Shown here in pieces: positions 1 to 64,000 of a stretch of 64,000 bases of DNA. The stretch is from Synechococcus sp. PCC 6312 (GTDB lineage Bacteria; Cyanobacteriota; Cyanobacteriia; Thermosynechococcales; Thermosynechococcaceae). The position numbers and the translations under genes were made by a program. Position 1 is the first letter of the stretch; each line of letters opens with the position of its first letter. The stretch spans positions 311,501-375,500 of the forward strand of contig NC_019680.1 in the NCBI RefSeq assembly GCF_000316685.1, given 5' to 3'. The notes beneath the pieces are model-generated. The model was given only the letters and a program-made list of their open reading frames with translations, was not told where the DNA came from and searched no databases.

Positions 1-2521
1 CTGTTCCCAAAACCGTTAAAGGTGGCTGTGGGTAAATGAGAAAACCTTGGGTATTGTAATATTCCACATTATTCAAGTTTTTAATATTCAAGGTGAGTTG
101 CCAGTTGTCTCGCCGATAGAATGTTGACAGATCAACTCGGAAATAACTAGGCAATGTAATATCACAGTCAAAACACACAGCCCGATCACCCACATAGTAA
201 AGTCCTAAACCAAATCCCAACCCTTTGATTGGGCCATCCTGAATCTCATAAGTACTAAAAAAGCCAAACTGATTGTAGGGAACACCGGATAACCGAGAAC
301 CAATCGGAATCGTCGTATCTTGACTGACAAAGGCATCGGTATAGGCATAGGAAAGAATCAGATTCCAACCGGGTAAAGGCCGGCCGGTGATGTCGAACTC
401 TATCCCTTGACTCTTCTGTTCACCTGTGGGAATGCTAAAGTCTGGGTTGTTGGGATCCGTCACCAAGACATTTTGCTTGCTAATGTCATAAAATGCCAAG
501 GTTGCAGCTAGCTGGTTGGGAATAATCTCTCCTTTAACCCCAACCTCAAACTGCTGGCCATATTCAGGATCGAAAGGTTGACCGGATTGACTAACACTAA
601 AGATTGCCGGATTGTAGGATGTCGAATAACTAAAATACAATGAAACGGGATCAACGGGCTGATAGACAATCCCGACCCGCGGGGTAAAGGCAGAAACATT
701 GGAGTCATTGTAGGTCAAATCATTGGCGAGATCTCGATAAAATGTGTTAGAAATATCAAACCGTCCTCCAACCAGCAACTTAAGATTGTCCAAGAGAGTC
801 ATCTGATCTTGAAAATAAAGACCGACATTATTAACGCCATATAGCTCATTGAGGTCAAAGATCAGTCCGCCGCGTTCCCGGTTATAAACTGGATTAAAAA
901 GATTGATCGAAGTCGCTTGAACATTAGCCAAATCATATTGATAGCTTTGGCGGAAAATATCGAGTCCAAATAGTAATTGATGAGAGATTGGGCCAGTCTT
1001 TAAGTTCCCAATCGCTTGAGATTGGAGTGTATAGTTTTGAGATAGCTCATTACGAGTTGTCCCGAATCTAGTGACAGTTTCTCCGTTGATCAATCTACGT
1101 GGTTGAGTAAAGTCAGAGTCAATACCTGAAAGCAGCGTGCTCAGACCAAATTTCAGCTTCCAGTCATCATAGATTTGGCTTTCAACCGCAACGTTAAACC
1201 CACCACTATTAATTGTGGCATTATCTCCTGGCTCACCCAAAAAACGACTAATTGGCACTTGAAAGTATTCTGGTTCAGGCAAAAAGCCACGATTAAAGGT
1301 GTAGTTATTGTTCAAATAAAAAGATTGAAAATTGAGAGTTGTTTGCTCATTGATTTTGGTTGTAAAAGCCGGAGCTAAGAAGTAACGTTGTGAGCCAACA
1401 TAGTCAACATAGCTGTCAGCACGCTCAAAGGCGGCATTCAGTCGGTACGCACTATTACCATTAGGATCGAGGGGGCCAGAAACATCTAAGGTGGGGCGAA
1501 CCAATCCATAACTGCCCACAACCAATGAAGGCGAGTAATAAGGTTGAAATAGGGGCGGTTTGCTGATGATGTTCACAATTCCCCCCGGTTCGTTTAAGCC
1601 AAAGAGAGCCGAAGCTGGGCCTTTCAGGAAGTCAATCCGTTCAATATTGGCAACATCAATCGGGGAAAGAAAGCCAAAATCCCGAAAGCCATCGCGATAG
1701 GCAGTAGAAGGAAAGCCACGCACATAAAACTCACCCGTGGGCAAGCCCCCATATCCCTCGGCTGACTGTACCCCGGGGACGTTATCGGCGGTTTCCTGTA
1801 CCCGAATAATGGCGCGGTCTTCAATGACTTGGCGGGGAATTACCTGTACAGAAAAAGGCACATCTCGAATTGGGGTATCTGTACCTGTGGCGGTGGAGGT
1901 ATTGGGAACTAAAAATCCTTGGCTTCCCTCGGCTGTGACGACAATTTCAATCCCATCTTGAGCAATATCTGGGGCTGGGGTCGGGCGGACTTGTTCGGTT
2001 TGGGGGGTGGGAATAGGAGTTGCCGTTAAACCAATGACAGCTACTAATTGCCCTTCCGCTTGCTGGAATTGAACCGTGGGTGTGCCGCTCTTGCCAATCA
2101 CAATGACTTGGACGGTGTTATCGGGGCCGGGTTTGACTTGCACAGAGGCAATGGTGGCGGTTGGGTCAGCTTGTTGAAACTTAGTCTGATTAGGCAGATT
2201 TAATTGAGCATTTTGCAACGTCGCGGTGAGAGTGGTTCCCTGTTGCTCTGTAATGACTTGAAAATCCGCCCCTCCAGGCAGGGTAAAGAGAATTTGAATC
2301 CCAGTTTCTGTGGGCTGAACTTCAACCCCTGTGATTTCTCCAACCGGGGCCTGGGCCAGTTGATTGGACGGAATAATCGGAGTTTGGGCTTGCCACTGCT
2401 CATGGGCCTGGAGCCATTCTTGTAGCGTTTTTGCTGGCTTGCTTTCATCGGCAACTGCTGCATCAATGGGCAATGCAATCGCTGCCAATAAAAAAATAGG
2501 AAATTTTTGCAATAGTTTCAT
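1..2521 (-). CDS. TonB-dependent siderophore receptor with N-terminal AMIN domain (receptor 1, 3' end cut by window)
   Basis: Outer-membrane receptor expected to import ferric siderophores with energy from TonB-ExbB-ExbD. The frame is open from the ATG at 2521 (GAGGAG 10 bases upstream) to the window edge, about 840 residues. Compared with the neighbouring receptor, only a handful of C-terminal codons are missing. Order: signal peptide (MKLLQKFPIFLLAAIALPI), an AMIN domain at about residues 50-160, a Pro/Thr linker, a TonB-box-like EIVVTA, the plug domain (DTPIRDVPFSVQVIP; VPGVQ) and a 22-strand-type barrel. The N-terminal 200 residues are nearly the same as in receptor 2, while the plug and barrel differ strongly. 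It is the last visible gene of the exbB-exbD-receptor-receptor operon, 53 bases after receptor 2. The substrate cannot be told from sequence. Confidence 0.9.
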   Translation of the reverse strand, partial: MKLLQKFPIFLLAAIALPIDAAVADESKPAKTLQEWLQAHEQWQAQTPIIPSNQLAQAPVGEITGVEVQPTETGIQILFTLPGGADFQVITEQQGTTLTATLQNAQLNLPNQTKFQQADPTATIASVQVKPGPDNTVQVIVIGKSGTPTVQFQQAEGQLVAVIGLTATPIPTPQTEQVRPTPAPDIAQDGIEIVVTAEGSQGFLVPNTSTATGTDTPIRDVPFSVQVIPRQVIEDRAIIRVQETADNVPGVQSAEGYGGLPTGEFYVRGFPSTAYRDGFRDFGFLSPIDVANIERIDFLKGPASALFGLNEPGGIVNIISKPPLFQPYYSPSLVVGSYGLVRPTLDVSGPLDPNGNSAYRLNAAFERADSYVDYVGSQRYFLAPAFTTKINEQTTLNFQSFYLNNNYTFNRGFLPEPEYFQVPISRFLGEPGDNATINSGGFNVAVESQIYDDWKLKFGLSTLLSGIDSDFTQPRRLINGETVTRFGTTRNELSQNYTLQSQAIGNLKTGPISHQLLFGLDIFRQSYQYDLANVQATSINLFNPVYNRERGGLIFDLNELYGVNNVGLYFQDQMTLLDNLKLLVGGRFDISNTFYRDLANDLTYNDSNVSAFTPRVGIVYQPVDPVSLYFSYSTSYNPAIFSVSQSGQPFDPEYGQQFEVGVKGEIIPNQLAATLAFYDISKQNVLVTDPNNPDFSIPTGEQKSQGIEFDITGRPLPGWNLILSYAYTDAFVSQDTTIPIGSRLSGVPYNQFGFFSTYEIQDGPIKGLGFGLGLYYVGDRAVCFDCDITLPSYFRVDLSTFYRRDNWQLTLNIKNLNNVEYYNTQGFLIYPQPPLTVLGT

Positions 2522-2574
2522 CGAATAACTCCTCACACATTAACCAAGGTCAGGTCAAATTATTGATAAGCTGC

Positions 2575-5142
2575 TTAAAACTCAATCCCAAATGTCCCAC
2601 TGACGGCAAACGGCCGGCCTGGGTCAATACCTAAACGACTACCGAAAGTTGCAGCAGTAAAATAGTTAATATCGAATAAATTTTCAATATTCAACTGCAT
2701 CCGCCAGTTGTCCCGCCGATAATACAAGGCAGCATCAGTACGGAAATAGCTGGGGAGAATGAAGGTATTCTCTAGATCGCCATACCTGCTATCCACATAG
2801 AAAAGACCCAGGCCAAAGCCCAAGCCTTTCGCCATCCCTTCCTGAATCTCATAGGTTGACCACAGAGTAAATTGATTTGGTGGGACGTTGGCCAGTTGGT
2901 TGCCGACAATATCGGTGTTGTCCTGACTGACAAACGCATCTACATAGGCATAACCAGCAGTTAGGTTCCAACCGGGTAAAACCTCACCACCTATGTTAAT
3001 TTCAAAGCCACGGCTGGCCACTTCTCCCGTTTGCAGCGTAAATATGGGATTGGCAGGATCAGGGGTTTGGACATTTTGTTTGCGAATATCGTAGAGGGCT
3101 AGGGTTAAGCTCAACCGCTCTAAAATATCCGTCTTGACACCCACTTCAAACTGCCGGCCTGTTTCCGGATCAAAACCTGAACCATCGGCATTTAAACTCG
3201 CCCCAAAGGAGGGGTCGAAAGACGTTGTGTAAGAGGCATAGAGAGAGACGGGTTCAATCGGTTGATAGACAATGCCAAACCTAGGGGTCAAAGCACCATC
3301 CCTTTGGGTAAATTCTTCCCGTGGCGCACCCAAATCTCGAGTTGTCCGAAACTGATCTACATAGTCATAGCGCACCCCGGCTAATAGCTTCAGGTTAGAC
3401 AGTAATTCAATCTGATCTTGAACATAAATGCCAATAGTATTGACCGTATCATCTCGGAAAAATATCGGAGCAACTGAGTAGGGAAGGTTGGCATAGATTG
3501 GATTGAAGATATTAATCGAAGGATAATCGCCAAATTGAAACTGTGGGGTTTCAGCCTCGTGACGGTATTCGGTTCCAAATAAAAGCTGATGTTTGACAAA
3601 GCCTGTGTTGAACTTGCCTACCACTTCGGCATTGGTAAAGAAGCGGCTGTAAGTCCCACCTGCCAAGTATTCAATACGATTCAATTTACCTGTTGCTTCA
3701 TCCAAAAAATCGGGCAGAGGTGAATAGCGTTGGGGTTGATACTGGATATATTGCAGGTTATGGCGGAATGACACATTGTCATTGAAACGATGATTCAGAC
3801 CATAACCCAATAGAAACTGACTCTGCGTGAACTCATTAAACGGTTCTCCCAGAAAACGATTCCGGGGCAGATCAGCCGGACGATTACCAATGGCCACAAT
3901 CCCTCGATCAACGGTCTCTCGCGTGCTGGAAAACTGACCATAGAAATTCATTGCTGTATCTGGGGTAATGTCCCAACTCAGAATCGGGGAGATCAGCAAT
4001 TGCTCGCCGCTCACGAAATCCCGAAAGCTGCCATAGTTGTCATAGGCAATATTGAGGCGATATTTGACGGTTTTGGCATCATTCAGGGGGCCGGAAAGAT
4101 CGATGGCCGTCTGATAGGTATTAAAATTACCCACTGTAAATGAAGCTGCATACCGGGGATCCGATAAGGGTAATTTGGGAACTAAATTAATAATCCCCCC
4201 TGGCTGTCCTTGACCATAAAGCACAGAAGCTGGGCCTTGCAGAACTTCAACCCGCTCAATATCGGCCAGGTTCAAGGGGCCTAATGAAATGTTAGGAATT
4301 CGATCACGAAAAATACTAGAATCGACATTAAAACCACGAATCAGAAAGCCGGGGCCAAAGACGCTTGCCCCCCTCCCACCGGCGGGAACAACCCCTGGTA
4401 CAGTTTGCAATGCGCCTCCAAGTTCTGTAACATTCCGGTCTTGAATAACTTGTTGGGGAACAACTTGAATTGAAAAGGGTACATCTCGAATTGGCGTATC
4501 GGTGCCAGTGGCAGAGGATGAGTCGGGGACAAAATAACCCTGTGCTCCATCTGCCGTGACAACAATTTCAATCCCATCTTGAGCAATATCTGGGGTCGGA
4601 GTCGGGCGGACTTGTTCGGTTTGGGGACTAGGAATTGGGGATGCGGTTAAACCAATGACAGCGACGAGTTGCCCTTCGGCTTGCTGGAACTGCACCGTGG
4701 GTGTGCCGCTTTTACCAATCACAATCACTTGGACGGTGTTATCGGGGCCGGGTTTGACTTGCACAGAGGTAATGGTGGCGGTTGGGTCAGCTTGTTGAAA
4801 TTCAGTCTGATTAGGTAGGCTTAATTGGGCACTTTGAATGATGGCGGTGAGGGTTGTGCCCTGTTGCTCGGTCGTAACTCGGAAATCGGCTCCCCCAGGC
4901 AAGGTAAAGAGAATCTGAATTCCGGTTTCCGTGGGCTGAACTTCAACCCCTGTAATTTCTCCCACCGGGGCCTGGGCCAGTTGATTGGGCGGAATAATCG
5001 GAGTTTGGGCTTGCCACTGCTCATGGGCCTGGAGCCATTCTTGGACGGTTTGGGCGGGCTTGTTTTCACTGGCTGAGGCTGATTCCAAGGGAATTGCAAG
5101 AGAGGCCAATAAAAAAATAGGAAATTTTCGCATTAATTTCAT
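2575..5142 (-). CDS. TonB-dependent siderophore receptor with N-terminal AMIN domain (receptor 2)
   Basis: A complete 855-residue outer-membrane receptor. The ATG at 5142 is preferred over an upstream non-consensus start at 5169 because GAGGAG sits just before it and the signal peptide then begins MKLMRKFPIFLLASLAIPL. An AMIN domain (about 50-160), a linker rich in Pro and Thr, EIVVTADGAQGYF around the TonB box, a plug with VPFSIQVVPQQV and a barrel ending in the usual aromatic residue (GTFGIEF) follow. AMIN domains fused to such receptors are a known cyanobacterial arrangement; their role here is not established. Spacing of 60 bases from exbD and 53 bases to receptor 1 indicates one operon, probably iron-regulated. 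Confidence 0.93.
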   Translation of the reverse strand: MKLMRKFPIFLLASLAIPLESASASENKPAQTVQEWLQAHEQWQAQTPIIPPNQLAQAPVGEITGVEVQPTETGIQILFTLPGGADFRVTTEQQGTTLTAIIQSAQLSLPNQTEFQQADPTATITSVQVKPGPDNTVQVIVIGKSGTPTVQFQQAEGQLVAVIGLTASPIPSPQTEQVRPTPTPDIAQDGIEIVVTADGAQGYFVPDSSSATGTDTPIRDVPFSIQVVPQQVIQDRNVTELGGALQTVPGVVPAGGRGASVFGPGFLIRGFNVDSSIFRDRIPNISLGPLNLADIERVEVLQGPASVLYGQGQPGGIINLVPKLPLSDPRYAASFTVGNFNTYQTAIDLSGPLNDAKTVKYRLNIAYDNYGSFRDFVSGEQLLISPILSWDITPDTAMNFYGQFSSTRETVDRGIVAIGNRPADLPRNRFLGEPFNEFTQSQFLLGYGLNHRFNDNVSFRHNLQYIQYQPQRYSPLPDFLDEATGKLNRIEYLAGGTYSRFFTNAEVVGKFNTGFVKHQLLFGTEYRHEAETPQFQFGDYPSINIFNPIYANLPYSVAPIFFRDDTVNTIGIYVQDQIELLSNLKLLAGVRYDYVDQFRTTRDLGAPREEFTQRDGALTPRFGIVYQPIEPVSLYASYTTSFDPSFGASLNADGSGFDPETGRQFEVGVKTDILERLSLTLALYDIRKQNVQTPDPANPIFTLQTGEVASRGFEINIGGEVLPGWNLTAGYAYVDAFVSQDNTDIVGNQLANVPPNQFTLWSTYEIQEGMAKGLGFGLGLFYVDSRYGDLENTFILPSYFRTDAALYYRRDNWRMQLNIENLFDINYFTAATFGSRLGIDPGRPFAVSGTFGIEF

Positions 5143-5202
5143 AAAAAAACTCCTCACACACCTAAACAATAAGAATTAGATGAAAGTCCAGCTAGAACTT
5201 AA

Positions 5203-5613
5203 TTAGTTTTTGCCAGGCTTACGGGTCGAGATCGCTAACTGGGCATTCTTGATTTGCCGCAACTCATCCATGACTGCAATCACGGTGCCATGTTCAACTT
5301 CAGTGTCTGCCCGAACAATAATCAGTTGATTAGCCGCTGCTGCTTGTAAGCCAACAATCCGAGCTTGGACTTGGGCAATTTCTACCGCATCCCCATCAAT
5401 GAAAATGTTGCGATCCCGATCAATGGTGACGGTAATTGGGTTTTGGGACTGGACTTGGGTTGTCTGGGCCTGGGGAAGCTTAATATCAATGCCATCAGTG
5501 CGACTCAAGAATAAGGAGGCAATAATGAAAAAAGCAAGCACCGAAAACACAACATCAATCATCGGGACAATATTAATTTCATCCCCTTCTTGCTCATCCT
5601 CCAACCTAAACAT
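5203..5613 (-). CDS. exbD: Biopolymer transport protein ExbD
   Basis: Inner-membrane proton-channel partner of ExbB that energises TonB; 136 residues, normal for the family. A short cytoplasmic N-terminus rich in acidic residues is followed by one membrane segment (about residues 18-36) that carries the conserved membrane Asp (residue 20, in PMIDVVFSVLAFF). The rest is the periplasmic domain (ITVTIDRDRNIFIDGD; IIVRADTEVEHGTV). The start overlaps the 3' end of exbB by 8 bases, so the two are probably translationally coupled. It lies between exbB and the two receptors, which places it in iron transport rather than Tol-type envelope work. Confidence 0.95.
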   Translation of the reverse strand: MFRLEDEQEGDEINIVPMIDVVFSVLAFFIIASLFLSRTDGIDIKLPQAQTTQVQSQNPITVTIDRDRNIFIDGDAVEIAQVQARIVGLQAAAANQLIIVRADTEVEHGTVIAVMDELRQIKNAQLAISTRKPGKN

Positions 5614-6265
5614 GGTGTAGTTCTCCTGGGGTCAGGCTTTCACTGTAGAGAACTTCCAACTGTCCCAAGGATTCTTGAATAAAGGCCAGTTGGCGGCGAT
5701 AGAAACTCCGAAATAGGTTGGCAAACAGCAAGGCAACAATGGCCACCACCAGGCCCATGACGGTTGACACCAAGGCCTCACTCACCCCACCTGTTACTCC
5801 AGCTACTTGTGTGCCATCAAAATTCCCTAAAGATAAAGAACCAAACGCCCGCATCAGTCCCAACACTGTTCCCAGGAGTCCTAACAACGGTGAAACGGCG
5901 ATCACAGTGGTAAAGACCGTACTAAAGCGACGCAAAACGGGTAACTCGGCCTGGGCCGCAGACTCCAAAATCGTGTGCATTTGGCTGGGACTAAGGTGCT
6001 CATGGTTATAGCTGAAGCCGAGGGCCCGAGTAAAAATGCGACAGACGGGTAAATCACGATGGCTTGTTAGGGTTTTCATCACCTGGCCTGGGTTTTCTTG
6101 GTAGTCAATTAAGACACGCCGGATCACCTTGGGCTGAGTTGAATAAACCTTGAACCAGAAAATAAGTCGCTCCACAGACAGAGCCACCGTCAAGATTGAA
6201 AACACGAGTAAGGGATAGGCGACAATTCCCCCAGCCGCAAAGAAGTTAGTTGGTTCTGTGGCCAT
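5606..6265 (-). CDS. exbB: Biopolymer transport protein ExbB (MotA/TolQ/ExbB family)
   Basis: Proton-channel subunit of the TonB motor in the inner membrane; 219 residues. The first membrane segment lies near residues 12-33 (GGIVAYPLLVFSILTVALSV). Two more follow around 115-135 (VFTTVIAVSPLLGLLGTVLG, the conserved family signature) and 160-185 (ALVSTVMGLVVAIVALLFAN). AGGAAAA lies upstream of the ATG at 6265. It is the first gene of the minus-strand iron operon and is read away from tonB. Confidence 0.95.
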   Translation of the reverse strand: MATEPTNFFAAGGIVAYPLLVFSILTVALSVERLIFWFKVYSTQPKVIRRVLIDYQENPGQVMKTLTSHRDLPVCRIFTRALGFSYNHEHLSPSQMHTILESAAQAELPVLRRFSTVFTTVIAVSPLLGLLGTVLGLMRAFGSLSLGNFDGTQVAGVTGGVSEALVSTVMGLVVAIVALLFANLFRSFYRRQLAFIQESLGQLEVLYSESLTPGELHHV

Positions 6266-6291
6266 AGAATCAAATTTTCCTGTGAAATGCT

Positions 6292-6321
6292 GAGAATTAA
6301 TCCTATTAATTAGTGAGAATA
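6292..6321. promoter_or_regulatory. AT-rich inverted repeat between exbB and tonB, candidate Fur-type operator
   Basis: In the 258-base spacer between the divergent exbB and tonB genes, AATTAAT-CCT-ATTAATT (6296-6312) is a perfect 7-base inverted repeat. It is flanked by two direct copies of TGAGAAT (6292-6298, 6315-6321). It ends about 27 bases from the exbB start. The position and AT-rich dyad fit an iron-responsive operator, but it does not closely match the classic Fur consensus, so the assignment is inference. Nothing else is evident in the spacer. Confidence 0.4.
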
Positions 6322-6523
6322 GATGTCAAGTATGTTGTTAAGTTTTATTTCTTTTTTGCATACACATTTCATGGTCTATGTTCTGACCCCCTCTCTTAGA
6401 AGGAGTTATAGAGACTTATGCTCCAAGAGTTATCACATGGCTTGAATTAAATCTGAGACTAATTTTTAAAAATAAGTATGTTAGCCTAATATTTCAATAG
6501 AATACTGTTGTTGACTTTGCACC

Positions 6524-7324
6524 ATGAATGATTTTCTGCTTTTGCTTGAGAGTCGCCACCGACAAGGGTTTTGGGCAGCCTGTGTAGCGGCATCAGTCCT
6601 GCTGCATGTGTCAATTTTGGCCAATGTCGGGGCCTGGTGGCGGGTTTTACCTCAAGCAGAATCCCCAATTGCCGAGGTGATCATTTTGCCAGAGCCAGAA
6701 CCAACACCCCCAACACCGGAAACCCAACCCCCGCCAGAGTTGTCGCGGACTGAACTGCCCAGGCCCCGAACAGAGCCACCCAGTCCCACAACGGCGTTAC
6801 CCCGGCCTCAGCCTGCACCTGTTCAACCTGTTCGACAACAATCTCCTCCACAGCCCGCTGCGACCCCAGCCCCACCTAGTCGTAAGGCTCCATCTACCCT
6901 TGTAGAAAATGTAGCTACCAGATCAGAAGTCTCTGCACCGGTCTCAGCTTCCTCTGAAACTTCGAGTGTGTCGGTCTCTGCCCCGGTTGCTCCTCCTCCC
7001 AATCCACCGGCCCCACAAGCTGTAGCTCCACTGCCTCCACCCGCCCCTAAACCAGTTGCCTCCCCCTCTGGCCGAGTTGCTTGTCAAAGTTGCCCCAGGC
7101 CCGCCTATCCTTCTTCTATGCGACAAAAAGGTGTTGAAGGTCGAGTGGGTTTAGTCGTGGATGTTAGTCCGAATGGCAGTGTCATCAGTGCAAGTATCAC
7201 TCAATCCAGTGGCTATCCCGAATTTGATTCAGCCGCATTAAGAGCCGTTCGAGGTTGGGGGTTTACTAGCAGTAGTCAGGGTAAGCAGGGATTGCCAGTA
7301 TCGGTGCGGTTTGAACTCCAGTAA
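6524..7324 (+). CDS. tonB: TonB energy-transducing protein
   Basis: Periplasm-spanning protein that carries ExbB/ExbD energy to outer-membrane receptors; 266 residues. The N-terminus has a membrane anchor (about residues 17-40, WAACVAASVLLHVSILANVG). Residues about 50-180 are a long Pro-rich spacer, and the C-terminal domain (about 185-266) has the TonB motifs YPSSMRQKGVEGRVGLVVDV and SSGYPEFDSAALRAVRGWGF. It is read divergently from exbB. Two Cys residues (VACQSCPRP) stand just before the C-terminal domain, which is unusual enough to mention. Confidence 0.93.
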   Translation: MNDFLLLLESRHRQGFWAACVAASVLLHVSILANVGAWWRVLPQAESPIAEVIILPEPEPTPPTPETQPPPELSRTELPRPRTEPPSPTTALPRPQPAPVQPVRQQSPPQPAATPAPPSRKAPSTLVENVATRSEVSAPVSASSETSSVSVSAPVAPPPNPPAPQAVAPLPPPAPKPVASPSGRVACQSCPRPAYPSSMRQKGVEGRVGLVVDVSPNGSVISASITQSSGYPEFDSAALRAVRGWGFTSSSQGKQGLPVSVRFELQ

Positions 7325-7539
7325 TTGAACCCAGTGGGGGGGATAGATGACATCTGAAGATGGCCGCTATGTTGATTATGTTGAGGTGGCCTGGCTAATC
7401 ACTGCTTTCGGGTTTAGATACCTCTTCTGCCTTGATTTATCATTACATTGTGATTATAGTTAGAAAAATCATCAATAAAATACCAGTTAAAACTGGTCAA
7501 ATTTGGTTAATTTCTTGAGTGTGCATGGAATGAAAAGTA

Positions 7540-9195
7540 ATGACAAAGCAGCAGGCCCTACCACTGGTTTCACTTTTTGGGATGGTTCCGTTCTTATTGG
7601 CTGGCCAGGCCTGGGCCGGGGAAACCCTTGATCCTGTGGCGATCTCTGGTCAGTCCCTCCAGCAGTCTCGGTCTGTTTTGCAATCTCAGTCAGAACCCCA
7701 GGCCCAAGTGACCTCTGTTTCCCAACTGTCTGATGTCCGCCCCACGGATTGGGCTTACCAAGCTCTGGCTTCCTTGGTTGAGAAATATGGCTGTATTGCG
7801 GGTTATCCAGACGGGACATTTCGGGGGAATCGGGCCGCAACTCGGTTTGAGATGGCCGCGGCCTTGAATGCCTGTTTGGATGTGGTGAGTGATCGATTTG
7901 CCACTAAAGAAGATTTAGCCACCGTCCAACGTCTTGCCCAAGAATTTGCGGCGGAATTGGCCACATTGCGCGGGCGGGTTGATAACCTGGAAGCTCGCAC
8001 CAGTGCCCTCGAAGCCACTCAATTTTCTACTACTACCAAATTAACGGTTGATGCGCTGGTGGCCTTTCAGGTAGGGGGAGCCAGTGGCTCCATTGTCAAT
8101 CCAGCCGATGGGATCACCCTTGGGGCAAGTCAATATAATCCTACTGTTATTAGTCGAGTTGATATTAACCTAATCACCAGCTTTACCGGCGAAGATTTAC
8201 TGATTACTACCCTGCAAACTGGAAACGGTGGGCTGGATAGCTTCTCTGCGGCGGGAATTGGCACAGGCGGGTTGATTAACTCGGGTGCGGTTGATTACGC
8301 GGGAGTTGGGCCGGCGGTCAATCTTTATCGCTTGGTCTATGAATTTCAGCCTGTGGAAGATTTGACTATTGCTGCTGGTGCCTTGTTCTTCCCCAGTGAC
8401 TACATTGATGGCAACAGCTATGCCAACGACTCATTCCAAGATTTCAGTTCTGGCTTCTTTATTAATAACCGTTTGACAGTGGTGTTTCCGGTTGACGGGC
8501 CAGGTGGCTCTGGGGCGGTGGTGCAATGGAATCCCAACCAGGGGCCCTTCACAGTCCGGGGCTTGTACGTTGCCGCCAGTGCTTTTAATGCCAATAAAAA
8601 TAATGGCCCCTTTCCGGGGATTCCTGGGGGCTTGTTTGGGGATCCTTACCAGGGTTCGGTGGAGTTGGAATACGCCGATACCTTTGGGGCAGAGGAGCAA
8701 AACAGTTATGCGGTGCGCTTGCAATATACCAATTCCAGCACCATTGATATTGCCCAAAATGCTGGGGGTTTGAACTTTGAGGTCAGCCTCGGACAATTTG
8801 GCTTCTTTGGGCGGTATGGCTATTCCGGCGCAACCCTGTATGGGATTGGCAGTACCGTGGATGGCCTGGGCGGCTTTGATTTGTCCTCAATCATTCCCGC
8901 TGGCACAACCCAGAACTTCACAGCCCAAACTTGGATGGCGGGCCTGGGCTACCGAGATTTGTGGATGGAAGGCTCTCTCTTGGCAGCGGCCGTTGGTCAA
9001 CCGTTTATTAATAATTTACCCAGTGCTCCAGGGGTCAATGATAGTACCCAGACTAACTATGAACTCTTCTATCGGATTCCCGTTAGCGACAATATCAGCT
9101 TAACTCCGGTATTTATGGCCGTCACCAATGCCAACAACATTGCCAACAATGCGCCTATTTTTCAGGGGCTAGTCCGAACAACCTTCTCCTTCTAG
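7540..9195 (+). CDS. SLH-domain outer-membrane porin (OprB-like, iron-uptake porin type)
   Basis: 551-residue cyanobacterial outer-membrane porin. A signal peptide (SLFGMVPFLLAGQAWA) is followed by an SLH domain at about residues 65-115 (DVRPTDWAYQALASLVEKYG; GYPDGTFRGNRAATRFEMAAA). This probably anchors the protein to peptidoglycan. A short coiled coil comes next (about 120-160, LATLRGRVDNLEARTSALEA), then a beta-barrel ending in Phe (TTFSF). Cyanobacterial porins of this type include members implicated in inorganic iron passage, and its place beside tonB supports that role here. It starts 215 bases after tonB and may have its own promoter. Confidence 0.9.
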   Translation: MTKQQALPLVSLFGMVPFLLAGQAWAGETLDPVAISGQSLQQSRSVLQSQSEPQAQVTSVSQLSDVRPTDWAYQALASLVEKYGCIAGYPDGTFRGNRAATRFEMAAALNACLDVVSDRFATKEDLATVQRLAQEFAAELATLRGRVDNLEARTSALEATQFSTTTKLTVDALVAFQVGGASGSIVNPADGITLGASQYNPTVISRVDINLITSFTGEDLLITTLQTGNGGLDSFSAAGIGTGGLINSGAVDYAGVGPAVNLYRLVYEFQPVEDLTIAAGALFFPSDYIDGNSYANDSFQDFSSGFFINNRLTVVFPVDGPGGSGAVVQWNPNQGPFTVRGLYVAASAFNANKNNGPFPGIPGGLFGDPYQGSVELEYADTFGAEEQNSYAVRLQYTNSSTIDIAQNAGGLNFEVSLGQFGFFGRYGYSGATLYGIGSTVDGLGGFDLSSIIPAGTTQNFTAQTWMAGLGYRDLWMEGSLLAAAVGQPFINNLPSAPGVNDSTQTNYELFYRIPVSDNISLTPVFMAVTNANNIANNAPIFQGLVRTTFSF

Positions 9196-9257
9196 ATAAC
9201 CGTATATCCCACCGATCCTGGCCCTCAGTTCCGTGATAAGCTCCCAATCAAGATGCG

Positions 9258-9671
9258 ATGAATGGTCATACCACCTTGAAAGAAATTATTCGGACTGATG
9301 CGGCTCCGGCCCCCGTTGGCCCCTATAACCAAGCGATTCGGGCCACAGGCTCATTGCTTTTTGTTGCTGGGCAGATCCCCTTAGATCCCAAGACAGGGGG
9401 CCTGGTTGGCGGAGAGGATGTGGCAGCCCAAACAAAACAAGTGATGGCGAACCTCGAAGCAATTTTGCTGGAAGCGGGCCTGGCCTGGGAGAATGTCGTC
9501 AAAACAACGGTTTTCCTTGCCGATCTAGCCGACTTTGTGGCGATGAACGATGTCTATGCCCAATATTTTGCTGAAGGCCATGCTCCGGCCCGGGCCTGTG
9601 TGGAAGTGGCACGGTTGCCTAAAGATGTGCGGGTTGAGATTGATTGCATTGCGGTTAGTCCCCAGGCCTGA
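9258..9671 (+). CDS. ridA: RidA family reactive intermediate/imine deaminase
   Basis: 137-residue cytosolic protein that hydrolyses reactive enamine/imine intermediates formed by PLP enzymes. The family signature is clear: [29 protein letters not shown] near the N-terminus and [20 protein letters not shown] near the C-terminus, including the substrate-binding Arg. Length is typical. It stands alone after the porin; the next gene on the same strand is far away. Confidence 0.93.
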
Positions 9672-10059
9672 GGCCATAACCTGAAATTAGATCAACAAAA
9701 AAGTCTCAACTGTCATTCAAACAAAGGGTCAAGGCTTTCTTCATTTTATTTGGTGGCGGGGCACTTCATCCGACTAAAGCCTGAAAGCACTGATGTATAA
9801 GAATTCTTATTGAGACTACCTCATTGGTTACCCTCAAAAGTTGTTGCTTATTTGAAATGAGAAGTAGAGTTTTTTAAGAGACCACTGGGGTTTATTGTCC
9901 TATCTTAGGTCTTTCATCTGCCAGGCCCAGAATTGGTATGGACAGTAAGGTGGCAGCTTGTATTTAGTTTGAGAAGTTTGAAGTCTCAATCAGACATGGG
10001 ACGGTCACCAATGAAATTTAATTGTTTGAATTAACCCAAGCCCTCACCTGGGTATTTTT
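9672..10059. other. Gene-poor spacer of 388 bases holding a possible attachment-site half
   Basis: No convincing reading frame on either strand. It contains the 11-base copy of the tRNA-fMet 3' end at 9754-9764, described separately. A loose inverted repeat (AGGCTTT at 9732-9738, AAAGCCT at 9776-9782, 37-base loop) encloses that copy. The spacer marks the change from the iron locus to the accessory region. Confidence 0.5.
9754..9764 (-). repeat. Direct repeat of tRNA-fMet 3' end (candidate att site, left copy)
   Basis: On the minus strand this reads GTGCCCCGCCA, identical to the last 11 bases of the tRNA-fMet gene (14274-14284), in the same orientation. Here it is followed by CCAAATAAA, compared with TAAATAA after the tRNA gene. 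An 11-base match within 4.5 kb is unlikely by chance. It is what integration at the 3' end of a tRNA would leave at the far end of an island. No integrase is present to support it. Confidence 0.4.
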
Positions 10060-10407
10060 TTAGGGATGGTCAAACCAGAGAACCTTAATCACGCCGCCGC
10101 CCACTAACGTCACCAGGCCCACAATGAACGTCCAGAGGCGGGCATCCGTAGAACCTTGCTGAATGTGAAGTTCGTTAACGTCATCACGGAGTTCAGACCG
10201 TAAGCCATCAACCTTGTCATTAACTGCCTTAATCTCGCTCTTAAGTTCAGCTCTGACTGCCTCCACTTTGTCATTGAGTGCCTTGAACTGTTCATCATTC
10301 TTAGCCTGGTTAACTCTGACCTCCAAGGTTAAGGCTTGCATATCATTCCTCATAGCTTGGATCGCTCCCAATATGGCCTGGGTATCCGATGCTGTTAACT
10401 CACTCAT
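10060..10407 (-). CDS. Small coiled-coil protein with C-terminal membrane segment, function unknown
   Basis: 115 residues from the ATG at 10407, which follows GGGAGAT and overlaps the end of the upstream gene by 8 bases. A further upstream start would lie inside that gene. Residues about 10-85 are heptad-like and highly charged (VEAVRAELKSEIKAVNDKVD; GLRSELRDDVNELHIQQGST). The C-terminal stretch TFIVGLVTLVGGGVIKVLWF is a membrane anchor. The layout recalls phage or accessory-element coiled-coil membrane proteins, but no family is recognised with confidence. Confidence 0.75.
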   Translation of the reverse strand: MSELTASDTQAILGAIQAMRNDMQALTLEVRVNQAKNDEQFKALNDKVEAVRAELKSEIKAVNDKVDGLRSELRDDVNELHIQQGSTDARLWTFIVGLVTLVGGGVIKVLWFDHP

Positions 10408-10744
10408 TACTATCTCCCTTGGGTTTACGCCCTCTACGTTTTTGAACTGGGAGAGCTTTGGCAACATCCCCAGGCCTGGTAGTTGCTCCCAATTTGGGAA
10501 CATCATCTAGCCCCCCGATCGGTTCACTTGGGGAGGGGTTCATCAATTCCCGCTGTGCAGCTTCAGTGATCACACGCCGAAGCCAGGGAGTTTTGTGCTT
10601 ACCCATTGCTCTTACTGCTTGGTAAACGGGCATTTCAACCCTCACCTGTAAAGGCTGGGGAGATAACTTATCTTCAGTATCATCCAGCCTCTCAAACTGC
10701 GAATCAAGGAACTTGGGAGGCAAAAACGGATTTGGATTAGCCAT
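10400..10744 (-). CDS. Small basic-tailed protein, possible DNA-binding regulator
   Basis: 114 residues. The middle (PLQVRVEMPVYQAVRAMGKH) resembles a short strand followed by helices as in ribbon-helix-helix proteins, and the tail is strongly basic with an AT-hook-like core (VQKRRGRKPKGD). Both traits suggest DNA binding, but this is inference. It overlaps the coiled-coil membrane protein gene by 8 bases, so the two form a coupled pair. A 9-base inverted repeat just upstream (10771-10846) could be its operator. Confidence 0.65.
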   Translation of the reverse strand: MANPNPFLPPKFLDSQFERLDDTEDKLSPQPLQVRVEMPVYQAVRAMGKHKTPWLRRVITEAAQRELMNPSPSEPIGGLDDVPKLGATTRPGDVAKALPVQKRRGRKPKGDSNE

Positions 10745-10770
10745 AAAATAACCATCTCAATACTACCAGT

Positions 10771-10846
10771 GTACAGGCATTAGTGAAACTTACATCTTTA
10801 TGCCAGTAAACAAGAAAATACCAATCAAAAATTGCTGTGCCTGTAC
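10771..10846. promoter_or_regulatory. 9-base inverted repeat upstream of the small gene pair
   Basis: GTACAGGCA at 10771-10779 and its exact complement TGCCTGTAC at 10838-10846 flank 58 bases. The left arm is 27 bases before the start of the possible DNA-binding gene. It could be a pair of operator half-sites, a hairpin or an element end; sequence alone does not decide. Confidence 0.4.
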
Positions 10847-10902
10847 GATAAATAAGTTCAATTTGTGGCCTGTGGGGAGTGACTAACCAGTCCAGTTTTT
10901 GC

Positions 10903-11278
10903 TCATTTCACACTAAAGACTGTCATCACTTCATCGCCAAGATGGTTGATCACTTTAGCGGTAATCCGGCCAGACTGAAGTTTTGGAAATGGGCGAGAGG
11001 TATCCCTATACAAACTATTTCAGGCCTGTTCATCAATTTCGCTTTGGCGGCGCATTGACAACTAAATCCGACCAATCTTGCTCATCCTTGCCATGCTACA
11101 CCAACTGCGGGCCTAAATCTCGATTGCACCGTTCGTAGGCCACTTGAATTGGGGTTTTGTCCGCATCCGACATTAACGACTCATACTCAGCCGTGGGAAT
11201 ATTTTTCCGGGTATCAGCCCCATATTTCAGGGTTTCAACCTGTTTGTTGGTGCTTGTAATCCTTCTCCGGGCAGCCAT
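10903..11278 (-). pseudogene. Remnant of a site-specific adenine DNA methyltransferase (type III-like R-M), internal deletion
   Basis: The start (MAARRRITSTNKQVETLKYG; YERCNRDLGPQLV; then GKDEQDWSDLVVNAPP) and the end (EIDEQA; TSRPFPKLQSGRITAKVINH; LGDEVMTVFSVK) match the two ends of type III-like methyltransferases as I recall them. The several hundred residues between, including the catalytic core, are gone. A TAG at 11096-11098 and a TGA at 11020-11022 both stand where family members have Trp. The two preserved ends lie in different frames, so the deletion near 11050 was out of phase. It begins 1 base after the Fic gene ends, so it was the last gene of the operon. Confidence 0.75.
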
Positions 11279-11279
11279 A

Positions 11280-12404
11280 CTATAAACTCTCTCCAGTCAA
11301 AATTTGATAAAGAGCGGTATTGATATAAAAATTAGAGCGACCAATTTTGCGTTTTTCCAGAAACCCTCCTGAAACCAGTTCGTTCAAATACTTAGTCGCC
11401 GTTAGTCTTGTCACATTCAAATCTCTTTGGACAAACTCAATTTTGGTATAGGGATGCTTAAACAGATTATTGATTAAGTCTTGGCTATAAAACTTATACT
11501 GTTTGCGGATGTGATGCTTCATTTCTAATAACAAAGCCTTGATCGCTAAAATCGTCTCAATCGTCTGTGTTGCAGTTTCTTCAACAGCCGTGAGCATATA
11601 GAGTATCCAGTCTTCCCAAAGGTTTTTATCTCGCACCCGTTGTAGCAGACAATAGTAATCGGCCTTAGTCCGAACAATAGACCGACTGAGATATAAGACC
11701 GGAATATCCAATAATCCTTCTTTAACCAGATATAAGACATTGATAATCCGTCCCGTCCGACCATTGCCATCGTAAAACGGGTGAATACTCTCAAACTGAT
11801 GATGAATAATCGCCATCTTAATCAGCGGATCAGTGATAAAAATCGGCTCCTCATTCATAAACCGCTCTAACTCGCCCATCATCTCTGGAACCACATCTGG
11901 CGGGGGTGGCGCATAAACCACATGACCAAAATTATCCTTCAGGACTGTGCTTGGAACTTTGCGAAACCCAGCCCGGTTATGCTCTAGCGTGGCCTGGATG
12001 TTCAAAATGTGATTCAGCGTCAGGAGTCCAGTGGCTTGCACGGCTTCAAACCCAACTCGCAGGGCCTCACGGTAACGTAATACTTCTTTCCCGGCTAAGC
12101 TGTGTTGGTCATCCGGCAAGAGATCATCCTTGAATAGCTCATCATGGGTCGTGATGATATTTTCGATGGCTGAACTATCTTTTGCCTCTTGCAGAGCTAA
12201 TGTATTGATTAAAATACTTTGATTGGGGATTGTTCCAGCAATACCTTTGAGTTCCGCCAGCTTCCGACTGGTCGTTGCCAACTTCTTCAAGATCGCCACG
12301 GTCTCAAATTGTCTGGGCGAAAGACTTCCCAACGATGTGTAAGCTGTCATCAGAGACACCGGGCCTGGGTTGACGTGTATAGGAAAAGCGGTTTTTGTAT
12401 ACAT
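11280..12404 (-). CDS. Fic family protein (probable AMP transferase), DUF4172-like N-terminus
   Basis: 374 residues. The Fic core motif HPFYDGNGRTGR is intact (about residues 210-222), including the catalytic His and the phosphate-binding Asn-Gly-Arg. Near residue 80, SSAIENI matches the (S/T)xxxE(G/N)-type inhibitory helix on the N-terminal side, so this is a self-inhibited class II Fic protein. The C-terminus (FKHPYTKIEFVQRDLNVTRL; TATKYLNELVSGGFLEKRKI) is a winged-helix DNA-binding domain. Family members transfer AMP to Tyr, Ser or Thr of target proteins; the target here is unknown. It sits inside a decayed restriction-modification operon yet shows no damage. Confidence 0.9.
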   Translation of the reverse strand: MYTKTAFPIHVNPGPVSLMTAYTSLGSLSPRQFETVAILKKLATTSRKLAELKGIAGTIPNQSILINTLALQEAKDSSAIENIITTHDELFKDDLLPDDQHSLAGKEVLRYREALRVGFEAVQATGLLTLNHILNIQATLEHNRAGFRKVPSTVLKDNFGHVVYAPPPPDVVPEMMGELERFMNEEPIFITDPLIKMAIIHHQFESIHPFYDGNGRTGRIINVLYLVKEGLLDIPVLYLSRSIVRTKADYYCLLQRVRDKNLWEDWILYMLTAVEETATQTIETILAIKALLLEMKHHIRKQYKFYSQDLINNLFKHPYTKIEFVQRDLNVTRLTATKYLNELVSGGFLEKRKIGRSNFYINTALYQILTGESL

Positions 12405-12445
12405 ATCCTAGGCAATGTGTATAGTTTTGGCCTGTTTTTGCTTAA

Positions 12446-12724
12446 TCACATCATGGCCTGCCCAGTCTGCTCAGTATTAATGGACTGTAAAGATTGCACT
12501 TGGGCGGCTGCATAGTGTTGATACCGCTCAATTTCTTGTTGCAGATTAGGAACAGATTCCCACTCTCCCGCTTCGATGGAGTTCATCAAGGCCTGTTCTT
12601 CTGCATCAAGTTCAAAATCCCAATAACGGCGGGGAATATCCTTGAGTTGAGGCTGAAAACCACCCATTTTGGCTAATGCTTGTGCGGCCAGTTTCGCTTT
12701 AGGTGTTTCATTCGTTTGCGACAT
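12446..12724 (-). CDS. Small hypothetical protein next to Uma2
   Basis: 92 residues, mostly helical and acidic in the middle (IPRRYWDFELDAEEQALMNS; IEAGEWESVPNLQQEIERYQ). The pattern, a short N-terminal helix followed by an ESI/EAGEW-type stretch, resembles small antitoxin-like proteins of cyanobacteria, but no characterised family is recognised. It starts 2 bases after the Uma2 stop codon, so it is co-transcribed and probably coupled with it. It is 41 bases from the Fic gene downstream. Confidence 0.65.
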   Translation of the reverse strand: MSQTNETPKAKLAAQALAKMGGFQPQLKDIPRRYWDFELDAEEQALMNSIEAGEWESVPNLQQEIERYQHYAAAQVQSLQSINTEQTGQAMM

Positions 12725-12726
12725 GG

Positions 12727-13314
12727 TTAGTCACCCAACACAGATTCATAAAGGTCAGCCAACGCAATCTCTACCCCAACAGAGACTAACTTGATTGAGG
12801 TATCCAGCCCACTGTGGTCAGTGAATAACCATTGATGATCCGCTTGCTTCACAAATTGCTCCACATAGGGCCTGGCCTGGTCAATGACCAAATATTCCTG
12901 AAATGTGGGAATCGTCCGATAAGCGGCAAACTTATCGCCCCGGTCATAGGGACTGGTTGAATCCGACAACACCTCAGCAATCAAGAGGGGATTTGTTACC
13001 GTATCTCTGCGGTTATCTTGTAACACCACCGGATCAGCAATCACCATCACATCAGGGTAGGTATAGACCTTAAACTCTGGAACCCATAACCGTTGATTCG
13101 TAATGAAAATGCTGTAGGATTTCTTCCGCAAACTAAACCACAACACTGCATACAACGCCCCCGCCACTTTGTTGTGTTCCGGTGTACCTCCCGTCATGCA
13201 CACAATTTCTCCATGGCGATATTCCCGGCGCAGGCCATCCGTCACTTCCGCCTCAGCTTCTAGGGAGAAGTAGTCCTCAACGGTATAAGGAGGTTTGGAT
13301 AGGATAGCTGTCAT
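12727..13314 (-). CDS. Uma2 family (DUF820) putative PD-(D/E)xK endonuclease
   Basis: 195 residues. Family landmarks are present: the N-terminal YTVEDYFSLE, GLRREYRHGEIVCMTGGTPE, YPDVMVIADP (active-site Asp) and LLIAEVLSDSTSPYDRGDKF (Glu plus partner residues), with YLVIDQ near the end. These form the predicted restriction-endonuclease-like fold; biochemical activity of the family is unproven. Its ATG overlaps the stop codon of the restriction-subunit remnant by 3 bases within ATGA, so it was translationally coupled to it. The reading frame is intact. Confidence 0.85.
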   Translation of the reverse strand: MTAILSKPPYTVEDYFSLEAEAEVTDGLRREYRHGEIVCMTGGTPEHNKVAGALYAVLWFSLRKKSYSIFITNQRLWVPEFKVYTYPDVMVIADPVVLQDNRRDTVTNPLLIAEVLSDSTSPYDRGDKFAAYRTIPTFQEYLVIDQARPYVEQFVKQADHQWLFTDHSGLDTSIKLVSVGVEIALADLYESVLGD

Positions 13315-14222
13315 GATGATTCTCCTAGCTGTTGGATGAGCCGCCCAAAATTTTCCTCAATCAACTGCTTAAAGTCTGCCTCAATTTCATAGACTTCCTT
13401 AAATTCAGCAAAGGCCCAGCGACCAAACTTACCTAAATTATTAACGCCTGGAACCCAATAATTCTGCATCATATTTGCTTTGTCCTTGGCATCTTCCCCC
13501 GAAAGCTCTTAATCTCCACCACTAGGTTTAATAGGTCAGCGTCCCCATGCCTAGCATCCACCCGGGCAATAAAATCGGGAATATATTTGCGGGGGCATCC
13601 GACAAAATTCAGCCTCCCAATCACTATCGCACACGACCCAATTCACATGGCAATGCCGAGGACTGGTCTGCCACAGCGTTTGCTTCGAGGTACTGAAATT
13701 CACATGACTGGTGCTGCCTGTGGGGTTGTAGGTATCCAGAATCGCTTTAATCGGTTTCTCTTTAGCCGTTCCTTCTGTAATCGCTGCCTTAATCCGTTCA
13801 CAGGCCATATCCGCGATTTCGCGATCCATCAACTGCCCTAAAGATGTCCCTCCAGTAAATTTGAAATAGCTTTCAATCCAGGCCTGGACAATCCGCCTCA
13901 GTTGTCCAAACAAAAAACAACTTTGGTTCATCTCCGGGATACCGAAACTTGTTGTAGAGTGAATGCTTTGTCAACTCATAGACGACTGTGTTCTGCCGAA
14001 TGTTTTCCAAATCCTTAATCGTTAAACCAACCCCTTCGCCAATAATTCCATCATTGCGTATCACCATTGGCCCGACAAATCCGGGGTCAGCTTCAACTCG
14101 GAATCCGCCGTACAGGTAGCCGTCAGTTTAGTTTCGGGTAACTCAGTTCGATAGCCCTGCACCTGTGGGAACGTAATCTCTAACGCATCCCCAATGAGAC
14201 TGAACTCGATAAAAGAAATGCC
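13311..14222 (-). pseudogene. 3' remnant of a type III-like restriction endonuclease (Res) subunit, several frameshifts
   Basis: Translation in shifting frames recovers the C-terminal part of a helicase-type restriction subunit in order: IEFSLIGDALEITFPQVQGY, then RNDGIIGEGVGLTIKDLENI and LTKHSLYNKFRYPGDEPKLF, then FGQLRRIVQAWIESYFKFTG and SHVNFSTSKQTLWQTSPRHC with CDSDWEAEFCR, then a small deletion, PRKYIPDFIARVDA and LLNLVVEIKSFRG, then MQNYWVPGVNNLGKFGRWAF to the end. Frame changes lie near 14067, 13925, 13600 and 13500. The DEAD-type helicase half is missing altogether, up to the tRNA gene. The stop codon overlaps the Uma2 start. Confidence 0.8.
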
Positions 14223-14273
14223 CACAAGTCACTTAAACAAAGGACTTATGGACAATCTCAGATTAGTTATTTA

Positions 14274-14347
<74 letters not shown>

Positions 14348-14435
14348 TTATCCAGGAATTTAACTATAGCGCATATTCCAGCCTGTTGACCAGGCCCGGT
14401 GACAAAAATGTTGACATTTATCAAAATTAAAAGCA

Positions 14436-15584
14436 TCAAGCGTCTTCAGACCCAAATAAGTCAACTGGGGCATCCATGCGTTCTGTTTGGCGGGAATCGG
14501 TGATCAACCAATCCAAGGCTGCTGCGCGCACATCAATAGTCGTCCCATTTTTATCCACGCAATAACGCCCAAACACCAACTTATCCACCAACCGGATCCC
14601 AGCCCCGAGACGGGAATATTCAAAGATTACACAGTTATCTACAACTGCGCCACTGCAAACACAGCAATTGGGGCCAATCATGGTCGGGCCAATAATTGTC
14701 ACTCCATCCTCAATCCGGGTCATGCCGCCAATATAAACCGGCCCTTGGATATTCACCTTGTCCCAATTGACTGCTACATTGATCCCGGTATAAATATTCG
14801 GAGCCACCTCCCGGCCTGGGATTTGCACATTAGCAACCTGGCCCGCTAAAACACTCCGCACCGCCTGCCAATAATCCGGGACTTTACCAATATCAACCCA
14901 CTCAAAGTCCATCGTCAGTCCGAAAAAGGGCGCGCCCATCTCCACAAGTTTGGGAAACAGTTGGCTGCCAATGTCATACTCTACACCCGAGGGAATTAAA
15001 TCTAAAATCTCCGGTTCAAAGATATAAATCCCCGTATTGATCAGCGTACTCAGAGCGTCTTCGACATTGGGTTTTTCCTGAAAGGCCTTGATCCGATGTT
15101 CGGCATCTGTAACCACAACCCCATAACTGGAGACTTCCTCCCTGGAGACATCTCGCAAAATAATTGTCGCAAGGGCTCCTTTTTGACGGTGCCAGGCCAC
15201 GGCTTTGGTTAAATCTAAATCAATCAGGGCATCCCCACACAGCACCACAAACGTATCATCAAAAAACGGGTTAAAATCCTGAATCCGTTTCATGCCTCCA
15301 GCCGAACCTAAGGCCTTACCCACCAGCTTGCCGTCCTCAATATAGCCCTCAAAGGAATAGGCAATCTGCACTCCAAACCGCTGCCCATCCTGGAAATATT
15401 CTTCAATTTCGTGGGCCAAGTGGCTGACATTGACCATAATTTCCGTAAAGCCGTGTTGCCGCAGTAATTCCACCAAAAACTCCATCACTGGCTTTTGCAG
15501 AATTGGGATCATTGGCTTGGGAATTGTGTAGGTGATGGGGCGAACCCGCGTTCCTTTCCCTGCGGCCAAAATCATTGCTTTCAT
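14436..15584 (-). CDS. Sugar-1-phosphate nucleotidyltransferase (mannose-1-phosphate guanylyltransferase-like)
   Basis: 382-residue NDP-sugar pyrophosphorylase. The N-terminal nucleotidyltransferase fold carries the nucleotide-binding motif MILAAGKGTRVRPITYTIPK at residues 3-22 and VVLCGDALIDLDL for metal binding. The C-terminal third has left-handed beta-helix hexapeptides (TGINVAVNWDKVNIQGPVYI; IGPTMIGPNCCVCSGAVVDN). It probably makes GDP-mannose or a related sugar nucleotide for polysaccharide; the exact sugar is not decided by sequence. Many cyanobacterial relatives are over 800 residues because of a fused phosphomannomutase-like domain, which is absent here. It is a single gene between tRNA-fMet and the HTH protein. 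Confidence 0.85.
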   Translation of the reverse strand: MKAMILAAGKGTRVRPITYTIPKPMIPILQKPVMEFLVELLRQHGFTEIMVNVSHLAHEIEEYFQDGQRFGVQIAYSFEGYIEDGKLVGKALGSAGGMKRIQDFNPFFDDTFVVLCGDALIDLDLTKAVAWHRQKGALATIILRDVSREEVSSYGVVVTDAEHRIKAFQEKPNVEDALSTLINTGIYIFEPEILDLIPSGVEYDIGSQLFPKLVEMGAPFFGLTMDFEWVDIGKVPDYWQAVRSVLAGQVANVQIPGREVAPNIYTGINVAVNWDKVNIQGPVYIGGMTRIEDGVTIIGPTMIGPNCCVCSGAVVDNCVIFEYSRLGAGIRLVDKLVFGRYCVDKNGTTIDVRAAALDWLITDSRQTERMDAPVDLFGSEDA

Positions 15585-15653
15585 GGTTCCTAATCTGCCT
15601 CATGTCCTGATGTTTTTTTTACTCGCTAAGGTATTGGAAGTGGCGATTGTTCT

Positions 15654-16580
15654 CTACTCTAGGGCATAGACTTGGCCATGAATCAACAGACGAGTAATCC
15701 CCTTTCCTTGGAGATAGGAGGTGGTTTTCCGCAGGACATTGCCATCGGGAACCTTAACAACCGTTTTTCGCAGAATGCTGTCTGAGTTTTTGTAAATGCG
15801 CTGATTCCGCTGGGAAAACCGGAGTGCCACCGCCCGACTTTCAAAAATCGGTAATGTTTTTTGTTGCTCTTCATCAAGGCTGGCGTGCCCCAGACCCCGG
15901 AACTCTCCCAAGGGACGGGCCAATAACTCAGAGCGGGTGTCAATTACTAAGTAGCACGGCCGTGGCAGAACGGCTGCATCTAAGGGATAAATGGCAATTT
16001 CCGCCGGACTCGCGTCTTCTGCCAGCATTTCTGCCGCTTCAGTCGGATCATCAGGGTTATCGGTCTCCTCCTCTTCGATCTCGTCTTCAAAATCATCATC
16101 GGCAAAGTCCTCTAAATCTTCCCCTGCCAACCCACTCAGATCATCCTCTTCCTCCTCCTCACTGTCGATCTCAAGAGCGGGATAGACCCTTGTCAGAGGC
16201 TCAGGTAGGGCTTGGAGGGTGGATACCCCAATGGATACAGCTTCGGTCGCTGGAGGGATAGGAACGACAACTTCTGGTTGGCCAGGCGCGGAACGCCTAC
16301 GGCGAATCAAGGGTTTAGATGTGGTTGGGGGAACTTCAGGGGTGGGTTCCGGCGTAGCTACGGAGAAGGTGGGGCTGGGGGTGACAATTTGGGGAAGCGG
16401 CTTTACGGGTGGAGAGGGCGGGGCAACCGGATGAGATTCGCCATCTCCAGACTTAATCGTGCGGCGAATTGTATTTTCACTCACACTAAACTGAGTCGCC
16501 AGTGCCTTGATGGATTCTCCTTGACCATAGGCCACCACAATTGCTGCTTTTTCGTCGTTGGTTAGCCGTTTGTAGGTCAT
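15654..16580 (-). CDS. Transposase-type helix-turn-helix protein with acidic linker
   Basis: 308 residues. Residues 1-45 (LTNDEKAAIVVAYGQGESIK; ALATQFSVSENTIRRTIKSG) form a transposase-like HTH of the kind found at the start of IS630/Tc1-type proteins. A Pro-rich stretch follows, then a very acidic segment near residues 140-180 (EEEEEDDLSGLAGEDLEDFA). The C-terminal domain (about 200-308) is a conserved cyanobacterial region (RPCYLVIDTRSELLARPLGE; LLIHGQVYALE). No catalytic DDE residues are visible, so it looks like a domesticated DNA-binding protein. The target is unknown. Confidence 0.75.
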   Translation of the reverse strand: MTYKRLTNDEKAAIVVAYGQGESIKALATQFSVSENTIRRTIKSGDGESHPVAPPSPPVKPLPQIVTPSPTFSVATPEPTPEVPPTTSKPLIRRRRSAPGQPEVVVPIPPATEAVSIGVSTLQALPEPLTRVYPALEIDSEEEEEDDLSGLAGEDLEDFADDDFEDEIEEEETDNPDDPTEAAEMLAEDASPAEIAIYPLDAAVLPRPCYLVIDTRSELLARPLGEFRGLGHASLDEEQQKTLPIFESRAVALRFSQRNQRIYKNSDSILRKTVVKVPDGNVLRKTTSYLQGKGITRLLIHGQVYALE

Positions 16581-17122
16581 TGCTCGCGATTATCCTAAAA
16601 CCGTAAACCCCATTATCTCTGATCTCTTTGGCCGATTGAGGGGGCGTTGCCGAAGTTAGGGATCAATTCTTTGGAGCAGATTATGGAAAATTATGGGATT
16701 AAGTATTCTTAAAGGGGGTGTTTGACTGGCCTGGGGCCTGACAGATAAAAGTCAAGAGGCTGATCTGACTGACGAAAATCTTCTCAATCGCGCCAGTTAG
16801 ACTGCTTTTAACTGGCCTCGATCCTCAAGCTGGAGGATGATCTATAGTCCTCAGGGGGGAACGTGATAGATGTAAATAAATGTTGTTAAATCTAAATTTT
16901 TGCTGAAATTTGACCCAATTCCTGGATTCGCCGTCAACATAAAGAAGGAATTTGAGACCCTTTTGTCAGGTTCTTTAACACTTGAATAACATTTTGCTCA
17001 GGGTTGCGACTTAGGGGTATTGGCAGCCAGAGGCTTCAAGATTTTTTGTCAGCTTTTAGCCAAGGTTGGTTTGGGTTCTCGGGTTTATCAGTGCTTCACC
17101 TCTTTATTGGATGCTTTCCTCT
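16581..17122. other. Long divergent spacer with two adjacent hairpins
   Basis: 542 bases between the HTH protein gene (minus) and the GH57-like gene (plus), with no credible gene. At 16792-16816, GCCAGTTA and TAACTGGC pair around a 9-base loop; at 16821-16838, ATCCTC and GAGGAT pair around AAGCTG. They could belong to a transcribed leader of the downstream enzyme or an operator array. The rest is unremarkable and probably holds both promoters. Confidence 0.5.
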
Positions 17123-19726
17123 ATGGTTCAGTCTTTTTTTGCTTCCACATCCTCTGATCCGGCTTTCTCCATCACCAATGCATCCGCCCCAAATTCCCTC
17201 CAGGCCACCGGCATCTACATCACCATTCATGGCCACTTCTACCAACCCCCCCGAGAAAACCCCTACCTGGAAGCGGTTGAACATCAACCCAGTGCCAGCC
17301 CTTTTCATGATTGGAACGAGCGGATTTATCACGAGTGTTACCGCCCCAATGCTTTTGCCCGGATTTTTAATGATCGGGGGGATGTAATTGATATTGTCAA
17401 CAACTATGAATATCTCAGCTTTAATATTGGCCCAACCCTGTTTAGTTGGCTAGAACGGTATGACCTTGAGGTCTATCAGCGGATTATTGCCGCCGATCGG
17501 GCCAGTTGTCAGCGCTTGAATGGTCACGGGAACGCCATCGCCCAAGTCTATAACCACATTATTTTGCCCTTGGCCAATCACCAAGATAAGGTCACGCAAA
17601 TTCGCTGGGGGAAAGCCGATTTTCAACAACGGTTTGGCCGGGAACCTGAGGGGATGTGGCTGGCTGAAGCAGCAGTAGATTACCCCACGTTAGAAGTCTT
17701 GATCCAAGAAGGGATTAAATTTATTGTCCTCGCTCCGTCCCAGGCCCTGCGCTGTCGGCCCCGCCCGAGTCAAAACAATCCCGACCCGGCCTGGTATGAG
17801 GTTGCCGGTTGCCAAATTGATCCGAACCGCCCCTACCGTTGTTTTCTCCCCGCTGGTAACCCGGAAACGGATTTTATTGATGTATTTTTCTATGACGGGC
17901 CAATTTCACGGGATATGGGCTTCAGTGACTTGCTCAATAGCTCCCAATTCTTAGCCGGACGTTTAGGCCAGGCCGTGCGCCATGATCATCGGGAATTGCA
18001 ACTCATTTCCGTGGCCACCGATGGAGAAACTTTCGGCCATCACAAAAAAGATGCAGAAAAAGCCCTGGCCTATGCCCTCAAGGTCGAATTTCCCCAACGG
18101 GGCTGGCAGGTGAGTAATTATGCTCATTATCTCAGCTTGCAGTCTCCCACCTGGGAAGTGGTCTTAAAACCCGTCACGGCCTGGAGTTGCGCCCACGGGG
18201 TCGATCGTTGGCAGGCCGATTGTGGTTGCGGCGGGGGCGGGGCCTGGCATCAACGGTGGCGGCAACCCTTACGGGAGAGTCTGAACTGGTTACGGGATGA
18301 ACTAACGGAGATCTATGAAACCCTAGCGGCGGAATTTTTTACGGATGGTTGGGCCGCCCGGAATGCTTACATTGAAGTGATTCAGGATCGCTCCCCAGAA
18401 CGTCTCGACCAATTTTTCCACGCCTGGCAACAGCACCCTTTAACGGCCAATGAACGGGTAGATGCCCTGCGCCTTTTGGAAATGCAACGCTATGGCCTGC
18501 TGATGTTTACCAGTTGTGGCTGGTTTTTTGAGGAAATCTCCCGTCCCGAAGGAGTGCAAATTCTTCGCTATGCAGCCCGCGCCTTGGAATTGGCCGCCGA
18601 TGTTTCCGGGGTGCAGTTAGAAGCCGAATTTAGCCAACGCTTGGCGGAGGCCCCCAGCAATGTTGAAATCTTTGGCAACGGGGCCGGAGTTTATCAGCAA
18701 CTGGTGAAACCTTCGCAAATTAGCCTGCAACAGGTAGCAGCCCACTACGGCATGAATTCTCTCTTCACCAATTACCCCACTCAACATCACCTCTATTGCT
18801 ATGACATTGTTCAAGATGACTATCTCCGTCAGCAAATGGGCAACCTTACCCTGGCCATTGGACAGATTACCCTGACCTCAGACGTAACCCGAGAATCCCA
18901 GGCCCTGGTCATGGCTGTTCTCCACATGGGGGGGTGGGACTTCCATTGCTGCTTAAAACCTTTTCAAGGACGAGCCGACTATGCCGAAACCAAAGCCCAT
19001 CTGCTTAATGCTCTCCAACAGGGCAGCACCGCTAAAGTCGTTTTAACCTTAACTCAGGCCTTTGGCGACACTGCATTTGGCCTGAATGATCTGTTTGCGG
19101 AAGACCGTCACCGCTTGATGCATGCCCTGACCCAAACCACCCTTAACCGTCTCGATCAACTTTATAGCCAGGTCTATCGGGACAATTACGGGATTCTCAT
19201 GGGCTTTCAACGGGATGGACTCGGAGTGCCCCAGGAGTTGCAAGTGGCTGCCAGCGTCGCACTCACTCACCAGGCCAAGGTTGCCCTAAAGTCCGTGGAG
19301 CAGGAACTTGCTGATCCCCAAAACTTACCGAGTAACAACCTCCCCCAGTATTTAATTCAATTAGAGACGATTGCGGAAGAGGCCCGGGTACTTGGCTGTA
19401 GCTTAAACTTAGGCCCCGAATCTCAGCATCTGGAGCAACAAATTCTCCAAGTCCTCTGGCATCTCTTCCACAATTTCCAACCGGATCGTCTGATTGCTTT
19501 AGTCCCCTTGCTCGGTCAAATCATTACCATTGCCCATCGGCTGGGTCTGACTTTGAACTTAGAGCCAATGCAGGAACTCTATTTCCAAACCCTCAAAACC
19601 CTGTTCACCCCGGCTGGAGATCACCCTTTACTCTTGACTTTAACCCCCAAGGCAAATCACTACCTATTGCAGCTTGGCCCCCTGTTGCGGGTAGATGTTA
19701 GCTGGATTAGCGTTTGCTTGAGATAG
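17123..19726 (+). CDS. DUF3536 / glycoside hydrolase family 57-like protein
   Basis: About 867 residues from the ATG at 17123; a frame-open start at 17066 exists, but the conserved region begins only at IYITIHGHFYQPPRENPYLE. GH57 landmarks follow: PFHDWNERIYHECYRPNAFA, the segment GREPEGMWLAEAAVD that holds the likely catalytic Glu, and ISVATDGETFGHHKKDAEKA. The C-terminal half is the DUF3536 domain. GH57 enzymes act on alpha-glucans (amylase, branching or 4-alpha-glucanotransferase types), so a glycogen-related role is plausible but unproven. No signal peptide is evident. No strong ribosome site marks the start. Confidence 0.85.
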   Translation: MVQSFFASTSSDPAFSITNASAPNSLQATGIYITIHGHFYQPPRENPYLEAVEHQPSASPFHDWNERIYHECYRPNAFARIFNDRGDVIDIVNNYEYLSFNIGPTLFSWLERYDLEVYQRIIAADRASCQRLNGHGNAIAQVYNHIILPLANHQDKVTQIRWGKADFQQRFGREPEGMWLAEAAVDYPTLEVLIQEGIKFIVLAPSQALRCRPRPSQNNPDPAWYEVAGCQIDPNRPYRCFLPAGNPETDFIDVFFYDGPISRDMGFSDLLNSSQFLAGRLGQAVRHDHRELQLISVATDGETFGHHKKDAEKALAYALKVEFPQRGWQVSNYAHYLSLQSPTWEVVLKPVTAWSCAHGVDRWQADCGCGGGGAWHQRWRQPLRESLNWLRDELTEIYETLAAEFFTDGWAARNAYIEVIQDRSPERLDQFFHAWQQHPLTANERVDALRLLEMQRYGLLMFTSCGWFFEEISRPEGVQILRYAARALELAADVSGVQLEAEFSQRLAEAPSNVEIFGNGAGVYQQLVKPSQISLQQVAAHYGMNSLFTNYPTQHHLYCYDIVQDDYLRQQMGNLTLAIGQITLTSDVTRESQALVMAVLHMGGWDFHCCLKPFQGRADYAETKAHLLNALQQGSTAKVVLTLTQAFGDTAFGLNDLFAEDRHRLMHALTQTTLNRLDQLYSQVYRDNYGILMGFQRDGLGVPQELQVAASVALTHQAKVALKSVEQELADPQNLPSNNLPQYLIQLETIAEEARVLGCSLNLGPESQHLEQQILQVLWHLFHNFQPDRLIALVPLLGQIITIAHRLGLTLNLEPMQELYFQTLKTLFTPAGDHPLLLTLTPKANHYLLQLGPLLRVDVSWISVCLR

Positions 19727-19775
19727 GTATTTTTTGTTCCTGAAAATCTCAATGGTGGATGATTCTGTGCAACTA

Positions 19776-20189
19776 TTATTCAACGTAAGAGTGCAAAAGT
19801 TCATGACTAAGAAATGTTTGCATATCAAGATCGATATTTTCTAAAAGAATCGAGAAATTTGTTCGATCATAATCTCCTTCAAAAAAAGTTTCGAGACGGA
19901 TTAAGTCTTCATCCGTGAGATATAGCTTCATAAATAAAAGTTGAGCATTCAAAGAATTAATAAATTCCAAAAGATCAGGCCGACCAATATTTTGTTTTGC
20001 TCCGTAAATTGTACTAACAAGAATGCCACGATTATCAATTTGTTTAAGAAATAAGTTGGTTTTTCTTGGATGTAAATTTAGTACCCAATCTTCTCCTTGT
20101 TCTTGAACCCGGTATCCAGCGAATTCCAAGTGATTTATAAATTTTGCCAAAGGATGAGCAGTTGGGCTGTCACTTTCAATGTTTCTCAT
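19776..20189 (-). CDS. Hypothetical protein, YbjN/type III chaperone-like fold suspected
   Basis: 137 residues. Visible features are an amphipathic N-terminal helix (LAKFINHLEFAGYRVQEQGE), a beta-rich middle (WVLNLHPRKTNLFLKQIDNR; GILVSTIYGAK) and a helix-rich acidic end (LTDEDLIRLETFFEGDYDRT). That order resembles YbjN-type proteins, but the similarity is only structural impression. It is AT-richer than its neighbours, hinting at acquisition. It stands alone, convergent with the GH57-like gene. Confidence 0.6.
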   Translation of the reverse strand: MRNIESDSPTAHPLAKFINHLEFAGYRVQEQGEDWVLNLHPRKTNLFLKQIDNRGILVSTIYGAKQNIGRPDLLEFINSLNAQLLFMKLYLTDEDLIRLETFFEGDYDRTNFSILLENIDLDMQTFLSHELLHSYVE

Positions 20190-20283
20190 CAGTTTATAAG
20201 AACTCCCAGAGCAACAACTTTGCCGAACTCAAACATATCACGCATTATAAAGTCACTATGAGTATGAGAAAATTATTAGACTG

Positions 20284-21657
20284 TTAATTTTTATTCCCAG
20301 TGGTGAAGGTTAAAACCTGTACCGGAGTTGCATCGGGGGGATACAGAAAATTCACTTGTACCAGGCGCGTTTCTTGGGGTTGTAAGGTGAGCCTCAGCAA
20401 CGCTAGCCCCTGTTGTCCCTGTTTCTGAACCAGATGGAACGATTGACTTTGGGGGGTTCCGGCATCATCCCGATAACGGAGGCGGACGGTTCCCCGGAAA
20501 AAGATCCGATTCGGGGGTGGATTCAGAAACCTCAGGCCAGGCTCGGCGGCATTGGTTTTGACTGGGCTTTGCAGGGTGAGGGTAATGGCTTGGGGCTGAT
20601 TTGTCGGGTTAAATAAGGGGAAATTGAGGTCGTATTCAATCCCATAGTTGCCGTGGGCCTGGTAGGCAGTGTCGGGGTAACGAGCAATTAGGGGGGCCGC
20701 TTGCACCTGGCCAGTCCCCAATGTGCCCCCAATCACTGTGCTTAAAGGAAAGGAAAATCGCTCACCCGGCCTGGGAATTTCAAGTTTTGTTGTTTGATTG
20801 TACCAACGAGAGCCGACACCCACGCCCGCCACACGACTGTAAATAATCGGCCCAGGCCGGCCTGGAACAGACGGCGGTTTATCTCGAGGGGTGACAAGAG
20901 CACCAGTTTTGAGCAGGGCTTGCCAATCAGAAAGAGTGGGGGGATTCTCCTGGCCTTGAGCATCTTGCTGGGCATAGAGTCCCAAACTGGCCAAATAGAC
21001 CGGACCATTGCTGCGAAGCCTGAGGAGGGCCGAGCGACCATTCAAGGGTGGAGTCAGTTCTTTAACGGAAATTGGCAAGTTGAGCAACATGGCACTGCTT
21101 TGGGGCGGAATTACTACTTGGGCGGGAAAGATGGCTTGGCGTTGGCCCCGGAGAATCTCCGTCATCACCCGATCCCCAGGCCCGGCATAGATCATCCCTG
21201 AATCATTATTTTGAACTTCCGGCAAGGGAATAAACGGTGCATCGGGTTGGCTAACATAACTCGCGGCCTGGAGGATGTTGATCGTCACTGGTTTATGGGT
21301 TGGGTTTTGGGCAATGACCCCCAAATAGAGCGTCCGTAAATCCTCTGGTGTTGCAGGCTTGGCAATGTGGTGGGCAAAAATATCAAATCGGCCTTGAAAA
21401 CGGGTGTTCAAGTGGGCAGTGGGGGTAGCCATGCCTTGGGGCGGAAAGGTTGAAAGTAAAATCCCTGCTTGAGATACCACTTCTGGACTGTTGCTATTGA
21501 ACACCCTGACCTGATCCAGGCCCCCTGGTAGTGGCAAAACCTTTTGGGGTTGGAGAATCGTTTCTGGGGGTGGGGTGGTTTGGGCGAACGCGCGCAACGG
21601 TAGAGCCAGACTCAGCATGGCCAGGGTTAGGCCGGTGAATTGTCCCGTAAGAGGCAT
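20284..21657 (-). CDS. DUF3370 domain-containing exported protein
   Basis: 457 residues from the ATG at 21657, chosen because it starts just after the J-domain gene ends and gives a good signal peptide (LTLAMLSLALPLRAFAQT). Longer open starts would overlap that gene. The body matches the cyanobacterial DUF3370 family (LPLPGGLDQVRVFNSNSPEV; FQGRFDIFAHHIAKPATPED; GMIYAGPGDRVMTEILRGQR). Family function is unknown; export to the periplasm or surface is expected. It lies 4 bases from the J-domain gene, in a probable operon. Confidence 0.85.
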   Translation of the reverse strand: MPLTGQFTGLTLAMLSLALPLRAFAQTTPPPETILQPQKVLPLPGGLDQVRVFNSNSPEVVSQAGILLSTFPPQGMATPTAHLNTRFQGRFDIFAHHIAKPATPEDLRTLYLGVIAQNPTHKPVTINILQAASYVSQPDAPFIPLPEVQNNDSGMIYAGPGDRVMTEILRGQRQAIFPAQVVIPPQSSAMLLNLPISVKELTPPLNGRSALLRLRSNGPVYLASLGLYAQQDAQGQENPPTLSDWQALLKTGALVTPRDKPPSVPGRPGPIIYSRVAGVGVGSRWYNQTTKLEIPRPGERFSFPLSTVIGGTLGTGQVQAAPLIARYPDTAYQAHGNYGIEYDLNFPLFNPTNQPQAITLTLQSPVKTNAAEPGLRFLNPPPNRIFFRGTVRLRYRDDAGTPQSQSFHLVQKQGQQGLALLRLTLQPQETRLVQVNFLYPPDATPVQVLTFTTGNKN

Positions 21658-21661
21658 CGGT

Positions 21662-22348
21662 TTAGAGGGGGGTAGAGGTTTTGACGGCCGCATTGGCTTC
21701 TCGAAACAGTCCCGTCGCAATCCGAAAAAGTTCCTGGCCAGTGTGGAGATAGGAGTCATCAAAATTCAGCGTAAAGGTATAAAGGTCTTCCAGGCCATCG
21801 TCAATTTGATTCAAACAATAGTAGAGGTTCAGGGCGATGGCTCCGGCTCGGGCTGGATTGGGACAGGCCTGGAGACGGCTACGGGCAGCACTCAAGAGGG
21901 TGGTACTTTTGCCGAGGTAGCCTTGGAACTCCTCCAACAGGACATCATCAAAGGGGTCGGCGGCCAGTTGATCAATTTGTTCTTGGAGGGGTCGAATAAT
22001 ATTACGGATAATTTTACTGACGGGTTCATAAACGTTGCGCAGCCAGAGGGCAAAGTCCGTATCTTTCTGGCGGGCCTGATGATAATTTTCGGTGGAAATA
22101 TTAACAGCTACCCCAACGGCACGGGAGCTAATCACCAACCGCTGTTGATCATAGGCCTGGCGTTGGGCCGGATCCCCCAAGACCTCATAGGCAAAATTAA
22201 TCCGCAGCATTTGCTCATGGCTATGGTTCGACTGGTTATTCGTATCGGGGTGAAATTGTTTGACTAAGCGGCGATAGGCCTGCTTAATCTCGCGCTGGCT
22301 CGCAGTTGGGAGAAGCTCCAAGATGGTGTAATGATCAGGCAATGACAT
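21662..22348 (-). CDS. J-domain (DnaJ-like) protein
   Basis: 228 residues. The N-terminal 70 residues are a J domain with the HPD motif intact (YTILELLPTASQREIKQAYR; RLVKQFHPDTNN; FAYEVLGDPAQRQAYD), which stimulates Hsp70 ATPase. The remaining 150 residues are helical, with no zinc-finger or substrate-binding domain, so this is a type III J protein whose client is unknown. Its downstream partner is the DUF3370 gene. Confidence 0.9.
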   Translation of the reverse strand: MSLPDHYTILELLPTASQREIKQAYRRLVKQFHPDTNNQSNHSHEQMLRINFAYEVLGDPAQRQAYDQQRLVISSRAVGVAVNISTENYHQARQKDTDFALWLRNVYEPVSKIIRNIIRPLQEQIDQLAADPFDDVLLEEFQGYLGKSTTLLSAARSRLQACPNPARAGAIALNLYYCLNQIDDGLEDLYTFTLNFDDSYLHTGQELFRIATGLFREANAAVKTSTPL

Positions 22349-22466
22349 TGATTCGGTAGTGGGGGTGAGGACAGTTTAATTTTTCCCAGGCCCTAGGATA
22401 GACCAGTTTAGCAATCTGAGTGGGATAATAAACCCGCCCCTGCCGCAACATCATTCTGAAATCACC

Positions 22467-24260
22467 ATGCAGCAACTCACAACCCAAGTTTTAGTCGTTG
22501 GTGGGGGAACCGGGGGCACAGCCGCTGCCATTCAAGCTGCCCGAGCCGGAGTTGAGATAATCTTGGTCAGTGAATTTAATTGGTTGGGGGGAATGTTAAC
22601 CGCTGCTGGGGTCGCTGCACCCGATGGCAATGAATTAGAGGCTTGGCAAACGGGGCTGTGGGGAGCGTTTATTAAAGAAGTCCAAAAGCGGCAACCTGTG
22701 GATCAGGCCTGGGTCAGTTTTTTTACCTACAGTCCGGTAGTAGGGGCGCAGATTTTTGCCGAGTGGGTGCAGGCCTTACCGAATCTCAGGTGGATTTCTG
22801 GCTACATTCCCCAGTCCGTTAACCGCGTCGGTAATCGCATTGTCGGAGTCGAATTTGCCCCCGCGGATCGCTATCAGTTACCTCAACCCCAAAATCAACT
22901 CCCGCCCCTGAATATCCAGGCTCAGATCACCATTGACGGAACAGAACTGGGGGATTTGTTGGCATTAGGCGATATTCCTCATCGCTGGGGTTGGGATTGG
23001 CGAGAATCTTGGTCTGAGCCGAGCGCGCCGCCGATACCCAATCAAATCACCGCAACCTATCCTGTCCAGACCCCGACTTGGGTGGTGATGCTCCAAGACT
23101 ATGGCGAAAATAAAACGGCTCCAGCCATTGCCTCCTCACCCCTCTGGGATGAAGCGAAATTTAGGGGGGCCTGGGCGGGTTATGCACCGGATTATTTTCT
23201 CAATTACGGCCGCTTACCCGGCAATCAATTCATGCTCAACTGGCCCCAAAATGGCAATGACTATGGGGTAAATTTGAACCGACTGATTGCCTCCCCCGCT
23301 GCCCGTGAAGAATTTTTCCGAGAGAGTCTTTGGCATAGCCAGGATTTTGCCCACTATATTCAACTCCATCTGGGGCAACGCTATGGCCTGGCTAGAGATG
23401 TTTTTCCCCTTGATCAACCTACCTTGGGAGGCTGCGAATTTGCCCTCTATCCCTATTTTCGAGAGAGTCGGCGGCTTATTGGCATAACGACTGTCACCGA
23501 GTTCGGGATTTTGCCCCAGGGCCAAGTTGCCCCCCTACCTGTGAATGAGCAGGGACAAATTACTTCAATTGCAGTGGGCAACTACCCCAATGATCATCAC
23601 TACCCAGGTTTTGAATTTAAATTGGCTCCAAAATCCATTCGCTGGGGCGGTCGTTGGACAGGAACTCCCTTTACTATTCCCTTGGGGGCCTTGATTCCGG
23701 CCGGGATAGATGGATTTCTTTGTTGTGATAAAAATATTTCTGTTTCCCATATTGCCAATGGTGCCACTCGCTTACAACCCCTAGTCTTAAATATTGGGCA
23801 AGCTGCTGGGATGGCCGCGGCATTAGCCATTAAAATTAAAACATCATTAGCCGAACTCAAAATTGAACAACTCCAATGGGCACTCCTCAAAGACCCCCAG
23901 GCCCCGGCCGCAATCATTCCCTTTTATAATCTCCCTCCAGATCATCCCGAATGGTTTATCGCCCAACTCAATGTTTTACGGCAAGCAGACCCCTATCCAA
24001 CGTCCGGTTATGCCCCACTCCAACCGCCGTTCCTTAACCCAGATCTCAGCCAAATTCCCATCTTTACCGGCCACATGACCCAAGCCGAAAACCAAACCTA
24101 TCAACTCACCCTAGAGTCCGGCCAGGCCTGGAGTTTAGTCACCTTAAATTCCGAAATGGATCAACAGCTAAAGACCCTCCATTTAGGTCAAAAAGTGACT
24201 GTATTCGGGCAATCTAACCTGAGTGGAAACTGGATTCGAGTTATTGCCTTAGAAACCTAA
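22467..24260 (+). CDS. FAD-dependent oxidoreductase
   Basis: 597 residues. The dinucleotide-binding motif is at the N-terminus (VLVVGGGTGGTAAAIQAARA). EFNWLGGMLTAAGVAAPDGN and the C-terminal IGQAAGMAAALAI are typical of the FAD-dependent oxidoreductase family that includes xanthan-lyase-associated proteins. No signal peptide is visible. The substrate is unknown. The last 60 residues (ESGQAWSLVTLNSEMDQQLK) form a separate small beta domain. The gene is flanked by genes on the opposite strand and is probably monocistronic. Confidence 0.85.
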   Translation: MQQLTTQVLVVGGGTGGTAAAIQAARAGVEIILVSEFNWLGGMLTAAGVAAPDGNELEAWQTGLWGAFIKEVQKRQPVDQAWVSFFTYSPVVGAQIFAEWVQALPNLRWISGYIPQSVNRVGNRIVGVEFAPADRYQLPQPQNQLPPLNIQAQITIDGTELGDLLALGDIPHRWGWDWRESWSEPSAPPIPNQITATYPVQTPTWVVMLQDYGENKTAPAIASSPLWDEAKFRGAWAGYAPDYFLNYGRLPGNQFMLNWPQNGNDYGVNLNRLIASPAAREEFFRESLWHSQDFAHYIQLHLGQRYGLARDVFPLDQPTLGGCEFALYPYFRESRRLIGITTVTEFGILPQGQVAPLPVNEQGQITSIAVGNYPNDHHYPGFEFKLAPKSIRWGGRWTGTPFTIPLGALIPAGIDGFLCCDKNISVSHIANGATRLQPLVLNIGQAAGMAAALAIKIKTSLAELKIEQLQWALLKDPQAPAAIIPFYNLPPDHPEWFIAQLNVLRQADPYPTSGYAPLQPPFLNPDLSQIPIFTGHMTQAENQTYQLTLESGQAWSLVTLNSEMDQQLKTLHLGQKVTVFGQSNLSGNWIRVIALET

Positions 24261-24261
24261 A

Positions 24262-24942
24262 TCATGGCGGTCCGGAATCACATGAGGTTTGAAACTGATT
24301 TAATAACCAGGCTCCAACCTCTGATGACTGGGTTTCCTGATTGCGGCGAAGAGCTTCTTCTAATACGCCTACACTCAACCCAGGTAAAACATTTGATGTC
24401 CTGATGGCCCAACTGCCTTGATCGGCGATCTTGTAAACAGTAATCTCTAAATTCTGGACATCTACAACCCAATATTCGGCAACACCTAAACTTTCATATA
24501 AAGCCCGTTTTATGCCTAGATCATCTAAGAGTGAGCTTTTAGCAATCTCAATCACTAAATTAGGGGCTGGAAACTGGTTTAAATCAATAATTCCTGTGCC
24601 TGAAGGTATAGCCTGATTTAATTCCCCCACATATACTGAAATATCTGGTTGACAACTTGCTACCCCCGTTTTTCGATAAGTGCAATTAGGCAAGACTTCC
24701 AATGTCACCCGCTGAGTAATCCCCCACAAACCCACAGCTAGAGACATAACATAGTCATTTTTAGAGTGGTCGTAACTAACAGGGGGCATTTCTAACCTCA
24801 TGTGGCCTTTGAAATAATATCCCCACGTTTTGTCATGGGTTGGCTGCTCCAGCAGTTGGCAATAATTGTCCCAAGATGTTTTGACCCAACTATCCCCAAG
24901 GGTTTGAATAGTTACGGCGGGTTGAATTGAGGTTTGGGTCAT
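24262..24942 (-). CDS. Uma2 family (DUF820) putative endonuclease
   Basis: 226 residues from the ATG at 24942, which has GGAG 9 bases upstream; a TTG at 24957 overlaps that site and is less likely. The family core is intact: RLEMPPVSYDHSKNDYVMSL near the N-terminus, QPDISVYVGE with the active-site Asp, LVIEIAKSSLLDDLGIKRAL with the Glu, and YWVVDVQNLEITVY. It is one of three Uma2 genes in this window, and not closely similar to the one in the island. It ends 1 base from the oxidoreductase end (convergent). Confidence 0.88.
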   Translation of the reverse strand: MTQTSIQPAVTIQTLGDSWVKTSWDNYCQLLEQPTHDKTWGYYFKGHMRLEMPPVSYDHSKNDYVMSLAVGLWGITQRVTLEVLPNCTYRKTGVASCQPDISVYVGELNQAIPSGTGIIDLNQFPAPNLVIEIAKSSLLDDLGIKRALYESLGVAEYWVVDVQNLEITVYKIADQGSWAIRTSNVLPGLSVGVLEEALRRNQETQSSEVGAWLLNQFQTSCDSGPP

Positions 24943-24974
24943 GGTAAAAAGCTCCAAAGGACGCGAGCCAACTC

Positions 24975-25475
24975 TTATGTCCCTAACTTATCCTGAAAAA
25001 TTGTGATTTCCAGATTTTTATCATCCCGGACGACTAAGGAGCGTTTGACTTGGCCCAGTACTAAGGGTTGGGAAATGCTAGGTTGCGGGTGGGTGACAGT
25101 CCGGGCCTGGATCAAGAGTTCATTGCGACCTACACCTAACCGACCGGGAGAAAACAAATCACTAGCGGCTTGACGGAGAGTGGCTTCCAGTTCTGTGGCT
25201 GTAATGGTTGAAGGGACAGCAATCGTGGCCAGATTTGCGCCATTATCAAACACCAAACTATAGCGGACGGCTCCCGGAATTTGGGTATGGGTCAGGGGCA
25301 CGATACTCAGGGCAAATAGTCCCGCCGTTAAGACAATCATGAATCCAGTTGAACCCACCAGCCGAAACCGAAACCCCCACTTAAACAAAAAGCCCAGGCC
25401 GGCTAAACCTGCTATCCCTAAAGTCAACCAGGCCGACCACTGCCCATAGGCCAAAAATGCGTCTGGGGTAAACAT
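24975..25475 (-). CDS. ycf51: Ycf51-like membrane protein
   Basis: 166 residues matching the Ycf51 family (DUF2518) of cyanobacteria and some plastids. Two membrane segments lie at about residues 15-35 and 40-62 (WSAWLTLGIAGLAGLGFLFK; STGFMIVLTAGLFALSIVPL). A soluble C-terminal domain follows (YSLVFDNGANLATIAVPSTI; LVLGQVKRSLVVRDDKNLEI). Function is unknown. Its ATG overlaps the sufU stop codon (TAATG), so the two are coupled. Confidence 0.87.
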   Translation of the reverse strand: MFTPDAFLAYGQWSAWLTLGIAGLAGLGFLFKWGFRFRLVGSTGFMIVLTAGLFALSIVPLTHTQIPGAVRYSLVFDNGANLATIAVPSTITATELEATLRQAASDLFSPGRLGVGRNELLIQARTVTHPQPSISQPLVLGQVKRSLVVRDDKNLEITIFQDKLGT

Positions 25476-25954
25476 TAATCACTATCCTCATTGCTGATAA
25501 ATTCTGGGGCGGCGGCGGTAATAGGTTGCTCCAATGCGGCTCGGAGGGTATGCCAACTCAGGGTTGCACATTTAATTCGTACCGGAAATTGGGCCACCCC
25601 TTGCATCACATTTAATTTACGCAGTTCTTGGGGAAATTCAAATTCACCCTTCATCATGGCCTGGAATTGCTCCACCATCCTGTTGGCCTGGTCAATGGTT
25701 TTACCCCGCAGAGCATCAGCCATTAAGTCCACCGAAGCCATGGCAATTGCACAACCTTCCCCTTCAAACTGGACATCGGTAATCTGGGTCTGGTCAGGGG
25801 AGAGTTGGACGGTTAGCTCAATGGTGTCTCCACAGGATGGATTATGTCCCCGTTGTTGTCGGTCAACTGGCTCAGTCCGGCCCCGATGGCGTGGCTTTTT
25901 GTAATGCTCAAGAATAACCTGCTGATAAAGCGTGCGTAAATTGTCCAAAGACAT
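25475..25954 (-). CDS. sufU: SufU-type iron-sulfur cluster assembly scaffold (NifU N-terminal family)
   Basis: 159 residues from the ATG at 25954; the open frame extends to 26011 but homology begins at MSLDNLRTLYQQVILEHYKK. The three ligand Cys residues are present: NPSCGD, GEGCAIAMAS and IKCATLSW, with the Asp after the first. The family accepts sulfur from a cysteine desulfurase (SufS) or acts as a zinc-dependent sulfur-transfer protein. It is translationally coupled to ycf51 downstream. Confidence 0.92.
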   Translation of the reverse strand: MSLDNLRTLYQQVILEHYKKPRHRGRTEPVDRQQRGHNPSCGDTIELTVQLSPDQTQITDVQFEGEGCAIAMASVDLMADALRGKTIDQANRMVEQFQAMMKGEFEFPQELRKLNVMQGVAQFPVRIKCATLSWHTLRAALEQPITAAAPEFISNEDSD

Positions 25955-26101
25955 TGTGGTAGTGGGCAATTCCCAAATGAAACAATCGTTAACACTTATA
26001 GCGTTACCCATTTTGGGTTCAATACTTCCTAGCTTAATCCTTGCACGGTTGCTTTCACCTGCAACATTTTTGTGAGTCTGGGGATTGAGGTTAATCTATA
26101 T

Positions 26102-26121
26102 CTAGAATGTTGCGCTTCTAG
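26102..26121. promoter_or_regulatory. Short inverted repeat in the sufU-ftrC divergent spacer
   Basis: CTAGAA (26102-26107) and TTCTAG (26116-26121) pair around 8 bases. It is central in the 275-base spacer between sufU and ftrC, so it could serve either promoter. No matching known operator was recognised. Confidence 0.3.
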
Positions 26122-26229
26122 CAACCCCAATCAAGGTTAGGATTTCAGCCGATCATTGCCCCAGGCCTGGAAATTTTAAGATGCACAAACCTAACTTTAC
26201 CGCAAGAAAACAAAGATGGTACGGTAAAA

Positions 26230-26628
26230 ATGCCCCCCATGAGCACCTCCTTTATGAGTAACGGGTATCAACCGCAACAAGCCTCCGATAAAAACTTGGA
26301 AGCCATGCGTAAGTTTGCGGAAACCTATGCCAAGCGCACGGGTACTTATTTTTGCGTGGATTTGGGGACAACAGCGGTGGTGCTGGAGGGCCTGGCCAAA
26401 CATAAGGATGACTACGGCTCTCCTTTATGCCCTTGCCGCCATTATGACGATAAGGAAGCCGAGGTAGCTGCGGTTTATTGGAACTGTCCCTGTGTACCGA
26501 TGCGGGAACGCAAAGAATGCCACTGTATGTTGTTTTTGACCCCAGACAATCCCTTTGTGGGCCCCGCTCAAGAAATCAGCTTTGACCAAATCCGTGAGGA
26601 AACCAATCGTTATTCGGTCAGTGAATGA
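26230..26628 (+). CDS. ftrC: Ferredoxin-thioredoxin reductase catalytic (beta) chain
   Basis: Passes electrons from photosynthetic ferredoxin to thioredoxins through a [4Fe-4S] cluster and an adjacent disulfide. 132 residues from the first ATG; a second ATG at 26239 is equally possible. The Cys pattern is diagnostic: YFCVDLG, then PLCPCRHY, WNCPCVPM and KECHCMLF, giving the CPC-CPC-CHC set. The variable subunit is not in this window. The downstream DUF309 gene overlaps it by 8 bases. Confidence 0.95.
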   Translation: MPPMSTSFMSNGYQPQQASDKNLEAMRKFAETYAKRTGTYFCVDLGTTAVVLEGLAKHKDDYGSPLCPCRHYDDKEAEVAAVYWNCPCVPMRERKECHCMLFLTPDNPFVGPAQEISFDQIREETNRYSVSE

Positions 26629-27022
26629 GCTATCCCCTCAGGTTTGGCAGGCTGTTTTGGAGTTTAACCAGGGCGAGTTCTATGCCTGCCATGACACCTT
26701 AGAAGCCCTTTGGGCAGAGGCCCGTGAACCGGAGCGAACCTTTTTTCAGGGGATTCTCCAGTTAGCGGTTGCCTGTTACCACCTCCAGAACCAGAATCAA
26801 CGGGGGGCAGTTCTCCTCTTGGCCGGGGGCTGTCGGCGGTTAAACCAGTATTGGCCTGCTTATGGTTGGGTAGATGTGGCTTCACTTGTTGAACAAGCCC
26901 AGGCCCTGTTGGAGTGTTTACAAACTAACCAGCCCCCCCAGGCCTGGCCAAAGCTGCACATTGTAACCTTGGCCCCCATATCCCCTAGCGTTGGCGTTGA
27001 TGATGGTTTTGACGGCGAATGA
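26621..27022 (+). CDS. DUF309 domain-containing protein
   Basis: 133 residues from the GTG at 26621, which overlaps the ftrC stop by 8 bases; the longer open frame starting at 26555 would overlap ftrC heavily. DUF309 signature: FNQGEFYACHDTLEALWAEA, then FFQGILQLAVACYHLQNQNQ and the GA(x)LLL helix. Function is unknown; relatives often follow ftrC in cyanobacteria. Its 3' end overlaps the convergent psiE-like gene by 38 bases. Confidence 0.85.
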   Translation: MNELSPQVWQAVLEFNQGEFYACHDTLEALWAEAREPERTFFQGILQLAVACYHLQNQNQRGAVLLLAGGCRRLNQYWPAYGWVDVASLVEQAQALLECLQTNQPPQAWPKLHIVTLAPISPSVGVDDGFDGE

Positions 27023-27467
27023 TCCAATAGCTGATGGTGACAGCCAAAATACTCACGGCCAAGCCGACTAATTTAGGAATGGTCTCCGGTTGATCAATAT
27101 TCAAAATAATGATTTTTCGGGCAATGGCAATTAAAGCTGTCACAATAACTAATTCAACGATTTGGGCAGAAACATCCGTCCGCAGGTAAGCCGTAATATT
27201 TTCTAGAATTTCCAAGGCCACTAAAACATTGAGAAATAAACCAAAAATTCGCACTAAATCGGTTGTAAATTGCCAATAGGGGGGAGTGAGTAGCTCTGTT
27301 AAGATGAACTGGCCAACATCAGTAATGGCCGCAATAATAACCACAATCATCCCTAAGGCTAAAATTCGCGAGGCTAGACCTTCAACTCGTTTTAATGCCT
27401 TCAGAAACTTCTCGTCACTAACCGCAAGCTCGACAATGAATTGCCCCAACGCCGTCAACCAAGACAT
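26985..27467 (-). CDS. Phosphate-starvation-inducible PsiE family membrane protein
   Basis: 160 residues. An N-terminal amphipathic part (VSDEKFLKALKRVEGLASRI) is followed by four membrane segments at about residues 33-53, 70-92, 105-125 and 133-153 (ILALGMIVVIIAAITDVGQF; LVIVTALIAIARKIIILNID). This matches the PsiE/YkgB-type family, whose molecular function is unknown. No Pho box was noticed upstream. Confidence 0.83.
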   Translation of the reverse strand: MSWLTALGQFIVELAVSDEKFLKALKRVEGLASRILALGMIVVIIAAITDVGQFILTELLTPPYWQFTTDLVRIFGLFLNVLVALEILENITAYLRTDVSAQIVELVIVTALIAIARKIIILNIDQPETIPKLVGLAVSILAVTISYWIIRRQNHHQRQR

Positions 27468-27640
27468 AGAAACTAACCTGAGGTTTAGACTGGCCCAAGC
27501 CTATGCCCATGCTACCAGGCCTGGTAACTTAAACATCAAAATAAATCCCTCAAAGACTTCTCGCCATCCAGAAATCTTTAAGGGCAGAACTTAGTTCTTA
27601 AAAAAGGCCCTAAAAAAGGGTTGAAATAGTTAGATTAAGC

Positions 27641-27991
27641 TTACTTTTGCGTGGCCACTGCAACCACTTTTGCAAAGGCATCTGGGTCAAGAATCGCCAA
27701 TTGGGATAACATTTTCCGGTTAAGCTCGATGTCGGCCTGCTTCAACTGGCCAATCAATTGGCTGTAGCTGACACCATGAAGCCTGGCTGCCGCATTGATC
27801 CGGGCAATCCACAACCGCCGGAAGTCCCGTTTGCGCCGCCGCCGGTCGCGATAGGCATTACAAAGTGCTTTCATCACCACTTGGTTAGCGGCCCGAAATA
27901 GTTTGGAGTGCGCGCCGCGGAAGCCTTTCGCTAACTTGAGAATTTTTTTGCGCCGTTTGCGGGCGACATTGCCCCGTTTTACCCTAGCCAT
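27641..27991 (-). CDS. rplT: 50S ribosomal protein L20
   Basis: 116 residues, full length. Binds 23S rRNA early in 50S assembly. The sequence is typical: [40 protein letters not shown] and [20 protein letters not shown]. It follows rpmI by 86 bases. In many bacteria L20 represses its own operon, but no clear mimic was checked here. infC is not upstream, unlike in many bacteria. Confidence 0.98.
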
Positions 27992-28077
27992 ACCGTAAAA
28001 ATCCTTAAATGTGCTGCAAAATTACCGATCGTCTTGAAAAAATTTTTTGTCGACACCAAGACCGTTTATTGAGGTGC

Positions 28078-28275
28078 TTACAGGTAGGGCAACATCAACG
28101 TCACCCGTTCCCCATCCCGCTCATCCACAACAGCCATTTGGGAGAGGCGATTTTTCCGATCGGAGCCTTTGTGCTCTAAGAGGTGATTCTTATTAGCTTT
28201 CCGGCGGATCCACTTACCACTTCCGGTGGCTCGAAATCGTTTGGCGGCGGCGCGGCGGGTCTTAAGTTTTGGCAT
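28078..28275 (-). CDS. rpmI: 50S ribosomal protein L35
   Basis: 65 residues from the ATG at 28275 ([20 protein letters not shown]), with AGGGG upstream. A GTG one codon earlier is in frame but unlikely. Basic, full-length L35 ending in VTLMLPYL. It is first in a two-gene operon with rplT and is divergent from the hypothetical gene at 28357. Confidence 0.97.
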
Positions 28276-28356
28276 CACTAGCCCCTATTTTACTATTTCA
28301 ACACAGTCCTCTAGTATATGATCCTGACCAAGCAACTGGCAAGAACGAGGCCAAGT

Positions 28357-28773
28357 ATGGAATTAGAGTTTATTCCTGTTGATGAATTTTATTTTGCAAT
28401 CACCTTGGCAATGCGAACCTTGGCTGAATTTGGCGACCAACAGCTTGTCTCTGCGGTTCACCAGCAGTTGCAGACCCGCTTTGGCCAGGCCTCGACCGTT
28501 GCCTCTGGACATCAAAACACCTTTAACTATGTCTTTCGGGTGCACAATTACGACAACAGCCCGGCGGATCAACTGATTGTTTCCATTGCTGACTGGCATG
28601 ACAAGATTCGCCTCAGTACGGATTATGGTTGGACGTTAGATGACCATCGCAAGCCCATCCGCAGCGACAAGTTTAGCCAGCGTCAAGCATTCTCCCCAAT
28701 CCTGAAGTCCCATCTCCAGGCCTGGCTCGACTTACCGACAACCTTTCTGGAGGGTTCTCCCGAACATGGCTAA
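28357..28773 (+). CDS. Conserved hypothetical protein
   Basis: 138 residues from the ATG at 28357, which has GAGG 7 bases upstream; an in-frame ATG at 28318 lacks such a site. No family is recognised. Visible features are an N-terminal helix (VDEFYFAITLAMRTLAEFGD), a likely beta-sheet core (QNTFNYVFRVHNYDNSPADQ; LIVSIADWHDKIRLSTDYGW) and no membrane segment. It lies divergent from rpmI and 79 bases before ftsH. Confidence 0.65.
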   Translation: MELEFIPVDEFYFAITLAMRTLAEFGDQQLVSAVHQQLQTRFGQASTVASGHQNTFNYVFRVHNYDNSPADQLIVSIADWHDKIRLSTDYGWTLDDHRKPIRSDKFSQRQAFSPILKSHLQAWLDLPTTFLEGSPEHG

Positions 28774-28852
28774 GGCCCCACTATTTCTCCAAAGCCAGGG
28801 ATAGCGAGGTTAAACTGATCAATAGAGTCCTTTTGTAACGAATCATACGCAC

Positions 28853-30757
28853 GTGAAATCAGCAAGAACGCGTCATCAACGGTTGACAGGCTTTGGTTTT
28901 GGGAAACTCGCTCTGGTGGTAGCTCTGGGGATGATCAATGTCCCGGCTGCTTTGGCTCAGGCCCGGAGTAGTGAAGTTTCCTACAGTCAGTTTCTCCAAG
29001 ATATTAAACAGGGCAAGGTCGCTAAAGTTGATATTTACCCCGAACAGAACCTGGCGAAGTTTCATCTGAAAGGACAAAAAGACTCTAATCCGCCCCAGGA
29101 AGTCGTCTTATTTGATCGCAATTCTGAACTCGTTGAACTCCTCCGCCGCTCAAAAGCTGACTTCACCGTTGTCCCCACCAGCAGCGATAGTGCCGTCATT
29201 GGCTTGGTTTCTAATCTGATGCTGGGCTTTTTTCTTTTAGTTTTATTTCTGCTGATCATGAGACGAACGGCTAATGCACCGGGGGGGCCTGGACAGATTC
29301 TTAATTTTGGTAAGTCCCGAGCCCGCTTTCAGATGGAAGCTGAGACAGGGGTGGGCTTTAACGATGTGGCCGGGATTGAGGAAGCCAAAGAGGAACTCCA
29401 AGAAGTGGTCACCTTTTTGAAAAAACCTGAAAAATTTACTGCCGTGGGGGCGCGGATTCCCAAGGGGGTGTTGCTGATTGGACCGCCGGGAACTGGGAAA
29501 ACTCTTCTCGCCAAAGCCATTGCCGGGGAAGCGGGAGTCCCCTTTTTCTCGATTTCTGGTTCGGAATTTGTGGAAATGTTTGTCGGGGTGGGGGCCTCGC
29601 GGGTACGGGATTTATTCAAAAAAGCGAAAGAAAGCGCGCCCTGCCTGGTGTTTATTGATGAAATTGACGCGGTTGGTCGGCAGCGGGGAGCCGGGATTGG
29701 TGGGGGCAATGATGAGCGAGAACAAACTCTGAATCAACTGCTGACAGAAATGGATGGCTTTGAAGGCAATACTGGCATTATTGTGATTGCCGCCACGAAT
29801 CGCCCCGATGTCTTGGATTCTGCCCTCCTCCGTCCCGGCCGATTTGATCGCCAAGTCACCGTAGATTTACCCACCTTTAACGGCCGCCTCCAAATCTTAG
29901 GCGTTCATGCCCGTGGCAAAAAGGTGGATGAAGAAGTTTCCCTTGAGGTTGTGGCTCGGCGCACACCTGGTTTTTCCGGTGCAGAACTAGCAAATCTCCT
30001 CAATGAAGCGGCCATTCTCACCGCCCGGCGCCGCAAGCCAGCCATCACCAATGTCGAAATTGAAGATGCCATTGACCGCGTTACCATTGGCATGACCTTA
30101 ACCCCGCTTCTGAACAGCAAGAAAAAATGGTTGATTGCCTATCATGAGGTCGGGCACGCGTTGTTGATGACCCTTCTTAAACATACGGATCCCCTCAATA
30201 AAGTCACGATTATTCCCCGCTCCGGTGGTGTCGGTGGCTTTGCCCAACAGGTGTTTGATGAGGAACGGGTCGATAGTGGTCTTTACAGCCGGGCCTGGTT
30301 ATTAGATCAAATTACGATCCTCTTGGGGGGACGGGCTGCCGAAGTCGAGATTTTTGGCGAGTCAGAAGTCACGATTGGCGCAAGTAGTGATTTACGGGCT
30401 GTGGCTAACTTGGCGCGGGAAATGGTAACCCGCTATGGAATGTCGGATTTAGGACATTTGGCCTTGGAAGCCCCAGGCCATGAGGTCTTTTTAGGACGAG
30501 ATTTAATGCCGCGCTCCGAATATTCGGAAGAAGTAGCTGTCCAAATTGATCGGCAAGTCCGGCAAATTGTCACCCATTGCTATGATGTGGCCCGCAAGTT
30601 GATCCGTGAACATCGCCAGGCCATGGATCGTCTAGTGGAACTCTTGCTGGAAAAAGAAACCATTGAAGGGGATGAATTTCGGAAACTAGTCCGTCAACAT
30701 ACCACCCTTCCAGTGAAGGAGCCAGCGGCTTTAGTGGTGGCCACATCGGCTAAGTAA
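28853..30757 (+). CDS. ftsH: ATP-dependent zinc metalloprotease FtsH
   Basis: 634 residues from a GTG. Membrane-bound AAA protease for quality control, in cyanobacteria including photosystem II repair. Order: first membrane segment ([20 protein letters not shown]), FtsH extracellular domain, second membrane segment ([20 protein letters not shown]), AAA module with GPPGTGKT near residue 209, [15 protein letters not shown] and the second region of homology, and the zinc site HEVGH near residue 430. The [20 protein letters not shown] stretch and C-terminus look closest to the FtsH2-type paralogue, but paralogue assignment is tentative. Confidence 0.95.
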
Positions 30758-30929
30758 GGCAAATGGGGGATGTTGTTGGCTTGGCGACAAAACCGTTATT
30801 TTCCCTACATAGCGTGGATGTACTTAGGTGGTGTGGCTCCCTTTTCCAAGAAATTCTGGAAATCTTGCCCTTAGTAGCATATTTATTTTTTAGTTTCCGG
30901 ACTTTCTTTGGCATTTCCTAAAAACAAGC

Positions 30930-31835
30930 TATAGTACTTTCAATTAAGAAGTAAAGATGAAAAGTCAATGCCGTACAGCATGGATTTGCGCACCCGAGTC
31001 GTGACCTTTGTAAAAGAGGGTGGCAGCAAAGCAGAGGCAGCTCGTCGGTTTCAGGTGTGTCCGGCAACGGTCTATAACTGGTTGAACCGAGAGGATTTAC
31101 GTCCCACCGTTGTCAAACGTCGTCAGCGCAAGCTCGATTGGGCGGTTCTAGAACAGCACGTTAAAGACCACCCCAATGCCCGCCTCTGTGACCGAGCAGC
31201 CCATTTCGGGGTGAACATTCACGCCATTTGGTATGCCCTGAAGCAGATGAAAATTACCCGAAAAAAAACAGCAAAAGTATCGAGAACGCAATCCTCAGGA
31301 ACGTCAAGTCTATCTCAAGCAATTACAGGAGATTGTGAAGCGACAGGGGTCGAGACATCTCGTTTACATCGATGAAAGTGGCTTTGACAACCGAGTCTCT
31401 CAACCCTGGGGGTGGGCCCAACGAGGCACCAAGCTTTTTGCAGACAGAACCGGAAAACGAGAAAAACGGGAAAATCTACTCATGGCCAGATGCAAAGATG
31501 CTCTATTAGCCCCCATGGTAGTTGAGGGAAGCGTTGATGCCGGATGTTTTGAGAAATGGCTGTCTGAGTGGGTATTACCGACCCTCCAAGTCCCGTCCGT
31601 GTTGATTTTAGACAATGCCCCGATTCACCGGAAAAATGTGATTCGAGACATTGCCCACCAATGCGCGCATCAGGTGCTCTTCCTACCCAAATACTCGCCA
31701 GACTTTAACAAGATTGAGCACGATTTTGCTGCCTTGAAGAAACGAAGACAGTATGCAACGCCAGACACCGCCATTGATGACATTATTCGAGACTATGCCA
31801 ACCGCAATCTCTAAGACTTATTTGTAATTACTATA
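30930..31835 (+). mobile_element. IS630-family insertion sequence
   Basis: About 0.9 kb. The left end TATAGTACTTTCAATTAAG (30930-30948) and the complement of the right end, TATAGTAATTACAAATAAG (31817-31835), match at 15 of 19 positions. Each end is bounded by TA, the usual target duplication of the IS630/Tc1 group, so the element proper is 30932-31833. It carries one transposase split over two frames. It lies in the spacer between ftsH and moxR and interrupts no gene. Confidence 0.85.
30968..31814 (+). CDS. IS630-family transposase in two overlapping frames
   Basis: The first frame (30968-31375) holds the HTH domain (MDLRTRVVTFVKEGGSKAEA; ARRFQVCPATVYNWLNRED) and runs to MKITRKK. The second frame (in use from just after 31270 to 31814) holds the DDE catalytic core: HLVYIDESGFDNRVSQPWGW, LILDNAPIHRKN and FLPKYSPDFNKIEHDFAALK. 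The switch needs a +1 (or -2) shift at a run of eight A residues (31261-31268). This may be transcriptional slippage or programmed shifting that makes a full protein, or an inactivating change. Confidence 0.82.
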
Positions 31836-31997
31836 TCTATCTATTGCAACCGCTAAACCGTTGACTTAACCTGGGGTACATCATCCCCAATGATTTGACT
31901 TCACTGAAAGATAAAATTTCACTAGGATTTTGAGGCCCTGGGCCTTTGAATTGCTAGTCTGGGAAAGCACGGTTAGATCCCTACTGCGAGGCCTGGC

Positions 31998-32939
31998 TTG
32001 AATACCCTGTTTCAGAACCTAGAAACCGAACTGAGTCAGATTGTTGTTGGTCAAACCGGGATCATCCACGGTCTCTTAGTCGCTCTTTTAGCTGAGGGCC
32101 ATGTCATTCTTGAAGGTGTTCCCGGAACTGCCAAAACACTGCTGGTTAAATTACTCTCCCGTCTGATTGCCGCTGATTTTCGCCGGATTCAACTCACGCC
32201 AGATGTGCTACCTGCCGATGTCTTGGGAACCAGTATTTTTGATCTGAACAGCCGGACATTTCGTCTGCGCAAAGGGCCCATCTTCACCCAAGTTCTCTTA
32301 GCCGATGAAATCAACCGTACCCCACCGAAGACCCAAGCAGCTCTCTTAGAAGCCATGGAGGAGCGGCAAGTCACCTTAGATGGCACGACCATTCCCCTCT
32401 CACCTCTGTTCTGGACAGTGGCCACTCAAAACCCCTTGGAATTTGAAGGCACTTATCCCTTGCCTGAGGCTCAATTAGATCGCTTCCTGTTTAAATTGGT
32501 TGTGGATTACCCCCCTGCCAGTGCCGAGAAACAAATGCTGGTCAATGCTCTTGGTGGTTTTGAAGCACGGAACTTAGATAGTTTAGCCCTAGAACCCATT
32601 ATCACCGTTGAACAAGTTTTGACCGCACGCACCCAGGCCCGGCAAGTGAAAGTGGAACCCCCAGTTCAAGACTATTTGTTGGCCATCATTCAAGCGAGTC
32701 GGCAACAGGGAAATTTACTTTTGGGTGCGTCCCCGCGGGCGGCTGTAGGGTGGTTGAGAGCGGCTCAGGCCCAGGCCTGGTTAGAAGATCGTGATTTTGT
32801 TACTCCCGATGATATTAAAGCCCTAGCAAAACCCCTGCTGCAACATCGCCTCATTCTCCGGCCGGAATCGCAACTGGATGGGACAACCCTAGATCAAGTG
32901 ATTACAGCGTTGCTGAGTCGGATTTCTGTGCCACGTTAG
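31998..32939 (+). CDS. MoxR-family AAA ATPase
   Basis: 313 residues from a TTG at 31998 preceded by GCGAGG. Family features: Walker A GVPGTAKT near residue 40, Walker B VLLADEINRTPPKTQAALLE, sensor region WTVATQNPLEFEGTYPLPEA and the MoxR lid. MoxR ATPases act as chaperones that mature protein complexes, commonly with a DUF58/VWA partner. Such a partner follows at 33247, with a small coiled-coil membrane protein between. Confidence 0.92.
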   Translation: MNTLFQNLETELSQIVVGQTGIIHGLLVALLAEGHVILEGVPGTAKTLLVKLLSRLIAADFRRIQLTPDVLPADVLGTSIFDLNSRTFRLRKGPIFTQVLLADEINRTPPKTQAALLEAMEERQVTLDGTTIPLSPLFWTVATQNPLEFEGTYPLPEAQLDRFLFKLVVDYPPASAEKQMLVNALGGFEARNLDSLALEPIITVEQVLTARTQARQVKVEPPVQDYLLAIIQASRQQGNLLLGASPRAAVGWLRAAQAQAWLEDRDFVTPDDIKALAKPLLQHRLILRPESQLDGTTLDQVITALLSRISVPR

Positions 32940-32968
32940 ATTAGACACAGTGTTAGAAGGCTGGCTCG

Positions 32969-33223
32969 ATGAGTGAACAAGAATTTCAAAGTAAGGTTCT
33001 AACCCAACTAGATCGAATTGAGCAGCGGATGGATACCTTAGAAACTCGCCTTGATACGATTGATAGTGACGTGGAAAAGTCAAATCTACGCTTAGATAAT
33101 CTTTTAGGTAGTTTAACGACCGCATTAGTGGCAACGGTTATTTCGGCAAGTTTACTCATTCTCGCCCGCAATGCCTTTGAGTTTTGGTTGGCTTATCACC
33201 CGCCAATGGTCTCCGGTTCCTAA
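32969..33223 (+). CDS. Small coiled-coil protein with a membrane anchor
   Basis: 84 residues. Residues 5-45 are a heptad coiled coil (LTQLDRIEQRMDTLETRLDT) and residues 50-72 a membrane helix (LTTALVATVISASLLILARN). It sits 29 bases after moxR and 23 bases before the DUF58 gene, so it is part of that operon. Function unknown. A similar coiled-coil-plus-anchor layout is seen in the island protein at 10060. Confidence 0.75.
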   Translation: MSEQEFQSKVLTQLDRIEQRMDTLETRLDTIDSDVEKSNLRLDNLLGSLTTALVATVISASLLILARNAFEFWLAYHPPMVSGS

Positions 33224-33246
33224 CTTAAACGAATTGGCCTCACCCC

Positions 33247-34800
33247 ATGACTACGATTGCCGTCCCACCGCCTCAATCCAGACCCAAAACCCCGCCACAA
33301 CCATCTGCAAACCCCAGATTAGTGAAATACTCAGCCTGGATTCCGACAACCCGGTTTTATGTTTATTTAGGCTTAGGGCTAGTCATTCCAGTTATTATTT
33401 CTCTTCTCCCCGGCCCGGATGCTCCCCCTCGCACGGGTCAAGATTTAGTCACCGATATTTTGTGGTTTTTGGTTGGGGATTGGCGGAATTTACTCGGATT
33501 GGGCTTACTGGTTGTTTATAACTTGGTGCTTTTAGGCCTGGGAATTTGGGATTTTCGCCGGAGCCTGGCCTGGGCAGTTGACATCCAGCGTACCTGTGAA
33601 CCGCGCTTATCCATTGGTCGAAATAATACAATTACCTTAACCGTTATCTCCCGTCATTCCCGGTTCCCAACCAAAGAAACTACCGCGATCCTCGTTGATC
33701 ATTTGCCCCTAGGCTTAGAACCCCCAAACCAATATTTTGAGCCAGGCCTGGGGTATGCCCAACCGCATCATGATGACCATCAGTTTGAATTTCTTCTCAA
33801 AGCTGGCCAGCAAACCCGCTTAACCTACAGTGTTTTTCCGGGCAGACGGGGTGAATTTACCTGGCCAGGCCTGGTGGTGCGAATTAGAAGTCCTTGGGGC
33901 CTGGCCTGGTGGCATCGCCTGATTCCTGTGACGACAAAAGTGGATGTTTATCCTGATTTAATCGGTTTGCGGGCCTTATCCGTGCGCTTAAGTCTGGAGG
34001 CCAGTGGGAGTTTACGGCGGCGGCGACACGCTTTGGGGGGAACAGAATTTGCCGAATTGCGAGATTACTATTTAGGCGATGATCTCCGGATGATGGATTG
34101 GAAAGCCACTGCCCGCCGCGGCCGTCCCTTAGTCCGGGTCATGGAACCAGAACGGGATCAACCCCTGATTATTTTGCTAGATCGAGGACGATTAATGACG
34201 GCGCAAGTGGCCGGGTTAAAACGCTTTGACTGGGCCTTGAACGCAGCCTTGGCACTGGCGATGACGGGCTTACGACGCGGAGATCGGGTGGGGGTGGCAG
34301 TCTTTGATCAAGGTCTCTATCGCTGGATTGCTCCCCAGGCCGGAGATTCCCATTTAGGACAAATCTTGGCCCAAATTTATCATGTTGAACCGGTCATGAA
34401 GGAGTCGGATTACATCGGCACTGTGAGTACCTTGCTGGGACAATACACCCGCCGGGCCTTGGTTGTGATGTTGACGGAAATCATTGATGAAACTGCATCG
34501 GGGGAACTCTTGGCCGCCATGACCCGCTTAACCCCAAGATTTTTGCCTTTTTGTGTCACATTTCGGGATCCCTTGGTTGATCGCCTCTCCCACCAATCCC
34601 TAGGGGAAAAACTGACTTCATTCCAGGCCTTGGATACCCTCTATGACCAGGCCGTGGCCCTAGATTTACTCCAACAACGCCAGCGAGCCTTTGCCAAGGT
34701 GAAACAGCAAGGAGTTCTCGTCCTCGATGCTCCGGCCCCCCAACTCAGTGAAGCTCTAGTGGATCAATATCTATTACTCAAAGCTCGCGGTCGTCTTTAG
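33247..34800 (+). CDS. DUF58 domain-containing membrane protein
   Basis: 517 residues. Two N-terminal membrane segments (about 35-60 and 75-100), an extracytoplasmic beta region, and the DUF58 core (SLEASGSLRRRRHALGGTEF; ELRDYYLGDDLRMMDWKATA) followed by a VWA-like domain (LIILLDRGRLMTAQVAGLKR). DUF58 proteins are the usual partners of MoxR ATPases, here encoded just upstream. The process served is unknown. Confidence 0.9.
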   Translation: MTTIAVPPPQSRPKTPPQPSANPRLVKYSAWIPTTRFYVYLGLGLVIPVIISLLPGPDAPPRTGQDLVTDILWFLVGDWRNLLGLGLLVVYNLVLLGLGIWDFRRSLAWAVDIQRTCEPRLSIGRNNTITLTVISRHSRFPTKETTAILVDHLPLGLEPPNQYFEPGLGYAQPHHDDHQFEFLLKAGQQTRLTYSVFPGRRGEFTWPGLVVRIRSPWGLAWWHRLIPVTTKVDVYPDLIGLRALSVRLSLEASGSLRRRRHALGGTEFAELRDYYLGDDLRMMDWKATARRGRPLVRVMEPERDQPLIILLDRGRLMTAQVAGLKRFDWALNAALALAMTGLRRGDRVGVAVFDQGLYRWIAPQAGDSHLGQILAQIYHVEPVMKESDYIGTVSTLLGQYTRRALVVMLTEIIDETASGELLAAMTRLTPRFLPFCVTFRDPLVDRLSHQSLGEKLTSFQALDTLYDQAVALDLLQQRQRAFAKVKQQGVLVLDAPAPQLSEALVDQYLLLKARGRL

Positions 34801-34807
34801 CCATCCA

Positions 34808-35770
34808 TTACAGGGGCAGAAGGGACGGCAACGGTTCTGCATCTTGGAATAGGGGCGTACTTAGGTAGCGTTCGCCAAAACTCGGCTGCACCATGACAAT
34901 CAGTTTGCCAGCATTTTCGGGCCGTTTACCGACTTGAATCGCGGCATAGAGAGCTGCCCCTGAGGAAATCCCGGAGAGGAGTCCTTCTTCCCGGGCTAGT
35001 CGCCGCCCAAAGTGAATGGCCTGGTCATCACTCACTTGAATCACTTCGTCAATCAGTTCTGTTTGCAAAATTGGCGGAATAAAGCCAGCCCCAATGCCTT
35101 GAATTTTATGGGGGCCGGGGCGACCACCCGAGAGGACGGGACTATTGGCCGGTTCAACCGCGATGGCCTGGAAAGAGGGCTTACGGGCTTTGAGCGCACT
35201 GGCCACGCCGGTAATGGTTCCCCCTGTCCCCACCCCGGAAATCAGAATATCCACCAGGCCATCGGTATCTTGCCAAATTTCTTCAGCGGTGGTCTCCCGG
35301 TGAATTTTGGGGTTAGCCGGATTACTGAACTGTTGCAACATAAACGTATTGGGCAAAGAATCGACAATTTTTTGGGCCCGTTGAATACAGCCACTCATCC
35401 CTTCAATGCCGGGGGTTAATTCCAGTTCTGCCCCATAGGCCCGCAACATCGCCCGCCGTTCTGAACTCATGGTTTCTGGCATCGTCAAAATCAGGCGATA
35501 TCCCTTGGCTGCGGCCACCATTGAAAGGGCAATGCCGGTATTTCCTGAGGTAGGTTCAACAAGAACAGTCTTACCGGGGGTAATTTTGCCTTGGGCCTCA
35601 GCTTCTAAAATCATGCTAATCCCAATCCGATCCTTAACTGAGGCGGCCGGGTTCATGCTTTCCAATTTGACAACAATTCTGGCTTGACACCCTTCAGCTT
35701 GCGGAATCCGGTTGAGTTGAACGAGGGGTGTGCGGCCAATCAGAGCGGTAATGTCGGAAGCAATATTCAT
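34808..35770 (-). CDS. cysK: Cysteine synthase A (O-acetylserine sulfhydrylase)
   Basis: PLP enzyme making cysteine from O-acetylserine and sulfide; 320 residues from the ATG at 35770, since homology begins with [20 protein letters not shown]. The open frame further upstream (to 35836) has no similarity. The PLP Lys is residue 46 in [11 protein letters not shown]. Substrate and phosphate motifs [10 protein letters not shown] and [11 protein letters not shown] are intact. The C-terminus [13 protein letters not shown] is standard. Confidence 0.95.
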
Positions 35771-35876
35771 GGGAGATTCTCTTGCGGTAAGACGGGGGCC
35801 TGGAAACCCTTTATCCGTAATTTTCGTATAAATCATGGCCTGGCGGGAGATTTTGGCTCAGGCTTTGGAAGTAGGG

Positions 35877-36665
35877 TTAGTACTGATCTCGCATTCCTCG
35901 CAGTCTCGTAAAGGTTTGGAGAGTTGAAGTCGCCTGGACAGCTTGTTGTAATTCCAGTTGTTCACAGCGCAGGAAGGGATTAGTTTGTTTTTCCAGGCCC
36001 AGGCCTGTGGGAATCGTCGCTTCTTGGTGTTGGCGGACGAGGAAGGTGCTGCGATAGCGGTCTTGTAAAATCAGGTTATCGGGATCTACGGTGAGGGCAA
36101 ATTCAATATTTTTGAGGGTATATTCATGGGCGCACCAAACTCGGGTGTGATCCGGTAATTGTCGGATACGTTGGAGTGAGTCCCAGAGTTGAGCTGGACT
36201 GCCTTCCTTGAGCCGGCCACAGCCACAGCCAAAGAGGGTATCCCCACAAAATAACTCCCCGGGTTGATTGGCCTGGGGTAGCAGATAGTAGGCTAAATGG
36301 CCGGCTGTATGGCCGGGTACGGCAAGAACGTCTATGGAATGACCACCAAACTCTAAAATTTCTCCCCCCTCTAAAAAAACAGTTTGGCCAGGAATTCGCC
36401 CCCGATCCACCGCTGAACCAAAGATTTCCACCTGGGGATAACGCGCTTGCAGGGTGGGGATGCCATCAATATGATCCCAGTGGTGGTGGGTGATGAAGAT
36501 GTGGGTTAACTCAGCGTTGAGGTGTTGGAGCTTTTCGAGTACAGGTTGGCTATCTCCCGGATCAATCACAGCCGCAGTTTGGTTAAGCGGATCATGCCAG
36601 AGGAAGACATAGTTATCACGGAAGATCGGGACGCAGTAAATAATCGGGGCCGGGGAAGATTGCAC
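35877..36665 (-). CDS. gloB: Hydroxyacylglutathione hydrolase (glyoxalase II)
   Basis: 262 residues from a GTG. Hydrolyses S-lactoylglutathione in methylglyoxal detoxification. The metallo-beta-lactamase metal motif THHHWDH is at residues 59-65; further ligands are in PGHTAGHLAYY and FCGDTLFGCGCGRL. The substrate-binding C-terminal part (WCAHEYTLKNIEFALTVDPD; TNPFLRC) is typical of glyoxalase II and separates it from other members of the superfamily. Confidence 0.93.
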   Translation of the reverse strand: MQSSPAPIIYCVPIFRDNYVFLWHDPLNQTAAVIDPGDSQPVLEKLQHLNAELTHIFITHHHWDHIDGIPTLQARYPQVEIFGSAVDRGRIPGQTVFLEGGEILEFGGHSIDVLAVPGHTAGHLAYYLLPQANQPGELFCGDTLFGCGCGRLKEGSPAQLWDSLQRIRQLPDHTRVWCAHEYTLKNIEFALTVDPDNLILQDRYRSTFLVRQHQEATIPTGLGLEKQTNPFLRCEQLELQQAVQATSTLQTFTRLRGMRDQY

Positions 36666-36788
36666 AGATTAAAGCCTCAGCAGCCAAAGACTAACCCTAT
36701 CCGGATTTTAACGAGACTCACTGGGGTTTGGGATGGCCGGTAGAGATTGGGCTGATAATTAAGGAAGTTGCGCTCTGGGGAGTAAATC

Positions 36789-38510
36789 ATGCAGCCTGTT
36801 GATGTGACAACCCTGATCGCGGTTTCCCAAGAATTAACGCAAACATGGCTCCCAGCCCGGCTGGAATTGGTCTATCAACTAGATCGGTATACTATTTTCT
36901 TGGGCTTGCGAACCTTAGAGCAAAAGGGCTGGCTGACGATCTCTTGGCATCCCCAGGCCGCACGCATTCATCTTGGCTCTCCTCCCCCCCGCCAACCGGA
37001 TACCTTTACCTTTAGTCAGCAATTGCAGCACCAACTCACTGGCCTGGCTTTAATTCAACTGGTGGCAATTGACCCTTGGGAACGGGTTTTAGATTTACAG
37101 TTTGCCCGCCGACCCGGAGATGATCCCCTCTGGCATCTGTATTTAGAGATTATGGGGAAATATAGCAATGTAGTCTTAGTCAATCACGCTGGGGAAATTG
37201 TCACCGCTGCCCATCAGGTGAGTTCCCAACAGTCCCGGCTCCGTCCAATCCAAACCGGCCAACCCTACCAGGCCCCGCCCCCCTTAACCACAGCCATTCC
37301 GACTCTGACAGAATCATTTCAGCAATGGCAAAACCGCCTCAGTTTAGTCCCTGGGGCCATTGATAAACTACTGCTGACCTGTTACCGGGGCCTAAGTTCT
37401 GCCTTGGTTCGCCAACTCTTAGACCAGGCCCAATGTCCAGTTAATCTGAGCAGCGATCACCTTTCAACCGACCAATGGCAACGTCTTTTTACGGCTTGGC
37501 AGGCCTGGTTAGGGATTATAGAGTCTGGGGCCTGGGAACCAGGATGGCGAGAGTCCGGGTACACGGTGTTGGGTTGGGGCATTACCGCCACGACTGCCAG
37601 TATTTCCGAGTTACTCGAGACCTACTATGGAGATTATCTGCAACACCAGGCCTGGCAAAACCTCCGACAGCACCTCCAGCAAAAACTCCAACATCTTTTG
37701 GGTAAACTCCAGTCAAAAGCCAGGGATTTTCAGACCCGTCTAGGAACAGCCGCCGCGGCCCATACCTATCTCCACCAGGCCAACCTCCTGAATACCTATC
37801 GGCATCAATGGCAACCGGGCTTAAAAAACTTGACCGTGACCGACTTTGAAACCAACCAACCCCTTACCATTCCCCTCGATCCGGAGCGCCAGATCAGCGA
37901 CAATGTGGAATCTCTTTATAAACGCTACAAAAAACTCAAGCGGGCCGAAGAGAGTATTCAACCCCTCTTGAAAGCGACAAAACAGGAAATTGCCTATTTA
38001 TCCCAAGTTGCCGCCGCCGTGACCCAATGTGATAGCTATCGCGATGCCACGGATCTAGAAACCCTTGAAGAAATTCGCGACGAACTGATTGAACAAAAGT
38101 ATTTATCGCCCCCAGACTATCGCCGCCCCCTTAAGCCTGGCCTGGATTTTCTCCGATTTACAACGCCTAGTGGTTGGGATGTGCTGATCGGTCGGAATAA
38201 TCGCCAAAATGATCACCTCACGTTTCGCCTGGCCAGTCCCTACGATTTGTGGTTCCATACTCAGGAAATTCCTGGTAGTCATGTTCTGTTACGCCTCGAG
38301 GCCGGTATGCAGCCCAGTGATAAGGATTTACAATATGTGGCCAATCTTGCCGCCTATTACAGCCAGGCCCGTCACACCAGTCAAGTTCCCGTTGTTTATA
38401 CGGATCCCAAGCACGTTTACAAACCCAAGGGAATGCCCCCCGGCCTGGTGATTTATAAGCAGGAAACGATCCTGTGGGCTTACCCCAGTCACGTGATATT
38501 CGTTCACTAA
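36789..38510 (+). CDS. rqcH: RqcH / NFACT family ribosome quality control protein
   Basis: 573 residues. The NFACT-N domain (about 1-190), a long helical middle with coiled coil (about 280-440) and the NFACT-R domain (GWDVLIGRNNRQNDHLTFRL; DLWFHTQEIPGSHVLLR) are all present. Characterised bacterial homologues bind obstructed 50S subunits and direct C-terminal alanine tailing of stalled nascent chains. The Asp-Arg pair reported as essential near residues 97-98 appears here as Glu98-Arg99 (IDPWERVLDLQF). The gene is free-standing. Confidence 0.92.
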   Translation: MQPVDVTTLIAVSQELTQTWLPARLELVYQLDRYTIFLGLRTLEQKGWLTISWHPQAARIHLGSPPPRQPDTFTFSQQLQHQLTGLALIQLVAIDPWERVLDLQFARRPGDDPLWHLYLEIMGKYSNVVLVNHAGEIVTAAHQVSSQQSRLRPIQTGQPYQAPPPLTTAIPTLTESFQQWQNRLSLVPGAIDKLLLTCYRGLSSALVRQLLDQAQCPVNLSSDHLSTDQWQRLFTAWQAWLGIIESGAWEPGWRESGYTVLGWGITATTASISELLETYYGDYLQHQAWQNLRQHLQQKLQHLLGKLQSKARDFQTRLGTAAAAHTYLHQANLLNTYRHQWQPGLKNLTVTDFETNQPLTIPLDPERQISDNVESLYKRYKKLKRAEESIQPLLKATKQEIAYLSQVAAAVTQCDSYRDATDLETLEEIRDELIEQKYLSPPDYRRPLKPGLDFLRFTTPSGWDVLIGRNNRQNDHLTFRLASPYDLWFHTQEIPGSHVLLRLEAGMQPSDKDLQYVANLAAYYSQARHTSQVPVVYTDPKHVYKPKGMPPGLVIYKQETILWAYPSHVIFVH

Positions 38511-38863
38511 TTTATAAACTTTATTTAAGTTTCTTGAAGTTTCTTTGCGTTTCTTAAGGCTGCTTAAATCCACCTTGGCCATTTCCAGAGCCAGCCACTA
38601 TAGTTAGGCATATCTAAGATTTGGCCTTTCCTGCATTCGAGTCGCTTTTTCAGGCTCTCGGACGATAGGATTCTCTCTCACTTTTCCTCACAACCCGACC
38701 AAGCCCATAGCCTCGGCTAAAACCCACTTCAGTTAACCGACAGTTTATTGATTAAGTTGTCGAGACTGTAGATTTTAAGTTTTATTCCTGGCCTGGGCCG
38801 TCCGGCTCTGATTTATTCTGTTTTTGATAGTTCTCTGAAGTTAGACCCGTGTTTTTTGGAGGA
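38511..38863. other. Spacer with triple GTTTCTT repeat and possible long leader
   Basis: 353 bases after rqcH. It begins with three GTTTCTT copies at 10-base intervals (38529-38555, separate entry), followed by a -10-like TATAGT at about 38599. If that is a promoter, a leader of about 260 bases precedes the small membrane protein gene. No tRNA, riboswitch or other reading frame is recognised. Confidence 0.45.
38529..38555 (+). promoter_or_regulatory. Three GTTTCTT direct repeats, exact 10-base period
   Basis: Copies at 38529-38535, 38539-38545 and 38549-38555. A helical-turn period of tandem heptamers is how OmpR/PhoB-type response regulators often bind. They lie about 45 bases upstream of TATAGT (about 38599). 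The regulator is unknown, and the match to the cyanobacterial Pho box is poor. Confidence 0.4.
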
Positions 38864-39040
38864 ATGTCTCTCATGTTGCGCTTTATTACTCACCATTGGC
38901 AAACCGTTGGACTTTGGCTGATTTTTTACAGTGTCCTAGCAGTATCCCTCAGTTTTTTTACCCATACACAACTGGATATTATGCAAAATCGTGGCCATGA
39001 TTCCCAACCATTCCGATCCCTACCCCGTCTTGGATTTTAA
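38864..39040 (+). CDS. Small single-pass membrane protein, hypothetical
   Basis: 58 residues from the ATG at 38864; a second ATG at 38873 has better spacing from GGAGG (38858-38862) and may be the true start. One membrane helix (TVGLWLIFYSVLAVSLSFFT) is followed by a short polar tail. The strong ribosome site and hydrophobic core argue that it is real, but no family is recognised. Confidence 0.5.
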   Translation: MSLMLRFITHHWQTVGLWLIFYSVLAVSLSFFTHTQLDIMQNRGHDSQPFRSLPRLGF

Positions 39041-39067
39041 GCAATTGATAGGATCCGTTAATTCTCC

Positions 39068-39835
39068 TCAGGCCTGGGGACTTCCATCTCGAAACGCCAG
39101 CAGTTGTCCAGGCTCCATTTTTGTCCAGGTTTCATCATCCGTCAGAGGTGTTGTTGCAATCACGGCTACCCGATCCTGAGGGCGAGTTAATTCCCGAAAA
39201 TCCACCGTCAAATCGGCATCAATTAAATGGGCCGCCCGGAATGGAGCCTCTCGCACCACATAACTAAGTTGAGTTGAACAGTAGGCCCAGAAATCATCCC
39301 CATCGGACAAAAGGTAATTAAATGGGCCAAAGGGAGCAAGTTGGGCGGTCATCGCTTGTAATGCTGAATTTAACTGCCCCAGGCCTGGTTTACCCTCAGG
39401 GAAATTTTTCTGTAAGAATTCCAGAATCAAACAAAATGCTAATTCACTGTCTGTCTCGCCAATGGGTTGAAACAGGGGGCCGGGTTGCAAGGAACATCCT
39501 TCTAAATTGCCATTATGAGCAAAAACCCAATAACGACCCCAGAGTGGGCGGCGGAACGGATGACAATTTTCTAAGGCAATTGCCCCTTGAGTGGCTTTCC
39601 GAATATGGGCAATCACATGGGTGGAATGAATCGGGTAGTGCTGTACCAAGGCGGCAATGGGAGAGGTGATCGCCGGTTGCTCATCCACAAACAAACGACA
39701 GCCACGTCCCTCAAAAAAGGCAATCCCCCAACCATCTCGATGCTCATCTGTTTGACCCCCTCGGGCCGCAAATCCTTGAAATGAAAAGCAAATATCGGTC
39801 GGAACATTACAATTCATGCCTAAAAGCTGGCACAT
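39068..39835 (-). CDS. Class II glutamine amidotransferase (YafJ-like)
   Basis: 255 residues. The N-terminal nucleophile Cys2 follows the initiator Met (MCQLLGMNCNVPTDICFSFQ). The glutaminase core includes HRDGWGIAFFEGRGCRLFVD, THVIAHIRKATQGAIALENC and HPFRRPLWGRYWVFAHNGNL. No synthase domain is fused, so the acceptor is unknown; this matches stand-alone YafJ-type proteins. Confidence 0.9.
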   Translation of the reverse strand: MCQLLGMNCNVPTDICFSFQGFAARGGQTDEHRDGWGIAFFEGRGCRLFVDEQPAITSPIAALVQHYPIHSTHVIAHIRKATQGAIALENCHPFRRPLWGRYWVFAHNGNLEGCSLQPGPLFQPIGETDSELAFCLILEFLQKNFPEGKPGLGQLNSALQAMTAQLAPFGPFNYLLSDGDDFWAYCSTQLSYVVREAPFRAAHLIDADLTVDFRELTRPQDRVAVIATTPLTDDETWTKMEPGQLLAFRDGSPQA

Positions 39836-39887
39836 GGGAATCCAGAATCTAAATTCTCAGCATTATGACATCATTACCCAATTCTAA

Positions 39888-40871
39888 CTAAGTCGTTTGC
39901 ACCCCCCTGGGTAACTCTAAGGTGTCATCAATTTTGCTGCCATCATGATAAGCCGCCAACAGGACATCACAGGTTTTGCCCCAGGCCAGATTTCCCCGCC
40001 GATCAATGCCAATGGCCCCAAAATCTCGATTGCGAGAGGCTGCTTCTTGAAAGGATTTTTGAAAGGCCGTTGATAAGCTCATGCCATCAGTTACCCGCAC
40101 CACAATCCGGGCTGCTAAGCATTCATCGATAATGTCCTCGCCAATCCCCGTACAACTCACTGCCGCAAACTCGTTGGCATAATTTCCCGCGGGCATGGCC
40201 GAATCACTCACCCGCCCAATCCGCTCAAACCCTTTTCCCCCCGTTGACGTGGCCACGGCTAACTGCCCCAGTTGATCTAAGACCACCACCCCAATGGTCC
40301 CCCGCCCAGCCTCAGCTACCACATTGGCCATCGTCCGCTCAAAATTCCCCGCCCGTTCGGCAACCCACTCGTTTAAGCGTAAATCTGTCATTGGGTTATA
40401 AATCGGGATGTTTAACTCTCGGGCCAATTCTGCCGCCCCTACATCGGACAAGACCCGGTCATCCTGGGATTGCAAAAATTCAGCCAAGTCAATCGGGTTT
40501 TTCAGCCGTGAGACATTGATCACCCCACTCAAGCGTTGCCGGGCCCCATCCATCAGCGCGGCACTCATGCGAATTTGCCCATCGGACTGCAATACCGAGC
40601 CTGTACCCGCATTAAACCGGGGCCGATCCTCCAAGAGCCGACAACCAAACACCGCCGCCGAAATTGCCTGTTCCCCGGCCTGGAGACGGGCATAAATTTG
40701 ATAAACAATCCCGCGCAGATCTTCCCGCACAGATTCCAAGCCGCCTTTATCCTGTAACGAACTACCGGCCCCACCGTGGATGATTAGTTTTGGCTGCACC
40801 ACAATGCCCTCACTTGGTTGCGTCTCTTTAGATTTCTTCGCTTTTCGATTATCCCAGGCCAAGATGAACAA
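39888..40871 (-). CDS. Isoaspartyl peptidase / L-asparaginase (Ntn hydrolase)
   Basis: 327 residues. Plant-type asparaginase that self-cleaves to expose a Thr nucleophile, here the Thr in RGTIGVVVLDQLGQLAVATS. The N-terminal KLIIHGGAGSS and the substrate-binding RIGRVSDSAMPAGNYA and CTGIGEDIIDECLAARIV stretches are intact. Enzymes of this family remove isoaspartyl dipeptides and recycle asparagine nitrogen; cyanophycin breakdown products are likely substrates in cyanobacteria, which is inference. Confidence 0.92.
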   Translation of the reverse strand: MFILAWDNRKAKKSKETQPSEGIVVQPKLIIHGGAGSSLQDKGGLESVREDLRGIVYQIYARLQAGEQAISAAVFGCRLLEDRPRFNAGTGSVLQSDGQIRMSAALMDGARQRLSGVINVSRLKNPIDLAEFLQSQDDRVLSDVGAAELARELNIPIYNPMTDLRLNEWVAERAGNFERTMANVVAEAGRGTIGVVVLDQLGQLAVATSTGGKGFERIGRVSDSAMPAGNYANEFAAVSCTGIGEDIIDECLAARIVVRVTDGMSLSTAFQKSFQEAASRNRDFGAIGIDRRGNLAWGKTCDVLLAAYHDGSKIDDTLELPRGVQTT

Positions 40872-40987
40872 AGTTTTGTAACGATTTGCAACAATATTGC
40901 CGTTTTGCCGCCGATTTTCCTTGACACCCTCAGGAACTCCTGTCTAAACTGGCATCCATAGCTCGGGGACATTACAACTGGTTCTTT

Positions 40988-41311
40988 ATGGAAGACAAGC
41001 AAAAAGCCACGTTATACCTTTCGTCCGACTTGCACAAGCAGCTAAAAGTTACTGCGGCCGTCCAGCAGGAAAATATGTCTGATTTGGCAGAACGGGCCAT
41101 TAGCTTTTATCTGTGTCATCCCGAGGTTGTGGCTGAAGTCGAAGCTCAGGAGTTTGGGGCGACCCATCGAGTTTATGCTTGTCCTGAATGTGCTACGGCT
41201 GTTGTGATGCGTGGTGATCAATTAGTTTCCCTGATCAATCAACCCACTGTTCTCGATGATGCTCATTTGACTGTTCCCGCATTACAAAATGAACTCGTGG
41301 CGGCCCGTTAG
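40988..41311 (+). CDS. Conserved hypothetical protein with RHH-like N-terminus and CxxC
   Basis: 107 residues. Residues 5-50 look like a ribbon-helix-helix (KATLYLSSDLHKQLKVTAAV; QQENMSDLAERAISFYLCHP). One CPEC motif near residue 76 could bind metal, perhaps in a dimer. Conserved in cyanobacteria as far as I recall. It may be a DNA-binding regulator, but neighbours give no target. The ycf46 gene starts 162 bases later. Confidence 0.7.
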   Translation: MEDKQKATLYLSSDLHKQLKVTAAVQQENMSDLAERAISFYLCHPEVVAEVEAQEFGATHRVYACPECATAVVMRGDQLVSLINQPTVLDDAHLTVPALQNELVAAR

Positions 41312-41473
41312 GTCATACAGGCTCAAACCACAGCAAGTTTTTTAGTTACAGTTCCTTGAATTTCTCTAACTTCTCGTTCAGTTAACTGGCGGGCGATGCT
41401 TCCCTATCTAATTTTTAGTTAAAAGTATTGTTTTTGTCCTTTCGTGGCCTGGTAACAGGGGGTGATTTTCAAA

Positions 41474-43003
41474 ATGCGTGAAGAACTTAGCATCCTGATC
41501 CAGGCCCAGTACCCTTTGATCTATCTGCTGACATCAGAAGAAGAACGGGCCGAACAAACCATTGCCGAAATTGCTCACCTTTCCGATCAACCCCATCGTC
41601 ATCACCGGAAAGTCTATATCTGGACCGTCACCCACGGTGTCGTTGAATATGGCCAGCCCCGCAACGTCAGCCATCACAACACCGTCTCCCCAGAAGCCGC
41701 CATTCAATGGGTCGTCCATCAACGGGAACCGGGAATCTATGTCTTCAAGGATATTCACCCCTTTATTGACTCGCCCCCAGTGACTCGCTCCCTCAGAGAT
41801 GCTGTAGCTAGTTTCAAAGGGACTCAAAAAACCCTCATTCTCATGTCTCCCGAAGCGGCCCAACGCATCCCAGTAGAGCTAGAAAAAGAAATTGCCGTTG
41901 TGGATTATCCCCTCCCCAGCATTACTGATTTAGATGGAGTCCTCGAATCCCAATTAGACGGAACCAAGTCCAAAAAACTCCAGGCTGAAACACGGGAAAA
42001 ACTGGTTAAAGCGGCCCTGGGATTGACCCTCGATGAAGCTCAAAAAGTTTATCGCAAAGCCAAAGTCACCGCCGGCCGCCTGACCGAAGATGAAGTTGAA
42101 ATTGTCCTCTCTGAGAAAAAGCAACTCATCCGCCGCAACGGGATTTTGGAATACATCGAAGTGGATGAAACCATTGATTCCGTGGGTGGTTTAGAGGAAA
42201 TGAAGGTTTGGCTTCAGCAGCGGGCCAATGCCTTCTCGGAAAAAGCGCGGGACTATGGTTTACCTCAGCCAAAAGGAATGTTAATCCTGGGAGTTCCGGG
42301 CTGTGGAAAATCCTTAATTGCCAAAACTACCTCCCGCCTTTGGGGTTTACCTTTACTGCGATTGGATATGGGCCGGGTCTATGACGGGTCTATGGTGGGT
42401 CGCTCGGAAGCCAATCTCCGCAATGCCTTGAAAACCGCTGAATCCATTTCTCCGGCGATCTTATTTATTGATGAAATGGATAAAGCCTTTGCCGGTGGTG
42501 CGGGGTCGGCGGATTCCGATGGGGGAACCTCTAGCCGAATTTTTGGCTCGTTCCTAACCTGGATGCAAGAGAAAAATTCTCCCGTCTTCGTCTTAGCAAC
42601 CGCCAACCGTGTGGAAAAATTACCCGGTGAGTTTCTCCGCAAAGGTCGGTTTGATGAAATTTTCTTTGTCGATTTACCCAACGCCGAAGAACGCCAAGAT
42701 ATTTTTCGGATTCACTTGTCGAAGCGGCGGCGGGAAATTGAGAGATTTGATTTGGAACAGTTGGCCCAGGTGTGCGATGGCTTTTCTGGGGCCGAAATTG
42801 AACAGGCCATTGTGGCGGCGATGTATGAGGCCTTTGCCCAGGGGCGGGAATTTACCCAACTCGATATTATTGCTACCAGCCGCGCCACCCAACCCCTATC
42901 CAAAACCATGCAGGAACAGGTCACGGCCCTCCGAGATTGGGCCCGGCAACGTGCGCGACCGGCTGCAGCTTCCGTGGCGGAATATCAACGCCTGGAGTTT
43001 TAA
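41474..43003 (+). CDS. ycf46: Ycf46-like AAA ATPase
   Basis: 509 residues from the ATG at 41474 (MREELSILIQAQYPLIYLLT); the GTG at 41462 is in frame but overlaps the purine-rich ribosome site. Walker A is GVPGCGKS near residue 275 and Walker B LFIDEMDKAF. The N-terminal third is a family-specific region. Ycf46 is kept in some red-lineage plastids; a role in photosynthetic CO2 use has been proposed in Synechocystis. The Cys in the Walker A loop is a family trait. Confidence 0.92.
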   Translation: MREELSILIQAQYPLIYLLTSEEERAEQTIAEIAHLSDQPHRHHRKVYIWTVTHGVVEYGQPRNVSHHNTVSPEAAIQWVVHQREPGIYVFKDIHPFIDSPPVTRSLRDAVASFKGTQKTLILMSPEAAQRIPVELEKEIAVVDYPLPSITDLDGVLESQLDGTKSKKLQAETREKLVKAALGLTLDEAQKVYRKAKVTAGRLTEDEVEIVLSEKKQLIRRNGILEYIEVDETIDSVGGLEEMKVWLQQRANAFSEKARDYGLPQPKGMLILGVPGCGKSLIAKTTSRLWGLPLLRLDMGRVYDGSMVGRSEANLRNALKTAESISPAILFIDEMDKAFAGGAGSADSDGGTSSRIFGSFLTWMQEKNSPVFVLATANRVEKLPGEFLRKGRFDEIFFVDLPNAEERQDIFRIHLSKRRREIERFDLEQLAQVCDGFSGAEIEQAIVAAMYEAFAQGREFTQLDIIATSRATQPLSKTMQEQVTALRDWARQRARPAAASVAEYQRLEF

Positions 43004-43130
43004 CAAGCTTGCTTCTGTTATGTGACGGAAGAAAGACCCCACCGTAAGGGTTTGTCCAACATAAATTACGGTCATTCAGTCCCAATGATGTTTGTCTTGT
43101 ATTTTTGTCTCAATCTGGAGGAATTTCCCC

Positions 43131-43484
43131 ATGTCTCACTTCAGCACCTTACGCACCAAAATCACCGATGCCGAAATCCTCAAGTCTTCTTTACGGGATT
43201 TAGGGATTGCCGTGAAAACTGAAGCCGATGTGCGCGGGTACAACGGTCAACGGGTGCGCTCGGATATCGTGGCCGTCTTGGAAGGCGAATACGATCTCGG
43301 TTGGTCTCGCAATGCCGATGGTAGCTTTGACTTGATTGCTGATCTTTGGGGTGTGGCTAAAAAACACAACCAAACTGAGTTGATCAACTCCATCAATCAG
43401 AAGTATGCGATCAACAAAACCTTAGCCGAAGTCAAACGGCCTGGCCTGCAAAACGCCAACGTTAAATTGGTCGTTCACGGCTAA
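43131..43484 (+). CDS. ycf35: Ycf35-like protein (DUF1257)
   Basis: 117 residues from the ATG at 43131, with GGAGGA 9 bases upstream; an earlier start at 43092 adds residues without similarity. The family sequence MSHFSTLRTKITDAEILKSS, VLEGEYDLGWSRNADGSFDL and the end LKNANVKLVVHG-like tail are clear. Found in cyanobacteria and plastids; function unknown. It lies 127 bases after ycf46 and may share its transcript. Confidence 0.92.
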   Translation: MSHFSTLRTKITDAEILKSSLRDLGIAVKTEADVRGYNGQRVRSDIVAVLEGEYDLGWSRNADGSFDLIADLWGVAKKHNQTELINSINQKYAINKTLAEVKRPGLQNANVKLVVHG

Positions 43485-43594
43485 GTTATCCGTCCTCGTC
43501 AAGCGTTTCCCAAATGATGCGGGCTGGCTCTGGTGTTAGGGTCAGTCCTTTTTCATGGCTGGTGGCGAAAAGTTTGTCGTCCTTACACAGGGAA

Positions 43595-44185
43595 TTACAG
43601 GCCCGTGGCAGAACGTCCTTGTTTGGGTAAGCGGATAAAGACAAAATAGCCCAGATAAAGAACATAAATCACCAGGGCCACAACTGCAAAGAAGCCGAGG
43701 GTTCCGGGTTTGGCCTGGGCATGGAACATAGCTTTGAACATCAATGGGGGTTGTAACCAGGCCTGGCAGGCAGTGCGCCTAATCGCCCCAGGAATAAAGG
43801 CACAATCTAAAAATACAGCTTGCCCCAATGCTGCCAAAATACAGTAGATGGTTACCCCCCAACGCCAACTATTAAATACCAGGCCAAGGGTATCCCGCCG
43901 ATCCGCGACCTCTTCGTTTAAGTCCACCCAAAACCATAAACTGAGGGGAATCAAAATTAACGCCGCAAACCCACTCACATAACTGACCGGCCATTGGGCA
44001 ATCATCAGATAGACGGTTATTGCTAATAAACTGGCGATCCGCCAATAAATAATTAATAACTGGGTAATGGCCTGGGCATTTTGAATCACGGCCCACAGGA
44101 GCAACCCCAACGGCAACACCACTGTGAACAAGACCGCTAAACGAAAATCCATCCAAACAAGTTTTTGCAGCAGTTCTAAGGTCAT
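43595..44185 (-). CDS. DUF3177 membrane protein
   Basis: 196 residues with five probable membrane segments (LAVLFTVVLPLGLLLWAVIQ; RIASLLAITVYLMIAQWPVS; SGFAALILIPLSLWFWVDLN; WGVTIYCILAALGQAVFLDC; LGFFAVVALVIYVLYLGYFV). This matches the cyanobacterial DUF3177 family as I remember it. Function unknown. Divergent from ldpA with only about 40 bases between them, so their promoters overlap. Confidence 0.82.
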   Translation of the reverse strand: MTLELLQKLVWMDFRLAVLFTVVLPLGLLLWAVIQNAQAITQLLIIYWRIASLLAITVYLMIAQWPVSYVSGFAALILIPLSLWFWVDLNEEVADRRDTLGLVFNSWRWGVTIYCILAALGQAVFLDCAFIPGAIRRTACQAWLQPPLMFKAMFHAQAKPGTLGFFAVVALVIYVLYLGYFVFIRLPKQGRSATGL

Positions 44186-44226
44186 AAGATTTGGGCGAGC
44201 AAGAGGGTAAATTGTCAGGTCTTAAG

Positions 44227-45387
44227 ATGCGCCAATACCATAAGGATCAAAACATCACAGACGCTAATTTTAACAAGGGGCGGTTGAATCTAGGACAATT
44301 AGAAAAGTTATACCCTCATCTTTGCCCCAGCCCAGTGCCGATTTCTATCACTCCCTTCGCCTCCCTCCAGGCCAGCCAATGGTGCAAACTGATTACCGGA
44401 GCCAGCTTTCAAGATTTACCCCAAATTCATAACCTAGCCTTGGCCTACACTCTGGCGGGGGTGGACTGTATTGATGTGGCAGCGGATCCGGGGGTGATTA
44501 CAGCGGCTCTAGAAGGGATCGAATCGGCCTTACACCATAATCCTGAACTCATCCAGCCGTTTTTGATGGTGAGTTTGAATGCGGGCGAAGACCCCCATTT
44601 CCGCAAAGCCGTGTTTGATCCCCAGTCCTGCCCGAGTGATTGCCCCCGGCCCTGTGTGGGTATTTGTCCGGCCGCAGCGATTACGTTTGATCTGGCCAAA
44701 TATCCAAGCCCCGGAGTGATTCGAGAACGCTGTTATGGTTGTGGGCGGTGTTTACCCGTTTGTCCCTTGGGCCATATCATCACCGAATCCCAACCGGCCC
44801 AACCCCAAATCCTCGCCCCCTATATTGAAGCTGGTCAAATTCAAGCCCTGGAGTTACATACCCGGCCGGGCGAAAAAGCAGCATTTTTAGAGTTATGGCA
44901 GCAGGTAAAGGAGTTTATTCCCCACTTAAGCGTCCTTGCGATTAGTTGTCCGGATAGTGAAGGATTACAAGAGTATTTGGCCTGGATTGTTGATTTAATT
45001 TCTCCCTTACCCTGTGCCTTAATCTGGCAAACCGATGGCCGGCCGATGAGTGGAGATATTGGTGATGGAGCGACTCGGGCCTGTGTCAAATTGGCAGAAA
45101 AAGTCCTCAGCCAACATTTACCCGGATTTGTTCAAGTCGCGGGCGGCACAAATGACCATACCGTTGCTAAACTCAGGGCATCAGGACTCCTCCGATCCCC
45201 CAGGCCTGGCGATGATCCCCCCCGCTCTGTTGCTGGAATTGCCTACGGTAGCTATGCCCGTTCCTTGTTAGCCGAGTTCCAAGTTGATGGCCTGGCCTGG
45301 TCTGAAGTTCCTGATCTACTCAATGCTGCCGTCACCGTTGCCCAGTCCCTTGTCCATCAAATAAAGACACCGGCCCACCATGGTTGA
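44227..45387 (+). CDS. ldpA: LdpA-type iron-sulfur protein (light-dependent period of the clock)
   Basis: 386 residues from the ATG at 44227; a TTG at 44191 is in frame. Two ferredoxin-type cluster motifs are visible: CPSDCPRPCVGICP and CYGCGRCLPVCP (about residues 138-185). In Synechococcus elongatus LdpA senses redox state and feeds light information to the circadian clock. The rest is a TIM-barrel-like domain (LALAYTLAGVDCIDVAADPG) and the family C-terminus (FVQVAGGTNDHTVAKLRASG). It overlaps ycf45 by 8 bases. Confidence 0.93.
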   Translation: MRQYHKDQNITDANFNKGRLNLGQLEKLYPHLCPSPVPISITPFASLQASQWCKLITGASFQDLPQIHNLALAYTLAGVDCIDVAADPGVITAALEGIESALHHNPELIQPFLMVSLNAGEDPHFRKAVFDPQSCPSDCPRPCVGICPAAAITFDLAKYPSPGVIRERCYGCGRCLPVCPLGHIITESQPAQPQILAPYIEAGQIQALELHTRPGEKAAFLELWQQVKEFIPHLSVLAISCPDSEGLQEYLAWIVDLISPLPCALIWQTDGRPMSGDIGDGATRACVKLAEKVLSQHLPGFVQVAGGTNDHTVAKLRASGLLRSPRPGDDPPRSVAGIAYGSYARSLLAEFQVDGLAWSEVPDLLNAAVTVAQSLVHQIKTPAHHG

Positions 45388-47095
45388 ACTCGCTCCCGGA
45401 CAACGCCAAGTTACCGATGATCTGCCCCAACTCCTCGACATTCTCCCCCATTATTTGCAAGCCACCCTCCGAGACCACATCCATCGTGAAGATTTACTCG
45501 AAATAGTCCTGGATTTGGGCCGCCCACCCCAGGCCCGGTTTGTCAAAGGTTCCGAAGATTTAAGTCAAACCCCGGTCTCTCGGGAAGATTTAGAATATTG
45601 CGTCCAACGGGTGGGTCAGTTTAGTGGCGATAACCGGGCCGGAATTGAACGCACCTTGCATCGAATCAGTGCCATTCGCAATCGGCAAGGAACCATTATT
45701 GGCTTAACCTGTCGGGTCGGGCGGGCGGTTTTTGGCACCATTGGCTTAATTCGAGATTTAGTGGAAAGTGAACAGTCGATATTGCTCCTCGGCCGGCCGG
45801 GGGTGGGAAAAACCACAGCCTTACGAGAAATGGCCCGAGTCCTTGCCGATGATCTCCACAAACGGGTGGTCATTATTGATACCTCCAATGAAATTGCCGG
45901 TGACGGTGATATTCCCCATCCCGCGTTAGGTCGCGCCCGCCGGATGCAAGTGGCCCGGCCAGAACTCCAACATCAAGTCATGATTGAGGCGGTGGAAAAT
46001 CATATGCCTCAGGTGATTGTGATTGATGAAATTGGTACCGAACTCGAGGCTTTAGCGGCCCGAACCATTGCCGAACGGGGGGTACAACTGATTGGAACCG
46101 CCCACGGGAATCGCCTGGAAAACCTGATTAAAAATCCCACCCTTGCGGATTTAGTTGGGGGAATTCAGTCGGTAACATTAGGTGATGATGAAGCGCGGCG
46201 GCGGGGCACGCAAAAAAGTGTCTTAGAACGCAAAGCCCCGCCCACGTTTCCAATTGCGGTTGAAATGCTAGAGCGAGAACGCTGGGTGGTTCATGACAAT
46301 GTTGCAGAAACGGTGGATCAACTCCTGCGTGGTCATACCCCCAATCCCCAAACCCGCTCGGTGAATGAAAACGGAGAAGTTGTGATCACCCAGGCCCCGC
46401 CCGAAGCCAAAAAGCTTGAAATTAAAACAGTTCCCCTAGGTAGTGAGTGGAAAGAGAGTAATTGGCGCGCCAGTGGACAAATTTACCCATTACCGGCCAC
46501 CCCCTCAGAACGCAGCCGCCCGGACTACGAATTTGCCAGCCTTCTCGAACAATCCGAAACGCTCTCACCCCTTGGCCCCAATGGGGAAGAACTGCCCATC
46601 CATGTTTATCCCTATGCAGTGAGTCGGCATCACCTCGAGCAGGCAATCAACACCCTCAATTTACCGATTGTTGTTACCAAAGAAATTGACACGGCGGATG
46701 TGATTTTAACCTTGCGCTCCCACCTAAAAACCCAATCCAAACTGCGGCATCTCGCTCATTTACATCACATTCCCGTCCATACGATCAAAGCCAATAGTAT
46801 GGCCCAAATTGTCCGGGGATTGCAGCATTTATTGGGGATGGAGGAACCAAGTCCGGCGGATGGGGTGAATTTAGCCTTGTTTGCGCCCACGGGTAATGAT
46901 GATGAAATTGAAGCCTTGGAAGAAGCGCGCCTCGCTGTCGAGAAAATCGTCATTCCCAAAAAGCAACCCGTCGAACTTCTGCCCCGTTCTGCCAGTATTC
47001 GCCGGATTCAACATGAATTAATCGAGCATTACCGCTTGACCTCCCAAAGTTTCGGGGAAGAACCCTATCGGCGATTACGGATTTATCCGGCTTAG
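45380..47095 (+). CDS. ycf45: Ycf45-like AAA ATPase with R3H domain
   Basis: 571 residues. The N-terminal half resembles the sporulation ATPase SpoIIIAA, with Walker A LLGRPGVGKTTALREMARVL and Walker B VIVIDEIGTE. A linker of low conservation follows, then an Arg/His-rich module (RHHLEQAINTLNLPIVVTKE) and a C-terminal R3H single-strand nucleic acid binding domain (IRRIQHELIEHYRLTSQSFG; RLRIYPA). Function in cyanobacteria is unknown. The ATG lies inside the last codons of ldpA. Confidence 0.9.
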   Translation: MVELAPGQRQVTDDLPQLLDILPHYLQATLRDHIHREDLLEIVLDLGRPPQARFVKGSEDLSQTPVSREDLEYCVQRVGQFSGDNRAGIERTLHRISAIRNRQGTIIGLTCRVGRAVFGTIGLIRDLVESEQSILLLGRPGVGKTTALREMARVLADDLHKRVVIIDTSNEIAGDGDIPHPALGRARRMQVARPELQHQVMIEAVENHMPQVIVIDEIGTELEALAARTIAERGVQLIGTAHGNRLENLIKNPTLADLVGGIQSVTLGDDEARRRGTQKSVLERKAPPTFPIAVEMLERERWVVHDNVAETVDQLLRGHTPNPQTRSVNENGEVVITQAPPEAKKLEIKTVPLGSEWKESNWRASGQIYPLPATPSERSRPDYEFASLLEQSETLSPLGPNGEELPIHVYPYAVSRHHLEQAINTLNLPIVVTKEIDTADVILTLRSHLKTQSKLRHLAHLHHIPVHTIKANSMAQIVRGLQHLLGMEEPSPADGVNLALFAPTGNDDEIEALEEARLAVEKIVIPKKQPVELLPRSASIRRIQHELIEHYRLTSQSFGEEPYRRLRIYPA

Positions 47096-47112
47096 TTTTT
47101 GGAATAGTCGAC

Positions 47113-47765
47113 ATGATTACAACATCTACACTAAGTCAGTCGCAACTTAAAGGTGAACAACGGATCATTCTCCATGATTTGGCCTGGGATAACTATCAAC
47201 AACTCCTGCAATCACTCCCCGAAACTCGGAATCTTCGCCTTGCCTATGATCGCGGCACCTTAGAAATAACAATGCCCTTAGAAGCCCATGAATTTACACG
47301 GGAATTAATCAGTCTCTTTATCCGGGTTTTAGTGACCGAAATGGGGCTGAAGCTAAAACTCTGGGATCAACTACCCTCTCCCGCCCGGATTTAGCACGCG
47401 GGGTCGAACCGGATTGTGCCTATTACATTCAAAACCAGGCTAAGGTTGTCGGTCGTACAGTAAATTTATTGCAGGATCCGCCGCCAGATTTAGTGGTTGA
47501 AGTTGACTTTAGCCATAGTGACGTGAATAAAAACCAACTCTATGCCGCCTTGGGGATCCCTGAATTTTGGCGATATAACGGTCAAGAATGGCGAATTTTT
47601 CAACTGCAAGAGGATCAGTATATTGAGAGAGAAAACAGTCCTACTTTTCCGTGGGTTGCTAAGAACGATCTTTATAACTTTTTAACCCAGGCCCAGGCGG
47701 ATGAAGTGGCAGCAGAACAGGCCTGGCGAAACTTAGTCCAAAAACAGAGAGAGAGGCAAAAGTAG
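47113..47765 (+). pseudogene. Uma2 family gene broken by a single frameshift
   Basis: The first frame (47113-47394) gives the N-terminal half (LAWDNYQQLLQSLPETRNLR; YDRGTLEITMPLEAHEFTRE). The rest is in another frame: TLGSTTLSRPDLARGVEPDC, PPDLVVEVDFSHSDVNKNQL and YAALGIPEFWRYNGQEWRIF. Adding one base near 47350 (for example an extra A after CTGAA) rejoins them as a normal 217-residue Uma2 protein. Active-site regions are otherwise intact, so the break looks recent, or is a sequencing error. Confidence 0.85.
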
Positions 47766-47771
47766 AGTTTT

Positions 47772-47785
47772 GTATCACAGGCTAC
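47772..47785 (+). promoter_or_regulatory. NtcA box upstream of glnB
   Basis: GTA-TCACAGGC-TAC matches the palindromic NtcA consensus GTA-N8-TAC exactly. A weak -10 element (TAGATA at 47809 or TAGGGT at 47813) follows 23 to 27 bases later, near the spacing of NtcA-activated promoters. It lies 80 bases before the glnB start. NtcA activates nitrogen-scavenging genes, glnB among them, when 2-oxoglutarate is high. Confidence 0.8.
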
Positions 47786-47843
47786 ATGAATAGGGGAGGA
47801 GACGGTGATAGATAGGGTATAGGTGAGAATAGTTCCACGCTAG

Positions 47844-48203
<360 letters not shown>

Positions 48204-48242
48204 GGGGCTTTAGTTGTCGCCAGGCCCAGAGAGTCTTTAACC

Positions 48243-49115
48243 ATGCCAATTCGGGGCACAACGCAACTCTTGGGGGTGATTGGCTATCCCGTTAAGCATA
48301 GTCTTTCCCCCGTTATCCATAATGCTGCTTTAGAGTCCTTAGAGTTGGATTATGTTTACCTCCCCTTCTCCATTGCCCCTGGGGATTTGGAAACGGCCCT
48401 CTCTGGGATGTTAGTCATTGGTGTGCAGGGATTTAACATCACGATTCCCCACAAACAAGCGATCATTCCCTGCCTCAAGTCCGTATCTCCTCTGGTGGAT
48501 CAGGTGGGGGCGGTGAATACAGTCAAGCGGGAAGCCGGGGCCTGGATTGGCACAAATACAGACGTGGCTGGGTTTCTAGCTCCCTTACAGGCCCTAAATC
48601 TCAACTGGTCAAATCAAACGGGCCTGTTATTAGGCTGTGGAGGGGCAGCGCGGGCAGTTGTGGTTGCTTGTTGGCAGTTGGGCCTGGCAGAATTAACCGT
48701 CAGCGGCCGAGATTTGGCTAAGTTACAAGCATTTCAGGCCAGTTGGCAGGATATTCTTCCCCCCGGATTTCTCAAGGTGGTTCCCTGGGAAGGCTGGGCC
48801 AAGGAACTGGCAGCGGCGGCCCTCGTGGTAAACTCAACTCCCTTAGGGATGGCCCCTGAGATGAACCATTCCCCCCTTGCGCCTAAGGATTTAGACCAAC
48901 TGCCTGCTTCGGCAATTATTTATGACTTGATTTACACGCCAAACCCAACCCAATTACTGGCCTGGGGCCAAGAGCGGGGCTTAAAGACCATTGATGGCCT
49001 GGAAATGTTGATTCAGCAGGGGGCAGCGGCTTTTCAATGGTGGTTAGGACAACCGGCCCCAGTGGATGTGATGCGGGCCCAGGCCTGGGCTAGGTTATTT
49101 CCAGAAAAGTTATAG
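48243..49115 (+). CDS. aroE: Shikimate dehydrogenase (NADP+)
   Basis: 290 residues. Reduces 3-dehydroshikimate in aromatic amino acid synthesis. Substrate-binding SLSPVIHNAAL, the catalytic Lys in ITIPHKQAII, AVNTVKR and TNTDVAGF, and the cofactor loop LGCGGAARAVV are all present. Length is typical. It follows glnB by 39 bases and may be partly co-transcribed. Confidence 0.96.
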   Translation: MPIRGTTQLLGVIGYPVKHSLSPVIHNAALESLELDYVYLPFSIAPGDLETALSGMLVIGVQGFNITIPHKQAIIPCLKSVSPLVDQVGAVNTVKREAGAWIGTNTDVAGFLAPLQALNLNWSNQTGLLLGCGGAARAVVVACWQLGLAELTVSGRDLAKLQAFQASWQDILPPGFLKVVPWEGWAKELAAAALVVNSTPLGMAPEMNHSPLAPKDLDQLPASAIIYDLIYTPNPTQLLAWGQERGLKTIDGLEMLIQQGAAAFQWWLGQPAPVDVMRAQAWARLFPEKL

Positions 49116-49200
49116 GTTCAAGTTGATCCCTATAAAAATCCCCAAGACGAGTACCATCCTGAGGAGATCAAGGAATTAAAGTTTTCTTGAAAAATTTATC

Positions 49201-49590
<390 letters not shown>

Positions 49591-49704
49591 CTAGGGGAAA
49601 ATCTCCATTTTGGTAGAGATGGTCTGGGTTGTTTCCCAATGGTTTTTGCAAAGGGTTCCATTAGATATATTCAATTTACTTATCTATCTGTACCGGAGAC
49701 GCTC

Positions 49705-50358
49705 CTAATGGCGGTGGCGAGCGAGACGGCGATTAAATTCATAACTCATCTGCTCAAAAATGTCCCGCTGCAACCAAGGATAGTCACTCACCCACAGACG
49801 GTGGCGCGGCAGATAAATATCACTAATTTTCTCAATATCCTCTAGGTTGGCGCGACGGGAGAGAACAATGATCTCGGCTTGATCTCCAGGCCGGATGACT
49901 CGATGTTGAGGGCTGAGGCGGGCCTGGAGTTTGGTCTCAAAGCCTGTTTCATCGCCAATTTCTAAATTCAAGCGTCTTTCTCGCTTTTCAACGATTACCA
50001 ATTCTCCCCGTTGATCCACGGATTCTTCTTTCCCAATTAATTCTTCCGTGACATAAACGGACAAAACTTCCCCTTGCCAAAACCCACTGTAGGGATAGCG
50101 GCGATAGACCTGATTCCGGAAACTGGCAGATACCGCTGGCCACCACAACCAATACAAACCGGCCACCAAGCCAGCCACCAGTTGCACCCCATGGCCAACG
50201 TAACTGAGGGGAAACCAGACCGCAGCGACCCCCACCACGGAAAAAATCAATCGCCGCAGAAAGTCGGGAATCTTCCCCCAAACATGACGATATTGCCGAC
50301 CCGTGGCCACAGCCGGGATGAGTTGTTCAAATTTTTGGCGGGTGAGGGGTTTGAGCAT
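49705..50358 (-). CDS. Conserved cyanobacterial hypothetical membrane protein
   Basis: 217 residues. One or two membrane segments lie at about 36-75 (LIFSVVGVAAVWFPLSYVGH; LVAGLVAGLYWLWWPAVSAS). A soluble domain with charged beta strands follows (QRGELVIVEKRERRLNLEIG; RVIRPGDQAEIIVLSRRANL). It resembles proteins sometimes labelled phosphate ABC transporter permease in cyanobacterial genomes, but nothing in the sequence supports transport. Function unknown. Confidence 0.75.
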   Translation of the reverse strand: MLKPLTRQKFEQLIPAVATGRQYRHVWGKIPDFLRRLIFSVVGVAAVWFPLSYVGHGVQLVAGLVAGLYWLWWPAVSASFRNQVYRRYPYSGFWQGEVLSVYVTEELIGKEESVDQRGELVIVEKRERRLNLEIGDETGFETKLQARLSPQHRVIRPGDQAEIIVLSRRANLEDIEKISDIYLPRHRLWVSDYPWLQRDIFEQMSYEFNRRLARHRH

Positions 50359-50439
50359 GAAGCTAGAAAGGGGGAAGGGTCTGCCTCAATCTTAAAATCC
50401 CTAGGGTCATTTCATCGGGGCAACGGTGCTTTTTTAGGG

Positions 50440-52155
50440 TCAAGAGGTTGTCGGGGGACTAGGGGACGGAGAGGTTGATGGCTGCGGTTCCGGACTAGGC
50501 GTTGGCTGTGGTGCATCGGCATTAGACCCGGCCTGGAGTTGGGATTGAACTTGGCGGTGGGCATAAACCCCTTCATAGCCATAGCGATTATAGTTCTGCT
50601 GCTGAACAAGGTTTTCCAGGTATCGTAGCCGCTCCGGGGTGGCAGGATGGGTTGCAAACCAAGGTACAACCGTATTCCGTCCCCGATATTCCTGGTTGAG
50701 GAGATAGGTGAAATTAATCAAACCATCGGCCGCATAGCCACTCCGAGCCAGAATTCTGGTGCCAACAATATCCGCTTGACGCTCCATATCTCGACTAAAA
50801 CTCGTCACCGTCACCCCCGCCACATAGCCCCCAGCCGGAATCAAGCGAGCGATATTTAGGGCAGCAGTCCCTTGGGTTGCCAGTTGAAAGCCGTGGGACA
50901 AGACCGTGTGGGCAATTTCATGGCCTAAGAGTCCCGCTAACTCCGCCTCAGAATTAGATTTGAGGATTGCGCCAGAATTCACAAACACCTTGCCGCCAGG
51001 GAGAGCAAAGGCATTGAGTTGCGGATCATTAACCACAAAAAACTCATAATCAAATTCTGAACGCCCAGCGAGTCGAGCCAGTTTTTGGCCCAAATTATTG
51101 ATGTAGCTCACCACCTCAGGCTGTTCTACAAGCTTAAGTTGGCGCGTCAGTTGTTTAACGGCGGCTTCCCCAATGGCAGATTCTCCCTGCATGACCAGCA
51201 TCATGGTTTGTAACGTACTCAGGGACATAAATGGGCTACCTGTGACGGCAATTCCCACAGCTCCCGTGATCGCGCTGGCAATCAGACCCTCTTGAATTTT
51301 TCCTTGGAGGTTGCGTCGAAATCGTTGCATCCGTTCATCAGCAAGGGTACTAAACTCGCCGGCCTGGGGATGATTTGGGTTGACCACGAGAAATTGACGC
51401 GCCGTTAAAGCCGATTCGAGCCATTCTTTCCGTTGATCGTGGGCCAAAATTAGGGCGCGGGTAATGTCGGCCTGGTCGGGGTAGAGCGTGGCGGCCCGTT
51501 CCAAGATGGCTAGGGCCTGGCGAGGATTGCCTTGGGCTTCAAGATACTCGGCAAGTTTAAGGTGGGCGGGAATGAACTGGGGATAGGTTTCAACGAGGAG
51601 TTGCAGGGGAACGACTTTAGCACTGTAGAGTTGTCCTTCTGAACCCGCTAGGGCTTCGCGCCAGTACACTTGTCCGGCTGGGGGGAGCTGTCCAGGATTT
51701 TGAATCGGGGGAGATAAGGGAGGCGGACTGGCAAAATTACCTTTGGCTTGCCGATAAAGCTGAGTGGCTCCAGAGATATCTCCGGCTAAGTACAGTTTGT
51801 CTCCCTCCGCCAACAAATCATAGCGGGATTGATGATAGGTCTCAGCATCAGAGGTGGCCGCAGCGGGAACCGGATCACGGTCTAAGTTCGGGTGGCTGGC
51901 TGGGGGCATATCTGCGGGAGGTAGCCCGGACTCAAGAGAACTGGGTGGGGTGGGAGAGGGTTTGAGATCCTTAGCCGAGCCCTCGAGTGGAATCAATTGG
52001 GCTGTCATCAGGCGCGCTGGGTTGAGCACTGAGATTGGGTTGGCCTGGCTTGTGCCGGTAAATAGCAACGTTGCCAGGAATAGGGCAAGGAATCTACCCC
52101 AGGGGGAACGTTGGGGCCTGGTTAGGAATTGGGGAAAGCGGATTTGATAACGCAA
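50440..52155 (-). CDS. M48 family zinc metallopeptidase with TPR region, exported
   Basis: 571 residues. A signal peptide (GRFLALFLATLLFTGTSQAN) leads into a Pro-rich segment and TPR-like helices (about 110-280, AHLKLAEYLEAQGNPRQALA). The peptidase domain has the zinc site GLLGHEIAHTVLSHG and the third ligand in RDMERQADIVGTRILA. A Pro/Ser tail ends the protein. BepA-like M48 enzymes maintain outer-membrane proteins, and the TPR-peptidase combination suggests that role here, though the domain order is reversed compared with BepA. Confidence 0.88.
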   Translation of the reverse strand: MRYQIRFPQFLTRPQRSPWGRFLALFLATLLFTGTSQANPISVLNPARLMTAQLIPLEGSAKDLKPSPTPPSSLESGLPPADMPPASHPNLDRDPVPAAATSDAETYHQSRYDLLAEGDKLYLAGDISGATQLYRQAKGNFASPPPLSPPIQNPGQLPPAGQVYWREALAGSEGQLYSAKVVPLQLLVETYPQFIPAHLKLAEYLEAQGNPRQALAILERAATLYPDQADITRALILAHDQRKEWLESALTARQFLVVNPNHPQAGEFSTLADERMQRFRRNLQGKIQEGLIASAITGAVGIAVTGSPFMSLSTLQTMMLVMQGESAIGEAAVKQLTRQLKLVEQPEVVSYINNLGQKLARLAGRSEFDYEFFVVNDPQLNAFALPGGKVFVNSGAILKSNSEAELAGLLGHEIAHTVLSHGFQLATQGTAALNIARLIPAGGYVAGVTVTSFSRDMERQADIVGTRILARSGYAADGLINFTYLLNQEYRGRNTVVPWFATHPATPERLRYLENLVQQQNYNRYGYEGVYAHRQVQSQLQAGSNADAPQPTPSPEPQPSTSPSPSPPTTS

Positions 52156-52404
52156 TTGCGATGCCCTAACCTTTGGCGTGGCTCCAATATCAAGGAAATA
52201 CAGGTTGATTCAGGAGTAAATATCAAGATAGCCTTACCCAGTTCTAGCATCGGTCTAGAGCGAATCGCAGCATCTCGGGCTGATGAGTACTGGCCGTCCC
52301 AAACTGGAACAAGCGGTGTAACACTATATCGAATCATGGAATGCAGTCAAAACTAGCGCATTCCTGGGCACGGATTCATCTTGACTGCCTTCCTGGTTAG
52401 TGCC

Positions 52405-53604
52405 CTACCGTTGCCGACTGGCTTGGGTGGGTAAGGGAGCGGGTTGAACGGCAATACTCATGCTTTGACCCTGCCGCCGGACACTTAATTCTAAGGTCGA
52501 ACCCACAGAGGAATCTTCTACCACCTGTTGAACTTGATCTGCTTTGGTAACGGACTGACCATTGATGCTTTGGATCACATCACCGGCCTGGAGACCAGAG
52601 CGGGCGGCAGGGGAGTTAGGAATGACTTGGAAAATCAAGACCCCTTTATCATCCTGGACACGCACAGGGCTGTTGGGCGCACTATTTATCTGATCGCGCA
52701 TTTCAGGGGTGAGACTAGCCATGCGAATGCCTAAGAAGGGATGCTCAACCTTGCCATTAGCAATCAACTGGTTGGCAATCCGCTGGGCTGTTTTAATGGG
52801 AATCGCAAATCCCAGGCCCTGCGCGCCCCCAATAATTGCGGTATTCATCCCAATCACTTCCCCCTGTTGATTCAGGAGCGGGCCACCAGAGTTCCCAGGA
52901 TTGATGGCTGCATCCGTCTGAATAAAGCCAACCCGTTTATCTGGAACACCCACATCCCCACTGCTGCGTCCGGTTGCACTGATAATGCCAGCGGTGACGG
53001 TATTGTCTAGCCCCAAGGGATTTCCAATGGCAATGGCCCATTCCCCAGGCCGGAGTTGATCCGAATCCCCAATCCGGGAGATAGGCAGGTTTTCGGCTTC
53101 AATTTTTACGACTGCTACATCTGTAACCGTATCTTGCCCGAGGACTTTCCCTTCATAGTTGCGCCCATCCTTTAGTGTGACCGTCACCCGATCCGCTCCA
53201 TCAATCACATGAGCATTGGTGAGAATTACACCATCGGAGCTAATGATAAACCCAGAACCCGTGCCCCGCTCTACCCGTGTTGGGGGTTGATTTTGACGAG
53301 GTGCCCCAAAGAACTCTTGGAAAAAGGGATCGTTAAACACGCGAGGAGTACGGGCTTGAACCGTGCGAGAGGAATCAATCCGCACCACAGATGGGCCAAC
53401 TTTTTCAACCGCCTGAGCAATAAAGTTAATATCACCAGTCCCAGTAATTGGGGCAGAGAGTTGCGCGACAGAGGGTTGCACCAGGCCACTGCGAGATGGC
53501 AAAAATTGTCCCGTGAACAAAGTAGCGGTCGCGCCCAGGGCCATAAAGGAAAGGCAGGTAATGGAGCGATTGAAAACAGGGTGAGTTGCCATAGTTATTC
53601 GCAA
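52405..53604 (-). CDS. HtrA/Deg family serine protease with PDZ domain
   Basis: 399 residues. An N-terminal signal anchor ([20 protein letters not shown]), then the trypsin-like domain with the triad His in [15 protein letters not shown], Asp in [12 protein letters not shown] and Ser in [14 protein letters not shown]. One PDZ domain is C-terminal ([20 protein letters not shown]). Cyanobacterial HhoA/HhoB/HtrA proteins degrade damaged exported proteins; which one this corresponds to was not decided. Two Met starts (residues 1 and 5) are possible. Confidence 0.93.
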
Positions 53605-53780
53605 AGGAAAGGAATAGTTGATCGAATTACTGAGACTTGACGCAAAGCTGATGGTGTTGGTTCCCAGCCGAGAGATCTACCCACTTGTATTGATAATTAC
53701 TTCCCTGAGACTACTAGAATAAGAATATTATTGCCCTAGACTTGTAGATTCCTGAAAAATTGTCTGCTTTTCCTTTATTG

Positions 53781-54275
53781 ATGCCTGCCCTAAAACCAGT
53801 GAGTCGCTCAGCTAAAGTTAGACGATTTCCCTGGGGGGCTTTTTGTGCTGTGGTTTTAGCCTATCTGACCCTGGGGTTAAATTTGGCGAATGGTAATCCT
53901 GGCTGGAGTTTTTGGGAGCATTGCCTGGCTTCGATTTTGATTGTTATTTTGATCTTGGGCTTAGGGAATATTCTTCATACTTGGGGCCGGGGAAATTTGT
54001 TGCGCTTGGTTCAACTTGGGCCCCGTAGTGTCTTTACAATGTTTTATCTGAGTTCAATCGTTACCTTAGCCGTAGTTTCTCCCCTGGTTTTTGCCTTGAT
54101 CGGGATAATTGGCTCGACAGATACACTTTTACGCTTGGAAATGCGCGCCGTTGGTTATTCCCTGGCCCAAGTGTTTTTTGTTTTAATTCCCCTTGGCCTG
54201 GGCGGGATGTTACTTGGGTGGCTTTGTCATTACTTGATATCAACTAATAGTTTGGGACTGTTACTGAATGGCTAA
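53781..54275 (+). CDS. Hypothetical membrane protein (DUF3082-like length, family not recognised)
   Basis: 164 residues from the ATG at 53781; a TTG at 53760 is in frame. Four membrane segments: FCAVVLAYLTLGLNLANGNP, CLASILIVILILGLGNILHT, SVFTMFYLSSIVTLAVVSPL and QVFFVLIPLGLGGMLLGWLC. Many basic residues at the N-terminus set its topology. No functional motif is visible and the neighbours do not help. Confidence 0.7.
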   Translation: MPALKPVSRSAKVRRFPWGAFCAVVLAYLTLGLNLANGNPGWSFWEHCLASILIVILILGLGNILHTWGRGNLLRLVQLGPRSVFTMFYLSSIVTLAVVSPLVFALIGIIGSTDTLLRLEMRAVGYSLAQVFFVLIPLGLGGMLLGWLCHYLISTNSLGLLLNG

Positions 54276-54400
54276 GTGCTTATCCTGGTTTTCTATTAAA
54301 TTGCCCCCTTCCCAAAGATCAGGTCATGGCCTAGACTGTCAGGCAATGGTTAGGGGTTGTGCTTTGCTTTTGACCAGATTCCGCTCAGGAGAAATGCCCT

Positions 54401-54712
54401 ATGTTGCATCGTAAGCTCTACCAACTGTACACAGATGGCCAGGAGATTGGGGTATATCTGCGAGACCAACAACGCCTGATTGATCGGGCTCAGATTGTGG
54501 AAATTGAGGGAGATTTAGTCACCCTTCGCTATGAGACAGATGAAGAGGATGAGGTTTGCTCTTGGGAAGAAATGGTGCGCCTAGAAAGTATTGGGGCGAT
54601 TACCCGCAAATTAGCCTCTGTACCCCGTGGCTTTTCTGATCCTTTGGTCTCTGAGGATTGCCCAGAAGCCGAGCAACTACCTAAGCCTTCCCCAGAGGTC
54701 AATCCCGATTAG
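54401..54712 (+). CDS. Conserved cyanobacterial hypothetical protein (DUF6679-like)
   Basis: 103 residues, soluble and acidic. The sequence LHRKLYQLYTDGQEIGVYLR, VEIEGDLVTLRYETDEEDEV and CSWEEMVRLESIGAITRKLA is, as I recall, strongly conserved across cyanobacteria; the last 30 residues are not. A small beta-barrel fold is likely. Function unknown. Confidence 0.78.
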   Translation: MLHRKLYQLYTDGQEIGVYLRDQQRLIDRAQIVEIEGDLVTLRYETDEEDEVCSWEEMVRLESIGAITRKLASVPRGFSDPLVSEDCPEAEQLPKPSPEVNPD

Positions 54713-54736
54713 GTTCAACTCTGGAACAAGTTGGCC

Positions 54737-55900
54737 TCAGATATCTAGGGCGAGCATTCTCAAGGGCTGAAGGGTTTTGCCCCCTTTTCCTTGCAACAAG
54801 ACTCGCAATCCTCCCAGGCCCAGAGGGTCAATTAACTGTTGCAGGGCAGCCCGGCGGCGGAGGGCGTGATTGATGTCACCGGAGGTTTGGTTATTTTGCC
54901 GCAAACGCTCAGCCAATCCCAGGGACATTAACCAAGGGGCCTGATGGGTCAAAATCAGTGATCTTAAGCCCTGTTGCTCTCCCCAGCGTTCTAGGGTTGT
55001 GAAATCCACATGGGCGGTTAAATCCTGTTGTCCGAGATGGATATAGGGATTGTTGTGATGTCGGTGTTGGTAATAGGCTTGTAAGGTGCCATCGCTGCGG
55101 TTCGGGTGGTAATAGGTCGTTGCTGGGTAGCCGTAGTCAATAGTCAGAACAAACCCCTGGGCTAAGCGGTGCGCGACTGCAGTTAACCAATCGAGGGCGG
55201 CTAAATTCACTTCGGTGCGATACCCGTCTGGATAGGGTGGGGTTGTCAAATTCAAGCCAAGAAATTCAAAATAAGTGGCCAGGCCTGGGGTGGAGAGGGG
55301 GCCAAGTTCTTCTGTTAGTTGATTGTGGGACTCATTGAGTCGGACATAGATTTCCTGAAGTTCTCCCTGTTGCCAACAAACCCGGTGGACAGGCAAGGCA
55401 TCGACTAATTCATTGGATAAAAAACAGCCCACCACAGACTCTAGAGGGATATCCCCCCAATCCCGCCAGATAGCTCGATCAATCTCTGCCCAATTCCTGA
55501 GTTGATTTTTTTGGGTTTCCCGTAGCCTCTCGGAGCGTTCAATAATCACATAGCTCAAGGCCTGGTAAAAGTCGGGATACTCAGCCTGACAAAACCGCAA
55601 AATATCAGCCGCCAAAACCCCTTGCCCTGCTCCCATTTCCACAACTGTAAATAATGCGGGTTGGGCTAAGGCTTGCCACATCTGAACCAACTGGACGGCC
55701 ACTAATTCGCCAAAGTCCGGGCTAAGGTGCGGTGATGTCAAGTAATCCCCAGTTTTGCCCATTGGGGCCGAGTCGCGGTTGTAATAGCCAAATGTGGGAT
55801 CGTAGAGAACCCGCTCCATAAATTCCGCAAAGGTAACCCGTTGGTCTGGGGCAGAGAGCAAGGCCTGGGATAGAAAATCTGGCAGGGGTTTGGAGTTCAC
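54737..55900 (-). CDS. SAM-dependent methyltransferase, MidA/NDUFAF7 (DUF185) family
   Basis: 387 residues from a GTG that directly follows the stop codon of the pentapeptide gene. Family motifs: FMERVLYDPTFGYYNRD, GDYLTSPHLSPDFGELVAVQ, VVEMGAGQGVLAADILRF (SAM binding) and GCFLSNELVDALPVHRV. Eukaryotic NDUFAF7 dimethylates an Arg of complex I subunit NDUFS2, so a role on the NDH-1 complex is a reasonable inference. Confidence 0.9.
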   Translation of the reverse strand: MNSKPLPDFLSQALLSAPDQRVTFAEFMERVLYDPTFGYYNRDSAPMGKTGDYLTSPHLSPDFGELVAVQLVQMWQALAQPALFTVVEMGAGQGVLAADILRFCQAEYPDFYQALSYVIIERSERLRETQKNQLRNWAEIDRAIWRDWGDIPLESVVGCFLSNELVDALPVHRVCWQQGELQEIYVRLNESHNQLTEELGPLSTPGLATYFEFLGLNLTTPPYPDGYRTEVNLAALDWLTAVAHRLAQGFVLTIDYGYPATTYYHPNRSDGTLQAYYQHRHHNNPYIHLGQQDLTAHVDFTTLERWGEQQGLRSLILTHQAPWLMSLGLAERLRQNNQTSGDINHALRRRAALQQLIDPLGLGGLRVLLQGKGGKTLQPLRMLALDI

Positions 55901-56308
55901 TTAAGGAGATAAATGCCCATTGGGGAGAGTGGTGGCTTTCAGGGTGGCCTGGGAAAGGGTGGTTTGAGTCAGGATTGCCCCCCGCAGATTAGCCCGGCTC
56001 AGGTTGGCGCCTCGGAGTTGGACAGTCACTAACCGAGCATTGACTAAATTGGCTTCAATGAGCTTTGCTCCCCCCAGGTTCACGTTGGTCAAGGAAACAT
56101 TGTTTAAAGTTGCCCCGCTGAAGTCAATGCCCCTTAAATCCACATCCGCAAGGCTGACTCCACTTAGATCAATTCTTTGAAAATCACGTTTTCCCTGGCC
56201 ATAGGCTTGCACCAAATCAGTGGCTTTCTTCTGATTCAGCACAAAGGGCGCGTAACGCTCTAGGAAGTTGGGTTTAGCGGGGCCTGGGGTAGAACTGGGA
56301 TTGGACAT
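55901..56308 (-). CDS. Pentapeptide repeat protein
   Basis: 135 residues from the ATG at 56308 (upstream in-frame start at 56350 adds a hydrophobic stretch without similarity). Residues about 50-130 are tandem A(D/N)LxX pentapeptides (LSGVSLADVDLRGIDFSGAT; LRGANLSRANLRGAILTQTT), which fold into a right-handed beta helix. The N-terminal helix (VLNQKKATDLVQAYGQGKRD) is not of the repeat. The target is unknown. Coupled to the MidA-type gene. Confidence 0.9.
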   Translation of the reverse strand: MSNPSSTPGPAKPNFLERYAPFVLNQKKATDLVQAYGQGKRDFQRIDLSGVSLADVDLRGIDFSGATLNNVSLTNVNLGGAKLIEANLVNARLVTVQLRGANLSRANLRGAILTQTTLSQATLKATTLPNGHLSP

Positions 56309-56465
56309 AAAAAAGCGAAAAAAAACAAATTTATGGTGAATTTTCCCCAATTCCTATTCTAGGGACTGATGATGATGATCCCGCTCTTCTGCCATAGAAT
56401 TCCTAAATCTCACCACCACAGCCTACTCTTCCCTTAACCTAGGTGGACGGCTAGGGCCAAGAGTC

Positions 56466-56897
56466 TTAGGGATGGATTTTGCTTAAAATTGCTTTGAGTC
56501 CTTTGCGAACTTGTTGTCCGACAGTTGTCACCAAGGTGGGGCCAGGTTCGGGGAGAGGAGAAATTTCTGCCATGAGCGTGTAGTAGTCGTCTAACAGTTG
56601 ATGCTCTTGGGGAGAAACAACGTCATCGGCAATTAAGAGCGTGCCAATATCCACGAGGAGTTTTTGTCGTTCGGTGGCGGTAGAGTCGGGGAGATAGGTG
56701 GCGATCAACTCTTCCGTGATGGCTAGAGGTACAGGGGCAGCTAAGAGTGACTGTAATTCGGAGTCTTCTTGCAGGTGATATTGGCTTAAGAGTTTTTGGA
56801 GATAGCTTACTTCTGTGGGTTGAAGACTGCCATCTGCCCAGGCCGCACCAATAATAATGGCGATTATTTGCCGGAGATAGGGTTGAGGATAGTTCAT
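56466..56897 (-). CDS. TerB-like tellurite-resistance-type domain protein
   Basis: 143 residues, all helical. The motif IIAIIIGAAWADGSLQPTEV and the acidic segment ADDVVSPQEHQLLDDYYTLM fit a TerB fold, which binds metal through paired acidic residues. Biochemical role is unknown. It is a single gene, divergent from the zinc-ribbon membrane protein. Confidence 0.75.
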   Translation of the reverse strand: MNYPQPYLRQIIAIIIGAAWADGSLQPTEVSYLQKLLSQYHLQEDSELQSLLAAPVPLAITEELIATYLPDSTATERQKLLVDIGTLLIADDVVSPQEHQLLDDYYTLMAEISPLPEPGPTLVTTVGQQVRKGLKAILSKIHP

Positions 56898-56991
56898 AGG
56901 AGCGGATGACTAGAGTGCAGGAGCGCAATGAGGATGATCACAGGGCAACTATTCCTTATGATGGGGGATACGGCGGCCTTGAGGAACATTT

Positions 56992-57360
56992 GTGAACATT
57001 AACTCGCTGTATGTCAGCCCCAGTTTGCGCTTTTGGTTGACCCTAATTTTGGTGGTCTGGGCCTTGGGGGCGTTGGGCCTGGGCTGGCTGGTTAAGTCCT
57101 TTGTGATTTTGTTGGTGATCCTGGCCGTGACTCCGATTCTGATCGTGATTGGTTTGCGGTTCTGGTTAAGACAAAACCTAATCCAGGCCCCCTGCCCAGT
57201 GTGTGGTTTTGAATTTGCCAGCCTCGTTAATAGTAAAACCCGCTGCCCTAATTGTGGTGAAGCTGTGGACGTTGAGAATCGCCAATTTGTGCGGCAAACA
57301 CCGCCGGGAACCATTGATGTGGCTGCGGTTGAGGTGCGCTCCCAGGCCCTAGAGGATTAA
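56992..57360 (+). CDS. Membrane protein with a cytosolic zinc ribbon
   Basis: 122 residues from a GTG with GAGG upstream. Two membrane segments (WLTLILVVWALGALGLGWLV; VILLVILAVTPILIVIGLRF) are followed by a zinc ribbon (CPVCGFEF and CPNCGEAV, 15-16 residues apart). The fold suggests binding to RNA, protein or metal at the membrane. Followed after 34 bases by another membrane protein, so probably co-transcribed. Confidence 0.75.
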   Translation: MNINSLYVSPSLRFWLTLILVVWALGALGLGWLVKSFVILLVILAVTPILIVIGLRFWLRQNLIQAPCPVCGFEFASLVNSKTRCPNCGEAVDVENRQFVRQTPPGTIDVAAVEVRSQALED

Positions 57361-57394
57361 ACAAACCCCGTCAAGGTGGGAGAGGTCAAACCCA

Positions 57395-57865
57395 ATGCTA
57401 CATGGATTGTTGTGGTTACCGCTGTTATTAGTCTTCTTTGGCCTGGCTGGCCTGGGGTGGCATGAATGGCAAAAGTTACAGGCCTATGAACGTTGGTCCA
57501 AGGATTTTGAGACCGCCAAATATGATGTCCGAGCCGTTTTAGGCCTAAATCAAACCCAATTAACCTGGGGCAAACCCACTCGCCGTGGCCCTGACAACCT
57601 ACAGATTATTGATCTTAGCCAAATCCAAATAGTGCAAGTCTGGGTTGATCACCAGCCCATTACCCTCACTGATCCACCTGCCCCGGCCCACCAGATTGAG
57701 CTAGTTTTAATCCCTCAGGATGGTTCTAACAACCTGGGGCAACCCTACGCGATTCCCTTTACCGACATTACCCTAGCGGTGAACTGGGCAGCACATTTGC
57801 AAAAGCGTTTACGGATGGGGACAGACCCTGGCCTGGGAACTCCTCTCTCCCTAAACCCTTCATAA
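57395..57865 (+). CDS. Hypothetical protein with N-terminal membrane anchor
   Basis: 156 residues. One membrane helix at residues 3-22 (LLWLPLLLVFFGLAGLGWHE), the remainder a soluble beta-rich domain (IIDLSQIQIVQVWVDHQPIT; HQIELVLIPQDGSNNLGQPY). No family recognised. Between two other small genes on the same strand; the next begins 6 to 57 bases later. Confidence 0.68.
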   Translation: MLHGLLWLPLLLVFFGLAGLGWHEWQKLQAYERWSKDFETAKYDVRAVLGLNQTQLTWGKPTRRGPDNLQIIDLSQIQIVQVWVDHQPITLTDPPAPAHQIELVLIPQDGSNNLGQPYAIPFTDITLAVNWAAHLQKRLRMGTDPGLGTPLSLNPS

Positions 57866-57922
57866 CTGGTAGTGCATCCCCGATCCATGCAGACTTTACC
57901 CTTACGTTGCGGCTCATCCCTA

Positions 57923-58354
57923 ATGTCCAAATCACTGAAGCGTCTTGCTTGCGGTTTCGGGTTATTGACCATCTTCGGCCTAAGTGGGTTGACCACGACC
58001 GCCCAGGCCCAAGTCATTGCTCCTAGTCCGACAACAACCCTTAGCAATAGCCAACTCAGTAGTTATGCCCAGGCCGTACTAGCCATTGAACCGATTCGCC
58101 TGAAGTATTATCGCCAGGCCCAGAAAATGTTTTCCGGTCAAGTCCCCCGCAATAGCTGCTTAGCCGAGCCGAAAAATCTCGCTTCCCCCCGCCTAGATAA
58201 TCTCTGTAGCCAATATTTCAATGAATCCACGCAAATTCTCAAAAAATATGACCTCACCCCCGAGGAATTTAACAACATTACCCAACAAATTCACGCTAAT
58301 CCTGGTCTCTACCAACGCGTTCAATATGAAATGATGCGCCTGCAAAAGAAATAA
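57923..58354 (+). CDS. DUF4168 exported protein
   Basis: 143 residues from the ATG at 57923; alternative starts at 57887 (ATG) and 57872 (GTG) are in frame and no ribosome site decides. A signal peptide (LACGFGLLTIFGLSGLTTTA) ends at AQA. The mature part matches DUF4168 (SSYAQAVLAIEPIRLKYYRQ; YDLTPEEFNNITQQIHANPG). Periplasmic, function unknown. Confidence 0.78.
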   Translation: MSKSLKRLACGFGLLTIFGLSGLTTTAQAQVIAPSPTTTLSNSQLSSYAQAVLAIEPIRLKYYRQAQKMFSGQVPRNSCLAEPKNLASPRLDNLCSQYFNESTQILKKYDLTPEEFNNITQQIHANPGLYQRVQYEMMRLQKK

Positions 58355-58489
58355 GCATCCTCCCAAACTGCCCAGGCCCAAAGCTTTTAAGATTCTCCCT
58401 ATCACCATCAGCAGGGGATCCCTAAATCCGTTAGACTAAATTCTGCTAGATTCGGGACAGCATGATCTGGGTAATGCCTGGCCGGGTGA

Positions 58490-59614
<1,125 letters not shown>

Positions 59615-59665
59615 GACTGTTCCGGTGACGGAAACCCTGATGAATTTAATGTATAGTCTGTGGAC

Positions 59666-60556
59666 TCAACCGAGGGGCAGCGTGGGTGTGGGTAGAGCCA
59701 TCGAAGCAGTAGCAGGTTTTGGCAGTTCTTTGGCCCCCTCAATGGACTCTTCCGTGGCTAAGGCATGGCGGAGGGCAGCCACAAACCGACTCACCCGAAT
59801 CGGATCAACGGGCTGTTCAATTTTGCCTTGCCGTTTCAGAGAACTGGCCACAATTACCCCGTTGGCGAACCGGATCAAGTCCGGAATATTTTCCCAAGTG
59901 GCTCCACTGCCAATGAAGACGGGGGTACCTTTGGCAGCATCTATGGAGAGTTCTAGGTCTTCTTGACTAGGCGGGCTGCCGGTGGCCCAACCGGATAAAA
60001 TCACTCCATCTGCCAGGCCTCGTTGAATGGTATCGGCGACTGCGGTGGTGAGATTGGGGCTACCTAAAGGACGGGCGTGTTTAACTAAAACATCAGCAAA
60101 AATTTTAATATCTTGACCTAATTCCCGCCGATAGCGGAGGAGATGGTGGGCTTGTCCTTCAATTAGGCCTTGATCTGTGGCCATCACCCCGGTCAGAACA
60201 TTGACGCGGATAAACTGGCACCCCGTACAAGCGGCAATGGCCAGGCCACTGTGGGCATCATTTCTCAAAACATTAATTCCCAAGGGGACGGTGACGAGAT
60301 TTTTCAGCCGTTGGATTACTAAGGTCATCGCACTGACAACGGCTGGATCGACTTGGCTCTTGGTAAAGGGAGCATCAAAGAAGTTTTCGACAATAATGCC
60401 ATCGACCCCCCCTGCGGCTAAGGCCGTTGCTTCCTGTTCGGCTCGGTCAATCACAACCTTAAGACTGCCGCCCCAACGGGGGGATGTGGGTAAAGGCAGG
60501 AGATGGACAACTCCAATAACAGGGCAGGCTGAGGCAAAAAGGGGCTGTAAACTCAC
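59666..60556 (-). CDS. btpA: BtpA family protein (photosystem I biogenesis)
   Basis: 296 residues from a GTG. TIM-barrel protein of the BtpA family; in Synechocystis BtpA is a thylakoid-associated factor needed to keep photosystem I reaction-centre proteins, especially at low temperature. Family sequence: PVIGVVHLLPLPTSPRWGGS, GGVDGIIVENFFDAPFTKSQ, GINVLRNDAHSGLAIAACTG and IFADVLVKHARPLG. Non-photosynthetic homologues exist, so the role is inferred from organism. Single gene. Confidence 0.92.
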   Translation of the reverse strand: MSLQPLFASACPVIGVVHLLPLPTSPRWGGSLKVVIDRAEQEATALAAGGVDGIIVENFFDAPFTKSQVDPAVVSAMTLVIQRLKNLVTVPLGINVLRNDAHSGLAIAACTGCQFIRVNVLTGVMATDQGLIEGQAHHLLRYRRELGQDIKIFADVLVKHARPLGSPNLTTAVADTIQRGLADGVILSGWATGSPPSQEDLELSIDAAKGTPVFIGSGATWENIPDLIRFANGVIVASSLKRQGKIEQPVDPIRVSRFVAALRHALATEESIEGAKELPKPATASMALPTPTLPLG

Positions 60557-60671
60557 AACAGCATTTCGATCAAGCTAAGGTGGACGGCGGCTAAGGCAGA
60601 CAAGGCAGGAAAAAGAGTTGAGCTAAAAATAGCCTAGGTAATAGTATATCCTGCGGGGGGATTCTCTTTTT

Positions 60672-61268
60672 ATGATGGATTCTGTGGTGGCAGTGGTGGG
60701 ATTGGGGAGTAATTTGGGAGATTCCCTGAGCCTGGCAAACATGGCGGTTGAAAGCATTGCCACGCTACCTGAAGTGCGCCTAATAGCCTGTTCTCGCTGG
60801 TATCGAACTCACCCGGTTGGGCCACCACAGCCGGATTATCTAAATGGCTGTCTGCTGCTGGAAACAACATTATCTGCCCCAGGCCTGTTAACTGCTCTAC
60901 AAGCGATTGAAACTCAGGCCCAACGTCAGCGGCCGATCCATTGGGGCCCACGGACATTGGATTTAGACTTAATTCTCTATGGCGCTTCAATCATTAACAG
61001 TCCAACTCTGACGGTTCCTCATCCCTATTTCCGTGAGCGGGGGTTTGTCTTGATTCCCTTGGTGGAGATTTATCCCCAGGGGCGAGATCCGGTCACAGGT
61101 AAAACGATCGCAGCCTTAGCCCAAGAGATTACTCCTGAGGGAATTTCTCTTTGGCCCGTTGCCGATGCTCCCGAAACCAGCCCTGGAGTTGTGCTCGACA
61201 GTCTTCTCCCAGAACCCCCCCGATCACCTCCAAGCGATGAAAGGCTGCCGGACTGGTGGGAATATTGA
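60672..61268 (+). CDS. folK: 2-amino-4-hydroxy-6-hydroxymethyldihydropteridine pyrophosphokinase
   Basis: 198 residues. Transfers pyrophosphate from ATP in folate synthesis. Family signature: VGLGSNLGDSLSLANMAVES, YRTHPVGPPQPDYLNGCLLL, and the active-site RPIHWGPRTLDLDLILYG with TVPHPYFRERGFVLIPLVEI. The enzyme normally ends near ISLWP (residue 160); the last 40 or so residues read antisense through the tadA 3' end and look like an accidental extension. Second ATG at 60675 is possible. Confidence 0.95.
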   Translation: MMDSVVAVVGLGSNLGDSLSLANMAVESIATLPEVRLIACSRWYRTHPVGPPQPDYLNGCLLLETTLSAPGLLTALQAIETQAQRQRPIHWGPRTLDLDLILYGASIINSPTLTVPHPYFRERGFVLIPLVEIYPQGRDPVTGKTIAALAQEITPEGISLWPVADAPETSPGVVLDSLLPEPPRSPPSDERLPDWWEY

Positions 61269-61638
61269 TCACGGTTCCCATTGCGCCTGCTTTTGGATCG
61301 GTTGTGCCATAGATCAGGGTTTTAATCCGGGCCTGGAGAATCGCCCCAGTGCACATCGGACAGGGTTCGAGGGTGACATAGAGGGTACATTCCGTCAGAT
61401 ACCAAGTTCCGAGGATTTGTCCGGCCTGGCGGAGGGCAATGATTTCGGCATGGGCGGTGGGATCATTGTCTCGTTGGCGGCGATTTGCCCCAGTGCTGAC
61501 AACTTGACCCTGGCTATCGACAATTACAGCTCCAACTGGAACTTCTCCAAATTCTCCCGCAGCAGCAGCAAGAGTCATGGCCTGGGACATCCAGTATTCA
61601 TGGGACAGGCCGGGTGGTTCAGGGATGGCAAAAGACAT
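61129..61638 (-). CDS. tadA: tRNA-specific adenosine deaminase
   Basis: 169 residues. Deaminates A34 to inosine in tRNA-Arg(ACG). Zinc and catalytic motifs are intact: TAHAEIIALRQAG (His, catalytic Glu) and LEPCPMCTGAILQARI (two Cys). The N-terminus MSQAMTLAAAAGEFGEVPVG is typical. The start codon overlaps the upstream methyltransferase stop (TAATG). Its 3' 140 bases overlap folK on the other strand. Confidence 0.95.
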   Translation of the reverse strand: MSFAIPEPPGLSHEYWMSQAMTLAAAAGEFGEVPVGAVIVDSQGQVVSTGANRRQRDNDPTAHAEIIALRQAGQILGTWYLTECTLYVTLEPCPMCTGAILQARIKTLIYGTTDPKAGAMGTVINIPTSPAAFHRLEVIGGVLGEDCRAQLQGWFREHRQRAKEKFPQE

Positions 61639-62396
61639 TATGGCAAATGGAGGGGCTTACTCGCTGAAAATCGCAATCTCACATAATCAGCAAACCATTG
61701 CCCGAAAACATCACACAAGATGGGTTTTAGGTCTGTGATGACCTCTTCTAAAAAGGTATTTCGCTCAGTTGGCGTAATCAGACTTAGGTAAGGTTGAGCA
61801 AATGTTGTGAGCCAGGCCCGCATATCAGTTGGAAGCCGGGTGGGCCGGGGAATCAGCACAATTTGATTAACTGTAAACCCTATGGCAGCTAAGCGATCCT
61901 GATACTCCTCAACAGTGGGGAAATACCAGGGATTGATGGCTGCTGGATTAGCCCCCCGCTTTTCTAAAGCCATGTTTAAGGCTGTCTGAATTGTGGCAAT
62001 ATTCCCATGACCACCAAACTCACCAACAAATCTTCCCCCTGGTTTTAAGGCTCGCCAAACCCCATCAATCACCTGATCCGGTTTTTGCATCCAGTGTAGA
62101 GCCGCATTACTAAACACTGCATCAAACTCGGCCTGGAAGTTCAGGTGATGACCATTGAGGCAGCGAGCATCTAATCCAATGCCTTGGGCGGCATGAATCA
62201 GGTTGGGACTGGAATCAACACCGACTACGTCGCAACCAAACTCCTTTATTTTTGCCCCTAGCACCCCATCGCCACAGCCTAGATCAAGAATCTTTTCCCC
62301 AGCTTTTGGTGCCAGCCATTCCACAACCGGCAACCCTAAATCAGTGACAAAACGAGCATTCTGGGCATAGGTGTGGGAATTCCAGGCCTGGGTCAT
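61638..62396 (-). CDS. Class I SAM-dependent methyltransferase
   Basis: 252 residues. SAM-binding motif ILDLGCGDGVLGAKIKEFGC near residue 35, then VVGVDSSPNLIHAAQ, FDAVFSNAALHWMQKPDQVI and ALKPGGRFVGEFGGHGNIAT, as in trans-aconitate methyltransferase-like enzymes. Substrate unknown. The ATG overlaps the stop codon of the pseudogene upstream (62393-62722), and its own stop overlaps tadA, so the three were one coupled unit. Confidence 0.88.
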   Translation of the reverse strand: MTQAWNSHTYAQNARFVTDLGLPVVEWLAPKAGEKILDLGCGDGVLGAKIKEFGCDVVGVDSSPNLIHAAQGIGLDARCLNGHHLNFQAEFDAVFSNAALHWMQKPDQVIDGVWRALKPGGRFVGEFGGHGNIATIQTALNMALEKRGANPAAINPWYFPTVEEYQDRLAAIGFTVNQIVLIPRPTRLPTDMRAWLTTFAQPYLSLITPTERNTFLEEVITDLKPILCDVFGQWFADYVRLRFSASKPLHLP

Positions 62397-62722
62397 AAGG
62401 CATCTCCTCTCAACTTGCTCTCAGTCAAGGCTTCAATCGTAGCAGTTCCTGCCTCTATAGCTTGAATCCGCAACTCGTAGCCGTACAACAACCGCATTGC
62501 AGTCAGAGGAATTGTTTCTGATTTATTGATGTAAATCTCGCGATATTGACCATCTCAAACCACAGCTCCCATGTAAACGTCAAATGTGCAAGAAGTCCCA
62601 TCAGCTAATGTTGGGGTGTCACGACCTGCCCAAATCATGTCCAACGCCGAGATACCATTAGCTGGTAAGGTTCAATAGCCTGAAAACCCCCTATCAATGA
62701 TCGCCGTTACTAACTGATTCAT
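62393..62722 (-). pseudogene. Small gene with two in-frame TGA codons
   Basis: A continuous frame starting at the ATG at 62722 (MNQLVTAIIDRGFSGY) is stopped by TGA at 62672-62674 and again at 62555-62557. It then continues in the same frame to TGA at 62393-62395, inside the start of the methyltransferase gene. Segments between stops look protein-like (ISALDMIWAGRDTPTLADGT; YREIYINKSETIPLTAMRLL). Replacing each TGA by TGG would give a 109-residue protein. The family is not recognised. Confidence 0.6.
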
Positions 62723-62990
62723 GGTCTTAGTCTTGATGATAATTGATCAGGTTGGCTCGCAATTTTGAGTCAGCATTTCCTGCATCATTGGAGCATTTCA
62801 TCTTCTTTAGGATAGCGGGGGGATCAAACGGCGACAGATCTCTCCGATGACTCAGATGTTATCTCTCTATTCTGAGCTAGACCATTACGCCCTGATCACA
62901 GATAGCAAAGTCAATAGCCAGCATTACCCTTGCTCATCCTCTAGTTGACGGCTAAAGTTGCTGTGTGACCATTTCTGCCAGGCCAAGGGG

Positions 62991-64000
62991 ATGTATCTCC
63001 AGCATCTTTCACTGCGCTACTTTCGGAATTATGTTGAACAACAGGTTAAGTTCCAGGCCCCCAAAATCATTCTAGTGGGTGAAAATGCCCAGGGTAAATC
63101 CAACCTCTTAGAAGCGGTGGAGTGGTTGGCTTGCCTTAGTTCCCATCGCACGGGTCGAGATCGGGATTTAATTCAAACCGAGCAACCCCAGGCCCTGATC
63201 CAAGCAGAGATGGTGCGTGCCAGTGGCCCCTTAGAGTTGGGGGCTGTTTTACGACAAAGTGGGCGGCGGAGTTTATTGGTGAATGGGGAGTTAGTGCCTC
63301 GATCTCTGGACTTTTTGGGACATCTCAATGCCGTGCAATTTTCCAGCTTGGATTTAGACCTGGTGCGGGGGGGGCCAACAGAGCGGCGGGCCTGGTTAGA
63401 TCGGGTCTTGACCCAACTAGAACCCATTTATGCCCATCTTTGGCAGACCTATCAACACATTCTCCGCCAACGCAATGCCCTCCTGAAACAAGTCCTAAAC
63501 CAAACCACGGATGCCAGCCAACTGCCCCTCTGGAATCAACAACTGGCGACAGCGGGAGTTCGGTTAATGCGGCGGCGACATCGGCTGATTGAACGGTTAG
63601 GGCCCCTGTCCCAGGCCTGGCAGGAGAAAATTAGCGATCATCGGGAACACCTGCAATTGAACTATGGGGCAAATGTAACGGCCCCCACCCAGGCCCCAGA
63701 AGACCTCTGGCAAGCCTTTATGGAAAAAATACAAGCTCGGACGTTGGCCGAACAGATCCAAGGCACGACCTTAGTTGGCCCCCATCGGGATGATGTCGAG
63801 TTACTGATCAATGGCACCCCAGCCCGACAATATGGCTCCCAGGGACAGCAGCGCACTCTTGTCTTAGCCTTGAAGCTGGCGGAATTGGAGTTAATTGAGG
63901 TTGTGATTGGAGAGTCGCCCTTATTACTGTTGGATGATGTCTTAGCGGAACTGGATTTACAACGCCAAAATCAACTTCTAGGGACTATTGAAAATCGCTT
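62991..64000 (+). CDS. recF: DNA replication and repair protein RecF (3' end cut by window)
   Basis: About 336 residues are visible before the window edge; the family is about 360-390. SMC-like ATPase that loads RecA at gaps with RecO and RecR. Walker [21 protein letters not shown] near residue 30, signature [20 protein letters not shown], and Walker [18 protein letters not shown]. The start follows a purine-rich CCAAGGGG. The last codons are outside the window. Confidence 0.95.

Follow-up and report, generated by a model that had tools for sequence, protein, structure and literature searches.

Positions 9754-14284 of the window (the whole stretch of 64,000 nucleotides of Synechococcus sp. 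PCC 6312 that was analysed, NC_019680.1, 311,501 to 375,500) represent, with a probability that we put at nearly nine in ten, what is left of an element that integrated site-specifically into the tRNA-fMet gene at its 3' end and then decayed (Table 1). We read the island as an integrative element that decayed and no longer has an integrase because the distal copy of the tRNA 3' end sits 107 nt beyond a conserved non-coding block, the tail, as such copies do in sister elements. An earlier note on this DNA had described it as the trace left by integration at the 3' end of a tRNA, followed by loss of the integrase, and this reading is now supported: a conserved element end adjoins the copy at 9754, and in most sister copies a fragment of the target gene lies at a similar distance beyond the tail.

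Table 1. Features of the island and two sister elements that keep an integrase
Feature	Position	Strand	Remarks
Possible repeat extension outside the distal core	9681-9753	-	about 70% like 14200-14273
Distal 11-nt core copy	9754-9764	-	probable displaced tRNA 3' end, beyond the tail
Two degenerate arm-type motifs	9817-9836	-	TGAGGGTA (9829-9836) and TGAGGTA (9817-9823)
Conserved non-coding tail	9862-10060	-	marks distal element end; best conserved at about 9871-9980
p148 gene	10060-10407	-	by eye, coiled coil and hydrophobic C-terminal segment; likeliest start 10407
p114 gene	10400-10744	-	small basic protein, family repeated in own genome
Type III methyltransferase (mod) remnant	10906-11278	-	PADLOC MTase_III
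Fic, SoFic-like protein adenylyltransferase	11280-12404	-	full length, 374 aa
92-aa ORF	12446-12724	-
Uma2-family protein	12727-13314	-	full length, 195 aa; PF05685
BPTD_3080-family restriction enzyme (res) remnant	13311-14189	-	codons about 697 to end
tRNA-proximal 11-nt core copy	14274-14284	-	tRNA 3' end
tRNA-fMet (CAT)	14274-14347	-	probable integration target; ARAGORN, Rfam RF00005
G002 tRNA-Ser element	C2: about 699.1-710.8 kb
G000 (own genome) protein-gene element	C1: about 3260.2-3287.6 kb

The direct repeat at tRNA-fMet

The repeat TGGCGGGGCAC lies at 9754-9764 and 14274-14284 on the same strand, confirming the earlier claim that the last 11 bases of tRNA-fMet recur 4.5 kb away in the same orientation. 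The tRNA-fMet gene, which does not encode CCA, is the single match in its genome, and TGGCGGGGCAC occurs three times in the 3.72 Mb, the third copy (C1:666043) having flanks that by eye are not similar. By itself the 11-mer is weak evidence, because 11-mers recur by chance: the window holds 396 same-strand pairs 300-4600 bp apart, or 0.6 per 100 positions with true repeats included in the count, and GC-rich 11-mers reach 1.3 pairs per 100 positions over the same range. Further, a same-strand repeat of at least 11 nt is found downstream of tRNA-fMet in 3 of 20 relatives (3.6-17 kb each, with a 65-nt end zone), one of which, 13 nt long and 3.1 kb away in G018, contains the last tRNA base.

The repeat likely continues past the 11-mer into the adjoining 9681-9753. 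The score of the whole repeat was reached in 0/2000 or 1/2000 dinucleotide shuffles, depending on the scoring used, and that of the repeat minus the 11-mer in 72/5000 (strict) or 6/5000 (lenient). The flank score was reached by none of 4000 random and none of 926 GC-matched pairs, and by 1 of 300 shuffles in a separate test. The two repeat flanks were not paired by BLASTN over the own genome, and R1/R2 as a dispersed repeat was rejected by BLASTN over the same genome.

The earlier note had remarked that core genes resume right outside the island on both sides. ridA is present in 28 of 29 genomes searched, the own included, and tRNA-fMet was matched in 26 of the 27 others that bear ridA (G010 being the exception). 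The two genes are adjacent in 0 of the 26 relatives with both, although contig ends could hide adjacency in broken-up genomes; the closest spacing is 19 kb, in G032, where ridA is the only one of the window genes tested that lies between or around them. A contig search with ridA returned 68 loci, the best 73% identical, with no congener among them. The flanking core genes hence give no empty-site evidence, as ridA and tRNA-fMet are not neighbors in these relatives.

The conserved tail, its sister copies and their integrases

At E <= 0.001 we count 7 tails, confined to 2 of the 39 genomes: 3 in the own genome and 4 in G002. Past the tail, at a distance of 95-118 nt, 6 of the 7 copies have a target 3' fragment, and the window island agrees with this family in having both the tail block and a fragment in this range. 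The fragments and their targets showed that: 1) The targets are tRNA-fMet, tRNA-Ser (twice), tRNA-Val, tRNA-Leu and one protein gene, with longest exact matches of 11 nt for fMet in the window, 12 for each Ser (L275, L276), 53 for Val (L279), 12 for the protein gene (L278) and 9 for Leu (L274). 2) The complete cognate target, encoded on the same strand, stands at the far end of the element in 5 of the 7 copies, at 4.5 kb for fMet, 11.6 kb for Ser(GCT), 45 kb for Val(GAC), 0.8 kb for Leu(CAA) and 27 kb for the protein gene. 3) A 7 x 7 comparison of fragments and targets gave longest non-cognate matches of 4-9 nt, and the Leu match is not longer than the longest of these. 4) The complete Ser and Val tRNAs turned up after they had been predicted from their fragments. 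For L278, the copy that lies at 3260 kb, a tRNA had likewise been predicted but was absent from 3251-3308 kb, and its protein-gene match, the best BLAST pair (16/18, E 0.05), was identified after that failure. There is no complete tRNA within 1224-1250 kb for L276; for L277 no target fragment was recognised, and tRNA-Thr(TGT) was rejected as its target for want of a fragment match. Around tRNA-fMet of G002, no tail was found within the 19 kb examined.

Beyond the tail core, TGGGGGYA stands at the arm position in 5 of 6 sister copies; it lies 33-34 nt past the core in 5 of the 7 copies, and the window has two versions, each one base off, at 35 and 48 nt. The motif also occurs once in each of the two integrase-side arms; with a looser pattern, the background amounts to 0.048 matches on each strand per 100 nt. 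On the tRNA side of the window island there is no arm motif, and no similarity of this side to the integrase-side arms rose above z 3. Rfam, searched over 9200-14800 up to E 1, matched only the tRNA and not the tail, and RNAalifold on the 7 tail copies gave -11.9 kcal/mol (covariation term -0.4), with two-sided changes in 4 of 21 pairs. Given the lack of an Rfam match and the weak covariation, we prefer an attachment or arm function for the tail over a structured RNA.

In the Ser and protein-gene elements a tyrosine integrase of the Arm-DNA-bind_3 type (PF13356+PF22022+PF00589) directly follows the target; these make up the 2 of 7 copies (L275/L284, L278/L287) with an integrase beside the target, a count for which the copies examined with the G002 integrase were the window island, L275, L278 and L279. 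These two elements have in common with the window island the tail, the position of the distal core and the p114 family, but differ from it in their targets and cargo and in having kept the integrase. Among the ORFs listed for L279 none is an integrase at its tRNA; this Val copy has a longer, different core and no arm motif, and therefore the copies did not all share one kind of integrase. PF00589 has 7 matches in the genome and 0 within the window, and the G002 integrase does not match the window at E 0.01. The same integrase matched 345 phage records, the best at 45% identity, and 3 loci in viral contigs, of which one aligned along its entire length at 39% and two in part.

Alternatives to integration

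The unlikely alternative of a restriction-modification (RM) unit inserted without an integrase would make the repeat, 85 bp made up of 11 nt from the tRNA and the sequence downstream of it, a long target duplication. Insertion of RM systems with long, variable target duplications has been suggested (PMC3031569), and the apparent continuation of the repeat beyond the tRNA end would fit it, the similarity between the flanks being weak. Such an event does not predict the tail, the arm motifs, or sister copies with integrases and cognate fragments. Further, on both sides beyond the core the Ser element is similar to the arm at the integrase side of the protein-gene element, which points to sequence of the element rather than duplicated host sequence.

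We give as little credence to a dispersed p114-p148-tail cassette that settles near gene 3' ends in some other way, with a separate RM operon and an 11-mer match due to chance. The own genome holds 13 matches to p148 and 8 relatives of p114, most of them lacking any of its 3 tails; the tail can come with either p114 or p148, with the two together, or with neither of them; and 11-mers do recur by chance. Against this stand the regular distance of the fragments in 6 of 7 copies and the complete same-strand targets in 5 of 7. Least probable of all is that the 9754 copy is what remains of a second, duplicated tRNA-fMet gene: it is followed by CCA, like the tRNA-fMet genes of many relatives, but of 12780 window positions sampled, 11750 score at least as well as the 63 bases of the would-be tRNA body, and tail similarity and arm motifs extend towards it. 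Integration at the tRNA 3' end is the reading that we retain below.

Gutted cargo and a possible element lineage

As the earlier note had it, the broken RM genes, the Fic gene, one Uma2 gene and two small genes all lie between the repeat copies, and the 92-aa ORF joins them. The cargo is a restriction operon of a type III-like kind in which Fic and Uma2 are intact but the two large genes have been gutted. In mod, about codons 1-79 run at 11045/11046 straight into the final ~47 codons, some 830 internal codons being gone; res carries several frameshifts and stops and has lost at least the codons before ~697, save a possible start. Tentatively, that start may be retained, with the remnant reaching 14225: the candidate SFIEFSLIG compares with a consensus QFFEQPILN, and 0.18% of window 9-mers score as high. 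The operon lacks the complete res and mod of a functional type III system and has no second copy in the own genome. A relative of part of the 92-aa ORF sits between res and mod in G124. No match was found for p114 in plasmid records or for p148 in phage records.

In the mechanism that we propose, a tyrosine integrase would recombine an element-borne tRNA 3' end with the chromosome. The tRNA would stay whole because the element's own copy of the 3' end was recombined in, and the original 3' end would be displaced to 9754, beyond the distal end formed by p114, p148 and the tail. The lost integrase would have been of the Arm-DNA-bind_3 type, once encoded between the tRNA and res; both large RM genes would have been disabled after entry, with Fic and Uma2 kept, and the element may have spread as a defence-carrying hitchhiker.

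Tycheposons are known from Prochlorococcus. The island can be likened to them (PMC10872708) in border tRNA and cargo and in the tyrosine recombinase, of which the island has none left; the same paper reports a tRNA-Met(cat) border in Methylophilaceae. Like the tRNA-integrated islands of Islander (PMC4383910), it has a 3' fragment downstream of an intact tRNA in the same orientation, a length (4.5 kb) within 2-200 kb, and a fragment outside a conserved coding domain (between ridA and p148). It has no integrase ORF inside, another Islander criterion (PMC4383910), and Islander's integrase filter would therefore reject it. It shares defence cargo at a tRNA target with the tRNA-locus defence islands, including P4-like satellites, described in PMC10121019, from which it differs in being cyanobacterial and in having lost the mobility module. 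The P4-type integrase, AlpA and primase are absent from its genes and have counterparts in the G002 Ser element, which encodes a primase-like protein and an AlpA-type regulator (PF05930) besides its Arm-DNA-bind_3 integrase. Among the literature matches listed, none dealt with this locus, which does not prove that there is no such paper.

It is conceivable, though we hold it somewhat less likely than its opposite, that retargeted cyanobacterial elements, forming a defence-carrying hitchhiker lineage, share in the tail, with its core of about 120 nt and TGGGGGYA sites, a distal attachment arm that is portable; the retargeting would cover the 3' ends of tRNA-fMet, Ser, Leu, Val and a protein gene. 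Each of the 3 tail copies of the own genome belongs to an element that carries defence genes: the gutted type III-like RM with Fic in the window island, BREX with type I RM in one sister and DISARM in the other. In this way a single family of integrative elements connects three loci for defence within the same cyanobacterial genome, the window island being the worn-out case, with its restriction enzymes disabled and Fic and Uma2 still full length. As the conserved element end predicts the position of the displaced tRNA fragment, it can support the recognition of a dead island that has no integrase.

Repetition of the tRNA-fMet 3' end and its surroundings

The 3.72-Mb genome of Synechococcus sp. 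PCC 6312 (two contigs) contains TGGCGGGGCAC three times. In the window, which spans C1:311501-375500, two copies lie on one strand, the right-hand one being the 3' end of tRNA-fMet, just as the earlier note had described; the third lacks similar surroundings. A chance origin of this repeat has to be weighed seriously: same-strand 11-mer recurrences 300-4600 bp apart occur in the window at 0.6 per 100 positions, and 3 of 20 relatives have the tRNA-fMet end zone repeated downstream on the same strand over at least 11 nt. The flanks outside the two copies are about 70% alike. Shuffles reached the score of the repeat with the 11-mer included in 0/2000 and 1/2000 trials and that of the flanks with the 11-mer excluded in 72/5000 and 6/5000, with 1/300 in a further flank test; the flank score was matched by none of 4000 random and none of 926 GC-matched pairs, and BLASTN returned no match between the two flanks. 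The sugar nucleotidyltransferase gene, like ridA and tRNA-fMet, occupies a separate location in the relatives, so what the earlier note calls core genes on both sides do not form a conserved neighbourhood. A second genome of the genus was found neither among the relatives nor in the contig-database search, in which the best named matches of the window ridA were cyanobacterial. The window also holds a 300-nt direct repeat, perhaps a duplicated gene.

The tail and the target fragments beyond it

Left of the methyltransferase remnant (mod) lie p114 and p148, whose families have 8 and 13 matches, respectively, in this genome, and beyond them a non-coding block, the tail, which is present in only 2 of 39 genomes: at three places in PCC 6312 and at four in the relative G002, the copies being 73-81% identical. 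Alignment of the seven copies revealed tRNA-like 3' ends at one shared position beyond the tail, just where the window has its 9754 copy. The distance from tail core to fragment is 107 nt in the window, 104 in the Ser, 95 in the Val, 118 in the Leu and 103 in the protein-gene element, and 118 at the Ser fragment (L276). Thus, the earlier reading of the repeat as a footprint of integration at a tRNA 3' end is supported.

It was noted before the search, with the Leu case already seen, that a complete cognate tRNA should stand at the far end of such elements. In G002, tRNA-Ser(GCT) lies on the same strand 11.6 kb from its fragment, the repeat covering 11-12 bases of the tRNA end and about 102 bp more (105/114 identical), and tRNA-Leu(CAA) directly precedes p148, sharing 9 nt; in PCC 6312, tRNA-Val(GAC) lies on the same strand 45 kb away with 53 identical nt. 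The prediction failed for the third PCC 6312 copy at 3260 kb, with no tRNA within 3251-3308 kb; a protein gene 27 kb off, which adjoins an integrase and whose product by eye appears sulfurtransferase-like, has 12 nt at its 3' end in common with this copy (BLAST 16/18, E 0.05). L276 has 12 nt of tRNA-Ser beyond its tail and no complete tRNA in the stretches fetched, and at L277 no target fragment was recognised. A comparison of seven zones with seven targets gave cognate matches of 9-53 nt and non-cognate ones of 4-9 nt, the Leu match (9 nt) being no longer than the longest non-cognate match.

Coordinates of the features discussed
Feature	Location
TGGCGGGGCAC copies	window 9754-9764; 14274-14284
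Flanks compared	window 9681-9753; 14200-14273
Fic gene	window 11280-12404
300-nt direct repeat (82% identical, 2.6 kb apart)	window 1815-2114; 4436-4735
GGCCTGGGGAGTGACTAACCAG-like motif sites	window 10866-10890; L253 5802, 6104; L254 7337; L259 675-697, 940-966
BREX and type I RM genes	L285 and L286, PCC 6312 C1:868-908 kb
Integrase at protein-gene 3' end	L287 18225-19439 and 19553-20000 (PCC 6312 C1:3286225-3288000)
Primase-like and integrase-like genes	L226, G002 C2:742-761 kb
Tail-end-like motif	L289 9303-9460 (G002)

Integrases and arm motifs

Two elements, Ser and protein-gene, have an integrase directly after the target; its domains are arm-binding, central and catalytic (PF13356, PF22022, PF00589), and the two enzymes are 81% identical. 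The search with this integrase covered the window and the Ser, Val and protein-gene elements. Closely related integrases thus seem to differ widely in target, tRNA-Ser in G002 vs the 3' end of a protein gene in PCC 6312. The Ser element also encodes an AlpA-type regulator and a primase-like protein. The integrase-side arms of the two elements are alike (z 19), each with TGGGGGCA. On the tail side TGGGGGYA stands at 33-34 nt in 5 of the 7 copies, and the window has TGAGGGTA at 35 nt and TGAGGTA at 48 nt; no arm motif was found in the Val copy. Since sequence outside the distal core of the Ser element resembles an integrase-side arm (z 8.8), its locus points to a tandem pair of elements of which the older is worn down, and the weak similarity of the window flanks may be explained likewise.

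Elsewhere in G002, a tail-end-like motif with ATCAATGGTTT less than 50 nt after tRNA-Thr(TGT) is perhaps another worn element end. A stretch 10-15 kb downstream of the G002 tRNA-fMet, adjoining a groEL-like gene, holds two genes that by eye are primase-like and integrase-like, the latter of 366 aa. In PCC 6312 itself, an intergenic motif of 17-25 nt resembling GGCCTGGGGAGTGACTAACCAG is found repeatedly between small genes, in plasmid-like stretches of the chromosome and on the plasmid contig.

Restriction remnants and defence cargo

The restriction-modification genes form a single operon read leftwards, res, Uma2, a 92-aa ORF, Fic and mod. The res remnant, of the BPTD_3080 family (NF046055), comprises only codons from about 697 onward, with several stops and frameshifts, and perhaps the first few codons; the type III mod has about its first 79 codons fused to its last ~47, some 830 being lost. 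No further res copy exists in this genome. Intact res relatives with adjoining mod are present in other genomes of the class; one, G123, has a Uma2 gene between the two, and its small ORFs there look toxin-antitoxin-like on our reading. Uma2 and the SoFic-like Fic are full length, the best solved relatives of the latter being 9vjc and SoFic. By eye Fic retains HPFYDGNGRTGR and SSAIEN, which fit the known active-site and inhibitory motifs, and because of these it may still work although the restriction-modification enzymes do not.

Defence genes occur at all three tail-bearing loci of PCC 6312, the genome to which the defence scan of such loci was confined. PADLOC, run on ten chosen proteins rather than on every ORF, identified in the Val element BrxA, BrxB, BrxC (submitted as its first 608 residues), PglX and PglZ, together with a methylase and a nuclease of type I; the protein-gene element yielded DrmA, DrmD and a partial DrmB. 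The BREX and type I genes lie inside one 45-kb tRNA-Val element. The steps that would have followed entry of the element are ones we infer. The Islander description (PMC4383910) sets an integrase criterion; the window island differs in having no integrase and is therefore a relic, not an intact island. Defence cargo on tRNA-integrated elements is already known, as PMC10121019 reports; the new part may be a distal arm common to elements at different targets.
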